Translations under genes and position numbers: made by a program
Origin: Populus alba
Taxonomy: Eukaryota; Streptophyta; Magnoliopsida; Malpighiales; Salicaceae
Assembly (NCBI RefSeq): GCF_005239225.2
Contig: NC_133301.1
Span: 12,214,318 to 12,278,317, forward strand
Direction: 5' to 3'
Length of the DNA: 64,000 nt
Shown: positions 1-64,000 of the stretch, in pieces
Position numbering within the stretch: position 1 is the first letter of the stretch
Layout: each line of letters starts with the position of its first letter
The notes under the pieces: generated by a model
Databases searched by the model: none
What the model saw: only the letters and a program-made list of their open reading frames with translations
Told to the model about the DNA's origin: nothing

Positions 1-1160
1 GATAAAATCAATTAAGATTGTGTTTGCATTCTAAACAAGGAGTCTTATGGTTGAAGAGAAATACGATGTGACTCTATTATTTCTGTATGTGTAGCCTCTC
101 TCCTTTTAATTTAATTTAAAAAGACACTATATTATAGTCTCCTTTTTAACTCTTTACAGCCAAAACAATTTCTTTAAAAAGCGCAGTCTCAAGTGTTTTT
201 GGAAATATTTTGTTTGTTTTTATGTTTTAAAAATATTTTTAAAAAATATTAATTTTATTTTTTTATTTTAATTTAATATTTTTTAATTTTTCTAGATATT
301 TTGATACGCTGATATCAAAAATATTTTTTTAAAAAAAAATATATCATTTTAATGTATTTATGATTGAAAAGCATTTTCAAATAAGTTATTGTGTGTTCAA
401 GAATGAGATGCTACAAGGTAAGATTAAGTGATTATAAAATTCACTTTAAATTCATAAGAATTTTTTACTATAAAAATTAATTACAAAAATAGGATAAAAA
501 ATATTATTATTATGTAATTAATGATAAAAATTACAAGATCCCTTCAAAAAAGTATATTTTGTATGGTTTACTATATAAAAATAGAGATTTAGCTGTTGGG
601 AAATTTTTTAGTCATATATTTTGTTGGTTATTGTGGGTAATCAAGATACGAAGATATAATATTAAATAAAAATAATATTTATATAATACCATGTTTTTTT
701 ATCATAATTTCTATATATATATATATATATTTTTATTTTTTTTTCGAAACTGCTAATTTTACTAAAATCTTTCACAGCCGTATTATTATTATTTTTTTTA
801 AAAATAAATTTCCTGAGTTAACGGCACAAAATCTCTCTTCTCAGTAGGGACGAGAATATGGAACAAATCCCAATACATTAACAGCCTAATACAAACAAAA
901 CGAGGATATAAACTATGTGGCAAATGAAACCAAGAGGTTGTGACTCCAAAGAGATTGAGGACAGAAATCACTTCAACTACAAGAAAGCTTTTATCCTCAA
1001 GGAAAAGTTAATATTTTTTCACCTTGATAAAATCATTCAAGATCGCGTTTGTTTTTTAAATAATAAGTCTCATGGTAGAAAAACAATTATTATGTGACTC
1101 TTTTAAGTCCGTATAAGAAGTAAAATTAATTTTATTACATGACCTTCTTGTAGTCTGGTG
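1..1160. other. AT-rich intergenic DNA
   Basis: No supported gene. Very AT-rich, with homopolymer runs. It contains one copy of the dispersed AT-rich repeat (about 200-380). A 60-codon open frame at 915-1097 shows no recognisable domain and was not accepted. Confidence 0.6.
200..380 (+). repeat. Dispersed AT-rich MITE-like repeat, copy 1
   Basis: The core reads tattttgatacgctgatatc followed by aaaaatattttt and a stretch ending attttaatgtattt. The same order of blocks recurs at about ten other places in the window in both orientations. It is a short noncoding repeat resembling the ubiquitous AT-rich elements of poplar intergenic DNA. Ends are uncertain. Confidence 0.5.
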
Positions 1161-1164
1161 GTTG

Positions 1165-1300
1165 AGAATATAGTTGTTTTTTAAAATGTTTTTTTATATT
1201 AAAATATATTAAAATTATATTTTTTTATTTTTAAAAATAATTTTTAAAATCAGTATATCAAAACGATCCAAAACACATAAAAATATTAAATTTTAGTAAA
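1165..1300 (-). repeat. Dispersed AT-rich MITE-like repeat, copy 2
   Basis: Reverse orientation. It has atattaaaatatattaaaat, then the T/A blocks and the core cagtatatcaaaacgatcc. Same family as 200-380. Confidence 0.5.
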
Positions 1301-1399
1301 TAAATAAATATTTTTTTTAAAACACGGGTATAATCGCATTTCTAAAAGATCAATAAATTACTTTCTACAACATAGACAAAATTTTTAAAAGAGTATTTA

Positions 1400-1540
1400 A
1401 AAATGTGATAGAAATTTTTTTAATTATTTTTTGCTTATAAATATATTAAAATAATATTTTTATTATTATTTTAAAAAAAATTATTTTTAACATTAATATG
1501 ATAAAATAATTTTGAAATTTTGAAAAAATATTTTTTTAAA
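1400..1540 (-). repeat. Dispersed AT-rich MITE-like repeat, copy 3
   Basis: Reverse orientation, more diverged. It carries atatattaaaataatattt followed by aaaaattatttttaacatta. Same family as 200-380, with lower certainty. Confidence 0.4.
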
Positions 1541-1578
1541 AAAAAATTAGACGCATCCCGAACCGCGTCTAATTTTTT
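1541..1578. repeat. Inverted repeat (hairpin)
   Basis: Arms at 1541-1554 (aaaaaattagacgc) and 1565-1578 (gcgtctaatttttt) are perfect 14-bp complements around a 10-base loop. It sits at the edge of a repeat cluster and may be a terminal feature of one of those elements. Confidence 0.6.
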
Positions 1579-1587
1579 TTAAAACAT

Positions 1588-2610
1588 GGTATTGTGATTG
1601 ATGTTGTGGTTTTAAAAAAATTATTTTATAAAAAGTACTTTTAGTTGAGGTTGTTTAAAAAAATATATTGTTTGGTTAAAACTGTAGTTGAAATTGAGGT
1701 TGAACAAAAAGTAATTTAATGTGTTTGGTTAAAAAAAATGCTTTTCAAATTGAGGTTATAATATAATTAATATATATATATATATATTAATGATTTTTAA
1801 TTTAAATATTGTAGATTTAACTACTGTTATTACATCATGAAATAAATAATATTAATATCAAATATTTTTTATTATTTCATTAAACTATATGTAATGTCAT
1901 TACATACGAAATCTATCAAATAAAGAACTATATTTTTCATGGTTTCTTAAGCGTGCAACAACAAAAACTGATTTTTTTAATTTATGTAATGTTATTAAAT
2001 AATAAAGATTGTGATATATTTATTATTGGAATTGCGATCAAATTCCATAAATGCTATGTCATCATGCGATATCTTTCTAATTTATGTAGTGTTATTAAAT
2101 AATTATTAAATACTAGTTTTTCGAGTAAAACACAATTTTTTTTTTAAAAATACAATTTCATTACGTACAAAAGTTATTCGACGAAAACTACAGTTTCCAT
2201 GATTTTTTGAGCGTGCACTAAAATTAGGTAAAATATTATCATGAATAAAATTGAGATTACAGTACAAGTAAATTTAATTCACCTTAAATTAATTTTTTTA
2301 AAAAAAAAAAAAGTATTGTTCACGATTAATTGCACTGGTTTTTTTAGGGGGAAAAAATAAATTTTGCTCACTGGTTTTTCAAAATAAATAAAAAAAAAAC
2401 TTTTCTTATTAATTTTTTTTTAAAAAAAAAGACATGGTGACAGTGGAGCATGCTCCACTATTCACTGACCAGTGGAGCCATGCTCCACTGTTAATACGCA
2501 CGAGAAGCAGCAAAATGATGCTTCTTAATTTTTGCGGCTGGCCAACAGAAATGATATGGGCCCTACCAAGCAAAACTGATTTTGCTTGGTTTACCAAACA
2601 TCACAATATA
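1588..2610. mobile_element. Candidate nonautonomous DNA element
   Basis: The left edge has tattgtgat at 1590-1598 and the right edge has its complement atcacaata at 2600-2608, with related sequence beyond each. Inside are palindromes at 2442-2490 and AT-rich filler with no coding sequence. No target-site duplication was recognised, so the boundaries and class are tentative. Confidence 0.3.
2442..2490. repeat. Paired palindromes
   Basis: A perfect 18-bp palindrome (agtggagcatgctccact, 2442-2459) is followed after ten bases by a near-copy at 2470-2490 that differs by one inserted c. Each can fold alone, and the two can also pair with each other. This compact duplicated structure is typical of the interior or ends of foldback elements. 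Confidence 0.75.
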
Positions 2611-3077
2611 TGATTGCAGGTAAATCTCATCCTCAGTCACACTACCAAACAGCCACTAAAGCGTATAGTCTCAACTCTCAGGTGTTTTCCTTCAACGACC
2701 AACTAAGACTGTAAATAGTCCACCCAAGTTGAGCTTCGGTATATTCAAGCTTTGGCTCGTTTAAATTTAGGACATGAACTTTTGACATGTCTATATAAAT
2801 CTTATAAACTTAATTTTCTTCATGAATTTTAAAATAAAATATATTTATATTTTTAAATTCTTCATATAACACAAAATATATAATTTCTAAGAAAAAATTG
2901 ACTGTATATTAATTTTATTAGTTATATCCAACGTGAGGTTGAAAACACTATACTCTTAAATCTAATTTTTCAAATGAATTTGCATGAGGCTCATATTTAC
3001 TAACCCCGTATGAGATTCATTTCTCACAACTATTCTACCCAATATGCATGCCTTCCCATGTTGTTGTTGTTATTAAA

Positions 3078-3352
3078 AAAAAAATTCAATCTAATAGTTT
3101 AAATTGTTAGGTGAGGTCACCGAATATTATTTATATTATTTTTTAACATGTCTCCTTAAATTAAAGCTTTTTAAACTTAAAACTTGTATAAGTTTATACT
3201 ACATTTTGCTTAATTTTTATCTAATAAATTGAAATGCTAATATTTAAATTTGTGACTACTTAGTTATCAAAACTTTTATACCGAAGATCGAAGAAACATC
3301 TTAACCCAATAATTTCAACTGTTAGGTGAGGTCCTTTATATTATTCTCTAAC
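3078..3352 (-). mobile_element. TRIM-like miniature LTR element, copy 1
   Basis: Two direct copies of a short terminal block (aatagtttaaattgttaggtg near 3093 and aataatttcaactgttaggtg near 3308) lie 215 bases apart and flank a noncoding interior. Copies at 13322 and 26828 have the same layout. In copy 3 the first repeat is followed by a degenerate initiator-tRNA primer-binding site, which marks a terminal-repeat retrotransposon in miniature. This copy lies on the minus strand. Confidence 0.5.

Positions 3353-3355
<3 letters not shown>

Positions 3356-3391
<36 letters not shown>
3356..3391. repeat. (AT)n microsatellite
   Basis: Uninterrupted AT dinucleotide run directly next to the TRIM-like copy. 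Confidence 0.95.
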
Positions 3392-3392
<1 letters not shown>

Positions 3393-3399
3393 CAAAAAT

Positions 3400-5130
3400 A
3401 ATGATAAAAAAGATTAACTACTTCTGCATTCTTGTCCCTTTTATTTTCATGTTAATGCTAATGCTTATCTTGAGGACAGGAAATCACTTTGATGGAAAGT
3501 GAACAACATTTACAATTTAATATTAGCACAATGTAACGTCAATGCTCCCAATAATAATTCTTATTATTAGTCATGGAAATGGACGTCTCTTCATCGAATC
3601 AAATTGGGATTGCATTCAAGACTGCTAATCAATAACGTTGCATTCTCAGTGGACCAGCCTGTCTTAATATTAGAAAAATAAAACAATTAACTTCGTTTTA
3701 ATTATTCCTTTTCGACTTTATTTATACATCACAACTCGTTTCACTTTGACTAAAGTTAATATTTTAATATCTCTCTCTTTTTTTTCATGATAAATTTAGT
3801 ATTAATATATACGTAAAGAGCTCCTTTTTTTTTTTTTTTTTTAACACAAATATAGTTCATTATCTTCAATATCACCATGGATTGGAAGAATGAATTTTTA
3901 AAAATTTTTTAATTTAATCTTTGATGCTTTACTTTACATAAACCAGTTCTTTTGAATCTAAATTAGAATCCACTTACGTATTTTTTTTGGGCGGAAAGGT
4001 TGAGTTGAGAAATAAATGACTAAAGTAGAAAAAAATATGTGAAATAGACGATGACCTTGAAATTTGTCCTGAAAGTTTATTGTTATCCCCACCTTTTTTA
4101 TTCTTCAGTTAATTTGTCCTTTAAATTTTAAAATTCTCATTTTGAAACCAAATTTTATTTTTTTTATTTCATATTTTTTTTTGTAAAAAAACAACTCGTT
4201 GGATTCCACTATAGAAAAAAACAAGCTCATCTTTGACACATTTTTTATCATAAGAAAAGTTAAAACTGGTGTTGATGTGAGAAACGTTTTATGGTGATTA
4301 TTTTTAAGTCTCACTGTAGCCTAAAAAAAAAAATCTTCATCAAGGATGAAATATTTTCTCCGGTTTGATTTTGTGGCATGGATTGGATTCTATTAGGTAA
4401 GAGGAATCTTATATGTATCAATTTCTATTACATAATGATTTTAATTAATAAATTCATTAAACACGATGAGGTAAATTCAGTATTGCATTATTAAATATCT
4501 AGATTTATATTTTTCTACCTTTTCATGATTCTTTCATAATTTTTTGTTAATTTTTTTTTCATCGAATTATCCCGATTTCTCTATCTAGAACACATAATAG
4601 ACATATAATTTAAATATATTTCTTGTTCAGATCATGAGTTTTATATATTAACTCAACTTTGTTTATTGTAATATTTTTTAAAATTTTGTTTTCTGTTCTC
4701 GCTGCCTTATTATTATTTTTTTTTTTTATATTATTAAGTTTATCAAGATTTAATCCAGCTATGGAATCTCTTAATTTTCTTTTAATTCAACCCCGGTATC
4801 TCGCTAGCCACCAACCTGGTTGTTTTAAATGTTCTCACACTGCAAATAAATATCGCCTGATAATTTACATATCAAAACAATTGACAAACCAACGTTGCCA
4901 GCCCAATTAGTGGCATTGATCAGGAACATTGGGGGGTTAAGAATCCAGGAAGGGGTTTACTATTAAAAATGTCCCGCGCTACCACATTACCACTAGTTTA
5001 TTAACCTCATTTTCGCTGCAATTTGGATTAAATAAATTTTTAATGTAAAAAAAATAATATCTAGAATGTTATAAATTTTTTGATATTGTTATAAAACCAG
5101 TAATAACCATTCAAACTTAAAAAGTATCGA
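3400..5130. other. Intergenic, no gene seen
   Basis: AT-rich sequence. Open frames at 4105-4314 (-) and 4659-4910 (+) are low-complexity and hydrophobic by composition, with no domain, so they were not accepted. Confidence 0.5.
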
Positions 5131-5585
5131 CTGTCGAGCAAAGTATTTTTTAAACCTAAATTTTAAATTAAATTATATAAAAATTATTTTAACAAGATAT
5201 TGTTTATCAGGTAAGTTTTAAAAAAATCAACTCAATACTAAAAATTAAAATTAAATAAAAATATCATATTAAAATATATAACTAAAACAAAAAAAAAGAT
5301 AAAAAAATAGGGTCTAAAGACCCGATAGAAATAAAATTAAATACATATTAAATGATAAACTGTCGAGCAAAGTATTTTTTAAATCTAAATTTTAAATTAA
5401 ATTATATAAAAATTATTTTAACAAGATATTGTTTATCAGGTAAGTTTTAAAAAAATCAACTCAATACTAAAAATTAAAATTAAACAAAAATATCATATTA
5501 AAATATATAACTAAAAAAAAAAAGATAAAAAAATAGGGTCAAAAGACCCGATAGAAATAAAATTAAATACATATTAAATGATAAA
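5131..5585. repeat. Tandem duplication, 229-bp period
   Basis: A block beginning ctgtcgagcaaagtattttt at 5131 is repeated from 5360. The copies differ by a handful of substitutions and a shorter A-run in the second. High identity implies a recent duplication. No coding potential. Confidence 0.85.
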
Positions 5586-6549
5586 ATTAAAAATAATCAA
5601 AAATTTTTATTATATAATAAAAAATATAAAAATCAATTTACTATCAATCAAATACTAAAGATAGAATTAAAAAAAAATCATATTAAAAAATAAAATTAAA
5701 AAATATATAATAAAAAGAGCCAAAAACCCAAAAAAATAAAAATATCATATTAAAGGGTAAATTTTGAAAAATTAGCAAAACATAAAAAATTCTAAAAAAC
5801 CTAAACAGCCAATACAAAAACCAAAAAGCATGGGCTATTTCTTTTTTTGCCCTTCTTCTTCTTCTGTTTTTTATTTTTTTATTTTTTTTATTTTAAGAGA
5901 CCTTAAAATCAATAGAATAATTTATTGGACATGTTAAGATTGTTGTGGGTCTAATTATATATAACTTTTTATTGGCTTCATGTTCGTTTCATTATTCCTT
6001 TGATTGTGAGATCCATCTTCAAATTCATTTCTAATGACAGTCATTTAAGCCATGATTTGTATTGATTTCCTTCCAAAACATTATTCAACTGATTTTCCTG
6101 TATTTACCTTTTATGTCGTGTCAAAAAAGGATTTTTTTGATAATCTTGGTACATGTGTTCAACAGTTGCCACATGTTATCCAATGAGCTACACAGCAGCG
6201 CAGTTGCACGTAAAATATATGCGTCTATAATGGATATTAACTTAACTCAGTCTAATAAAATATTCCCACGCGCTTTGTATATAGTGTACTCAACCTCCCA
6301 TGCACATGCTAATTGCTACGCACAGTGAGAGGCCAAATTGCCATTATCCTGGGCATGATTCCGGAACTCGCAAAAAAAGAGGATTTATCTTTATCTCATT
6401 GGAGCGTGCAAGACACTTTCTATGTTTGAAAGTGAAATTAAACAACAATGTTATTCCCCAGTAAATTAGAGGCAAGTAAGAGGCCAGCGTGCCTAGGGTT
6501 TAATTCAAATCCGCCGCGTGGAGTCCTCTAGTTTCTTCTGTGGTTCCTC

Positions 6550-6556
6550 TATAAAT
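6550..6556 (+). promoter_or_regulatory. TATA box of the SAM decarboxylase gene
   Basis: TATAAAT lies about 30 bases upstream of a plausible CA start near 6580, with a CT-rich leader following, as is typical of plant promoters. Confidence 0.55.
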
Positions 6557-6754
6557 TCTCTCTTTTCATCTTGCTCTCACACAAAACCCTCTGGTGCGTC
6601 TCTATATCACAAAAAAACGCCTTTCCGGCTCTCTTTCAGTTTGCTCGCATCTCTCATTCCCTTCCCAAATTTAAGTCTCTGTTTTGGTATTTTGCTAAGG
6701 CAATACGTACCCACCCTCTAGAATACTCAAAGTTTAATATCAAATATAAGATAC

Positions 6755-6932
6755 GTAAGTCTCTGAATCTAGGGTTTCTAATATTTCTCTTTGCTTGTTA
6801 TACATGTAACTCCTGCTGTTCTCTTATTTTACGTACTGGGTTTTTGATTTCGTAATACGTGAAGGTTTTTTCTGTTATTTGTAGATATATTTTGTGATCT
6901 GAATTTGGAATTATAATTCTGGGTTTTTGCAG
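6755..6932 (+). other. 5' leader intron of SAM decarboxylase
   Basis: Donor gtaagt at 6755 and acceptor tttttgcag ending at 6932, with a T-rich interior. It removes the stretch just upstream of the two small upstream ORFs. Introns at this place are usual in plant SAMDC leaders. Confidence 0.65.
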
Positions 6933-6940
6933 AGGCGTGA

Positions 6941-6949
6941 ATGTTGTGA
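6941..6949 (+). promoter_or_regulatory. Tiny uORF (Met-Leu-stop)
   Basis: ATG TTG TGA. Its stop shares its last base (6949) with the ATG of the next uORF. In plant SAMDC mRNAs this one-base overlap of a tiny and a small uORF is a conserved arrangement. The tiny uORF lets ribosomes bypass the repressive small uORF when polyamines are low. Confidence 0.85.
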
Positions 6950-7225
6950 TGGAGACAAAAGGAGGCAAAAAGAAGTCTAGTAGTAGTAGCAGTACTTCAG
7001 TTCAATACGAAGTCCCTCTTGGTTACAGCATTGAAGACGTTCGTCCAAACGGTGGCATTGAAAAGTTCCGATCTGCTGCTTACTCCAACGTATGTATCAT
7101 TCACAACTCTCAACCTAAATATCACGCACTTAAATATTTTGTTTGAAGTTTTTTTCTTTTGATAAATTTGTAATTCGTTTTCTTCTTTTGTGGGTTTGTT
7201 GCAGTGCGTGAGGATGCCATCCTGA
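6949..7225 (+). CDS. SAMDC small regulatory uORF (53 codons, spliced)
   Basis: Joined from 6949-7089 and 7205-7225 across an intron with donor gtatgt and acceptor gttgcag. The peptide starts METKGGKKK with a serine run, then PLGYSIEDVRPNGG and KFRSAAYSN, and after the intron ends CVRMPS. This is the highly conserved plant SAMDC uORF peptide (usual end CVRKPS), here with M for K. In the family it stalls or represses translation of the main frame when spermidine and spermine are high. It acts in cis during translation. The conserved second-half sequence and the intron position make the call secure. Confidence 0.9.
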
Positions 7226-7251
7226 TACGACCCGAGCACAAAAACATATAT

Positions 7252-7272
7252 ATGGCACCTTCAGTAGAGTAA
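7252..7272 (+). other. Short additional upstream ORF
   Basis: ATG GCA CCT TCA GTA GAG TAA lies between the conserved uORF and the main start. It may be removed by a possible second leader intron (GT at 7269, acceptor tttcag ending at 7360), so its presence in mature mRNA is uncertain. Confidence 0.35.
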
Positions 7273-7394
7273 ACTTTCTCATTTTCTGTTTTTCCTCTCC
7301 TTTAAATTTCCAATAAACAAAAAGAATACCAAGAAAAGCACATCAGTTTCTTCTTTCAGCAATATTTGAGCTTTCAAAATTTAGTCTCGAAACC

Positions 7395-8597
7395 ATGTTC
7401 TTTGATTCACCACCACCACCTCCTTCTCCTATCGGGTTCGAAGGCTTTGAAAAGCGCCTCGAAATCACTTTCTCTGAGCCATCCTTGTTCAATGACCCAA
7501 ATGGGCTGGGACTACGTGCCCTAACTCGATCTCAAATCGATTCAATCCTCGAACCTGCTTGTTGTACTATAGTATCTCAGCTCTCCAACACTGAGTTCGA
7601 CTCTTACGTTCTCTCCGAGTCTAGCTTGTTCATTTACCCACTAAAAATTATCCTCAAAACCTGCGGTACCACGAAGCTGCTTTTATCTGTAGACCCCATT
7701 CTGAAACTAGCTGAGTCACTCTCTCTTGATGTATGTCACGTGACTTACTCACGTGGCAGCTTCATCTTCCCTGATTACCAGCCTGCCCCTCACCGTAGCT
7801 TTGCAGAAGAAGTCACTGCTCTGAATGGGTATTTTGTGAATTTGAATGCTAATGCCTATGTTATTGGCCATCCCACCTCTGCTAACCGTAATTGGCATAT
7901 CTATGTGGCATCTAAGGATTCTAAATCACTGCCGTTGAGCAAAGATCACACGTCTGCAGTTACTCTAGAGATGTGCATGACTGGCTTGGATAGGATGAAA
8001 GCGGCTGTATTTTATAAAAAATCGGCTGATTATGCGGCTGCTGAGATGACTAAAATCTCCGGGATTAATGAGATCATGCCTAGTCACGTGATTTGTGACT
8101 TTGACTTTGACCCCTGTGGGTATTCTATGAATGGGATTGATGGTACAGCATTGTCTACAGTGCATGTGACCCCAGAGGATGGGTTCAGTTATGCTAGCTA
8201 CGAGGCTACGGGGTTCGACTGCGGTGAGGTGAAGTTGAGGGGTTTGGTGCAGAGGGTGCTCAAGTGTTTTGGACCACGTGACTTCTCTGTTGCTGTCACG
8301 TGCCATGGTGGTGGTGGTGTTGGGATCCAGTGGTGGGCAACTGAGTGTGCTGACGTGGAGGGGTACTTGTGTGACAGTGTGGTGAGGCAGGAGTTGCCAG
8401 GTGGTGGGTGTTTGGTTTACATGACTTATCATGAGGTGAAAGAGTCCAAAGGGTGCACACCTGCTAAGATGATGAACATGCCGTGCTGGAAGGATGTGGC
8501 GGAGGAGGAGGAGGTGGTGTTGGGGCTTTGTGGTGGTGGTGGTGGTGGTGGCATGATGACCTGGCCTTATATTTCGTCATTCCACGCCGTAGACTGA
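7395..8597 (+). CDS. SAMDC: S-adenosylmethionine decarboxylase proenzyme
   Basis: Makes decarboxylated SAM, the aminopropyl donor for spermidine and spermine, in the cytosol. The 400-residue, intron-free main frame has the family landmarks in order: IGFEGFEKRLE near residue 13 (active-site glutamates), the self-cleavage site YVLSESSLF with the future pyruvoyl serine at about 76, CGTTKLLL with the catalytic cysteine at about 91, the TRGSF-like turn SRGSF, DFDPCGYSMN, and HVTPEDGFSYASYE with the processing histidine at about 258. The start at 7395 follows the uORF leader. Plant enzymes usually end soon after CCWKEEE. This one continues about 25 residues through a seven-glycine run coded by a GGT microsatellite (8530-8551) to SSFHAVD. 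The N-terminus has a proline run. It looks like a full-length, diverged paralogue. Expression is probably set by the uORFs upstream. Confidence 0.95.
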   Translation: MFFDSPPPPPSPIGFEGFEKRLEITFSEPSLFNDPNGLGLRALTRSQIDSILEPACCTIVSQLSNTEFDSYVLSESSLFIYPLKIILKTCGTTKLLLSVDPILKLAESLSLDVCHVTYSRGSFIFPDYQPAPHRSFAEEVTALNGYFVNLNANAYVIGHPTSANRNWHIYVASKDSKSLPLSKDHTSAVTLEMCMTGLDRMKAAVFYKKSADYAAAEMTKISGINEIMPSHVICDFDFDPCGYSMNGIDGTALSTVHVTPEDGFSYASYEATGFDCGEVKLRGLVQRVLKCFGPRDFSVAVTCHGGGGVGIQWWATECADVEGYLCDSVVRQELPGGGCLVYMTYHEVKESKGCTPAKMMNMPCWKDVAEEEEVVLGLCGGGGGGGMMTWPYISSFHAVD

Positions 8598-8900
8598 TTA
8601 ACTTGTGGGTGGACGATTATTTATTCTCTGTTTTGATGTTTGTACGGGTCTGTCTTTGTTACTCTTACGAACAAGTCTTTAGTCTCTGGTGACTTTGGAA
8701 TAAAGGGGCTTGCTCGGCCGTGGAGGTCTTTCTTTACCTGGCTCCCAAACCTGTTTGGCGTTGAATTGAAGCTGTTTTTATTTCTCCTTGTATGATTCGG
8801 ATTTCTGAGTTATAACCATGGATTGAACTATGTCTGCTACCTTTGGCCATTTAATTCTTGATAATCCCTGAAGATTTATTGCTGAAGTCTAATCTCTCCT
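8598..8900 (+). other. SAMDC 3' untranslated region
   Basis: Mixed-composition sequence follows the stop, with an aataaa at about 8699-8704 that could direct polyadenylation. No other gene is visible here. Confidence 0.45.
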
Positions 8901-9339
8901 ATAAAACATTTGCCTTTGCCCAGTACCTGCAATATTGCTGAAGACTTGCATTCCAAGTTTCAATTTCATATTTCTGGGTGGAGGGCACCGGCAACTGTGG
9001 ATCACAATGATGAATGGTGGCGTCCTGAGATGCGATTGGCCACTCTTTTACTACCGGAAGATCAAAACTGTTTTGACATGATTGATTGATGGGCCAGTAA
9101 CAGGTGCTTTTGTACAAGAAAAGACAAGTATCAGGTCATAAAGTCTTAAAATAATAGAGGCTTTTATGCAGTAAAAGACACGAATGTATGGTCGTAGATT
9201 GTGGCACGAGGCCAGGATTCCTTGATTCTGTTAGGTTCTTTCGCCGTTGCCGTTGCCGTTGATAGACTGATAGTTGTTTTTGTATTGTAGTTGAGTTTTT
9301 TTTTTTTAAATTTATTTTTGATATGAATTTACGTAACAA

Positions 9340-9420
9340 TCTAAAATTAAGAAAAAAATAATTTTAAAAAATAAAAATAAAATAAAATAAAATATTTTTA
9401 AAATATTTTTGAAATATAAA
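9340..9420 (-). repeat. Dispersed AT-rich repeat fragment
   Basis: Short AT-rich segment with the aaaaataattttaaaaaataa block shared with the 200-380 family. Probably a truncated copy. Confidence 0.35.
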
Positions 9421-10134
9421 AATAAATAATTTCGAATTATCTTAAGTTTTTAACACTAGATTTCTAAATTTGTTTAGAGTAGCAGAGGTTATGCTTTAAG
9501 ATATATATTTTTTTGAAAATATATTAAAATAATTATATATAACAATTGAAAAAAAAAGATTTAACTGTCAAATATCCCGAGATTTCGCACTTTATCCATG
9601 CAACTCTAGTCTCTTTAACAAAAACACTAATCATGATTTTAAGCAGTCCTAAATAAGATTCCAATTCAATCAACCAGCAAATTATTTCCATGGAGAAAAA
9701 TCAATTACGAGAGGAGACCATGCCAGTCAGCAAATTGTTTCATATATGCTGGGCTGAATTAATCCGAAGAGATAGAGCCGAACTGCGAATAAAATACACG
9801 AAAGAGAAGTTCCTTGGGCTGGATGAGGGTCGTTGTAGAGTAAATTTATGAAAAAACTTTTCATCTTCTGCAGTTTTATTTTAACACGAACACAAGCTTA
9901 GACTTGACAGATCCTTCTATGATCATGTATATATCTTCAAACCCTGCAAATAGGAAGGAGAAACCAAATAAAAAGATCATCGATAAATTAGTTTTTAATT
10001 ATACAGATTGTGTAACCAGCCATGGACACCGTTAATCGGAAGTTTGGAGAGTGTAACTAGGAAGCAGAAGGTTTAAAGAAGCAGCGTTGAGACCGCTAGG
10101 AACTTGAACAGACAAAAGCTGCAAAGATTACGAG

Positions 10135-10166
<32 letters not shown>
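10135..10166. repeat. (GTCATC)n microsatellite
   Basis: Five perfect hexamer units plus a partial one, inside a locally GC-richer stretch with no supported open frame. Confidence 0.9.
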
Positions 10167-11244
10167 ATGAGGAGGGAATAGATAGTTGTCAAAAGGCTGG
10201 TCAATGGGATATAGCCGAAGAGGTTTATCGGAAGTAGAATTTAACTGATGCGCTGCTCGCGCTGCTTCGCTGTTCTGGTTAAGTTTTGTCTAATATAAAA
10301 AAAATATTTAGTTGATGGCAGTGTTTCTAGAAGAGAAAAATATTGTGAGGGTATTTGAATTGGTTTATAAGTTTTGTTGATTTTATAATATGATTATATA
10401 AAAAATTTATAATAATAAAAAATAAACTTGATTATGAAAAGATACTATTTAAATATTCTTAAAAGCTCAACCTTATTTGATAATAAATAAAAATTAAATG
10501 ATAATTGGATAACTTTATATATATATAAAAAGATTTGAAGCTTAATTACTAGTAAATCAAATGTTGGAGGGCAAATTAAATTTATTTAAAAAGGACTAAA
10601 AAGCTTGACTCGAGTTAACATGTTAAATTCATAACTCGATTATGAGATCATGATAATCTTATATAAAAAAAATTAAATAAAACAATGGAGATAAACTCTC
10701 AAGCAAACTAAATGTTAAAAGATAAACTAAAAAAAAATCTCAAAATAACCTAGGATAATTTAACTAACTCATGATTTAGAATATAAAATTAAAATAATTC
10801 TATAAAAAAAAGAAGCTATATCTAAAATATAAGATCAAGATAAATTTATATAAAAAAATAATCTTAGAACTCTTGAAATTAAAGATCCAATAACCTAATA
10901 TTGAGAACAAAAAGTAAAAAGACTTACTAAAAAAAAAAACAATTTAGTTTCATTTAATGTATAGATTAATTGAAGAATTTCTGCAACTTTTAAATCAAAT
11001 TCAAAAGGATTGGAGACGGACATCGTTGTTAAGAATCTTGGAGAAGGACTCGTTGGAAGTTTGCCTTCGTTTGCAAGTCAACTGGGCTCGGCCTCGTTTT
11101 CCTTTTTTGATGCAGGTTGGCCCAAATTCAAGAGTCTGGGCCCAATTAGGTTGAGTTCTTGTACTCTTAACTTCTACGCTTTTATGTAGACTGGGAATAT
11201 ACGGGAGAAGCAACCACGTCATTTCTAGCATGGAAACTTACTGA

Positions 11245-11445
11245 AGTTTTAGTTGTTTTTATATTTTAAAAATATTATTTTAAAAAGTATTATTTTTTTA
11301 AATAAATAATTTTTTAGTGTTTTCAGAATATTTTGATATACTAATATAAAAAATAATTTTTTAAAAATAAAAAAATATTATTTAAATATATTTCTAAATA
11401 AAAAATATTTTAAAAAATAACCATAATTATACTTTCAAACAAAAT
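11245..11445 (+). repeat. Dispersed AT-rich MITE-like repeat
   Basis: It shows the full block order: tatattttaaaaatattatt, then attttgatatactaatata, then aaaaaataaccataatta. Same orientation as the copy at 200-380. Confidence 0.55.
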
Positions 11446-12006
11446 TAAGGTTTATACAATCTTGAATCATGTTTTCTCACGTCCTCGTATAGAAAATACT
11501 TGATTAATACAGCTTTCATTGCTCTAAATCTTGCATTTTTATTGTATTCTTTGGATGCTCCCTTGGTCAACGAAAATACTGTGTTTTTTCGTTTTTGTAG
11601 CTAAGAAAAGAGAATTTACAGTGAATCTGCCTGCTTAACACAGACACAACTCCTCTCCGACTTCGAGATAATCCAAAAGGGATTTTCATTTTAAGAAGGA
11701 ATAATTGTTGTAAACTAATTAACCAAACAGTTAAGAGGATTAACGCACTGTCATGCTCGTGTTAGATGGATAACTTAGTTAATTTAATGGTAAATTAATA
11801 CAGTGGGCGCGCGTTCATCCATTTTTCTGATACGGAATTCCCCGGCCGGAGCACAAACTGCAGTTCAGTTCATATATTTCACATAAAAAACTTGATTGAT
11901 TGATTCTACATAAGGCGTACATCATCGATGAAACAGACTAGTTCGTTCCATAGCGAGCCATTTTATTGAACACCAACAAGATCAGCTTTCTCCCATGATT
12001 CAACCC

Positions 12007-12774
12007 TCAAGCCCTGCAAATCGAGGGGGGAAAGTCAACAAATAATAGTTTTTAGCTACTGTTAAAGAACAAGATATGTTATGGTATAGATAGCTATGAA
12101 CAAGTATATATAGTTACACTTACTGATCGTATCGAACTACAACTTTGCCAGCATCAGGATCAGCAATTCGGGAGAAAGCATCTAGAGAGAGATTGATGAT
12201 TCCATTACATCCTTTGCTACAAAAATCGACCACTGTGACAACTACACTACCTTCTCTGCAAGGTCTTGGAGCTTGATTTGCTCCTCGTACGTATGACACT
12301 CTGTATTTTGTCCCACATGCTGCTCCACCATTCCACAGGGCATCACTCACCCCAGCAATCATAACTCCATCATTGCTGTTTCCATTGCATTTGGAGGCTA
12401 CAAATATTCAAAGATTACGCACGTAGAAAATTGATTTGTAAATGGTCGAACCAAGACCACAATTTTTGCCACCAGACCAGCTAGCTCATCATCGAGGACT
12501 TGTGTAAGAAACATATACTGTACTGTGAAGAAAATAACTAGCAGTGATAAACGAAGACAGATTAACTCTTGTATTAATTAGCACCTCAGATATGAATATA
12601 TGACGTTAAATAGATGAAAACAGAGTTCAGAGATTCAGGGAGTCATGAAATTTATAGCTTATGAGCATAAGGAAGTTTGTAGAAAACGGCGATTCCTTCA
12701 GCAGCATCTGCAACAGATACAAGGCACGATACAATGCCTACCATTATAAGAGCTGATCCAATGTTAAACCCCAT
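12007..12774 (-). pseudogene. EG45-like / plant natriuretic peptide-like gene with a lost splice donor
   Basis: Three exons: 12774-12663, 12397-12124 and 12013-12007. The conceptual 130-residue product has a signal peptide (MGFNIGSALIMVGIVSCLVS, cleavage likely near VADA), then GIAVFYKLPY, and in exon 2 SKCNG, MIAGVSDALWNGGAACG, VVVTVVDFCSKGC and DAFSRIADPDAG, ending YDQA. This is the double-psi beta-barrel EG45 family, secreted apoplastic proteins related to expansins. Exons 2 and 3 join cleanly (GTAAGT donor, TGCAG acceptor). Frame continuity puts the exon 1 end after PYA plus one base. There the intron begins AT (ATAAGC) instead of GT, while its acceptor is a normal TAG. The coding frame is otherwise intact. 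It is either a very recent pseudogene, spliced at a cryptic site, or carries a base error in the assembly. Confidence 0.75.
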
Positions 12775-12832
12775 TTCTTCCTCCTTTAAGGTCTTAATTC
12801 TGTGGTGCAAAACAAGATCTTTCTAGGTCCCC

Positions 12833-12839
12833 ATTTATA
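12833..12839 (-). promoter_or_regulatory. TATA box of the EG45-like gene
   Basis: TATAAAT on the minus strand, about 60 bases upstream of the ATG at 12774. The promoter looks intact even though the first splice donor is not. Confidence 0.5.
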
Positions 12840-13321
12840 GAAGAAGATCGCTGTCAAGAACAGTTCCCTCCAATCAGAGCGTAAAGAAGCGAGCTTTTAC
12901 TTACTTTCAGTCGCCATTGCCTTTCGCAAATTCTTTGATTAATTGACTTCACCTAACAAGTCTATGCTGAAATGTTCATGGAAAGAGGTGGAAGGAAAGA
13001 AAAAGGCGCCTTGATAGTTTTTTGCGTTTTACTGGTTTCCCACTGGCTTTCAGTACCTCTCTTTAACATTTAATAAATTATGTTTTTAACCATGATCCGA
13101 GTGAAACCTTAGGCCTTAAGATTGTTTTATAAAAAAATATATTGATTAAGAAATGGATTCAGTCAACAACTCCACATGATAGCCTAGTAATCTTAAATAT
13201 TTTTTGAATTATAAGTTTACATGTTATAAACTAAATATAATTGTTTAATCATTTATCTTGTGATTTTTGGACAATATTTTCAACAATTGAATTTATGTTA
13301 GAATTAATGGGTTGTGACAAA

Positions 13322-13612
13322 AACCATTTCAACTCAATAATTTAAACTGTTAGGTTATATCATAAGATATAATTTATATTATTCTTTAACACCTCTCTCA
13401 AGTGAAAGCTTTTTAGATTTAAAACTTAAATAGACCCACGCTATCATACACTTAGTTTTTATCAAATAAATAGGAATGAGAGATTCGAACTTGTGATCAC
13501 TTGATAATCAAGCCTTTGATACTATAACAAAAAATCATTTCATTTTAATAATTTAAATTATTAGATAAAATCTCAAGATTTTATTTATATTATATTTTAA
13601 TATGATAGAATC
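13322..13612 (-). mobile_element. TRIM-like miniature LTR element, copy 2
   Basis: Terminal direct repeats (aataatttaaactgttagg near 13335 and ataatttaaattattaga near 13548) lie about 213 bases apart. The minus strand has a degenerate tRNA-iMet primer-binding site next to one repeat (complement of agcctttgatactat) and no coding interior. Same element as copies 1 and 3. Confidence 0.55.
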
Positions 13613-14274
13613 TCTCCGAAACATGTGATCCATAAAATACAAGATGGCTTCTGAAAACAAGAATGAATTAGCCTAGGTTATGTTAGCAACAAATTGCTGA
13701 ACAAATTGATTCCTTCAACACAAATTGGATTGTATCTCATCTCTGAGTTTCTATTCCGTCATCTGAACACTTGTCAATAATATCTTGACATGTTTTATCA
13801 TTTTGCTACTCGACATGGCTAGCCCACTTATTATGAGCACGAATCCTTGACAATATCTCAACAATTCTTTTTTACTCGTTTTGCTTTGAGTGTTTGATAC
13901 CCTCTTGTTTTTCTTTTTTGAAAAATAAAATCTTGCTTTCCTTCTTGGAAAACGGGGTCGAGTTTCTTGATTTGTACTAGTTCTCTCCTCTGGCACTAAC
14001 CTTGATTTTGATATATTATTATTTATATTTCACCCTTTTTCAAAGGCTTATTCATTGAGTTGGACCTAACCACATAATCTTCATATCTATGTGCTTAGGT
14101 CCAAAAATCAGACAAATATGGAATCAAAAGCAATTTCCTATGAAGTTTCCATTCCCCTTAATTGACAAAAGCAATTTCCTATAGTCCAAGAATTTATAAC
14201 TAAATTTAAGTGTTTTTTTTTGCATGGTTTTTAAACTAAAATTAGTGTCAATGATTAAGAAAATGCTCGGAATA

Positions 14275-14415
14275 TGTGTTTTTAAAAAAATTAATTTTTT
14301 TTTTATATTTTAGATTGTTTTGATATACTAATTTCAAAAATAATTTTTAAAAAATAAAAAAATATATCATTTTAATATATTTTAACATGAAAAATATTTT
14401 TAAAAAAATCCATAT
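14275..14415 (+). repeat. Dispersed AT-rich MITE-like repeat
   Basis: It contains gttttgatatactaatttc, aaaaataatttttaaaaaat and atcattttaatatatttta in the family order. Confidence 0.55.
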
Positions 14416-14769
14416 CTAGCCTAACTAATTGATTTGAAGCCTTATTTTATTTAAAGCTGGTTTTTTTTTTTTTTTTTTTTCTTCTGAGTATTTTAAAAGT
14501 TGACCCGATTCCATTGATTATTTTAACTCACCGACCATTATAGATATGCTTTTTAGGCGCAGATATTGAAAAATGCCAAGCAACCCGGCCCATGAATATA
14601 GGTTATACCCCATAATATAGAGTAGCCCAACCCGCATTTACCTCCTATCTATTTCAATTTTCAAGTATTGCGGTTGATACTGGAAGACTTCTTCCTTCTG
14701 AACTGGTTTCCTGTCGGCAAGCGAAGCTCCATCTCCCTCCGCTCTAATCCCCAGAACCACCTCCTCCAA

Positions 14770-15856
14770 ATGGGCGGCCCCACCCACGGTAAACCATCTC
14801 AATTCTCACACATTTCTCTTCTGCCAATCACTCTTCTCTCAGATCTTCTCTCCGCTTTTTTTTTTTTATGAATCAAATACTAATCTCTAACATTTCTCTG
14901 CAGATTCCTCCGATTTCCTCACCGACAAATCTGCAAAAATCTTCGTGGCTGGACACCGTGGTCTAGTCGGCTCCGCAATTGTCCGCAAGCTCCAATCCCT
15001 CGGCTTGACCAATCTCGTTCTGCGTTCCCACTCCGAGCTCGACCTCACGCGCCAATCCGATGTGGACTCCTTCTTCGCCGCTGAAAAGCCCCAATATGTT
15101 ATCCTAGCCGCCGCTAAAGTTGGCGGAATACACGCTAACAATACATATCCTGCCGATTTCATTGCAATAAATCTCCAGATCCAAACTAATGTAATCGACT
15201 CCTCTTTTCGACATGGAGTTAAGAAACTGTTGTTTTTGGGATCCTCTTGTATTTACCCTAAGCTAGCACCGCAGCCGATTCCTGAAAATGCACTGCTTAC
15301 TGGGCCTTTAGAGCCAACGAATGAGTGGTACGCGATTGCGAAGATATCTGGGATTAAAATGTGTCAGGCTTACAGGATTCAGTATAATTGGGATGCTATT
15401 TCTGGAATGCCCACGAATTTATACGGGCCGAATGATAATTTTCATCCAGAAAATTCTCATGTTTTGCCGGCATTGATGAGGAGGTTTCATGAGGCGAAGG
15501 TGAATAAGGCCAAAGAAGTGGTTGTTTGGGGAACTGGGAGTCCGTTGAGGGAGTTTTTGCACGTTGATGATTTGGCGGATGCGGTGGTGTTTTTGATGGA
15601 CAAGTATAGTGGATTGGAGCATTTAAATGTGGGGAGTGGGAAGGAGGTTACTATAAAGGAGTTGGCAGAGTTGGTGAAGGAGGCTGTTGGCTTTGAAGGG
15701 GAGCTTGTTTGGGATACATCAAAGCCCGATGGGACTCCAAGGAAGCTAATGGATAGTTCTAAGTTGTTGGGATTGGGTTGGATGCCAAAGATTTCGCTGA
15801 AGGATGGGCTAGTTGATACTTATAAGTGGTATGTGGAGAATGTGGTAAAGCAATGA
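14770..15856 (+). CDS. GER1: GDP-L-fucose synthase (GER-type epimerase/reductase)
   Basis: Second and last step of de novo GDP-L-fucose synthesis in the cytosol: NADPH-dependent 3,5-epimerisation and 4-reduction of GDP-4-keto-6-deoxymannose. It supplies fucose for cell-wall xyloglucan, pectin and N-glycans. Exons are 14770-14788 (MGGPTH plus one base) and 14904-15856, joined by GTAAAC and CTGCAG, giving 323 residues. Visible motifs are the NADP fold [12 protein letters not shown] near residue 21, GSSCIYPK (catalytic Ser and Cys, about 120-122), the Y-x3-K pair in YAIAKISG (about 149 and 153), [15 protein letters not shown] and [12 protein letters not shown]. Length is slightly above the usual 310 or so because of the N-terminal extension. 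No damage seen. The product call is secure, but the choice between GER1 and GER2 is not. Confidence 0.95.
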
Positions 15857-15959
15857 TGCAGTTCATTGCTACTAATTCTAATCTGTTTCAGTGGATATTT
15901 TTGGTAATCATTTGAATTATTGCTTTATATTTTATGCTTTCATTTCAATAATTCCAGTA

Positions 15960-18900
15960 ATCATCGTGTACTCGTTACACTGGACTGGAGTGTATGCATA
16001 ACATCAATAATCAAAACTCTTGCTTGTCTTGATATTTTGTCCCAGCTCTATCACAAGCGTTATTTGATTCGCCATTGATTTTTCTTTCGATTGCAATATA
16101 GGCGATTATAGATAGTGCAGCAAGCAATGGGCAACTGTTTAGGCAACATGCTATATGCTTTCTTGTTTCTAATGCCTGCCTCAATTGGTGATAGTTCCTA
16201 CCATTAATTACCCAGCTTTTTTTAGAAATCTGGTGTTCAGATTAGGTTTATTTTGTGATTATTTTGTTATAGACACCTCTCCTGCCTGAGTTTTATGCTC
16301 TTCCATTTTTTTCACTGATCTTTATTGTGGTTTCCCCGCATTATACATTTATATTTCCCGCTGTTTTTCTGTACACAACCTTGCGAAATGGATGATGGTC
16401 TCAATTGGTTTAGAAGCTAGAATCATCCCATTCTCGTTTAGCCTCGTTGCCCAATGGCCACACAGTTTCTTCATTACATATACTTGTTAGTTATGAGTTC
16501 TCGTGCAAAATTATTTCATCCAACATCAGGAGCATCTAAGCCCTGGTATTAACGACGAGTTCATTGTCTTTATATCATCTGAAGGTTGATCACTTCAAGC
16601 AAAACTTTTGCTGTCAGTTCCAATAGGATTACTCCGCAAATAGTAGGCAGTAGAGGTAGTAGAATCATAGGACAGGGGAGACCAATATGACAGTATGGAA
16701 CATATTTGAGCCTAAGGTAACAAAGGGACACTAAACGACATTCTTGATCTTGCTTAGTTCGTGTTCAAATTCTTCTTGATTTTGCATTCTTCAGGACCAA
16801 AAATGAAGACAATGATATGGGATCTTTATCTTTTAGAATCTGGAACCTAGAGTGCTAGGGTTGGTGTGGTTACCTTCTCAAAAGTCAATTACATGAACCA
16901 TGGATGAAATTATGCTATTTTAATTGGTCATGCTGGTTATCAGAAGTCGGGTGTAAGCATTTATGTTCATGTAACAATGTGATCATGCATCAATTTCTGA
17001 ATTGTAACCTTCAGGCATGATGAAGAAAATGGTAGATACAATCAGATGCACAGATTCTCTCTTTCTACTATGGTTCAAGATATGTTTTGAATTGCGGGAT
17101 CAGGATCCACAAGTACTCAATCCTTGGCGATCTAAAATGTTTTTTGCTGATGGAGTTTGGACATTGGCATCTGCAAGTAGAAAATGACAGAAAAAACAAG
17201 TTTGTAGATTTCGTTTAGATATCCAAATGCATTATTTTTCTTATTCACATGACATGATTGAAGCATAATTTTTAGATAGAGTGAGAAACCTCTCGCGCTG
17301 GAAAACATAACCGTGGTTTGTGTATGACCGGTATCCGTGCAGACATAATGGAAACCTGTGGACAGGTGACAGCAGCTACGAGGTTTCATCCAATGTCAGG
17401 AAGAGTTTAGCTCTTGTTCTGTTTTGGGTATTTATGGACTGTTCCCATACCATATCATGCTGTTAGATGCACAAAAGAACGACAGTTTGAAGGATTTTGT
17501 GGAATTCCAGCCTGCTTGGATAACAGGGGGAGGATGTTTGTAATAACTCCACTCAAACATTTACTCCCAGAGGACATGGTTAGGTGCAATAATGCATAAT
17601 TGAGAAAAGAAATCGAGAATTATTTTTGTTTCCTTGAGAGGAGCCTAGTTGACCTGTAGAAGGACTGAGGAAAGGGTAGCAGTGTGTTGATTTTTCTGGT
17701 TAACAGAGGAGACCACTGGTAAACAAACAACCATGACTTCAAATCATTGTTGCAGTCGCCCTAAGCTAAAGCCATACCCCATTGCTGAATCTGGAATTCA
17801 TGATCATGATTTTCCACTCGTGGGCATTATTTCATTAAGATAATATAGAAATTAATGTTAACGAGAGGTTTAGATGCTCGTCAAATACCTCCTGCTGTTA
17901 GTCAGCTGGTCGTGAGAATGAAGAAACCTCAATGGAGTCACAGCAGTTCTAAATTTTGATGACCAAGTTTCATGGCTTAAAAACGAGGACCGGGATGATG
18001 AGGGCAGGAATGATTGGGGTACACCATGTGACGCATGCATAAAAAACACAACTTTATTTTGAAATTTATTACTAAATATTTTCTCATTTAAGTAATTTGA
18101 ATCGGTTTTACAGCTTTTTGAAATAAATTTAAAAATTAATCTAAACCAATTATGAAATTCAAAAAATAATTTTTTTTAACAAAACTAGCCATAACAATAT
18201 CTTCCAGGCCTAACTTGGAGGTCTTCTAGACCTTGACTAGTTATAACTAATAAAAAATTAATAGATAATCTTATAAAAAATTTAAACATGATTCAAACAT
18301 CAAATAAAAAATGTGAATCTTTTTATAAGATTGTTCATCTTATGTGCTCTAAGCTTCTTCTTGAGCTTAAAATTTGAACACAATTCAAGTCATTACAGTT
18401 CTGTATCACGTCTTTATCTATTTTATATCTTGCCTCTTCTTAATCCAATTTTCTTTATCCACTTAGTTCAGCCCCTTGTCAAGTCTGTCCTCGTTGGCCT
18501 AGACTTTGGTTTAACACCATAATACTTAAATGAAGTTGAACCTATTATTTAACCTTTTTTTTTTTAAACTTCGAGAACTAATTTAACGTGTAACATGCAT
18601 CTAAAGAGCACGGATGCTAGCTAGCTGCCGTGCACTTTATCCGGTCCCTGTGATTTGAAAGATTTGAAGGTACGAGGAAAACAAAGGCACCCGATGCTGC
18701 ATCATCCATTGGATGGGACGGGGCCAGTCTTGATTGCCCTTGTTTGCTGGTATCTAGCTAGCTCGGAGAGTTATTTGGAGTCTCTGTTGGCCAAACAAGA
18801 GAACAAGATATCCATTTCAAGGCAGGCAAGGAAACGTTTTGCCTTGTAAAAGTGGTAATGTTTGATCTTTGTTTAGGCTTTGCAAACAAACCAGAGAACG

Positions 18901-20100
18901 CTGGATGCTACCGGTTTTAGGAAAATATACTTGAAGTGGACGACCCACCCACAGCGGAGCGGTGACCCCTCTACAGGAAACTGACTGTTCTTCTCCATGA
19001 GGTTCAAGACAACATTCAGATAACTACAATTCAGTTATTATTGTTGTCGTTGTTGATGTTCATAACACTGAACTCTGATTTAGTCGGTATCGATTATGAT
19101 CATGTTCTATTACTACTAAAGTAAATCTCTGAAATAAATTACTGTTGAAATTTGTTGTCTTACCTTGGCAACAAATGTTCACGGGTTAATCAGAAACAGT
19201 AAAAGGAACTATACACGGGGCAGATGGGAGTAAAAAACTTCTGTCTCCCAGTCTTGTTTTTTCCCTCTATTTATTTTTAATCTTCAAGTAAAGTTGATTC
19301 CAGCCCAGAAACCGCCCCCCTCACTGGAGATTGTTGAGAAGGGATAAAACAAGAAATCAAGGGTCTTGTATAAAAAAGAGGAGAAAAATTGCGTCGTTTA
19401 TGAGAAATGCCGAGGGCTAATTCACTTGTTTTTTTTTCTATTCAAACTCTTCTTTCCAGGAAACCCACCATCATTCCCTCCCCTTTATTCAAGACATAAA
19501 ATCCTGTAAAATAAACTGCGGGGCTATTAAACAAAGCTCCTTCCACATGCAAACCAAAACCTAAAGAAAGGAAACACAAAGTGACATTTCCACGAAATAA
19601 GAGGGCCTCTCTGATCTGTCGTAGATCACATCTCACACTTTTTTGTCCTTGCCTTTGTTTTTCTTGCTCAGTTTTTTATTCATACAGTCACACACACAGG
19701 CCTCTAGAGCAAGGCCTAGCTCTAGAGGCCTTAGACAAGCAGTTTCAGTGTTTCCCTGGCCCTAGAAATGATGCATTGTCACTTCATAATGCACACCCTT
19801 AAAAACACACCATTCGAAGTAAATTAAACAGGCCGCGTATCATACAAGGGGAAATTTCAAGAAAAAATCTCAAAACATAATTGATATGGATGAAGGTGAC
19901 ATAATAATTCCTTGAGGATTTGAGCACATACTATCAACTATCAAGCCCCTACATTTCCCAAGAAAAATTAATTAACAAAAGGGACAGAAGCAAAGACTGA
20001 CAGCGAAACAGAGCTGAAACATTGAAGTCTGTACGCTTTAGGGGACCCCAATATTTTAAAGCTTTTACTCACCGAACTACATGGAAGGTAGGTGCCCCCA
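15960..20100. other. Long region without a recognised gene
   Basis: Composition is less AT-rich than the repeat-laden parts, yet no frame carries a recognisable domain. Frames at 17414-17599, 18655-18849 and 19581-19802 look like chance. The first few hundred bases are probably the GER 3' UTR. The rest could hold noncoding transcripts. Confidence 0.4.
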
Positions 20101-20412
20101 TTTGCTGCAATTAAATCCTCTACCTCTTTCTGACTTCCTCTAAGGGGTAAATTTGTTCTATGCTTGAACAGGAGTCAAGGCACAAAACTAGAACACCAAA
20201 CAGCAAGTTAATTAGTATTACAGTGAAAGAAACAAGAATCAAAGGTGCCATGCCAACCTTTTGTTGCACTTCCACATGAACATTTGGATGCCAATTACAT
20301 ATCAACAAAACTATCAGCCAAAAAAAAAGGAAACGAAAGGGAAAAAATAGGAAAGCTAGTAACAAAAGTAAAGCAAAAGATTAGTAAGTAGTCCTATATC
20401 ATAATAAAGAGA

Positions 20413-20435
20413 TTGAGCCGTCTAGCCAATATCAC
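20413..20435 (-). ncRNA. Candidate miR171 endogenous target-mimic site
   Basis: Read on the minus strand, the site is GTGATATTGGC, then TAG, then ACGGCTCAA. Removing the central TAG leaves a continuous 20-base complement of miR171b/c-type miRNAs (which begin UUGAGCCGU and continue GCCAAUAUCAC). The three extra bases fall between miRNA positions 9 and 10, where a mimic bulge blocks slicing. Against the miR171a register the bulge falls between positions 12 and 13. The pattern matches known endogenous target mimics such as IPS1 for miR399. No miR171-star partner is visible nearby, so this is not itself a miRNA hairpin. Flanking sequence does not read as a GRAS protein. Transcription is inferred from a TATA box near 21160. 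Confidence 0.6.
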
Positions 20436-20967
20436 CACCATGCCCCACCACCATTTACCAGAAGCCAGGGAAGCAGAAGAAGAGGAAGAAGAAGAAGTGA
20501 GCTTTTTGCAATGATTGGATAAAAGAAATGTGGTTTCTTGTGTATCCAGACATGCCGCCACTCAAGCCTAAAACTCCGATTTGCTTGACAAATATTCTCA
20601 TGACAAAGGCCACACATGCCTCAATGCCCCAAGTAACAGCACCCACATGTCTCACCATGTTCCAGCAGCAGCAGCAGCGGCCGGAGAACCCTATCATTAC
20701 ATGAAGCGCAAAACCAATGAGCGAAGGTTTGATACTTAAAACTCCACCACTACAAAATAGAAAGAAAGAAAAGAAATCAAACAAAGAGAGTAAAGCAAGA
20801 AAAACAATAAGTGAGTGGGTGAAAACGGCCAAAATGAAGATGAAATCAGAGAAGAGTGAACATAGACTTGGGATTGGATGTCTGTACGTTTTCTCTGCTG
20901 ATTTCTTATTTCCTCTGAGATAAGCCCTTGATGGGTTCCCTTGTCCTATCTTAAGAAGATGGAGAGG

Positions 20968-21048
20968 GTGGAAACGATGATGCAAAGAAGCAGAGGACAT
21001 GGGGAGGGGGTGGAAACGATGGTGCAAAGAAGCAGAGGACATGGGGGC
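20968..21048. repeat. 42-bp tandem duplication
   Basis: Two near-identical units starting gtggaaacgat at 20968 and 21010. On the minus strand they would encode the peptide unit MSSASLHHRFHPLP twice, in frame, inside the host of the miR171 mimic site. Confidence 0.85.
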
Positions 21049-21155
21049 TTTGGCTTGTGAGCACATCCACTTACAGGCTGCAATGGTGAGAGCCTTGCCT
21101 AAAACATAATGAGGCCAAGCTAAATGTGGGCAAGAAGGGAAGAGAGTGGTGTGTT

Positions 21156-21162
21156 TTTTATA
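21156..21162 (-). promoter_or_regulatory. TATA box, minus strand
   Basis: TATAAAA on the minus strand followed by a CT-rich stretch (ACTCTCTTCCCTTCTTG). It is the best promoter signal for the transcript carrying the miR171 mimic site. Confidence 0.4.
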
Positions 21163-21399
21163 CGGCAATGAACATGGGATTCTTGATTGTAGGATGCGGT
21201 ATGCACTCGTTTGCCTTCAAGCTCCCATTTACTTCACTTCACTTGCTTGTACCAGGAGCCCAGATGAGCTAGATTTGCGCAAGAAATCTCTGTCCTCTCT
21301 CTTCCTTTTCCAAGCCTCCTCTTTATTATTTTCCAAGATTCCACTATTACCCTTTCTCCATGTTGGTATTCACGACTTGAGCAAAGTAATTATTTTTTA

Positions 21400-22390
21400 A
21401 CGCCCCCCCCCCTCTGGTTTATTATTGATGCTGGGTTTTATTTTTTTACCAGCACCATTTCAATAAATAAATAAAATAAAATAACATAATTCAAATTATT
21501 TTTTTGAAGAAATGACAAAGCTTCTACACAGAAAAACACAAGTTTTAAAGTCGTTGTTACTTGAAAATGCGACATTTCAAAAAAAGTTTCAAAAGATATG
21601 GCACAAATAATAATGAAGAGAAGAGAAAGATTGAAAAAATTATGGACATACATTGAAACTTTAACTAAGATAATTCTAGTATTATTTGAAAAATCTTGAT
21701 TTTGAAAAGATAAATTTAATGATACAAAGCTTTAACTAAGATAATATTAATATTATCAAAAAAAATCTTAACGAGATAAATTTAATTATATAAAAAAAAT
21801 AACTAACAATAATCAAAGTAGCCTTATACTCCCCGAGTGGCTCATTTTTTATTAAAGCAACATGTATGATTCATTTTGATAATAATTAGTGACATTTCCT
21901 TGATATTGTTATATTTTCTTTGTGATCTTCTTGCGAAGATCCTTGTGAAGATATAGAAGGTGCTATACTTGGAACTTTGGTGTATTTTTATAGTTTTTTT
22001 TTTAATTTTTTTAATTTTTGACTTTTCTCTTTTCATTGTAATTGCTTATTTATCTTTGAACGGAGAGTATGATCCATTTCCGTCACTGATAATGACTTTG
22101 ATGGTGTTATATTTTTTTCTTGTTGAGATTTTTTTAAAGATATTAATAGTGTAATAACTAGAGTTTTGGTACTTCTTCATAGTTTTTTTTTTAGTTTTTT
22201 TCTCTTATTTTTCTTTATTGTAATTTGTCATTTGATTTTTACCTTTTGCAATGTATTGTTTCTAACTAGCTGACAACTTTAAATTTAGAACTTCTCAATC
22301 ACAACATATACAACCTATATTATTTCAAGAAAAAAAAATTATAAACTGTGTTAATCTGTAAATTTTGTTTTAAATAATGCTATTTTTTTT
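21400..22390. other. AT-rich intergenic DNA
   Basis: No gene. A run of C at about 21402-21412 is followed by AT-rich low-complexity sequence. The small open frames on both strands are composition artefacts. Confidence 0.5.
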
Positions 22391-22399
22391 TTAAAAAAT

Positions 22400-22880
22400 A
22401 ATCTTGGTGCTGTGTGATTTCTTTTTAAAACTAAGAGGTCTGGCTCTCCTGACAAAACGGGCATCGGGGTCGAGGTTAAATTTCTCGAAACAGCCACCAA
22501 AACCCTACACAACGGTGCTTCGTGGCCTAACATTCGTTTGTGGATTCAAGGGACTGAGGAGTTTGTATACCTTAAGCAGCTTCTCTTCTCTAGTGCCTAG
22601 ATAGATGGGGCCATATCCAATCAATTTACAGATGAATGGGGCTTTCAGCTTTGACCCACTGGTCAAGTACCGCTCCTCCTCAAGAACTCCGTCGTGAGGT
22701 CCGTTTTTCATGGTGGAAGAGAAGACAGAGCAGGTGGCCCTTGCCAACCCTCTCCCCCTTGTAGCTATCTTGCGAAAACCAGATGGGGGTGCTATGGTCA
22801 ATCTGTCCAAGAAGGGTAAAAATACCCCTGACTTTACGTATCCATGCTATCAGAAAGAAAGTGTCATGTGATGCGAATTG
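22400..22880. other. GC-richer island of unknown, possibly organellar, origin
   Basis: Base composition shifts abruptly from AT-rich flanks to nearly balanced sequence. It has long open stretches on both strands, including 22404-22604 (+) and 22810-22505 (-), with arginine- and serine-rich translations. Such islands in AT-rich plant intergenic DNA are often nuclear copies of plastid or mitochondrial DNA. I do not recognise the source gene, so this rests on composition only. Confidence 0.3.
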
Positions 22881-22899
22881 CCCTTTATGGAGTTCGCTT

Positions 22900-25800
22900 T
22901 CTAGAATAGTTATAAAATCTAGCCTGGTCGCCTATAACTTTTGTTTAAGTTTTGTGTCCTCGATTTAGCGAATTAATCTACGTCCAAATCAATCTAAATT
23001 AATTTAAACAATTATGATTTTGAAAAAAAATATATTCAAATTAGTCTTGTTTAAGTTTAATTAGGTTAATTTTCAACCCAATTAAATACATAACCTAATT
23101 CAAAAATAAATTGAGTTAACCTGCTAAGCTAATTTAGCAGAGAATAGCAGGAAAGAATAGTAAGAAACCTCAACCAAGCTTGTTTTGGTGCATTCTAAGA
23201 ATCGGCACCACAACCAACTATATAAACTATGACACAGTTTTTTTTTTTTTAAAAGAAACTTTAGTGCTGTTTTAATAATTATAATCATTGTTAAAAACCT
23301 ACTGGATTCAAGATCTGGATGACAAGTTAAAATGTTCATCCTAAATTTATCAGAGTCAACTTAACCTTCTACATTAAAAAAAAAAAAAAAAAAAAACAGG
23401 GTTTTTCTATTAGTTTGGTCCAAGCCAAATCCTAAATTAATGGATCATTGGATGGACCTACTGGGTCATGTTAAGCCTTATAACTATAATTCAAGTAGAA
23501 TTTGGAGGGACAAGATTCCCCTTCAAGCCTGTCAACTGTTGAATGATGGGAGAATCGTAGGACACAGTTCATACACGACAGTACAGCATAGGAATCTGGG
23601 CTGTCGAGGATCGATCAAAATGTTGGATTTGAATACGTGTATGGTGATGGGATTAGGGTGCACCAGAAGTCCAATGCACACCTTCTAATGGAACATTGAG
23701 TGCTTTGGTGTCCAAATCCAGGCTCTAAACTATCATATTACAGGATCAGCAGCAAGAGACAGAATGCCTGAGGTAAAGTCAGGCATCAGAGAAAGAGGAA
23801 CGGATTTTTCAAGGAAAATTGAGAGAGTGGTACCTCAAGAGAAAGGAGGGGCAGCTCTTAAACCAAGACAGGGCTTGATCAGGAATCTATGATCATACGG
23901 TCCTGATTAAAGAAAAATACAACCAAATGAGAACAACAAATCTGAAAATATAACCCTTTTTTTAGCAATTAGAAATTGTCACAACACAAACAAAAAAAAA
24001 GAAAAGCAAAAGCAGATAAAAGAAGGAAGGTAAAGCAAGAATAGGAATATAAATGAAGGGTCTGATAATTCAAAACGGTGCGAGTGAGATCTCTCATGCA
24101 AAAATGGTGATTTAGTTTTTGGGTTGTCTCTTTCCAAAGAAGGTACTGTATGTTTTGAAGCTTTTCTGTGCCAGCACTAAGGAAAAAGGCTTGAAAAAGA
24201 ACACAAGAATTAGAAATATCCCAGTTCTGATCTGCTGGTCAAGAAGATAAAAGAGGAGCTAAGATATCAATCGTTTTCAACCAAGATATTCACACATCAT
24301 GCTAGTACTTCTTTTCCTGGCCTTACTACTGTATCCAAGCTTTACAGAAACCGAAACAGCTTAAATTTACCAAATTGTTTCAGTAGCTTGGTAATGACAA
24401 CATACGACACATCCTTGCTCTCTTTTGAGAGAGAGAGAGAGAGAGGGGTGATTTAGTACCTGTTGTTTGCTGATGAATGCGAGCAAATTGTGCTTCAAGA
24501 GACCAGATTCTTGATCTATTACCGCTGAAACAAACCAGAGATGAAGTTTAGCCAGAAAAAGGTTTCAAGAGTGTGTTTTAGTCATACAAAAGAACAGTAA
24601 TGTTTCTTTTTCGTGGTAAAGAAAATTGACAGCAATAAAATGAGAGGCTACATGCAGTCCTACAAAAGCAAAAGGTCTGCTCTTTACAGTAGCAACCCCA
24701 TTTCTTAAAATCTCAAGAGAAGCTTTTTGATATCAGCATTCTTCCTTTTCCTGCCTCTAATAAAGCGATGGAGTACTGCAGGTGATGATTATAAAATGCA
24801 GAATCATCAATGGGGCAAGTTTTATAGCCTTTAAATGAGAAAAGCAGCAGGTGCCGCTATCCTTTTTTCTAGCTACCCATGATTTTTGAGACAAAACACA
24901 CTAAGACTTGATTGCAAGAAAAATCCAGGACCCTTTTTCAGGCTCTAACCATAAAGAGTGCCAACATGTCTGTTGCTGTATGTAATTCTGAATCATACAT
25001 TATGATTGCTTCATCTGAGAGATGATCGTGAAGACACTTCATTAATTCGTTTTAATTGAACTCGGCTAAGCTTTTTTTTCTCATCATTTTGAGTGATGGG
25101 CTTTCAGGCCCACTATTGTTTTACTAGTAAAAAAATTTTTGAAGTGTTTTTTATAATAAATATATTAATTTAATATTTTTTTATATTTAAAAATTAATTT
25201 TAAAACAAAAAAAAAAATAAAAACACTCTTCTCTCAATTTGTCCCTAAATACAAAAGGTGGTTCTCCACATATTGTTATGATGGAAATGCCTTCATGTGA
25301 AAAAAGCTCAAACCCAGATCAGAATTATTAAGAAGATTAAATATAAAAAAAAATGAAATTTGACTCCACATGACAACTTGTTTTTTTATAAGATATCTTG
25401 GATTTGAGAATGATCCCCTGAGATATAAAGTAATAAAACCTGTCTCAAAGGAGTACAAACGAAGGCTAGATTATAAGAATAAAATGAGCTCGTTCTTCCT
25501 TTTCTTCTTGATTTTTTTTTCCACTGTCAACTGTTGTTTCTAATTTGACAGCAATGTCTGAGCTAAATTCTTAGCCCTCTGATAAATTTAGCGATATGTT
25601 TCTGGACAGCTGTTCTTTCTCGAACTGGATTGTTAATTATTAAGGACTGGCTTCCCTCCATCAGGTTGCGCGGTCATGTTTCTGGGCAATTTCTTTTCAA
25701 GTTTGGGGCTGTGTTATGATCTGTTCTTCAAAGTTCAAGCTGCAGGATGATCACAATGCATTAAAGTAAGAAAAAAAGAAAAGAAAGCCGAGGGAAGGGA

Positions 25801-26800
25801 CCAGAAAGAGGAGAAAGAGAAAAGGGGACAGCGTTAAAAGCTTAGGAGAAAGCCCTAGCTAGTTGGACCACCTTGCAACCTCCACAGTGCTTACTCGAAT
25901 GGCAGAGGCAACCTTTACAATTTTTCATTGACGTGTCAGTTTCCTATTTGACCAAGTCTTGTGACGGTGATGCCTAAATTTGTGAGCCAATGGCATTTGG
26001 CCGTTCTTGTCTCCAAATTCTCAAAGTGCTCAATAGCCACAGATCGATCAGGATTTCTGTTTAAAGGCTGCATGGAGACTGTCAAGAATAAGATTTGACT
26101 GATAGTTTTTGTAAATTAATTTTATTTTCCATTTAATCCTCTTATTAATTATATTTGATTAAAAATAGTTTTTAACTTCAATAAGAAGTTAAGTTATTTT
26201 TTTACCATTGATTCAAAACTTTACTACAAATAAAACTTGGATTTTTTAAAGTTTAAATTGCTAATTATAGATGATCTTATTTTGAACATAAATTATTTAA
26301 AAAAAATAATATTAGAAACATGATTTAAAATTAATAGCGGAGTTACGGAGCTGAATAACCAAACTAAATTGAAGATTTTAGTTTAATTTTTTTTTTAATT
26401 ATAAAAATCAAACCAAATTTAATTTAATTTTGTGATTTGAATTAGTATTTAAAATTCAACCAAAATAAGATAAATATTATTTACACAATTTAATATATAA
26501 TGATATTAGTACATATATGTAACCTAACACTAAACATCATATATAAAACTACACCCTATTAGTTAAATCCTTCAATTATTTTTCCTTTTTTTTTCTTAAC
26601 TTGATTGCTAAATTTGATTGTTTGTATTTATTTATTGTATTATTTGACTTTGATATTTAGGTTTTTTCTTATGCTATTTTATAATTGATTAAACTTTTAA
26701 ACTATTTTTTTTAAAATAAATTGATGAAAACTCACTAAAAAGCTCATCTCATAAATAAATTGAGGAAACTTCTACTAGGTAATAAAGAGGAAAAAAAGAG
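22900..26800. other. Region without a recognised gene
   Basis: Contains poly-A runs near 23375, a GA microsatellite near 24428-24445 and an AT-rich repeat fragment at 25130-25215. Stretches at 23.4-25.0 and 25.5-26.1 kb are less AT-rich and could be transcribed, but no coding frame is convincing. Confidence 0.4.
25130..25215 (-). repeat. Dispersed AT-rich repeat fragment
   Basis: The blocks ttttttataataaatatatt and aaaaattaattttaaaac match the reverse orientation of the dispersed family. Truncated copy. Confidence 0.4.
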
Positions 26801-26827
26801 TGTTTAAAATTAAAATTAACACAAAAA

Positions 26828-27118
26828 ATTAGAGAATAATAATAAATTATATCCTGAAATCTCACATAACAGCTTAAGTTATTGGATTGAGATGATTCTT
26901 TAACATGTATCATAACCTTGATGATCAAGTGGTCTCAAATTTGAATCTCACCATCTCCATTTATTTAATAAAAATTAAGCACAATGTAATATGGATCTGT
27001 GCAAGTTTCAAACTCTAAAGGCTTTTATTTAAGAGGATGTATTAAAAATAATATAAATCATATCCTGAAATTTTATCAAACAGTTTAAGTTATTAAATTA
27101 AAATTATTATTTGATAAG
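26828..27118 (+). mobile_element. TRIM-like miniature LTR element, copy 3
   Basis: Best-preserved copy. The left terminal repeat (about 26828-26905) has atcctgaaatctcacataac and ends aaca. It is followed by tgtatcataacc, a degenerate match to the initiator-tRNA primer-binding site TGGTATCAGAGC. The noncoding interior has a tRNA-like box (tttgaatctcacc), a purine-rich tract (aagagga) near 27031, and then the right terminal repeat from 27039. Terminal repeats are about 80 bp and the whole is under 300 bp, so it is nonautonomous. Confidence 0.6.
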
Positions 27119-27802
27119 AAGATGAATTCGACACGGAGAGATGATGTAAAATTATCTTGGAAAATATAAAGTTGATAGCACTGCCTATTAATTCCTAGGC
27201 TTCTAAATAGGAGGTTGATAATCAGTAGATTTATAATTCAGCAGGCTTGCAATTTCCATTAATTGTCAAGAAAACAAAAATAAAAAAAAACACCAAGAAT
27301 ATCAGTTAATGTTTTCTATCAAAGCATTCCACACCAAAAACAACCTATGAAATAACAACATGATGTCATCCATTAAAACTTGGGGGGGAGTCATCTTTGC
27401 TGAGATCATTTCATCTTCACATGATCTGTGTAAAATTCTGCTCGTTTTGAATCTTATTCGAACACCATTCCCGTCCAAGTCTTTAGCATCCTTTAATGGC
27501 CAGCGTTCTTATGCCCGTATCTTTTTATCCGGGGTCCATATTTGCTGTGGAAGAACACTGAGTTCGGGATATGATTCTTCCCAACTTTGGTGCTATACAC
27601 TGATCAAATAATACTCCATTCATCCAAATGTTGTGCTTGGTTAGAAACTTTAGGCAGCAAATTGAACGGTGGATCTCATTTTCTAAAATTCACTCTCGAG
27701 TTTATTTACTTGTCGTGAAACTGTAACCTGTTTAATTTAATTTTCTAAGTTGTCAAAAAAATCATCACATATAGCATTATTTAGCAATTTTTTTATTAGA
27801 TT

Positions 27803-27966
27803 AACGTAGGTGTCCGGATTAGTTTACGCGTATCTTGATTATTCCCACGGATCTTGAAGTTAACGATCATGTAAGCCTCTGGTGGTTCTAAAGTTTGTAA
27901 AATTCAAACTGGTGATCTCTAAAAAGCAAATCTAAAATCTGATCAATTGAGTTATACCCTTCAAGT
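27803..27966 (-). mobile_element. tRNA-derived SINE, diverged copy
   Basis: On the minus strand it begins GGGTATAACTCAATTGATCAG, resembling a tRNA A box (family form TAGCTCAATTGGTCAG). The B-box region CAGTTTGAATTT follows about 40 bases on, and then a conserved tail with CTTACATGATCGTTAACTTC. Related copies occur near 55.1-55.25 and 63.83-63.96 kb. Heavily mutated, so old. Confidence 0.5.
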
Positions 27967-28437
27967 TTTATTATCCAGCAATTGTTCACACTTGAGCCCT
28001 TGTCCGCTAGAGAAAAGGAGATTTGGAATTCATGAAAAATTACAATCTTAATATCCAAACTTAGAGTTATACACACACTCACGCATATCATGGTTCACGG
28101 GATAAGAAGTAAATTCACTTAGGAATCAGCAACTTTTAAGATAAACATTAATTAATTAGAATAACTTGAAACGACTAATAATCATCTCAATGAGCTATCA
28201 AGATTGAATTCCATTTACCTTTCATTCCATGACTTGACCAATGGGAGACACAACAATATATATGTTTCTCGGCGCCACCTTGGAATCCGATCGCAAGGAA
28301 TCCCACGAGATCATGCCAAGAAGGGAACCATTATTGAGCTTTATAACAAAGAATTTAGTTGGTCTTCGAAAGCAGAATGCTTTACATTAGGAATTTAGTT
28401 GTAACCAGAAATGAACATGAATCCTAAGCCAAGAATG

Positions 28438-30960
28438 TTAGAAAAATATATTTCCTACATGTTTCAACACTTAATGATTCTAGACAATTATTTCAATACT
28501 TAATCAATCTAGAAAAATATGTATGTATCATATTAATTTTTTTATGTATTTATATGCTTGGCATAGTAAAATTATCTTATATATATGGTATTATAGCTCA
28601 TTTCTTTCTATATTGATTAATGTTAATTTGATTTTATAAACACTAAACATGTCCCTCTTTGCTGAGAATTTCAATATTCAATTATCGAGGAGTTTTGATG
28701 AGTATTTCCCTAAAGTGTTTTTTTTTTTTTTTTAAATCAGTTTATGCACATAGAAGAATATGATGGTAAACATAGGAGAACATGATGGTGATTAATTCAA
28801 TGAAGGCAATATTTGTTGAAGCGATGCAACAAAACCGGCTTAAAATGAATAAGGATTTTGAGTAAAATTATAAATAGAGTTTAAAGTCATTGGTTGTAAA
28901 AAGGGTTTATAAAACCAAAAAGATGTTTATGGTAATATGGAGCAATATAAAGCTAAACTTGTAGCTAAGGGTTATTAAAAAAAGAAAAAAAAAAAAGGAA
29001 GGCATATACTATAATAAAACCTTCTCTCTAGTTTCTAAGAATGATTCATTTGGAATAATAATGACATTAATAACTCATTTTGATTTAGAGCTACATCATA
29101 TGTGAAAATAAAATTTTTATATGAAAATTTGGATGAAGATGTATATATAAATCAGCTTGAAGGCTTTTGCGATGACAAAAATAGCTAATTAGTTTATAAG
29201 GTAAAGAAATATATATTAAAACAAGTCTCCCGATAGTGGTGTATTAAATTTCACAATGTTATAGTCTTATATGATTTTATTGAGAATATTGTTAATCAAT
29301 ATATATACCTTGCGGTTTGTGGGAACAAATATATCTTTCTTAACCTATATATAAATGATATTCTGTTTACAAGTAGTGACTTGGGTTTGCTATATGATAC
29401 AAAACAATTTCTTTCTCACAATATTGATATGAAGGATTTAGGTGTAGTTCTTTATGTCATTGGCACAAATATTCATATAGAGAGATCTCAAAGATTTTGG
29501 AAAGATTATGGATGTCAAGTTGTGCACCTTTAGTAAAACTTATTATCAAATGGGATAAATTCAATTAGAATCAATGCCTATAAAATACATTAGAAAAGAA
29601 GTAGACGTGTAACATTCCCAATACATTTGTAGTTGGCAGTTTGATTTAAGCATAAGTCTATACAAGACCTGACTTGACCTTTGCAATAGGAATGTTGGGA
29701 ATGCTCCAAAGTAATCTAGGAATGGACTATTGGAAAGCTACTAAAAAAATCATTAGGTACCTACAATGAATCAAGGATTACAAGTTAACTTACAGACACA
29801 CTAACCATCTTGAGGTGATTGGTTATGTAAACTTGGATTTTGCTTGTTGTGTAGACACAAGAAAGTCTACTTCATAATACATTTTGCTTCTTGCTGGAGG
29901 AGTTATATCTTGGAGAAGTACTAAGAAAATTATTGTTGCTTCATCTACTATGGAAGCATTATTCATTGCATGCTATGAAGCAACGACACAATCGATCTTG
30001 GTCTTAAAGTTGTCGATTCTATATCAACACAAAAAAAGATATATTGTGATAGTTCAACTATGTTTTTTTTTTCCCCCCTCTAAGGAATAACAAGAATGGA
30101 AGCCAAAACAAGCATATCGACATAAAATATCTCATTGTGAGAGAGAAATGAATGAACATGAAGTTCTTATTGAGCATATTAGCACAAAGCTAACCCATTT
30201 GATGCTTGACTTCACTTACTTCTAGTTTATAGTTTAGATATTTTTCTTTATGTTATTCTTACATACTAAAGTGATGTTATATGTATATAAAGTAATATTT
30301 TCTATATCTATTAGGATATATAAAGGTGGATTCAAATGACTTATTGGAAGCTCATTCATAAAGTTTATTTGTTTATTAAGTACTTATTTTTTTAGGATGC
30401 AATATATTCTTATATATGCAAGAAAGTACTTGATTATAAAGTATGACCGCTATGCTATTCTTGATTTAAGTGTGAGTGTTTTCATTTACTAGATATTTTA
30501 AACTCTATAAAGATATTATCATTTTACAGGTGATGTTATATATCCAAGTGAGAGAATCTTAGAAAGATATTCTTAAGATAGCCCATATGTCATGTAGATT
30601 TTAAATTAAGTGATAATTAAGACTTGGAGTCTACTAGGACTCTAGTAATGGGCCAAGCATATCTATAATAAATGAATAGGTAAAAGTTAGATAATATATA
30701 AAGGAGCTCTGATCTAAGTCAAAAAAGTTATGCATCTTCCATCCACATAAAATAATTATAAAGTTTGGTATGGATTAGAAGACTCTTTATTTTTGATAAT
30801 ACAAAGATTTTTGAATAATTACATTAACACTTAATTAATTATAGTAGAAAATATGTATCCTATTAATTTTCTGTCGTGTTACATATTTGGCATATTAAAA
30901 TTATCTTACAAAGAATACTTTTTGTATAGGTATAACAATCCTTTAAATCTAGATCAATAA
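28438..30960 (+). mobile_element. Decayed, internally deleted Ty1/copia retrotransposon
   Basis: Related terminal segments occur at both ends: tgttagaaaaatatattt from 28438 and tcttagaaagatattctt from 30558. Shared downstream blocks are aaaatatgtat and ttggcatagtaaaattatct near 28510-28580, matching 30850-30910. Polymerase remnants lie between them. The purine-rich aagtgagagaa precedes the right repeat. At about 2.5 kb it is well below a full copia length, and no gag or integrase is visible, so the 5' internal part is deleted. Confidence 0.7.
28880..30220 (+). pseudogene. Ty1/copia reverse transcriptase-RNase H remnant
   Basis: Fragments in the canonical copia order: EQYKAKLVAKGY near 28945, then DLELHHM and NLDEDVYINQLEGF near 29080-29165 with frame breaks, LYINDILFTSSDLG near 29350 (the catalytic YVDD has become YIND), DMKDLGVVLYVIG near 29430, and CVDTRKSTS-stop-YILLLAGGVISWRS near 29850, followed by ASSTMEALFIACYEATTQ. 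In-frame stops and the changed YVDD show that it is dead. Confidence 0.85.
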
Positions 30961-30999
30961 AAGAAATAAATATCAAATGAATCAATTTGCAAGAAGGAT

Positions 31000-32700
31000 C
31001 AATTTTCTTCATATGATACAAGTCTAGAAGATGCGATGATGCACCCCAAATTTAAAAAAGAATCAGAACCTTATACTTCGAGAATTTCAAATTTGGTGCA
31101 AAAGCAATATTACCATCTTCATTGGTCGCTTAGGATCATGACAAGAAATGGATTTCATCTTCCATTTTATGGCATGGAGGAGGAGAGAATAACAGAATCC
31201 GTTTCCAACTAGGTTGAAAACACAAATCCTACTGTGCAGGCTAAGACGTCATGACTCATTGCTGATCCGGCGACGGGACCACGCCATTAAATCTCCATTG
31301 TCAAGAGAGCGATGACTTGTCACCCTTTTGGATGGCGAGTAAAATTAAGACTTCTATAAGTATATATCCAGTGGGATTTTGGGGAGAAATTAATCACAAC
31401 TTGATGTGTCGCCATGGCTGTGGTGGATGAAGGAGACATGGAATTTTCATGCTTCAAGAAATCTTGGATGATCATTGGGAGCAAGTATGCCTAAAAACAT
31501 GTTGATCTACCTTTGCAAGTTCATCTTCTGTTTATGCAACCCAATTCCACCAAAATGCATGCACCATTTCCAAGATACAAATATCACCTTAGCTAATGAT
31601 CTTGTAATTGGTATCAGATCCCAAAAGTTATAATTATTTTTATGTTATATATATATATATATATATATTAAAATGGTTGAATTTATGGATTATATTATAA
31701 TAGTAAAGCTACAAAGAGCTTAAGCGGAAAGAAATTTGAAGATGAGTTATCTATATCATATCCAATGTAGTCTTCGATTTAACTGCACCAAATTTTGGAA
31801 TATATTTTTTGAAATTTATGTATTTAGATTGTAATGGTAAGAGAAAAAGGACTTAAGTGAAATAAAAATGAAAATATGTTACTGCCTTTCATTTCATATC
31901 TATCCGTTTTTTTTTTAATCCTTTTATTGTGTAATATATTCATAATTAAACACTCACCTCAATAGCCTTCTACATCTAGCTTTTCACCCTCTCTGCCTCT
32001 TACTTTCTCACAATTATTATAATATTTCTTCATTAATCATCCAGCCTTGCACCTTCAGCCACCTTCTTTGTCGTGATTATCATCCTTTTATTAAGCAGCT
32101 GTTTGTGATGGGTGAAATAGTTTATTATATTCCATCAAATAGTTTTTAAATCAGAGAACAAGAATTTGAGAAAATGCCATTCACATGGAAGAATACGCAA
32201 AATATCAATATTGCTTTCAATATTGTTCGATGTTATAAGCAACCTTTGTATTTAAGAACTCTCAAGGAAGATACCAAAGAGCCCTTGGTTTCGGATTCCA
32301 TTTACTTTTAGACTTTCTATTAGTCTGCGGAGAAATTTTGATATTTTGTACTAACAAAATAAGTTCAAATATTCATTGTCTTCACTTAAATAACATTCCT
32401 ATGCAATATAATATTTCTCTAAAAAAATAGAAGAAGAAGAAAAATAATGATGTTTTAAAATCCAAGACATTAGAAATATAGTTTTTTCCTAGTTAGATTA
32501 TGAGTTGATTAAGTGTTCATAATTCAATTAAATTCACTCTTCATAACTAAGGAAGATGATATCTATACGAAAGACTCTTGGGACCTAAATTTTTTTTTTT
32601 TGGTAGATTTGGAGACTCTCGGATGCTTAAGTTAGTAGCGACAATAAATGGACCAATTTTTTTTTTTTAAATAAAAAAGTAATAATGATAACTTGGAAAA
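31000..32700. other. Intergenic, no gene seen
   Basis: Mixed AT-rich sequence downstream of the copia remnant with an (AT)n run near 31648-31668. No coding frame with a domain. Confidence 0.5.
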
Positions 32701-34260
32701 AAAAATTGTAAAAGAAAATTGGTGAACCAACCCGAGTTAGTCTGTCAAACCCGTAGGCCAAGTCATCAGATTATGATAATTTGTTAGAAAATAAAACATA
32801 AAACAACCACAAAGTTGAAAAGAAAATAAGTTAAAAAATGTTAATCCAAGTTAACTTTTCAAACTCAATTTAGAAAATAAGTTAAAAAAAAAGTTGATAT
32901 GGGGCATTAGACCAGCAACAATCAATTTACAAAAACCACGAGGTTTAATTCTTAACCAATTAAATATTAAAGGATTAACTTGAAAAAATTATCAATACCA
33001 CAAAGGGTCCAAAACAAAAGATGACAATTAAAAGTAAGAGGATTCAAATTGAAATTCAAAATAAATTCTATTTTTTATTGAAAAGTGAAAGGGAAAAGAA
33101 AATAAGTTTTAAAAAATATCAATATACATTAACTTTTCAACCCGTGATCCAGAATATTAGATCAAAAACACCATATCTAGAAAAATCACGAAACTCAATT
33201 CTGAACCAATTAAATGTTGAAGGATTAACTTGTAAAAAGAATATCAATACCACAAAAGGATCCAAAACAAAAGATGAAAATTAAAAGAATAAGGATTAAA
33301 ATTGAAATACAAAATAAATCTTATTTTTTATTGAAGGATGAAATTGAAAAGAAAAATCATTTTTAAAAAGCCCAAATAAAATAATCAAAAGAATGAGAGT
33401 CAAAATGAAAAAAAATATATATATGGTAAATTGAGGTTAAAGAATGAAATTGAAAAAAAATAAAACTTCTATAAATGGGCCAAGAATAAAAATTAAAAAT
33501 CAAAAGAATAAGGACTAAAATTAAAATACCAACTATAAATATGATCAAACTATAATCTTCAAGAGATGAGAGAGAAAAGAAGAAGAAAGCCCACCGGCTA
33601 TAAACCAGACCAAGATCACTGACATGCACCACACTACCAGGAAGAGGACACGATGGTGCTTCAAATGACACAATTGAAGGGTAGTTTTAAATGCCAAGAG
33701 GAGTCGCACAAATAGCGAGGACACCTCCCACGTGCTGAGGGTGTGCCACATGGTCCCCAATGTTTTTGTTTATTTTATTTCTTATATTTGGTAAATTATC
33801 AAATTGCTCCTTAGCTAATTTTTTAATAATGAAAAAAACCATTACAAAAAGAAGAAAAAGCTCTTTGACACTAGTTTTAAACTTTTTTTCTTTTAAGGGC
33901 ATTTTGGTTGTTTTACAATATTTTTTGTATTTTGTATTTTGTTAAATACTAAATTACCTCTCAGCTGAACTAATATGATAATAATAATAAAAATCATTAT
34001 AAAAATATAAAATGTCCCCTTAATGTCATTTTTTTTTTTTTTTACTTCCAAATGTATTTTGGTGTCTTTACTCTGCATTTGAAATGAAAAAAAACTTATT
34101 TATACCCAGTCAATTTGATAATGACTCATGGACCTTATCAAATGATCTAAATACCCCTAATAACCAATGTAAGGTTTTTTTTTTGACAGAAGGGAAAATT
34201 GTGAAATAATTGTTCTAATGAACAATAATTTCACTCACAAGTTATAGTGAAAATCTCTAT
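32700..34260 (+). repeat. Unclassified large dispersed repeat, copy 1
   Basis: It contains two tandem units with a 250-bp period (aaccaattaaatattaaagg at 32954 and aaccaattaaatgttgaagg at 33204). Purine-rich blocks follow (attgaaggatgaaattgaaa; aagaataaggactaaaatt), then a GC-richer patch with caccacact and gaagaggac, and a T-rich tail containing tttgacactagttttaa. The same order appears at 41.6-42.95 and 56.7-58.1 kb, all in one orientation. No coding capacity. It may be a nonautonomous LTR or Helitron-like element. Confidence 0.6.
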
Positions 34261-34299
34261 CAATTAACTTTTGTTAATGTTGGGGTTATAAAATACAAT

Positions 34300-37240
34300 G
34301 AAACATCATTGGTGTTGCCTTACCTTTTAGGCATGCGACAAGCTCCATCAAAACTCAAACAATGTTGGTTGTAGGTCCATAGAAAATTTACTGGTTCACT
34401 TTTATTATAATGTTTTCATTGATTTGAGATAAGACCCAAGTCCGTCAAGACGGTTGATCTTAAAATTATATATTTTTTAAAAGAGTCAAAATGATATTAT
34501 TTTGACCAAAAAAGATTTTAAAAAAAAGAGTCAAAATAATGTTGTTTTAACCAAAATATATTTTCTTGGATTTTTTTTTTGTAGCCGTATTTTTTTGTTC
34601 TAGTTTTTCTTCAACATGTATCAGTTGGGGTTTTAAAGCTATGTTCTACACTTTCTAAGTAACTTTTGTCCCTTTAAAATTTAAACTTAATTAAACCCTT
34701 CTAATTTAAACTGAATTAAAACCTTCTAAGTGAAATCTGAATCTCAATCACTAAATTGTTTTTGAAAGATTAGGTCTTGAAATTCACATGGTTATTCTAA
34801 ATATTAAAAAAAAACACTAAAATGGATTAGTGTTTTACTATGGATCAAGACTCATTACACTGTGGATTGTTACAATGTAATGATGTTTTAGCCCTTCATA
34901 ATAGCAATCAATGAAGTTAAAATTAAGTGGTAAAATGATCTTTCATAAGGTTCACTTGACAGTCAATGAAGTGAAAATTAAAGGGCAAAACCAACTCTTC
35001 AATTTGGTTTTTCTTTGGATTTGGTCCTTGTTATTTTGATTACTATTTATTTTATTTAAAATAATTTATAAATTAGATGTCTTTTCAATCTCATATTTCT
35101 TTAATTTTTTCATTTATTATAGTTGGTCCTCATTCTTTTTATTGCTATTTTTTTTTAACCATTTCCTTCATTTGTTATCAAATAAAATCGTTAAGACCTT
35201 TTAAGAATATTTAGAGAATATCTTTTTATAATATTGATAAGTATTCAATTGTTTTTTATTAGTCATTTTCATTTCTTTTAATTAGCATTGGCTTTTGTTA
35301 TAGTCATATCATCAAACTAATCAAGCTTATTGATCCTATTTGGATCAATAAATCGATCTTAATTTTTGAGGTATTGCACGAACCACTTATCTAGCACTAG
35401 CTATCCTAAAACTCAAAATCATATATAAATGCAACCATTAAGAGCTATTGCAATCAATACCTTGTTAATATGGAATGTATTAGAGCTTAGCAATTACTAA
35501 ACCAACTAAAAGGTATGGGGTTAGTTTGATTGTTTATATGAAAAGTGAAGTAGGTTAACATATTATTTTAGATATTGTGTATGAAATTCGTGTAGTAGCT
35601 CAATTTGTTAAAGCATGCAAGGAATTCTTGAGGTTTCGAGTGCTTATTAGACATATATTTTTTTAAAAACAAACACAATCGACCTGTTTTCTATTATTTT
35701 CTTTTTTTAAAAAAAAAAAGAGGCAGAAAAATCTTATAAAAAAAAGAAAATTAATGGGCAAGGTGATAGGCCAACACGCTTGGCTTTTCTGGACAATCCC
35801 AACCCAACACAGCTAAGCTTTGGCATTTTTTTTTGTGGGTTTTTTTTTAAAAAAAAATTATCATTTAGTTCAAGTTTTTTATTTGATTTTATCTTTTAGT
35901 ATTCGTTGATGAGAAATCAACTTTTGTATTTTTTTTTCTCATATGAAAAAAATAAAAAGATTGATTCGAACTAATAGAGTTTATAACCCTAATCACAGGA
36001 TTAACAAACTGACTGAATATTCATTAAAGAGTTGGGTTATAAATTTTTAAGTTTGAATCATTAAACCAAATTTATTGATAATACCAAAAAGTTTACAAAG
36101 ATTTAGATTATTATTTTTACATTTTAAAAAATCTGTGTACAACCCATGACCTAAACATGTGCAGTAAATTAAACTAGTTTCATGTATTTATTTTCTTCTT
36201 CTTCATCTTCTTCTTCTTTTTTTTTTTGGTGGAAATGATTAGTATATGTACACATAAGAGTATCTGTTTAGGTAATTGGATCAATACTTCAAAACCAAAA
36301 AGACTAGCATGTTTATTAAAAAAAAAAAAAAAAAGGGGGTAAAAAACCCGCAATCGATGATTAAAATATAGATGCTTGTGATGGTCATTACCAATTTTTT
36401 AATTTTTTTTTTGTGTGAAAAAACTATTGTCCTTTTCTGATTTATATTTGTCCTGATTTAGAGATCTGCTCTCGTAATATTGGATCTTGTTTCCTATACA
36501 GAAACTGTCATCAGAACATCTGCCATATAAGCGTGACAGGCCGCGTAAAGAAAGTTAGGCAAGATAGGAGCTTTCCCTTTCCAGCTCAGGCCAAAACTTT
36601 CTAATTATTCAGAGCTGAAACTAATTTAGTTGAGAATTATTTACTTAATAATTAGAAAGTATTTATAGCATGTAACATAAAGTAATCATGAAATCCCTGT
36701 TCTTCTCCCAGAACTAAACTCTTTATCGTATAACAATGCATATGAGAGATTCTTGAATCCAACCATTTTTATTTTTTATATATATTTTTTATAAGAATAG
36801 ATAAAAGTGCCAGAAAATAGTTTTTAAGAGGAAATTTCTTTGAATATTAGCTAAAATTAGGCTTGAAATGGATAGATTAAATTGAGAAATATTTATTGTT
36901 TGATGATACACACTACGCAGTGCTTAAATTTGGACTTTGACTTTCAAAAATCAAATTGAAACTAGCATAATTATATCTAGCACTAACTTATTTTCTTTTT
37001 ATTTTCCCCCCACTGTCCGGCCACTGTTCACAAGCACGTTTATATTCACGATGAACATTTTCTATCCAAGAAAATTAGTAAACCGCGTCGTATATAGTAA
37101 TTTAAATTAAAATAAAAAATGTCAAATGTTGTCTCTGTCTCTCACTCTCTCATGCACAGTGTAAAAACGTTTCTAATTGATCCAAAACGTTCTAAAATTA
37201 TTCATGTTGCTTTTTAATATAAAATGGTTACTCGTTTGGG
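34300..37240. other. Intergenic, repeat-like, no gene
   Basis: Contains a direct repeat (aaaagagtcaaaatgatatt and aaaagagtcaaaataatgtt, about 34483 and 34535), each with a short palindrome gtcaaaat/attttgac or its diverged form, and AT-rich filler. No coding frame accepted. Confidence 0.45.
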
Positions 37241-37261
37241 TCCCTAAGCTATCGTCTCTTC

Positions 37262-37269
37262 TATATATA
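37262..37269 (+). promoter_or_regulatory. TATA box of the gamma-glutamyl peptidase gene
   Basis: TATATATA lies about 195 bases upstream of the ATG at 37463 and is followed by a C/T-rich leader. Confidence 0.5.
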
Positions 37270-37462
37270 CAGCTCATTCCATCTTCAGCTTCTCATTCTA
37301 AAAGCCATCCGCTCCCGCTAATAACTGCTCATAATTCACATCACCATCTTCGTTTTCTTACTGCTTCTTCAAAAGTCCACATAGCTTGCCAGAATTGTTG
37401 ACTTTGAAACGATTTGGTCTTAATTTCTTGATCCGAGTTTAATTTCTTGATAGCTTGAAGAT

Positions 37463-38506
37463 ATGAAGGTTACATCCGAGAAGAGATATGCTCTTTTGCA
37501 AGCAGCAAGGGACTCTGACTATGTAAAGAAAGTGTACGGAGGGTACTTTAATGTGTTTGTTGCAGCTTTTGCTGAAGAGGGAGAAGCATGGGACCTGTTT
37601 AGAGTTGTCGAGGGGGAGTTTCCTGACATGAATGAGCTTCACAAATACGACGGCTTTGTAGTTACTGGCAGCCCTTATGATGCCTACGGAAATGACTGCT
37701 GGGTTCTCAAGCTTTGCTTCATCTTGCAAGCTCTAGATGCCATGGGGAAGAAAGTCCTTGGAATTTGCTTTGGTCATCAGGTACTTGATTTAGTTTTTGA
37801 CCATGTCATTAATTTGAACTATAAGCCTCAAATTAACTCCAAACTAGCCCCAAAAAAAGGGGAAAGAAAAGAAAATCCAAACTAACAGGATAAATATATG
37901 CATAATTATGACTTGAGTACTTGCTGAATGGTGTCTTCTGTTGTTACGGAGTTGCTTACAGGTTTTGTGCAGAGCGCTGGGTGGAAAGGTTGGAAAAGCA
38001 TATTCTGGGTGGGATATTGGGTTAAGGAGAGTGAGCATAGTGAAGGATCTGTCGCCATGCAGCTTCCCCGGTGACCTGACAGAAATCCCTCCATCGCTGT
38101 CAATAATCGAGTGCCACCAAGATGAGGTGTGGGAGGTGCCATTAGGAGCTGAAGTGGTTGCTTTCTCAGACAAAACTGGTGTGGAGATGTTCACCATTGG
38201 AGATCACATTCTGGGCATTCAAGGCCATCCCGAGTACACCAAGGATATTCTTTATAATCTCATCGATCGCCTTCTGAGTAACAACTGCATAGAGGTAACT
38301 AAGAAATCAATCACTTGATTTAATTGTTAACCAGTTTCATCGACAAACTTTTGTTTCTAATTAGTTGACAAAAAAAAATAAAGTTTTCCAAAATTTGGTG
38401 ACTGCAGAGTGCTTTTGCCGAAAAGGCCAAGTTTGGATTGGAGAAAGCTGAACCAGACAGAAAATGCTGGGAAAAGATCTGCAAGAACTTTCTTAAGGGT
38501 AGATAA
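37463..38506 (+). CDS. GGP: Gamma-glutamyl peptidase (class I glutamine amidotransferase-like)
   Basis: Cytosolic peptidase that removes the gamma-glutamyl group from glutathione conjugates (GGP1/GGP3 in Arabidopsis). Three exons, 37463-37780, 37962-38294 and 38408-38506, all with GT-AG borders and in phase, give 249 residues, the normal family length. It starts [12 protein letters not shown], with [12 protein letters not shown] near 67 and the nucleophile elbow VLGICFGHQ with Cys at about 102. [11 protein letters not shown] follows, and then GIQGHPEYT with His at about 195 and Glu at about 197 completes the triad. The second intron separates a short lysine-rich C-terminal exon. No damage seen. 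Poplars lack glucosinolates, so the substrate is probably other glutathione conjugates (inference). Confidence 0.93.
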
Positions 38507-38535
38507 AAAGGTTAACTTTGTATATTGATGTGAAC

Positions 38536-38563
38536 TTCTTCTTCTTCTTCTTCTTCTTCTTCT
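38536..38563 (+). repeat. (CTT)n microsatellite in the GGP 3' UTR
   Basis: About nine CTT units just after the stop codon. Confidence 0.9.
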
Positions 38564-38974
38564 GCTTTTTTGTGTTCTATCATCGTTTTCACAAGACTAG
38601 CTAAAAAGAGAGCGATTAGCTAGCTCGTGAATCAACGTGCGTGTCGAATGTATGTCCTCCTCTTGATAATTTTAATGAATCAGATAACTTGGTGAGGAAA
38701 GACTAAATTTGAGTTGATTAACTTCAGATATTTGTCTGCTGCAGTTTAAGATTCATACTTATTCGCATCTATGGCTGCCAATTTCTCTTGGAGGGTGTCT
38801 GGCAATTTTATTTTTTAATGTATATCAGGCAAACCAAGCTATGTTAACAAAGGGGACCATGGCCATTCCTACTATCCAAAATATCCTCTAATAGCAAAAT
38901 GCACCGTCAAGAAATGATAGTTGAAGTGTATACAAAAGTAAAATGCTCCAGTATATCATGAAACAACTTGACCA

Positions 38975-39011
38975 CCTCCTCTCCTCCTCCTCCTCCTCCT
39001 CCTCCTCCTCC
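38975..39011. repeat. (TCC)n microsatellite
   Basis: Uninterrupted CTC/TCC trinucleotide run ending in a T tract. Confidence 0.9.
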
Positions 39012-39109
39012 TTTTTTTTAAGGGTTGTTAGCTAGCACACAAGTGATGCCTTTCGAACTGAGTATCTACTACTTAGATTAAAGATATTTGAGATTATAGT
39101 AGTGATTAT

Positions 39110-39260
39110 TTTTTAAAGTAGTTTTTGTTTAGAAATGTATCAAAATATTTTTTTTTATTTTATCAAAATTATTTCTAACATCATCAAATTAAAATGATTT
39201 AAAAACACCAAACAAATATTAATTTAAAAAAAATAAAATAAAAATAAAAATATTTTTAAA
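39110..39260 (-). repeat. Dispersed AT-rich MITE-like repeat
   Basis: Reverse-orientation copy with the blocks attatttctaacatcatcaa, attaaaatgatttaaaaaca and acaaatattaatttaaaa in order. Confidence 0.5.
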
Positions 39261-40757
39261 TAGAGAAATAAATAGACGCATAAATATATATATATAAAAA
39301 AAGTTTTGACTAGCCTGGATTAGGCTAGGAAGAAATCGCAGACTCGTTCGTTTTATAAATTAAAAAATTAAAAGAAAAAATTACAATTTCAGTTATTCAA
39401 ACGATCCGAATTTTTGTCAATATTACCTAAATCTATATATACAAAGATTTTGAATAATACTTGGATTATCTATTATCTGAAGTTTTGTGAATATAACACC
39501 ACTTAATTTTGTCAACTAATTAGTTAAAACTCGTGCTTTCAATAGAACTGTATTAATGTCAAGATTGATGCAAATTGCGAAGATAATATACGAACCAGGT
39601 TCTCAAGGAACTAAAATGGACACATATTCCAGAGAGGAACCTTGGAATATTTCGAAAGCAGAATGCATGGTTACTCCTGCTTTTCGTATTTATTAATATT
39701 CTTCTCCCTCAGCTTGCAATGTTAAAAGAAGTCAAATGCTTCCCAAGTAGCTATACATTTAAAAATATTGTTCATTGTAATAATATAAGGGTTATTTTGC
39801 TCTTTCATCTAAAAAATTTAATATCAGCTTCGAGAGGCTTTGAAGTATTTTTATAGAGCTTATTAATGATTATTAAATTGATTAGGGATAAATAAGTAAT
39901 TTTTTATTTTAATTGGACCCATATATCATCGAAAGCCAAAAAAAAACCTTAAACTAGTATCAAAGGGTATTTTTGTATTTGTATAATATATATTTTTTTT
40001 TATTATTAAAATGCCAGCTGATGGGTAATTTAATATTTAACTAAATATTAAAAATTACAAAAATTAAAAAAAATAACCAAATTACCCTTAAAAAATTAAA
40101 ACTAAAGTCGAGAGGCTTTTTCGTCATTTCATAGTGGGATTTTTATTATTATAGGTCAACTTAGAGGCAACTTAATATTTTACTAAATAAAAAAAGCTTA
40201 AGTGCATGCACGACACTTCCAGTGCATTGGAGGCGCTCATGCCCTCTATACAGTATGTTGGAAGCATCCATCTTATTCAAGTAACACATACATCTTTTCA
40301 TGGAGGTTAAAAATACATTTCCACCGCGTTGTTGGAAACATTACACAAATAGCATTTTTTACTATAAAAAAAACATGTGCATACATCTAAATAGAATGGG
40401 TTGACTATTATATTAATCCATATTAACCTAAGGTTGCAATATATACTTGGTAAGATAGAATCTGTTTATAAATTAATCTACAAGGATTTGAGCTAGAACT
40501 TAAAAGGCTCTCTCTCTCTCTCTGATGGGATAGGGTTAAGTAGTTCTTAATGACATGATTGATCAATGATATATTCTCTCTAGACAGCACAGGAGTTCAT
40601 CCATGGTTAGGTAGACAGACGACAATCAGCAATTATAATTAATGTGTCGGTATTGGAAGATGAATGGGAAAAGGAGAATTATGTAGAGGATAAGATGAAG
40701 TAGTCAACACTTCAAGCAACGTTACAAATCGAGAAAGAAAACAAATGAGAAGATTTC

Positions 40758-40804
40758 TTTTCTTCTTCTTCTTCTTCTTCTTCTTCTTCTTCTTCTTCTT
40801 CTTT
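40758..40804. repeat. (TTC)n microsatellite
   Basis: About 15 uninterrupted TTC units. Confidence 0.95.
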
Positions 40805-41579
40805 TAAGTAGGAGGCTATTTATGAGTGGATTTAGCAATAATTGATCTTTTTTTATTATTATTTTTACATGCTGCTGATCCCCATCTAAAGTGAAGTGAG
40901 ATTGATCAGTAAATATATCATTGGAAGGTCTAGTAATTCTCATACCAAGAATCATATTATTGAGTACTACCAATAATATCCAAGATAAATTCAAAAATAA
41001 ATAAATAAATTGTATATATGCTTGTCACTTTCATTAGCTTTGAAGTCATTATCAAGTAAATATATATCAAACTTTTCATGTTATTATTTTGGTGCTTGAG
41101 TTAGTAAATAAATAAAAAATATGTTAACTAAGAGTGGAGAGAGAAAAAAGTTGTGAATTTAAAAAAAAAAAAAAAATGAAAATTAAAGAGAGAGAAACAA
41201 ATAAAATGTAAGGGTTAGAATATCCATATTTTAATATCCTAATTCCACACAAGGATTTTTCTAATTTCCAAACGAAGCATACCCAAATAATGGTTGCCTT
41301 CAAAACTTATCAATAAATACATCACTTTCTCTTCCCCTGGGTAACTATTTTGGATTAAAAAGAATATTTCTAAATACAAATACAATATAAAACACCCTAA
41401 ACTTATCAATTAACCTTAATTGATCGGCCGACCAGTCCTCAACACCCTAAATGTAGTAGAACCGAGCCAATCATGACCAAATGACACACACATCAACCAT
41501 CAAAACCTCTAGATAACATTAGGTATGGACTTGAATCAAGCATGTAGCCACAATGATAAGAAACTCTCTCTTTGATGTA

Positions 41580-42948
41580 ACGAATAACCTCATCGAAAAG
41601 AAAATTGAATAAATTAATAAAATTTAATCATCAAACAACTTAATGTTAAAGGATAAAATTAAAAATAATTTTAAAAAATAGAAATAGAAAAAAAATCTGA
41701 CTTAACCTAAGTTAATTAACTCGTTGACTTCGTGATCGTAAGCATAAGATTGAGATAACCTCATAGAAAAAAAAATATAAAAATCAATTTATAATAAATC
41801 AAACTTTGAAATATGAGATTGGAAAGGAGGAAAAAATAGTAAAGAACCTAAAAAAAATTGAAGTCAACATGTGTTAATATTCAAGACCCATGACCCTAGT
41901 CATGAGCCCAGGACTAACCCTATAGAACATAAACCCTAAAAAATAACTAATTAAAATTCTCAATCATCAAATAACAAAGGTTAACATTGGAGGGGGGAAG
42001 GATGAAAAACAAAACAAGTAGCAATAAAAAGAAATAAGGTCAAATTTGACATAAAAAAATCCAAAATCAAATCTTGAGGAAAGAAATTGAAAACAAAATT
42101 CAATTAAGAAAATGATAAAAATATATATATATATATATATCAATTAAAATAATTATGATCAAATTTGATATAAAAAGTACATAAAATCAAATGATAAGGG
42201 ATTAAATTGAAGAGAAAAATTAATCTACAAAAAATAAAACAAAACAAAACAAAATAAGTAGCAATCAAAAGAATAAGGACTAAATTGTATATAAAAAAAA
42301 ATAAATGAAATGTAACTTTGTGTATTTTATCAAGGAGAAGAAAGAAGAAAAAAGAAGAAGAAAACAGTTTGTTGGAGCCACATTGTCAATCCATCGTTGA
42401 AATGCACCGCACCTCCAATAAGATCTTTGTGTACCGCTCCTAATGCCGCCATGGAAGGCAGTGGTTGACCGCTAGAGGAGCATGAGCTGCCTAAAAGATG
42501 CAGACTCCTTTTATTCGTTAGCACATATTTTACACACGCCATCTATTTTTTAAAAAAATATATATATTTTTTTATATATGTTAAAATATTTAATTACTCT
42601 GGAGTCTAATTGATAATTACAAAAAACCATAATAAAATGACTAAAACACTCTTAATCCAAGTTCAATAAAATAAAATTTTGAAGTATATTGTGCAAAAAA
42701 GACAAAAAGTCAAAAATATCTTTGCCTCTTAGTTGTTATTTTTTTATTTTAAAGGTCAAAAATATGTATAAAAAAAAACAGATTTATTTCTATTTAATTT
42801 GGTAATTTAATTGAACCTCATGGATCTTTTTATTCTAATTTATACTTTCTTAACTTGTACTGTAAAGAATAAAAACATCATTGTATTTTAATAATCCATG
42901 TTGCAATGAGCATTGCCACATAATGTTTTAATAATATCCCTTAGTTCA

Positions 42949-42950
<2 letters not shown>
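41580..42950 (+). repeat. Unclassified large dispersed repeat, copy 2
   Basis: Shares with copy 1 the order of AT/purine-rich blocks (caaatgataagggattaaat, aagaataaggactaaatt), a GC-richer patch with caccgcacctccaataag, and a T-rich tail. Same orientation as copies 1 and 3. Confidence 0.5.

Positions 42951-43012
<62 letters not shown>
42951..43012. repeat. (TA)n microsatellite
   Basis: 62 uninterrupted bases of TA. It is followed by a small inverted repeat gtttgtac/gtacaaac at about 43021-43043. Confidence 0.95.
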
Positions 43013-43016
<4 letters not shown>

Positions 43017-43372
43017 AGCCGTTTGTACTGTAACGGTACAAACATTAATATTGAATAATTTGCATCCAGTAGAGAGATGATCAAATTATGATGTTCTTGA
43101 AGAAAATACGGTACATGGCAGAAAAGGAAATTGAATTCTAGTCATCTTCATTAAAAAAAAAAAAAAACGTTTGGATTAAATAAACCCTTGCTAGCTCTCT
43201 TTCCTTCTTTCTCTGTATCTCTGATTTCTCTTTCTTAATATCCTCATGGTTTATCTCCTTGTCCTTTGAAATCAATCTGGGTTCTTCTATTTAGTTTTAG
43301 AAAGCAAGGGACATCTAGTTTTAGAAAGAAGGGAAAATAGAGACGGGAAAAAAGTAAAGCAAGAACAAAGCG

Positions 43373-43480
43373 ATGGACGGGGAGAGGGTATTCAAGGATG
43401 TCATCGATCAAGTTTGTTGGTTGATGATGGGCCTAAAGAAGGGCAAAGGTAACGTTGATTTTAAACACAACTCAATATAA
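43373..43480 (+). CDS. Possible short gene or first exon, unknown
   Basis: An ATG after a purine-rich leader opens MDGERVFKDVIDQVCWLMM and LKKGKG, 35 codons if unspliced. A donor-like AAAG|GTAACG lies inside, and an acceptor ttttacag ends at 43740. Splicing these would stop after 26 residues. The 33 codons after the acceptor (DDSTRDCSYKQAVEQSL...) are open only in another phase. I do not recognise the peptide. It may be a gene fragment. Confidence 0.25.
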   Translation: MDGERVFKDVIDQVCWLMMGLKKGKGNVDFKHNSI

Positions 43481-44205
43481 TTTTATTTTGTTTCTCTGGA
43501 TCTTTTTTTTGCAAGTGAGGGTTTCTTTTTTAAGACTAAAAACAATGGGCAGCCATGATTTATGGAATAAATAAGCTTTGAAAAAAAAAAGGGAAAAGAA
43601 GAAATGAAATTTAATAGCAGGGGAAACAGACAATGAAAAAATAAATAGGATAATGATAAAGAGTGGTCATTAACAATGGAGTTGATTTGCATTTGATATT
43701 TAAATACTTCGGAATGCTCCAATGGCATGTAATTTTACAGGATGATTCAACGAGGGATTGCAGCTACAAGCAAGCTGTGGAACAATCTTTAAGATCTATG
43801 GACTTGCATTGCTTGAAATACGATATAAATAGAAAGCTATGAAGTTAAAAGGATTAAGAAGCAAAAAGAAAATAATGTGAGCAGAAACCTGGATGAGCAT
43901 CAGCATCTCAGATGAATCTGTTTATCCTCCAAATCGTGTATTTGTGGTTAAAAGTTGAAATCTGTCCAGAATTACAACACGGTAATCCCAATAAGGGAAA
44001 TAAATTTACATGCTTTCTTGCAGTCCTGCAGGGTGTGTCGAGAAAGGGGATGCTACGAAAAAGTTAAAGAGGAAAAAATCATGCCAAAGATTGAATGGTA
44101 CAACAGCAAGGATAAAGAGAGTAGTTTTACTTTCAGTTTCCATTCATCGAGGAGAAATGTACAGCAATCCTCCAGCTGGAATGGGATGCTGGTGTAAAAA
44201 GTGAA

Positions 44206-47200
44206 TCACATGGTTATAATGGCTACACATGCAGTTGATGTTCTCTTTCGTTTTGCACCCCAGCCAATGTTCAACTTAGCAATCTTTCTTTTGGTTCCAA
44301 GATATCCCTGACAATTTGGAGCCCCACAATAGCACTTCACCTCAGGTCCAAATCGAACAAACCTACAAAGGTCAAAATATAATTTCAATTTACATGCTAC
44401 TCTTGCTCCCAGTGGTAGGCATCAATGCTACAGGTGGCAGGAAATGACAAGAAAATGCAGAAACAGGCCATGTGAATGTCTGAGACATTTCAGCCACTTT
44501 AGCTTTGCATTTTTTATCAACTTTGATAGTCCAGTAACCTGTCCGCTAATTGCAACTGCATACTATAAGCTTACCAATCTAGATGGTGACAAAGTGAACC
44601 TTGATTTCACTAGATTGCTCGCATGTGAAAGATGACTCACTAGAAGTTGATTACAAATGTTGAATTGTTGTTTTTGTGACAGGCAAACAGCAGCAAATGA
44701 GGCGAAAAGTAAAAGGATAGATACCAAGTTTGTTCTTATACTAGAGTTCTACAACAGATAAGATAATTATCACAAGAAACCTAGCACCTTTAAAATGCCT
44801 GGCAAGATTAGCTTAAATTAATTCAAGAATGACAGTTTAAACCACCAGAACGAAAAAGATAAATTATCATTTATAAAAGAAATCTTATAACATCACAGGT
44901 TCCAACACTGACTATTGCAAAAAGTACTTAGTTAATAACACTATGAAGGCAGGAATGAAAATGCGATTTCGATATGTACCTGTAGTCATATGTTAATGGT
45001 TCTCCAACTCTTATTGAACCAGCAGCAAACACTCCCACCCGAGTCTCCCCCTCGACATCCCTAAATAAACCCATATACAAAGGTTAAAAGTTAAGACCAT
45101 GTCCCAACTGAAAAATCCCCACCTTCTTCAACAGAAACACGTTCAATTTATTACTCAATAACTGCATTAGATAGCTACTATTAATAAATAGTGATAAATC
45201 AATGCCCTTCAAAAACTCTTTCCTAGAAAACTCCAGTGAATTATAACATTTGCATCTCAAGTCATATTTACCACATGTACCATAGTTTAGACAGACTATC
45301 ACTGACGGGCATTCCTTTATTAAACTAGCAATTGCAAAAAATGTTTTCTTCCAACCATAATACAGAATAGAAAATACAAATCCAAGATTGGAACTGACTT
45401 CAACTAAAAAGAAAATAAGGATAGCAGAAGCCAGCAGGCCGTCATTGTTAAGGTTGCAAAGCAACCTGCAATTTTTTGGAGAATGCTATTTAATTCATAT
45501 TAGATGAAATAACAGTTACATTTCCCAAACTTCATTGAGACAGAATAAACAAGATCTAGAGGAAGTATTGCACATGTGACAAGTGTGTGTGTGTGAGAAG
45601 AGAAGAGAAGTTGCCAGGATCATAACAGAAAAGCAGCATATCAATAGTACTAACCACTTTTCTAGGATACAGTTGGGTTTGCAACTATGATTTAAAAAAC
45701 GAGATGAATTTCCCTTGAAAGTTGCATCAATTGTGAAGTCCTTTCGAATTTCACACATGTAGAAGTTCTGCACACCTTTGTATTTCATGTCCCAGAGCCT
45801 TTGTTCGCATAATTTATCATCAATAACTGAAACAGAAGGATAAATAATTTAGCTCATTCTATTTCTTGGGAAATACATGCACACAACTTATTACAATATA
45901 GACTGAGGAAAGGGAAAATAATTAAACCAAAACACAATATACTGCAGCTTTAAAAAGGTAAACTGTTAAGTTTTGAAAATGAATTACATGCTTCAATGAA
46001 TGGTAAAGAGACACCATATTTGCAGATTGCATCATAGAATGGTAAAGAGACGCGTTCTCAGATTCAGAATACCATGACTTTATGACCATAATTTAGACAA
46101 GTACAAGGCAAAATATTGATCACCAGTGATGGCATTTTGTGACAGCAAAACAGGACGAAGAAAAATACTTAGCATGGAAGAGCTTTTATTTCTTTCCGTT
46201 TCTCTTCTTGTTTTTTCTATTTTTTTTGTTTTCAGTAGAAACCTGGGCCAAAGGCCCAGCAAACAACAAAAAACTAAGCTACACAGCTGTGCGGCAGATT
46301 GCCAGTAACTGAATCAAAAAATACAAAAGCATCCACTTAGCAATACTGCAATGCAGAGCTCTCAAGACTGCAATTAGCTTTTAAAACCTTTAAGATATCA
46401 ATTTGCACACAGAAGAGACTGTAAATCCTTGTTATTTTTCATTAATCAAACTTTGCATGCAGAAATAATTTTTAAACTATAACCACTATGTAATTACACA
46501 AGCAATCCTCAAGTTTCATAAATTGAAACTAGTTGTGATACATTTAATCTTTAAATGTTCTCAAAACCTACACCAAAATGTCAAGAAAACAAAGAAAATG
46601 ATACTGTATTTCAATATGTATTTATTTCAATTCAAGACCTGCTGCCCTAACCATCATGCCTCATAACACCAAGGAAAGGAATACAAGAACTACAGCACAG
46701 CAGCAAGCTGCAATCCTGTTCATTTGCATGTGTCCTAAATATAAGTAGGCAATAAACAAATTGCAGACTAACCAACTATTCATAGATAACACAGAAAGTC
46801 AAAAGCGCAATGGTTCAAATGTCAAAACAGCAAAAGGACCAGGGCTTAAGAATGTGAGCCATATGATAACAGTTAACTTGAAAATAAAAAGAAAAGTGAG
46901 AATTAATGTATGCTTGAATTTATTTGTATAAAAAAAAGGTGCAGAAATTAAAAACTACCTTCTCCAATATACTCAATTATAAAATCGCCTTTATTTAGTG
47001 GTTCAGCTGCCTCCACTCCCCAACCACAAAATTCAGTCTAAGAAGAAAAATTAACCACAAAAACCACGTGAATAATTATGAAAATCAAGATCCCTCTATT
47101 AATTTTCATGGAAATACATTAAACTCATAAATGTAACAAAGCAAAACCAAGTAATTTCTTTACAGAATACTAAAATCAGGTGAAAGTACTCAATGGCTCC

Positions 47201-50200
47201 ATGAGTTAAAGTTCACACCTTGACAATTTTTATCTTTTTCTCCTTGCGAAATGGCCTGTTGGTGCAAGTTTCAGGGCAGCGGCATGCCTTGGAGCAGCTT
47301 ATACATTGAACCCTAGGAGACAATACATTCAGGTTACAATCCAACTAAATATATGTTTAAAGATGATATAAGATCAACAAAAGTTTGGGCAATAAGCCAA
47401 CCTCCAAACTATGAACAAAAGAAATCAATATTGAGATAATAAAGTGCAACTCGCTTAAAATCAGCAAAGAAACTTCTTTCTATGTTAAAGAAACACCTTC
47501 AAAAGCACCTGAAGTGACACACTATTACATGCCACAACAATCCTAATATATAAACAACCAAAGCTGCAAAGTTGAAATAATCAAACTTAGTAATGTATGG
47601 TATGTTCAGCTGATACAAAATATGTTTCAACCATATAATGCAGATAAAATATGAAGTTCTGTTTATTGGACAATTTTGCAAAGAAGCTGTACAAACATGA
47701 CAAATTCAAAAAAGAGAAAGAGGAAATTTGGTCATAGAGGATATGGTATGACAACATTATTCAAAGAATGCTATACATGATGCTGAGAAGACAATAATAA
47801 ACAGAAGAACCTGCTACTTTAATTTAGAGTGCCACGAGCAACTAGAGCTGGATTTATTTACAGGAAGCTCAATGATATATGAAGGGAAAGCATCTTTGTT
47901 GCAGAAAAACGAATCACTACATGTTTATTGTTGAAATACAAATTATGTTTCTATAGCTTGCGTTTACAAATAAAAATAGAGCCAAAAGTTCAACAAAATA
48001 TCTTTTAACAGATTTTCATACCAGAAGAAAAAATTGTTTTAAGAACGTCAGTTCATGGGCTTTATCAATATGAATTGTATAAGCATCCATTCTTGACCCA
48101 ATTAGCACTCGTGGGAGAAAATGAGAATTGTCGGAGAAAATGAGAATAAGATCTGACACATATAGATGATCAAAGAACTGATTATTGTTTGTACGCAGAA
48201 AAAAAAATGGAATAATAAAGGCGTACCTGCACACGCAATTCTCACAGCATGTAGAGCTGCAATTTGTGCATCCAACATCACCATCAGAATCATCACGCTT
48301 CTTCTTGACCAGGTAAACATCTAATGTCAATTAAGGTCATTCCCATGCTAAATCAAATACACAACTGTAGTGACCAAATGCACCTGTGTGTGCGTGTGTG
48401 CCTAAGCACATACAAAATGGAAAAAGATCATTGATTGCATAGCACATGCTGGCATTGTCAGCATATCCAAAAGCATGTGATTTGATTACTAAACTACTCA
48501 AAATATGAGATTAGTCTAATGTAACTGTATAATATAGGATACTGCGCCTGATGTGCACATATGGAGGTGGCTCTAGTTTATTCTCTGTCACGTCTTTCCA
48601 TGTTAAATCAGTCTTGAACTCCTCATCAATGTAAGGTAGAGGCAAACGACAAAATATTTCCTAAAATACAAAATGGAACAAAATTAGTTAGCTTACAAAA
48701 AAAATCCATATGATCAACCCACACGTGAATTCCTAGTAGTTTAATTCAAGAAATTGAATTGATGCTTTTTGGGGTAAACTAAAAAATACCCCTTTCCCAT
48801 ATGATTGCTATCAATATTGCCTTTCACCAATCGCTTCCATCAATCTCATCCTTACCATTACCAAAGGTTTTCAGTGCTACCCTTTCAATTATGTTTCCAG
48901 CCAAATTTGTAAACATAAATCGTTAAAATCCATGTGAGAACTCCAGAATTTAAAGATTAATCAAATTTAATGTTATAAATAAATAAAAAATAATGATGAA
49001 AAAGAAGAGTTCAATTTAAACTAAAAGTTTTGAAAAAATTGGATCTCATGTAGACTCAAAATTTAAAAAATAAAGCAACTTAAAGTTAAAAGTTAATAAA
49101 ATTTGAATCCCATTTAAAATCAAAAATAAAAAAAATACGATTCTTCAGGTTTCAATTCATTGTATTCCAATTTTTTACTATCAATTCTGTTTGTTTCATT
49201 CTAAATTTAACAAGTCTTTAAATTCTGGAGTTGCCACATGGATATTTAAAAGAATATGTCAACTGATTTGGATGGAATAGGTTGGGGTACAATTGAAAAC
49301 ATTTAGTAACATTAAGGGGGAAATTGAGGGAACTGATTGGTGAAGGGAAATATTGATAATGATCCTATAGGTGAAGGGTATTTTGTAGTTAACCCTACTC
49401 TTTTTTGCATGTGCTAACTTTCTCATTCAGTCTTGTATAGCTTCACATCCAACTCCATGCTGATCTCGGATTATTAAGAAAAGAAAAAAAGAGACACTGC
49501 AAGTACAACCACTAATGAAATAAGGACCTAGTGACTGCCTCTCCACTTCAGATGCCAGGGTGAAAAGAAAAGGTAACCATTACTAGTGATTACACTAAAT
49601 AACTTGATGTACACTACACTACTGACTTGGCCTTGCATATTTGGACAAGTTCAATTAAGCTGCCCATGGATCAAGATAAAAGTCAGTTTCAGTTTTGTCT
49701 AAATACTGGTCCTTTGTGTCTCAGTTATGTCTAAATACTTGTCCTTTATGTCTTTGCCCTAACATTGAAATGAATGGCGTGTTTTGTGAAGTGCAGGATG
49801 TATCCGTGAGGGATAGAAATTAGTAAGTTGTAGGTTATCCTGGTATGAGTAATATAGATTGTTTCTTTCATCAGGGTCATTGCTAAACAAGCTCGCCATG
49901 CTTATCCCTACAACGCCTCTTCTCATTGTCTTTACTGTTTTTTTTTCCTGTTGAGACGTGTTAACTATCAAGGTAAAATATGATCAACAATTCCACAAAT
50001 TATACTGCAAAAAATCTGACCTCGATATCAGTTGCTGGAACCACATGCTGCTCATTCAACAAATATCAGACCTGTCAGCCAGCCTAATCAATAAAAAAAG
50101 GAATGAAGAAATAAAATCTCAACAAAAAATAAGTGTTCAATAAGATGAAAGTAACTGGTTATGTTATTCTCAAGTCATTTTGTTCTAACTGCCAGACCAC

Positions 50201-51746
50201 AAAAGTAATCAGTTTATCGCAGGGATTACCATCGATCAGTGTTGCATTATTAACATTTCAAGTTAAACGATTGTTTTGCAAATCAAAAAAAGGACCGCTA
50301 ACAGTAAAACAAAATGACTATGGTACTGTGTGCAATCACATATTGGATAAGAACTCAAAATGAATGAATTTACCAAACAAGTAACATAGCTGAATTACAG
50401 AGATTCACAAGCTCAAATATTTGTGGAAAACACTACATGTAATTGTCATAATTGATCATGACAAGGACCTGAAGATTATAAAATGGAGGAAAGTGAATAT
50501 ATTTGCATCAAAATAGCATAAAACTGACAAAAATACAAATTGTATCCAAATGAATATAGGGGAGGATGCAGGTTTAGGTAGTAATTAATTCTCATTGGAC
50601 AAATCAGCATCAACCTGAACCACTACAAAAGTGTCGAAAAAAAGAATCAGCATATTGCCTGTAGTTAGCAATTACCACTTCCCATTTTAACAAGTCAAAG
50701 TCAAGAAATTAGGTAAAAAATTAGCCAAGGAAATGTGAGCATGAAATTGCTGGAAAAGTGATGCCAAGAACAGCCAGGTTCAGAACTTCAAGAAGGAGAG
50801 AGAATCACTTAAACCAAATTGATTTGTAAAAGGTTTTTTGGGTGGGAATCCAACATTCCTTTACAAACCAAACTTTGGGATCCTCAAAATCTCATAAGAC
50901 AAACCCAAGGTATTTTGCAGTCTCATAAACCAAATGCTAGAAAGATGAGTGGAATTAACATGTTCAAGCAATTGAAATGAAATATAAACGTACTATCTAC
51001 ATGGCTGGGATAATTACTGGTCCTATCATCATGAAGTTCTCCAAATCTTTAAACTACTTAACAAGTTTAGCCACTTGTAGCTAGAATTGGACTCCAGAAC
51101 TCCATATTTTACATTTTATAGCTGGGTTTAAAATCTTGAGAGTCAAACAACAAACATCATGGAGCATGATAAAGAATAACATATTTTTTAATTGCCAACC
51201 CAATAGAAAGATCCTGAGCAAAAGTTGCACATCGCATCTAGTCAATTAACAAAATTTTTGTTTGAGCTGTAGAATTTGGCAGTGGAACCACATGATATCC
51301 CACAAAACTCATTAGACATGTGAGACAATAAACACAGTTGCATTAAACTATCATACTGAGAATACATTATAACTTTTTCAACCCTTTCACTAATTTTTTG
51401 ACAAAGCAATAACTGTATTAGAAAACTTCATGCACCAAAATTCTAAAAAGGACAATAATGAGTTGCTAGTGAAGGAAAGAAGAGATTGACCTTCTTATCT
51501 AGCCGCCAATTAGTTGGATGCCGCCAACAAACTGCTCGTCCTGGTTGGTTTTTCAGATAAACTACTTCATCAGACCATGGTGCACACTGATTATGTGATG
51601 CTACTGTGCATCGAACACAACGCCAATGAAATTTCCCTTTGCAAGTGAAACATTCCTGTTTGGAGTGACATGTCACATATGTGCAATAGAACCACGAATG
51701 CTTGCTGCTAATAGTCAGCAATATTTTGTGACAAGAAGAATCATGA

Positions 51747-51790
<44 letters not shown>

Positions 51791-54153
51791 CAATTGTAGA
51801 GCACAATTGACAGGACATCAGTCACAATTGACCTTTCATCCTGGGAACTCCTATACATCTATTTCACCTTGTTTTCCTCCTTTTAGTAAAAAAGGCACAA
51901 CATTGTTACATGGACAGAAAATAGCATTGAATATAAATGTGAAAAATCTTATGTATCAAAGAATGATATCATGACTAACTAGATCTTACATGCTGAGGGC
52001 ACTTGAATTTTCTCAGATTTGAAACTCCAAGCCCTTCCACAACACATGTCAAGTGATAAACTCCCTGACAATTACGAACAGAGCATTGCATTCCCTCCCC
52101 GGGGTAGATAGATCTACAGCAAAAGAGACATTCCACCTGGAATGGGTACAAGAAGGCTTTGATGTCAGTCGCAGGAAACCATAATTGCACACAATGTGCT
52201 TCACAATTACAAATCTGCAAAAAAGGGATTGAACAAGCATGCTCTGATTTCTCAATTCAAAAACTGGAACCCATATTCATAGTACAATCAGTATAGTATT
52301 TCAAATTTCAAACTTTTTTGCATGACCAATGTTTACACTCCATTCCTTGGTGATAAAATAAGCAAAATCTGAAAATCTTCAAAGCCAGCCATGAATCAAA
52401 CAAGAAACTGTTTGTTCCACCCATGCATGCACTGATTTCTAATTTCAAAAACTGGTATGCTTATACATACCACGTTCCCTATAATATTCAAAATTTCAAA
52501 TTCTTTGCATGGATAACTTTTACACTCTATTACTTGGTAAAAAGGTAAGTGAAATCTGGAAATCTTCACAGCCAGACATGAATCAAACAAGAAACTGTTC
52601 ACTCTAGACATGAACTTCTTCCATAGGCTTCTGAGCTCTGGTTCTTATTGACTATATGAAAAGAATACAAATTCTACCGCCAAAGCTCTACATGGATCCC
52701 CACAAACCTCAACAATGAGTAAAAGGACATATTTAGCTTTAAAGAGAAAATGCACCAGGCTCCCTCACATCCCTATTGACCTTATTTCCATCCTTCATAC
52801 CAAAACCAATAACACAATATGCAGGCTCGGCTGCTTGCCACTACAGAAATCATTTCGTACAAAGAAAACAGAGGGGTTGAAAGTCTATGACCTGCTTAAA
52901 GATGGAGCTCAAGATGGTTGAACAACCCAGAATCCAATTAGCATTTAATAAATTGATTAGCTGTTATCCACTTAGTATTTATCCATAATGTGCTTTGAAT
53001 TATATAATCTCTACAATTTGTCCCCCGGAATGAAAGCAAGCTATAATTCGCCCAACAAGCACCAGACAATGTTCACCTTAAGGACCCATTCCAAAACTTT
53101 AACCAAGATTGCATCTATAATCAATTCATAATTTTCTTTCTTGCAATCTAAATTAAAAACCTTTAACTCTGTCTATCTCCGAATAGATCAGTTTGTGAAA
53201 CCTATCTTTAGAAGCAATTAAAAGGGGGGGAATCATCAGACCCTACACAAATAGCTTTCCAAAGATCACCCATAATCTATACTAGAGCCAACATATAAAT
53301 AATATCACAACACTTACATCCCAAATCATTGAGTAGCACAAATATACAAGAAATTACAATCTCCCTCGGCAAACTTATTAACTAACACAAAAGCAGAATG
53401 CAGTCCAACAAGATTCTTAAAAATAAGTAAGAAAGGCAACAAATTCTGTCTTGATATTACCATAAAAAAAAAAAAAAAAAAAACATAAAATTGAAACACT
53501 AGAGTAGCCTCCAATATTCACGCAAACCATCGATTTACTGCCCCAAGTAACCAAAAACTGAAAATCCTAGCACCAAAGTTTTACTTTTAAGAAGCCCAAA
53601 AAAAAATAGAAGCTAAGAAGCAGCATTTTCATATAAAAAAAATGCCTCAATTAATTACACCATTTAACCAAAAATTCAAAATTTCCACCCCAAATTCTAA
53701 TTTCAAAGAAAAAAAAAAGAAGTTTAAAAAATCTACCATTTTCTTTGCACCAACAAGAAAAGGAAGAAGGCAGCGAGATTGTGAGACACCCGCATCCATC
53801 TTCTTCTGAACCCAAACCCTAACGTAATCATCCAAGCATTTACCATTATTACTACTAATATTATTATTAAACCCCTTCTTGCAACCCAATCGGCCACCAC
53901 TGGTCCGCTTCAAAACCCTAATCGAACTCCCATTGCACAAACCTGCCGCTCCTTCTGGAACACTTTGGTCCCATTTAACTAGGGTTTTGACTGAAACAGA
54001 AGTTATTGTCGCCGTCGTTGAGGTAATTGAATCTGATTGATCAATGGCATCAGGAGGAGGAGGGAGAGGAGAGTTGGGTTTGAGAGCAGGGCAGCGCGTG
54101 AGAGTAAGAGAAGAGGAGAGAGAGAGGTTACCTCCTAGTCCTAGATCTGGCAT
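44206..54153 (-). CDS. ASHR3: ASHR3-type PHD/SET histone-lysine methyltransferase
   Basis: Nuclear histone H3 methyltransferase. Arabidopsis ASHR3/SDG4 acts on H3K36 and functions in stamen and root meristem. Ten coding exons, all in phase: 54153-53737, 52136-51990, 51655-51491, 48660-48543, 48320-48227, 47312-47219, 47037-46959, 45826-45655, 45060-44980 and 44362-44206. They give 507 residues (Arabidopsis about 497). Order: a serine- and proline-rich N-terminus; a cysteine-rich PHD-type zone (ECLFCCRSIYPGEGMQC to CWRHPTNW, about 140-240); an AWS-like zone (CTNCSSTCCENC to CRCPETCTNR, about 300-335); and SET from about 346 with GWGV, EYIGE (367-371), RFLNHSCKPNC (about 415-423) and YDYR. The post-SET CYCGAPNCQGYLG is followed by a basic tail. 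All catalytic motifs are intact. Every intron is GT-AG. Large introns hold a foldback element and a tandem duplication. Confidence 0.93.
48771..49395. mobile_element. Foldback/MULE-like MITE with about 200-bp terminal inverted repeats
   Basis: Left arm 48771-48972 starts ggggtaaactaaaaaatacc. Right arm 49195-49395 is its inverted copy, with complement starting gggttaactacaaaataccc. Shared internal blocks include atcaatatt, ttcaccaatc and tccatgtg...aactccagaatttaaaga. The arms are roughly 75-80 percent alike by eye, and about 220 bases of AT-rich spacer lie between. No coding sequence and no clear target-site duplication. It sits in the intron between exons 3 and 4 of the ASHR3-type gene. Confidence 0.8.
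51751..51788. repeat. (TA)n microsatellite in an ASHR3 intron
   Basis: TA run in the intron between exons 2 and 3. Confidence 0.95.
52226..52600. repeat. 187-bp tandem duplication in ASHR3 intron 1
   Basis: Two units share ctgatttct (52244 and 52432), caaaaactgg, tttgcatg, ttacactc and atgaatcaaacaagaaactg (52391 and 52578). They are diverged by small indels, so this is an older duplication. It lies wholly within the first intron. Confidence 0.8.
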
Positions 54154-54449
54154 TTTAATTCTCTCTCTAGCAACTCCACTATCGGAGAGAATTTTTTTAT
54201 ATAAATCCTTCCTAGCAGTAATTTGGAGTTTTTTTTTTTTGTTTTTGATATGAGTATTTTGGGCGGGAAAAGGTGACGCTTGTAGTTTTGAGGTTGTGGC
54301 GTTGGGAGCTGTGAAATGGCTATACGGGGGTTGATGTTGTCGGGATTTTACGGGATTGCCCAAGTGAAATGATAGCGTGCATTCGTGCTTATGTGCCCCG
54401 TGACTGTGGGGGTCAATTTCGGTAAGTGCGTGTTTTTTATTCCAGTGAA

Positions 54450-54595
54450 GTGTGATTTTTAAAAGTATATTTTATTTAAAGATATATTAAAATATTTTAA
54501 AAATATATATTTTATTTTAATACATTAAACTATAAAAAAAATTAAAAAAATATTAATTTTTTTTTAAAAAGCTAAACATAATTTTAATATACACA
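54450..54595 (-). repeat. Dispersed AT-rich MITE-like repeat
   Basis: Upstream of the ASHR3-type gene. It has tatattaaaatattttaaaa and the T/A blocks of the family. Confidence 0.45.
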
Positions 54596-54619
54596 TAAAT
54601 AAAATGTTTGAGAGTACAG

Positions 54620-54725
54620 TAAATAACACATTTTAAAGTAATTTTTAAATAAAAATATATTAAAATAATATTTTTTTTATTTTAAAAATTAATCATATCA
54701 AAATAAATTTTAAAAAATAATTTTA
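54620..54725 (-). repeat. Dispersed AT-rich MITE-like repeat
   Basis: Adjacent second copy with aaatatattaaaataatatt, attaatcatatcaaaataaa and aaaaataattttaaacta. Confidence 0.5.
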
Positions 54726-54729
54726 AACT

Positions 54730-56300
54730 AACACATTGTCAGTGGACTGCCGAACTCGCCTGGAACACAAAAACAAGCGGCAAAGGTGGAGGAGCGTGTC
54801 TGTGAAAATTAAAAACTACTGTGACTTGTCTTCCTTATTAATTACTGTGGCTTCTGGCATTGTTGAATTTTACCATTTCCAACTGGTTAGAAAATATCAT
54901 TACCTTTCGGCCAACTATAAACTAGTCCTTGATCTATTTTTACTCTGATTTGAATCCTTAACTTATTTTTGTTTAATAATATCATCTTTTCATCTAGGAT
55001 TTCATTTATGCGGTAAGTTTGGCCGTTTATACGGTCACGATAGAAGAGATACTTATAGGCACATGATTTCTTTTTTTTATTATTATTAATATAAATCTTT
55101 GAATTAATTTGTGTGAATTTCAACTAATCTCACGAGTTTTAAAGTTAATAATTATATAAACTTTCAATAATTCTGAGATTTGTAGGACTTAAACAAGTAA
55201 TTTCAAAAAAATAAATTTAGAATCTGATCAATTAAACTATATCCTTTAAAATTAGGCCCATGATTTCTTACATAGAAAGAGAGAGAGAGACTTGTATTAT
55301 TATGTCATCATGTTGAATGAAAGAAAATATAATGGTTATGTCACCATGAGAGAGAAGCAGTATCTTAGTGGTGCTCATCTATGATGTTTTTATTTTTATG
55401 TTTTTTGTTTTTTTTTTATAATTTTTCACAATAAAAAAATATAAAACTAAAAACAATAAATTTATATTTTACACCCACAAATTATAACACAAATAGTTGA
55501 GGGACTAATTATTTATTGTTGTTATATTTTTTTTCTTTTAGTTATGGGTCTCATCATTAAAAACAAACAGAACAATAAAAATAAATATATGTTTAACACC
55601 CACAAATTATAATACAAATAGTTGAGGGACTAATTATTTATTGACTCGAACTTCAGAATAGTTTTTTTTAACCAGTTACAATTTTTATTTTTATTTTCTA
55701 TCATAAACCTTCTTTTTATTTCTATATTTTCCATGATACGTTAAAATTTTGGTATCAAAATAATGGTTCAGACTACTGTGGGTATATGAAAACTGATGAA
55801 AAACAATCAAACGTTAGTCATTGAGAAACAATTGAAATACACAAGGTTTGATTTCAAGGAATTGATGAGTAAATAGAGCTTCTCAAGCAGAATTTAGATA
55901 AATTATTTCTAATTAAATCTAATTGCAAAATTTATTAAAATTAGATCATGATGGTCTTGCAACTTTCAAGTCACGAGAATTGAAGAGTAAAGTAGGTGAG
56001 CACTTACAATTCAATACTATCTTTCAAATTGCATGGCATGAAATTAACTATCTTTCTTTAAATAAAAAAAACATGAGGGGTTGGATCGTATTTCAAGATA
56101 TTGGTCAAATAACTTGAATATGTTGCTATGTTTTCTGAGTGGTAATTAAGGTGAAGGTGTGATTCTAGGGTTTGTTAGCTTATAAGGATGATGAGATAGG
56201 TTCGTTAAGACTTTGTGTTCACAAATTGAGAATAGAAAATTCATTGATGGCATGAATAAATTTGATAAGTTGCATGAGAGGACAATGTGGAGGAGTATTA
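54730..56300. other. Intergenic, no gene seen
   Basis: AT-rich. Includes a SINE copy (55080-55250) and a direct repeat of a roughly 50-base block (cacccacaaattataacaca near 55471 and 55600, each followed by aatagttgagggactaatta). No coding frame accepted. Confidence 0.45.
55080..55250 (-). mobile_element. tRNA-derived SINE, diverged copy
   Basis: The minus strand starts GGATATAGTTTAATTGATCAG (A-box-like) with GTTTAAGTCC as a B-box-like motif, and then the family tail including ATTATTAACTTTAAAACTCG. Same family as 27803-27966. Confidence 0.5.
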
Positions 56301-56414
56301 ATGCTCTGTTTGTTTCAAGGAAAACGAATTCCTGGAATTCGATGTTTGGTTGAAACAGTAAGTCAACGGAATCACTGCTTTGAGAAAGGAAATTAAAGAA
56401 AGGAAGTTTCAACT

Positions 56415-56442
56415 GTAGCAGCGAATTATAATTCACTGCTAC
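56415..56442. repeat. 28-bp near-perfect palindrome
   Basis: gtagcagcgaattataattc followed by actgctac. One mismatched pair in 14. Just upstream (about 56325-56341) lies a smaller palindrome, gaattcctggaattc. Probably the remains of a foldback or MITE sequence. Confidence 0.7.
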
Positions 56443-56749
56443 TGTAGCAGTGATGCAGAGATGGCGTGGCATGGGATGTTGGGCTTCAGAATTCCAAAAG
56501 GGAGCCTAAGAGTAGTTTGGGTGAGGAATTAAGAGCATTGGCACAGTAATAAACCATTATTTGACTAGGAATTGTTATGTTTTGTTTTTATATATTAGTT
56601 GATTTAATAAGAAAAATAAACCACTAGTTAAAACATCAAAACCTAAAATACTATTTAAAACTTATAAACTCACACCACTCGATGAGAAATTAGCTAGTTT
56701 TATTTTAATCAGATAATAAAGAAATAGATAATGATAACAAATGGGTTAA

Positions 56750-58110
56750 ATTTTTTTAAAACAAAGGTGATACATAACAATAAAATAGGAAAATATATTT
56801 TTATAAAAGGAGACAAATAATTTAATTCAATTCTCAACCTACATCGGGTCAATCCAAATTAGAATAACAAATCTGTAACTCAAGGAGCAAATTAAAGATA
56901 GGCCAACTCGAATTAATATGTCAAGCTTACGACCCGAGTCATGAGATGAAGATAACATGATAGAAAAGAAAATATAAAAACCATAAAGCTGAAAATAAAT
57001 TAAGTTAAAAAAATAATATAAACACGCAATAACTTTTCGAACTCGTGACCCTGAATATTAGATTGAAAGAACCTTATATAGAAAAATGACAAAGTTCAAT
57101 TTCAATTAGATGTTGAAGAATTAACTTGGAAAAAGAATATTAATTATATAAAAGGATAAAAAAAATAACAATTAAAAGAATAAAATTAAAATTAAAATAC
57201 AAAATAAGTTTTATTTTTTATTGAAGGGTACTGAAATGAAAAAGAAAAATTAATTGAACAAAAGGAACAAAAAAATAAATAAAAAATAAGGATTAAAATT
57301 GAAATAAAAAATAAAAAAACAATTTTTTTTATTAATAGATGAAATTGAAAACAAATCAATTTAACAAAAGACTCAAAAACAATAATCAAAATAACAAGGA
57401 CTAAATTAAAAGTAATAATATTTGGCAAATTAGGATTGAAAAATGAAATTAAAATAAACAAATATTTTATAAAAGGGCCAAAAATAAAAATTAAAAATCA
57501 AAAATAAAAAAAATAAGAACAGAAGTTGAAAGATCAACAAAAAAAAGTGTCAAGATGTAATTTTTAAAGGAGGAAAGAGAAAAAAAATCCACCGACAACA
57601 AACCACTACCACCTACACACGTATCGCAACTTCTAAAAGAGGACGTCGAAGAGTGCACCACACATGCCCCAACATTTTTCATTATTATTTTTTATATTTA
57701 ATAAAATATAAAACTACCTCTAAATTCATCTAATAATATCTAAAAAAACCATTTCAAAAAGATGAAAATTCCTTTGACACTAGTTTTAATTTTATTTTTA
57801 TTTTTAAGGATATTTTGATAATTTTATTGTGCATTTTATTTTTTTTATACTTGGTTAAATACCCAATTTCCCCTAAGCTAAATTTATAGTAATAAAATAA
57901 ATCATTGTATACTAAATTTCCTCATGCACAAGTTCTAATTTTTTTATTTCTAAAGATAATTTGATTGTTTTACTTGCATTTAAAATTATAAAAAAAAACT
58001 TATTTATTTATGATTAATTTAGTAATGATTAGAAGATCTTATGAAAAAACCTACATTCCGCTAATAGCTAGTGCAAGGATTTTTTGTGAGAATGGCAATA
58101 TCGTCATTCT
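56750..58110 (+). repeat. Unclassified large dispersed repeat, copy 3
   Basis: Block order as in copy 1: tgttgaagaattaacttgga, aaaagaataaaattaaaatt, attgaagggta, then a GC-richer patch with ccaccgacaacaaaccacta and agaggacg, then ctttgacactagttttaa and a T-rich tail. The LINE at 58139 inserted just beyond or within its 3' end. Confidence 0.6.
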
Positions 58111-58138
58111 AATGTTCCATTAAACAATATCCAGGAGT

Positions 58139-59263
58139 AGTATACAGCAATATCCTCTGGACAAAGAAGCAGAGGATCGGCTTGTCTGGAAAGCCAATAA
58201 CACAGGAAGATACTCGGTTAAATCTCTATGTGGGCTTTTATCTCCTAGTTCTCCATTGAACACTGTCTTCTCCTTTAAGGGGATTTGGAGAGGTCTCGTC
58301 CCACCTAAAGTAGAGGTTTTTTGCTGGATGGCCATCATCAACAAAATCAACACCCGCAGCATGTTAGTTAAAAGAGGCATACTGGATATCTCAGCTGCAA
58401 TCTGTCCGATCTGCTTGGCTGAGGAAGAAATGGTCGACCACCTTTTTATTCATTGCTACAAGCACTGGCTCATTTGGTCCAAAATCATCAATTGGTGGGG
58501 CTTAGCTTGGTGTTGTCCAAGGAACTTGGCAAATCTCTTCTCTCAGTGGGACTCTTTGGTTTATGGCAAATTTCAGAAAAAAGTATGGGTGATGTTGTTC
58601 TTTTCTGCGACATGGTCTATGTGGCTTCTTCGCAATGATGTAATATTTAAGCAGAAGATCCCAGATTATGATACTTTGTTCTTCATTATTGTTACTCGGC
58701 TTTGCTTATGGTTAAAGGCTATTGAATCGGATTTTCCCTACTCCTCCTCAGATTTGCTTCGATCTGCTGAAGGTCTGGTTCGGTGGACTAATTCTCAAAA
58801 GTTGAGGATTGGTATTATATGGTCTCCCCCTATGACGAATAGATTCAAATGGAATGTTGATGGATCCTCTATCGGAAAACCTGGCCCCTCCGGAATAGGT
58901 GGTGTTTTGCGGAATCATCATGGAATACTTTTAGGTATTTTTTCTATGCCGATTGGGATCTTAGACTCTAATGTAGCTGAGCTGAGAGCAGTAGTCAAAG
59001 CTATCGAATTGTCAGCCTCTAACTGCTTCTTACATCATAAACATATTATTATCGAATCTGATTCTGCCAATGTCATTAGCTGGATGAATAATTCTTATAA
59101 TAGGCCTTGGATTCATCATAAACTCTTCTCTTCAGCTCAGAGGCTAGCTTCATGTTTTGATTCAATCACCTACTCTCATTCTTACCGGGAAAGCAATCAC
59201 ATGGCAGATCATCTCGCTAAACAAGGAGTGCACAGAATATCTGATTTTGTGGCTTGGTTATGA
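58139..59263 (+). CDS. LINE ORF2 C-terminal fragment (zf-RVT and RNase H)
   Basis: Open without a stop from the insertion boundary at 58139 to the TGA ending at 59263. No natural ATG marks a start because the 5' end is missing. It begins with LDKEAEDRLVWKANNTG. A zinc-binding reverse-transcriptase segment follows (VPPKVEVFCWMAIINKINTR, CPICLAEEEMVDHLFIHC, WWGL). An RNase H domain comes next, with FKWNVDGSS, NVAELRAVVKAI, IIIESDSANVISW and SNHMADHLAKQG, which contain the D-E-D-D catalytic set (about residues 202, 242, 269 and 318 counted from codon 58256). Any translated product would be orphan RNase H without reverse transcriptase. Confidence 0.85.
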   Translation, partial: SIQQYPLDKEAEDRLVWKANNTGRYSVKSLCGLLSPSSPLNTVFSFKGIWRGLVPPKVEVFCWMAIINKINTRSMLVKRGILDISAAICPICLAEEEMVDHLFIHCYKHWLIWSKIINWWGLAWCCPRNLANLFSQWDSLVYGKFQKKVWVMLFFSATWSMWLLRNDVIFKQKIPDYDTLFFIIVTRLCLWLKAIESDFPYSSSDLLRSAEGLVRWTNSQKLRIGIIWSPPMTNRFKWNVDGSSIGKPGPSGIGGVLRNHHGILLGIFSMPIGILDSNVAELRAVVKAIELSASNCFLHHKHIIIESDSANVISWMNNSYNRPWIHHKLFSSAQRLASCFDSITYSHSYRESNHMADHLAKQGVHRISDFVAWL

Positions 59264-59486
59264 CCCTCATAGATAATTTATCGGTACTTTGTTTAATCCA
59301 ATGCAGATTATGTTGATTGGGGCATTCTTTTGGCTCCTATGCAGGAACCAGATGGTGGAAGGTTTTTATTGAGTTTGTAGGGTTTATGTTATATAGGTTT
59401 GCTAGCTAATTCAGCAAACTTTTTCTCTGTGTAATGATTGCATTGCACAATTTTGCATTACTTAATAATAACAGCTTCTTTCAAAA
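58139..59486 (+). mobile_element. 5'-truncated LINE (non-LTR retrotransposon), recent insertion
   Basis: The insert is flanked by a perfect 17-bp target-site duplication, aaacaatatccaggagt at 58122-58138 and again at 59487-59503. The 1348-bp insert keeps the 3' part of ORF2, a roughly 220-base 3' UTR, and a short A tail (tttcaaaaaa). This is the standard product of target-primed reverse transcription that stopped early. The perfect duplication and unbroken frame indicate a young insertion. Promoter, ORF1, endonuclease and most of the reverse transcriptase are absent, so it cannot move on its own. Confidence 0.92.
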
Positions 59487-59503
59487 AAACAATATCCAGG
59501 AGT

Positions 59504-60830
59504 TTATATCTATAGTTTTTTCCAAAGCATAATTAGCTCTTATTAATATTAAATTGTTATTGTAAATTGGTTTGTGATTGATAATTTAATATTTTAGGTT
59601 AATTTATTATTTTGTAAGCATTCAACCATATCTCCAACAAACAAAGCAAGAGAAAAAACCAAAATGTATTGTGAAAATTCATAGTCATATATGTCTACGT
59701 ATATAATGATTTAAACACCTCTCTCTTATTTTTTTGTGACATCACAGGGGAATGATCTAAATGACAGTAAAAATTGATAGATTGAATAAGCATGGCTTTT
59801 TGTTAATTCGTGCTATATTAGATAAAATTTCTAGTAATATCATTAGGATTAAAAGAGTAGCTTTTTGTTTTCCATTATTGAGTATCCTTGAGGACAAAAA
59901 TGATTTCACTGAGAGGGATATTTTTGTAGACTTTGATATGTTTTTTTTTTCTCCAGTTATTTCTATGATGTCCATTTCCTTGTTGTAACCTTGTGATTAG
60001 TCTATTGGTAAGGACTATAGTATATGTAGCCATTGAAGCTTACTAATTAATGGCATAACTAATTCAAGTTTAGCGTTTAGAATCTTAAAAATCAACCTTT
60101 AATGGAGGAGTTCGCCGGAGCTACTGGTTTTGGTGAGAGGCTTGATAGTAGTACAGATGGGAGAGATGAGTGTTTTTCTTTTCTTTTGTTTTTGTGTGGC
60201 GTGTGCTGGTGAGCGGGGGGGAAGACGGATTTTTTTGGCTTTTTTCTGTTTTTTTTCATCAAATTACTAATTCTTTTTTTTTATATATGCTTAATTATAA
60301 CTTTTTTGACGCATTAGTTTTTGAAAAAGAATTTGTACAAATGAAGAGATAATATATCGCTTTAGGTCAAATCATCGGAGGTGACGCCAAACTTAGTCCC
60401 GTCTTAGAGAATTTTTCTTTTTTTGCACACACATATATATAGACATTTTATTGCTGAAAAATGAAAATTACATCAATTTCATAGACATTTTATTTATAGA
60501 AAAAAAAAATTACATCTTATTCGTACAAAAAATGATGATAAAATACCAATGTTTATTTGCCCTTATCGCTCTACAAACAAATGAACCGAATAATAAATAG
60601 CCAACTCGCTGTCTGAAATCAGATCCCAAGCTATCTAAATCTCTTCTCCGCCAGCTCGTTTCTCCATTTCTTCTCCAAATAAATCTCAGCCCTAAGGAAC
60701 TACTTTAACCCTTCACCAATTGATGAGGGAAAGCCATAGACCATGCATATTACAGGTCTCATATTCACGAAGAACCTTCAAACTAATTTAATTATATAAA
60801 TTAATGTGTAGTGACAAAATCACCTTAATT
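59504..60830. other. Intergenic, no gene seen
   Basis: AT-rich. A 75-codon frame at 59761-59988 has opposing open frames on both strands and no domain. Sequence near 60.1-60.25 kb is GC-richer but not recognisable. Confidence 0.45.
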
Positions 60831-60835
60831 AATCT

Positions 60836-62053
60836 TTATATCTCGAAATCGCACTGAAACATGGGTGGCACAAACGAGTTGAGGTCGCCAAAAATCATGT
60901 CGTCTCCTTGATCCCCGTAGCTACTTGAATCGTGACAGTCAAAATATGTCTGGACGTCTTCAAGGAAGCTACATGGTGTCAGGTCTAAGCCCGACGGTGG
61001 GGTTGGTGGGCAATCTGTCACTGCTGTCATCTCCATCATCTCCTTGAACTTGGATGATTGAAGTAAGAGCCCTAGGGCAGATGAAGGATTCGTTGCTGGC
61101 CGTGGTTGAGTTAATGTAGTTTCACTAGGCTGGTAGGTTTGCTGGTTTTGAAGGAAGGTTGTTCCAAGCTGATCTTGGTTAGGGTTAGGATGAGTTGAAT
61201 TATCAGTGCCTATGATAGGGTTAGGGAGATCTAGATCATTTTTGTTACCACTGTTATTTTGATTGGGTTTTAGCCATTTGATGTACCGGCTAAGATCGAA
61301 GCTGGTAACAGCATTCAGGCCACGGTACTCTATAGCCGCCATACCGTAAGCGGTGGCAGCTTCTTCTTGAGTAGCTGCAAAAATCAATGAGACATAATCA
61401 GTGCTGGTTTTCCTTCCATTAAATTAAAGATAAATTGATTGAAGTTAGGATCATCCGTTTGCGTGCAGAATCGGCAGTTTGAAAACTTTTCTTCGCGCAG
61501 GCTACTAATATATAAGGGTTAATTAATTAGTGGATGGCTTCGCAAGAAAAAAATCGGTTGATCAATGTTGGGATTCATTTTGCATGTAAAAGGATGGTGG
61601 GAGCTTGAGAATTTCTGTGCATGCGATGTAATGTCGTTAATGAACTCGTTCATTTCTCTGGAATGTGCATGATAGCATTAATTCGAGAGGTATTTGTCCC
61701 AAGAGATCAGAAAGAGAATCCCAAGGTATAGATTCATATCGGCCGGTCCACCGGTGCGCCTGATGAAACAATAAGTAATACAATGGTACTATCATTTTTA
61801 GGAAAGGAAGAGAAAAAAAATTAAGAATATATAAAAGTAATAAATTTGATCAAGCAGAAGAACTTATAGTAACAATTAATGAAGCCATGCAAATGATTTA
61901 TAACCTAGTAACGCCACGATAAATGGAGCTGCGTTGAGGAGGAGAGTCTCTTGGAACACTTCTCCTTGTTCGTTTCACCTTGGTGACGCCATTAGTCGTG
62001 TTATTATTGTTACTTGCTGTGTTTTTTGTGTTCTGCTGTGATAATTTCGCCAT
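60836..62053 (-). pseudogene. WRINKLED3/4-like AP2 transcription factor, both AP2 domains mostly deleted
   Basis: Exon 1 (62053-61905) encodes MAKLSQQNTKNTAS with an N/T run, then KVKRTRRSVPRDSPPQRS and SIYRGVTR, the start of AP2 repeat 1. The last exon (61374-60836) encodes the end of repeat 2 (ATQEEAATAYGMAAIEYRG, LNAVTSFDLSRYIKWLKP) and the family C-terminus (LLLQSSKFKEMME, DVQTYFDCHDSS, DDMIFGDLNSF). The roughly 530 bases between hold only a stub: HRWTGRYE at 61756-61733, preceded by an acceptor that is two bases out of frame (GCGC for GC), then an LYLG-like scrap and stops. Direct joining of exon 1 to the last exon is also out of frame. The usual DNA-binding core is therefore missing. 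The normal AYDMAAIEYRG has G for D. Intact homologues regulate fatty-acid and wax synthesis. This copy cannot make one. Confidence 0.8.
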
Positions 62054-62508
62054 GAAAACTTAGCCGCTCGCGTCTAATAGCTAGATTAAAATGGGATAAA
62101 ATCTGAGAGATATGACTGAGCTCTCCAATGAGGAGGCTTTTAAAGGAATGACAGGGAAGAATAGGGTTAGAAAAGCGTGTGCTGTCAAATAATAAGAAAT
62201 GGCCGGCGAGTGAGTGAACTGTCTTGGAGGCCGTCTGCAGTAACCGGCCCTTGTGGTTTCTTCTCTCTTGTCTTTACCTATACATTGTTTTTTTCCCCTC
62301 GTGCCAACGAGGTTGTAGTTTCCTGCTCCTCGTAAAATATCTTAATTTCGAGGGTTTTGTTTGTATAAAAAAAGAAAAGAAATATTATTTTTTTTATTCA
62401 TAATATATTAACACTTTAATGCAACATTATCATGTTATGTTTGGTGAAGCGAAGGCTTAATGTCGTAAATCAGTGTAACTTTAAAAAATGTAAGAAATCA
62501 ATTCTACG

Positions 62509-62706
62509 TACACATGGATTATGGACCTAAGTGATTGAAGGGACTTGTTTCCTTTCTCCACACCAGGATTCAAGTCCCACTTGTGTACGTCTGTCATCCT
62601 CACGGTGCCTTACATGTTCACTGGGTTTGCAGGATGTTCAGTGAGCCCGGAGATTAGTTGTGGTGCGCGCAAACTGACCCGGGACACCTCCGGGTTAAAA
62701 AAAACA
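62509..62706 (+). mobile_element. tRNA-derived SINE (Au-like) with target-site duplication
   Basis: Flanked by a 17-bp duplication, aagaaatcaattctacg at 62492-62508 and aagaaatcaattccacg at 62707-62723 (one mismatch). Inside is an A-box-like TGGACCTAAGTGATTGAAGG, a B box GGATTCAAGTCC at 62566-62577, and a GC-rich body (tcctcacggtgccttacatg, gtggtgcgcgcaaactgacc, gacacctccgggtt) ending in an A run. The body resembles the widespread plant Au-type SINE from memory. Noncoding. Confidence 0.85.
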
Positions 62707-63169
62707 AAGAAATCAATTCCACGCGTGGAGATGGTGACACGTATGGACTTATTAGAATAGCTGGAGTGTTGAAGACGAAGATTTCAATGTACCATCATCC
62801 GTCATCCATGGGAATAATTTGCCAATGCTTTTTATTTATTTGCTTGTCGAAAATAGATTACTTCATAATCAATACCATCGTTCTCTCGGTGATTTTACCT
62901 GCATCTTCTAAAAAGACGAAAATATGTTTTTTTTTTTATAGTGTGGTAATAAACCGAAAGTCGATTCAGAATCCAATCTGCCTTCTCGAAAAAAAAAATC
63001 AAATAAAACATATTTACATTTTAATTGAAATTATGGTCATGCATTATTATATCCAGTAATTAAATATAAATAAAAGTGCTTAGTCTCAATTAATGGTGTG
63101 TGTATATATAGAATTTCCTAAAAGAAACTCTCATCTTCAATGTCATTGGATGGAATTAAGCTTGATTAA

Positions 63170-63290
63170 TTGTGTTTTTAAAAAAATTAATTTTTTTTAA
63201 ATTAATATTTTTAAATTATTTTAATACGCTAATATTAAATATATTTTTTAAAAAATAAAAATAATAATATTTTAATATATTTTAAAAAAT
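63170..63290 (+). repeat. Dispersed AT-rich MITE-like repeat
   Basis: It has gtttttaaaaaaattaattt, attattttaatacgctaata and attttaatatattttaaaaa in the family order. Confidence 0.55.
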
Positions 63291-63824
63291 AATCCCAACA
63301 ACTTGTAAATAGAAAAGACGAACTTCACGTAACTTTCAGAAGGAAATATTGAATTGACGTTTACAGTTGGTAAAGCCAACTCTTCATTCATTGCTGGACT
63401 GCGGCTGGCTAGCTAATTTACCCCAAATTAATCAATCTTTATATTTTACAATTATATAGCACACAGAAAAAAAACTTCATACTGTTAAAACAAGTAATCA
63501 CACGAAAAAACAATTAATCTTTATATTTATATTTTACAATTAATCACACGAAAAAACAAGTGAAAACTGCACGGATAAGAGAATTGTAAGAACTTACTCA
63601 TGCGTAGAGCTATGACTGTCAACATCTAAACCACAGGTAGTTAGGGATTCCAGGTTTTGACTTTTCTTTTTCATGATACAAGAAAATATATATATATATA
63701 TTAAAAGAAAACGAGGGACGGTTCGTTTGAGCTGCCGTAGCATTTCAATTAAGGGAACTGCAAAAGCCCAAAAGGTTTGCACCCCTCATCTTTTTTATTT
63801 TTATTATTAATATAATTATTCAAG

Positions 63825-63960
63825 CTAATTTATATATATTTAGTTAATTTTATAGATTTTAAAATTAATAACTATTTAAATTCTCAATAATTATCATATT
63901 CATAATCACAAAACTCGGAATTAAAATCACATGAAATACAAACCTTTTAATTCTATGCTT
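63825..63960 (-). repeat. Possible SINE remnant
   Basis: It shares ttttaaaattaataactatt, ctcaataattatcatattc and cacaaaactcggaatt with the SINE-like copies at 27.8 and 55.1 kb. The A-box end is not recognisable. Confidence 0.3.
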
Positions 63961-64000
63961 TTATCACTACCATTTAAAATATAGCTGTTTTTTTTTTCTT

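Follow-up and report, generated by a model that had tools for sequence, protein, structure and literature searches.

Does a short site on the minus strand of the Populus alba genome act as a decoy for the microRNA miR171? We addressed this in a 64,000-nucleotide stretch of DNA (C18:12214318-12278317; hereafter the window), with pattern scans across the 416-Mb genome. An earlier note had read the minus-strand letters as GTGATATTGGC-TAG-ACGGCTCAA, and re-reading the window sequence returned exactly these letters at the coordinates of Table 1. The miR171 sequence on which it had relied was also right, TTGAGCCGTGCCAATATCACG being given as ath-miR171b-3p in PMC6147922 (papers are cited here for those portions of their text that were available). 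RNA duplex prediction confirmed the proposed 20-base complement to miR171b/c-type microRNAs, with miRNA positions 1-20 paired once the TAG is set aside. The most economical reading of the sequence is that the site is a plausible candidate for an endogenous target mimic (eTM) of miR171, and we judge the chances that it is functional to be about evenly balanced.

Table 1. Coordinates, within the window, of the candidate site and of features of its host gene
Feature	Position	Strand	Basis or remark
Block collinear with the C6 duplicate (L002 1273-3034)	19672..21424	-	Holds the site and exons 1-2
TATAAA, proposed core promoter	21157..21162	-	Apparently inside the transcribed region
First coding part, annotated 157-aa 'uncharacterized protein'	20888..21066	-	Spliced translation = P0002
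Intron 1, 138 nt, GT..AG	20750..20887	-	Missing in P0002-P0004
Alternative acceptor of intron 1, 197 nt	exon start 20690	-	Used by P0013
Exon 2 as inferred	20073..20749	-	P0002-P0004 to TAA, P0013 through the site
Possible alternative 5' splice site GTAAAT	20453..20458	-	P0011 exon exit
Stop codon TAA	20457-20455	-	Site starts 19 nt downstream
miR171-complementary site	20411..20435	-	Exact letters read and RNA duplexes
Site 5' part GTGATATTGGC	20435-20425	-	
Bulge TAG, three unpaired bases	20422..20424	-	RNA duplex predictions
Site 3' part ACGGCTCAA	20421-20413	-	
TC extending the match to the UGAUUG register	20412-20411	-	
Exon 2 3' boundary, GTGAGT donor	intron from 20072	-	One gene model, P0006
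Possible poly(A) signal AATAAA, close to where the conserved block ends	19675..19680	-	Motif match only

The place of the bulge depends on the register of the microRNA. It had been put opposite miRNA positions 9-10, which stands for the miR171b/c (UUGAGCC) register, whereas the duplexes place TAG opposite 12/13 in the UGAUUG and AGAUUG registers. The further proposal that the bulge sits as in IPS1 did not survive: strictly, such a bulge lies at 10/11, and here it lies at 9/10 or 12/13. A broader eTM rule places the bulge or mismatches within miRNA positions 9-12 (PMC4608266), and the TAG falls inside this span at 9/10, or at its edge at 12/13 in the UGAUUG register. The seed is paired and pairing is near-perfect outside the centre, positions 1-20 (UUGAGCC..ACG) or 2-21 (UGAUUG) being engaged. 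Using RNAduplex, we obtained -32.6 kcal/mol for the site with TTGAGCCGTGCCAATATCACG, with the bulge between 9 and 10, and -31.3 kcal/mol with TGATTGAGCCGTGCCAATATC, with the bulge between 12 and 13; perfect partners of these two microRNAs gave -38.7 and -37.5 kcal/mol, and one GRAS target site gave -33.5 and -37.6 kcal/mol, respectively. Across ten distinct mature miR171 variants, the energies ranged from -27.9 to -32.6 kcal/mol for the site and from -33.5 to -38.9 kcal/mol for the GRAS target site. Predicted accessibility of the site was average (40th to 73rd percentile) and lends no support to a mimic.

Chance was assessed with a first-order Markov model built from the window, the expectation being taken for the genome on both strands. 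Under this model the expected number of exact GTGATATTGGC-N3-ACGGCTCAA matches per genome is 1.7e-4, uncorrected for how many microRNA families (and gap lengths) might have caught a reader's eye; with any gap of 1-5 it is 8.6e-4. Counts from the genome pattern scans are lower bounds. The looser pattern GATATTGG-N1-9-CGGCTCAA had at least 21 exact genome matches, one of which, the site itself, was bulged among the matches listed, and its reversed control had none. As the Markov model allows about 0.07 chance matches to this pattern per gap length, or about 0.6 over nine lengths, the loose pattern alone proves little, and the single bulged match draws its weight only from the agreement of the fuller pattern at all 20 bases. 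With up to 3 mismatches in its 20 fixed bases, the full pattern had at least seven genome matches, comprising the site (0), a duplicate on C6 (1) and five at 3 mismatches; within 2 mismatches, the site and its C6 duplicate were the only ones among the matches listed. The reversed control at up to 3 mismatches gave at least eight matches, for which mismatch numbers are not shown. Two shuffled patterns gave at least 5 and at least 27 matches, every one at 3 mismatches, and their reversed controls 0 and 2. The exact match with its 3-nt insertion, set beside shuffled controls that matched at 3 mismatches only, thus favours a mimic. Chance is, as the earlier note had argued, a poor explanation of the whole structure, given the expectation of 1.7e-4 and an exact bulged site that is the sole one among the genome matches listed.

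We then asked what RNA would carry the site. A protein search with the 203-aa open reading frame upstream of it returned 13 matches. The spliced translation is identical in all 157 residues to P0002 (Populus alba LOC118034264), and the same intron is absent from P0002, P0003 (P. davidiana) and P0004 (P. nigra LOC133674043), all of which end at the TAA. Four more entries stop there (P0001, P0005, P0007 and P0010), of which P0001, P0005 and P0010 show no splicing and perhaps derive from genomic DNA. One protein of the 13 spans the site: P0013, from a 910-nt contig without the intron, which uses the intron 1 donor with the acceptor at exon start 20690 and continues through the site. Compared with the window (TGA read as W), it is identical at 188 of 200 aligned residues and at 61 of the last 62. 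It has W at all four TGA codons, which marks it as a TGA=W translation of the contig and not a real protein, and its peptide YWLDGSISLL corresponds to the site and the TAG bulge as encoded, with silent changes possible. Public protein records of this kind, in which a plant contig has been read with TGA as W, are no evidence of protein. When the C-terminal 93 residues of P0013 were searched against proteins, P0013 was the sole match, and the 61-aa frame that stops just short of the site had none. That a spliced RNA contains the site is indicated mainly by this single contig. Together with the identical spliced entry of P. alba, it indirectly supports the minus-strand transcription that had been proposed; the strand is probably transcribed and spliced, as far as these records can tell.

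Upstream, the earlier note had pointed to a TATA box. The motif is present, but we do not accept it as a promoter, because it seems to lie within transcribed sequence: P0008, P0012 and P0013 start at ~21228 and P0007 at ~21303, all upstream of TATAAA. The P. alba entry itself starts at 21066 and has no bearing on this question. The motif is translated as YKK in P0004, P0006, P0008 and P0013 and as HKK in the Salix entries P0007 and P0012, and its position reads TACAAA in the C6 duplicate. The host transcript probably reaches upstream of 21066. Towards the other end of the conserved block, the position of AATAAA reads AATCAA in C6.

Several gene models splice the site out. It is intronic in P0006 (P. 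x canadensis), P0011 (the C6 copy, from a hybrid poplar) and P0012 (Salix dunnii). The GTAAAT motif lies 23 nt upstream of the first base of the site, and splicing there would remove the site; P0011, which is of the C6 type, exits at this motif, while P0002-P0004, P0009 (also of the C6 type) and P0013 do not. Both the three models that exclude the site and its presence in just one of the 13 proteins count against a mimic.

The host gene has a duplicate on C6, and we take chromosomes 18 and 6 to be related through a whole-genome duplication in the willow family. The two copies are identical at 1370 of 1645 aligned bases, with 225 gap columns, and further C6-collinear pieces flank the block at 18681-19239, 22424-22895 and 23486-24028. 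The last two, which lie upstream of the host gene, are 71 and 74% identical to C6 and contain short open frames. The C6 duplicate retains the TAG bulge and 24 of the 25 site bases; the one C-to-A difference breaks position 8 in the UUGAGCC register or position 11 in the UGAUUG register. Across the same ten mature variants, duplex energies of the C6 copy were -24.7 to -29.4 kcal/mol (-29.4 with TTGAGCCGTGCCAATATCACG and -28.1 with TGATTGAGCCGTGCCAATATC). Conservation as good as or better than that of the site was found in 149 of 1570 alignment windows (25 columns, 24 identical) and in 79 of 1563 (32 columns, 31 identical). Retention in the duplicate is consistent with constraint but not proof of it, and the site ranks no higher than the top tenth of windows. 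Elsewhere in the alignment, minus-strand positions 20033-19939 are strongly conserved and include its longest identical run (42 nt, 20002-19961). This stretch is T-rich and then reads ATGTAG, the acceptor of model P0011, and is possibly a conserved 3' splice region.

The same observations could describe a neutral near-target, in which a complementary stretch arose once before the duplication and has since drifted slowly, within an RNA whose scarcity or frequent splicing would deprive it of any effect. A conservation rank merely in the top tenth (149 of 1570), the base changed in C6, the exclusion of the site by three gene models and its average predicted accessibility all fit such an origin. 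It accounts poorly for an exact bulged 20-nt complement with an expectation of ~1.7e-4 per genome, although a reader could have been struck by any of several microRNA families and gap lengths, and for a bulge whose length is within the best range of engineered decoys, 1 to 4 nt (PMC3121747). On balance we consider neutrality somewhat unlikely, though a serious competitor.

If the site is a mimic, AGO1-miR171 would bind it by pairing of the seed and of the 3' half, and the unpaired TAG would distort the duplex beside the slicing position. The site RNA would then be held by miR171 but inefficiently cut, and sequestration or degradation of miR171 would allow HAM/SCL6-type GRAS mRNAs to rise. For this candidate, we infer in vivo binding, cleavage resistance and the effect on targets. 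In Arabidopsis, an engineered miR171a decoy with a 3-nt bulge depleted miR171 and raised SCL targets, and bulges of 1 to 4 nt, placed at 10/11, were the most active among engineered decoys (PMC3121747). Because the bulges tested in that study sat at 10/11, neither register at the poplar site is identical to a tested design, and the departure from the 10/11 position of IPS1 counts against the mimic. According to a review, Arabidopsis plants with artificial miR171b or miR171c mimics had a wild-type look, whereas miR171a or miR170 mimics gave a phenotype (PMC8910752). This counts against a strong effect in the b/c register, which is the register that the 9/10 bulge fits.

The register also bears on whether the site might simply be cut. 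In mulberry libraries, the UGAUUG register had 379, 5 and 528 reads, compared with 4, 0 and 5 for TTGAGCCGTGCCAATATCACG, and two other forms of the UUGAGCC register had 36, 9 and 3 and 32, 1 and 0 reads (PMC4131894). With the bulge at 12/13 and positions 2-12 paired in the UGAUUG register, cutting may persist, and the site would then be an ordinary or attenuated target. We regard this as improbable. The uninterrupted 2-12 pairing and the far greater abundance of that register in mulberry argue for slicing, whereas a bulge after position 12 lies at the edge of the 9-12 decoy zone (PMC4608266), the C6 duplicate is also mismatched at position 11, and the miR171 row in the available part of a P. 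tomentosa degradome paper lists only five GRAS genes (PMC4885845).

Whether the host is noncoding, as the earlier note had it, received a mixed answer: the codon pattern fits a noncoding RNA, but the annotation has a protein-coding gene, and neither duplicate has lost its open spliced frame (157 and 154 aa). Over 143 aligned codons, the spliced frames of C18 and C6 differ at 21, 24 and 22 sites at codon positions 1, 2 and 3, and 100 of the 143 residues are identical. The NG86 estimates are dN 0.162 and dS 0.227, and dN/dS is 0.71, compared with 0.66 +/- 0.20 for randomly placed changes; in 65% of 400 random placements the ratio was as low or lower, which gives no sign of purifying selection on the spliced-frame codons. 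The unspliced frames (138 codons, intron 1 included) had 22, 22 and 23 differences and the same outcome. No Pfam family was found for the host open reading frame, P0002 or P0012. The lengths of the four exon indels (42, 27, 3 and 3 nt) are each divisible by three, whereas the intron 1 indels measure 2, 2 and 6 nt; two or more of those in the exons fall within simple repeats, as judged by eye in the alignment. We lean towards a noncoding RNA that has been annotated as a protein.

A genuine short-protein gene (157 aa, LOC118034264) that has the site in its 3' UTR by coincidence seems to us a slightly poorer prospect than a cleavable target. Named protein entries exist in P. alba, P. nigra, P. 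davidiana and Salix, and the open frames and the exon indels divisible by three are what such a gene would give. The differences of 21, 24 and 22 across codon positions, with 65% of random placements as low or lower, do not favour it, nor does a low-complexity sequence without a Pfam family, and a UTR position is in any case compatible with decoy activity (PMC3121747). Because the frame is open in both copies and miR171b/c mimics reportedly gave no phenotype, we raised the weight of the protein gene slightly and lowered that of the mimic; the weight of the neutral reading was also raised a little.

An elaboration of the mimic, which we hold to be very unlikely, is that the decoy is duplicated and gated by splicing: use of GTAAAT (20458) would give RNAs with or without the decoy, and the two copies would have diverged in the register that they trap. 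The C18 copy may block the UUGAGCC register through the 9/10 bulge, while the UGAUUG register may cut it; the C6 copy, mismatched at position 11, may trap the UGAUUG register uncut.

The wider genome supplied the loci with which the site could be compared. Among the matches listed for the looser pattern, the unbulged ones fall at 20 loci, comprising ten MIR171 hairpins, seven loci reading ILARLN and three reading VILVRLKEL; judging by these motifs, we take the two coding groups to be HAM/SCL6 and NSP2. Long open frames with a variant site, GATATTGGTTCGGCTCAA, and the reading VILVRLKEL occur at C5:15954882, C5:16710399 and C14:11254379 (L013, L014 and L020), and are presumably NSP2-like. Across the genome, the Rfam MIR171_1 model returned 20 rows, representing both strands of 10 loci, with 18 rows over the cut-off, and the mature miR171 lies on the 3' arm in the folds of the ten loci (judged by eye). 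The base before GATTGAGCCG(T/C)GCCAATATC is T at seven loci, G at one and A at two (C6 and C18), and all 21 letters of TTGAGCCGTGCCAATATCACG are present at two of the ten (C4 and C11). The A form is the sequence given as ptc-miR171c in PMC4131894 and PMC6147922. Five P. tomentosa GRAS genes cleaved by miR171 are on chromosomes 1, 2 and 14 (PMC4885845), and the GRAS-type matches on C1, C2 and C14 agree with these.

A decayed MIR171 gene or GRAS fragment, on the opposite or the same strand, which the earlier note had named as fatal to its proposal, left no sign and is rejected as highly improbable: the site is a MIR171 complement over 22 nt and one frame reads ILARRLN, the GRAS motif ILARLN plus one residue, but its 60-nt flanks match the 20 unbulged loci at just 10 to 21 of 60 bases, BLAST matches overlapping it never exceed 14 nt, and Rfam found nothing in the whole window. 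The ten genome loci that combine the Rfam RF00643 match, a hairpin and miR171 on the 3' arm lie elsewhere. Fold energies were -26 to -36 kcal/mol at the site and -58 to -78 kcal/mol at the ten MIR171 loci, a weak point that does not discriminate because GRAS-type loci fold almost as well (-49 to -66 kcal/mol).

The window has four other open frames with domain matches, all on the plus strand. One at 7317-8597 is long and matches S-adenosylmethionine decarboxylase (Pfam PF01536, E 7.6e-113). The frame at 14891-15856 belongs to the Epimerase family (PF01370), and we assume it to be GDP-L-fucose synthase-like. A weak class-I glutamine amidotransferase match (PF00117, 22.4 bits against a cut-off of 22.8) at 37454-37885 adjoins an open frame at 37917-38318. 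A retroelement-like frame at 58124-59263, with matches to zf-RVT, RVT_3 and RNase H, is probably from a non-LTR element.

How does the candidate mimic compare with known systems? IPS1 of Arabidopsis shares a 3-nt bulge in a near-perfect site on a noncoding RNA (PMC3121747, PMC6162444, PMC5599236), although it acts on another microRNA, miR399, with its bulge at 10/11 and not at 9/10 or 12/13. MIKKI, a retrotransposon-derived miR171 sponge of rice, offers a natural parallel: its transcript is spliced, its miR171 site is imperfect and apparently escapes cleavage, and its overexpression lowered miR171 and raised the miR171 targets (PMC5599236). The MIKKI site, however, forms across a splice junction, with mismatches at 11 and 14, whereas in poplar the genome carries the site in one piece, with a 3-nt bulge. 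In Lilium pumilum, lpu-eTM171a and lpu-eTM171b are proposed endogenous miR171 mimics that act on SCL6; they were tested by overexpression and with point mutants in lily (PMC9171120).

Computed candidates have also been reported. In poplar, the lncRNA MSTRG.13550.1 is proposed to titrate a small RNA named as miR171, as an eTM of miR171i; this is a psRobot prediction with a low mismatch score, it concerns a vvi-MIR171i-derived RNA with the kinase target CDL1 (PMC9135444), and, judging by its target, it apparently differs from the host RNA studied here. Bulged miR171 sites computed in lncRNAs of cotton (PMC6888562) and maize (PMC4608266) are similar in kind and are predictions only. The cotton paper aligns its sites with Arabidopsis and rice (PMC6888562), and the cotton site and six of the eight maize miR171 rows concern the miR171 5p strand (PMC6888562, PMC4608266). 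A literature search, with most subscription journals outside its reach, found no paper for TGATATTGGC with 'target mimic' or for the gene and protein identifiers of the locus. Natural miR171 decoys are thus already known in plants, and the poplar site would add another, as a candidate.

The regulation of stem cells and meristems involves miR171 together with its GRAS targets (PMC8910752). The site offers a fine test of the bulge position needed to block slicing, and if inactive it would still be a useful negative control for decoy prediction. If the candidate mimic is real, a decoy kept in both duplicates of a tree would provide an entry to the tuning of miR171 dosage in woody plants.
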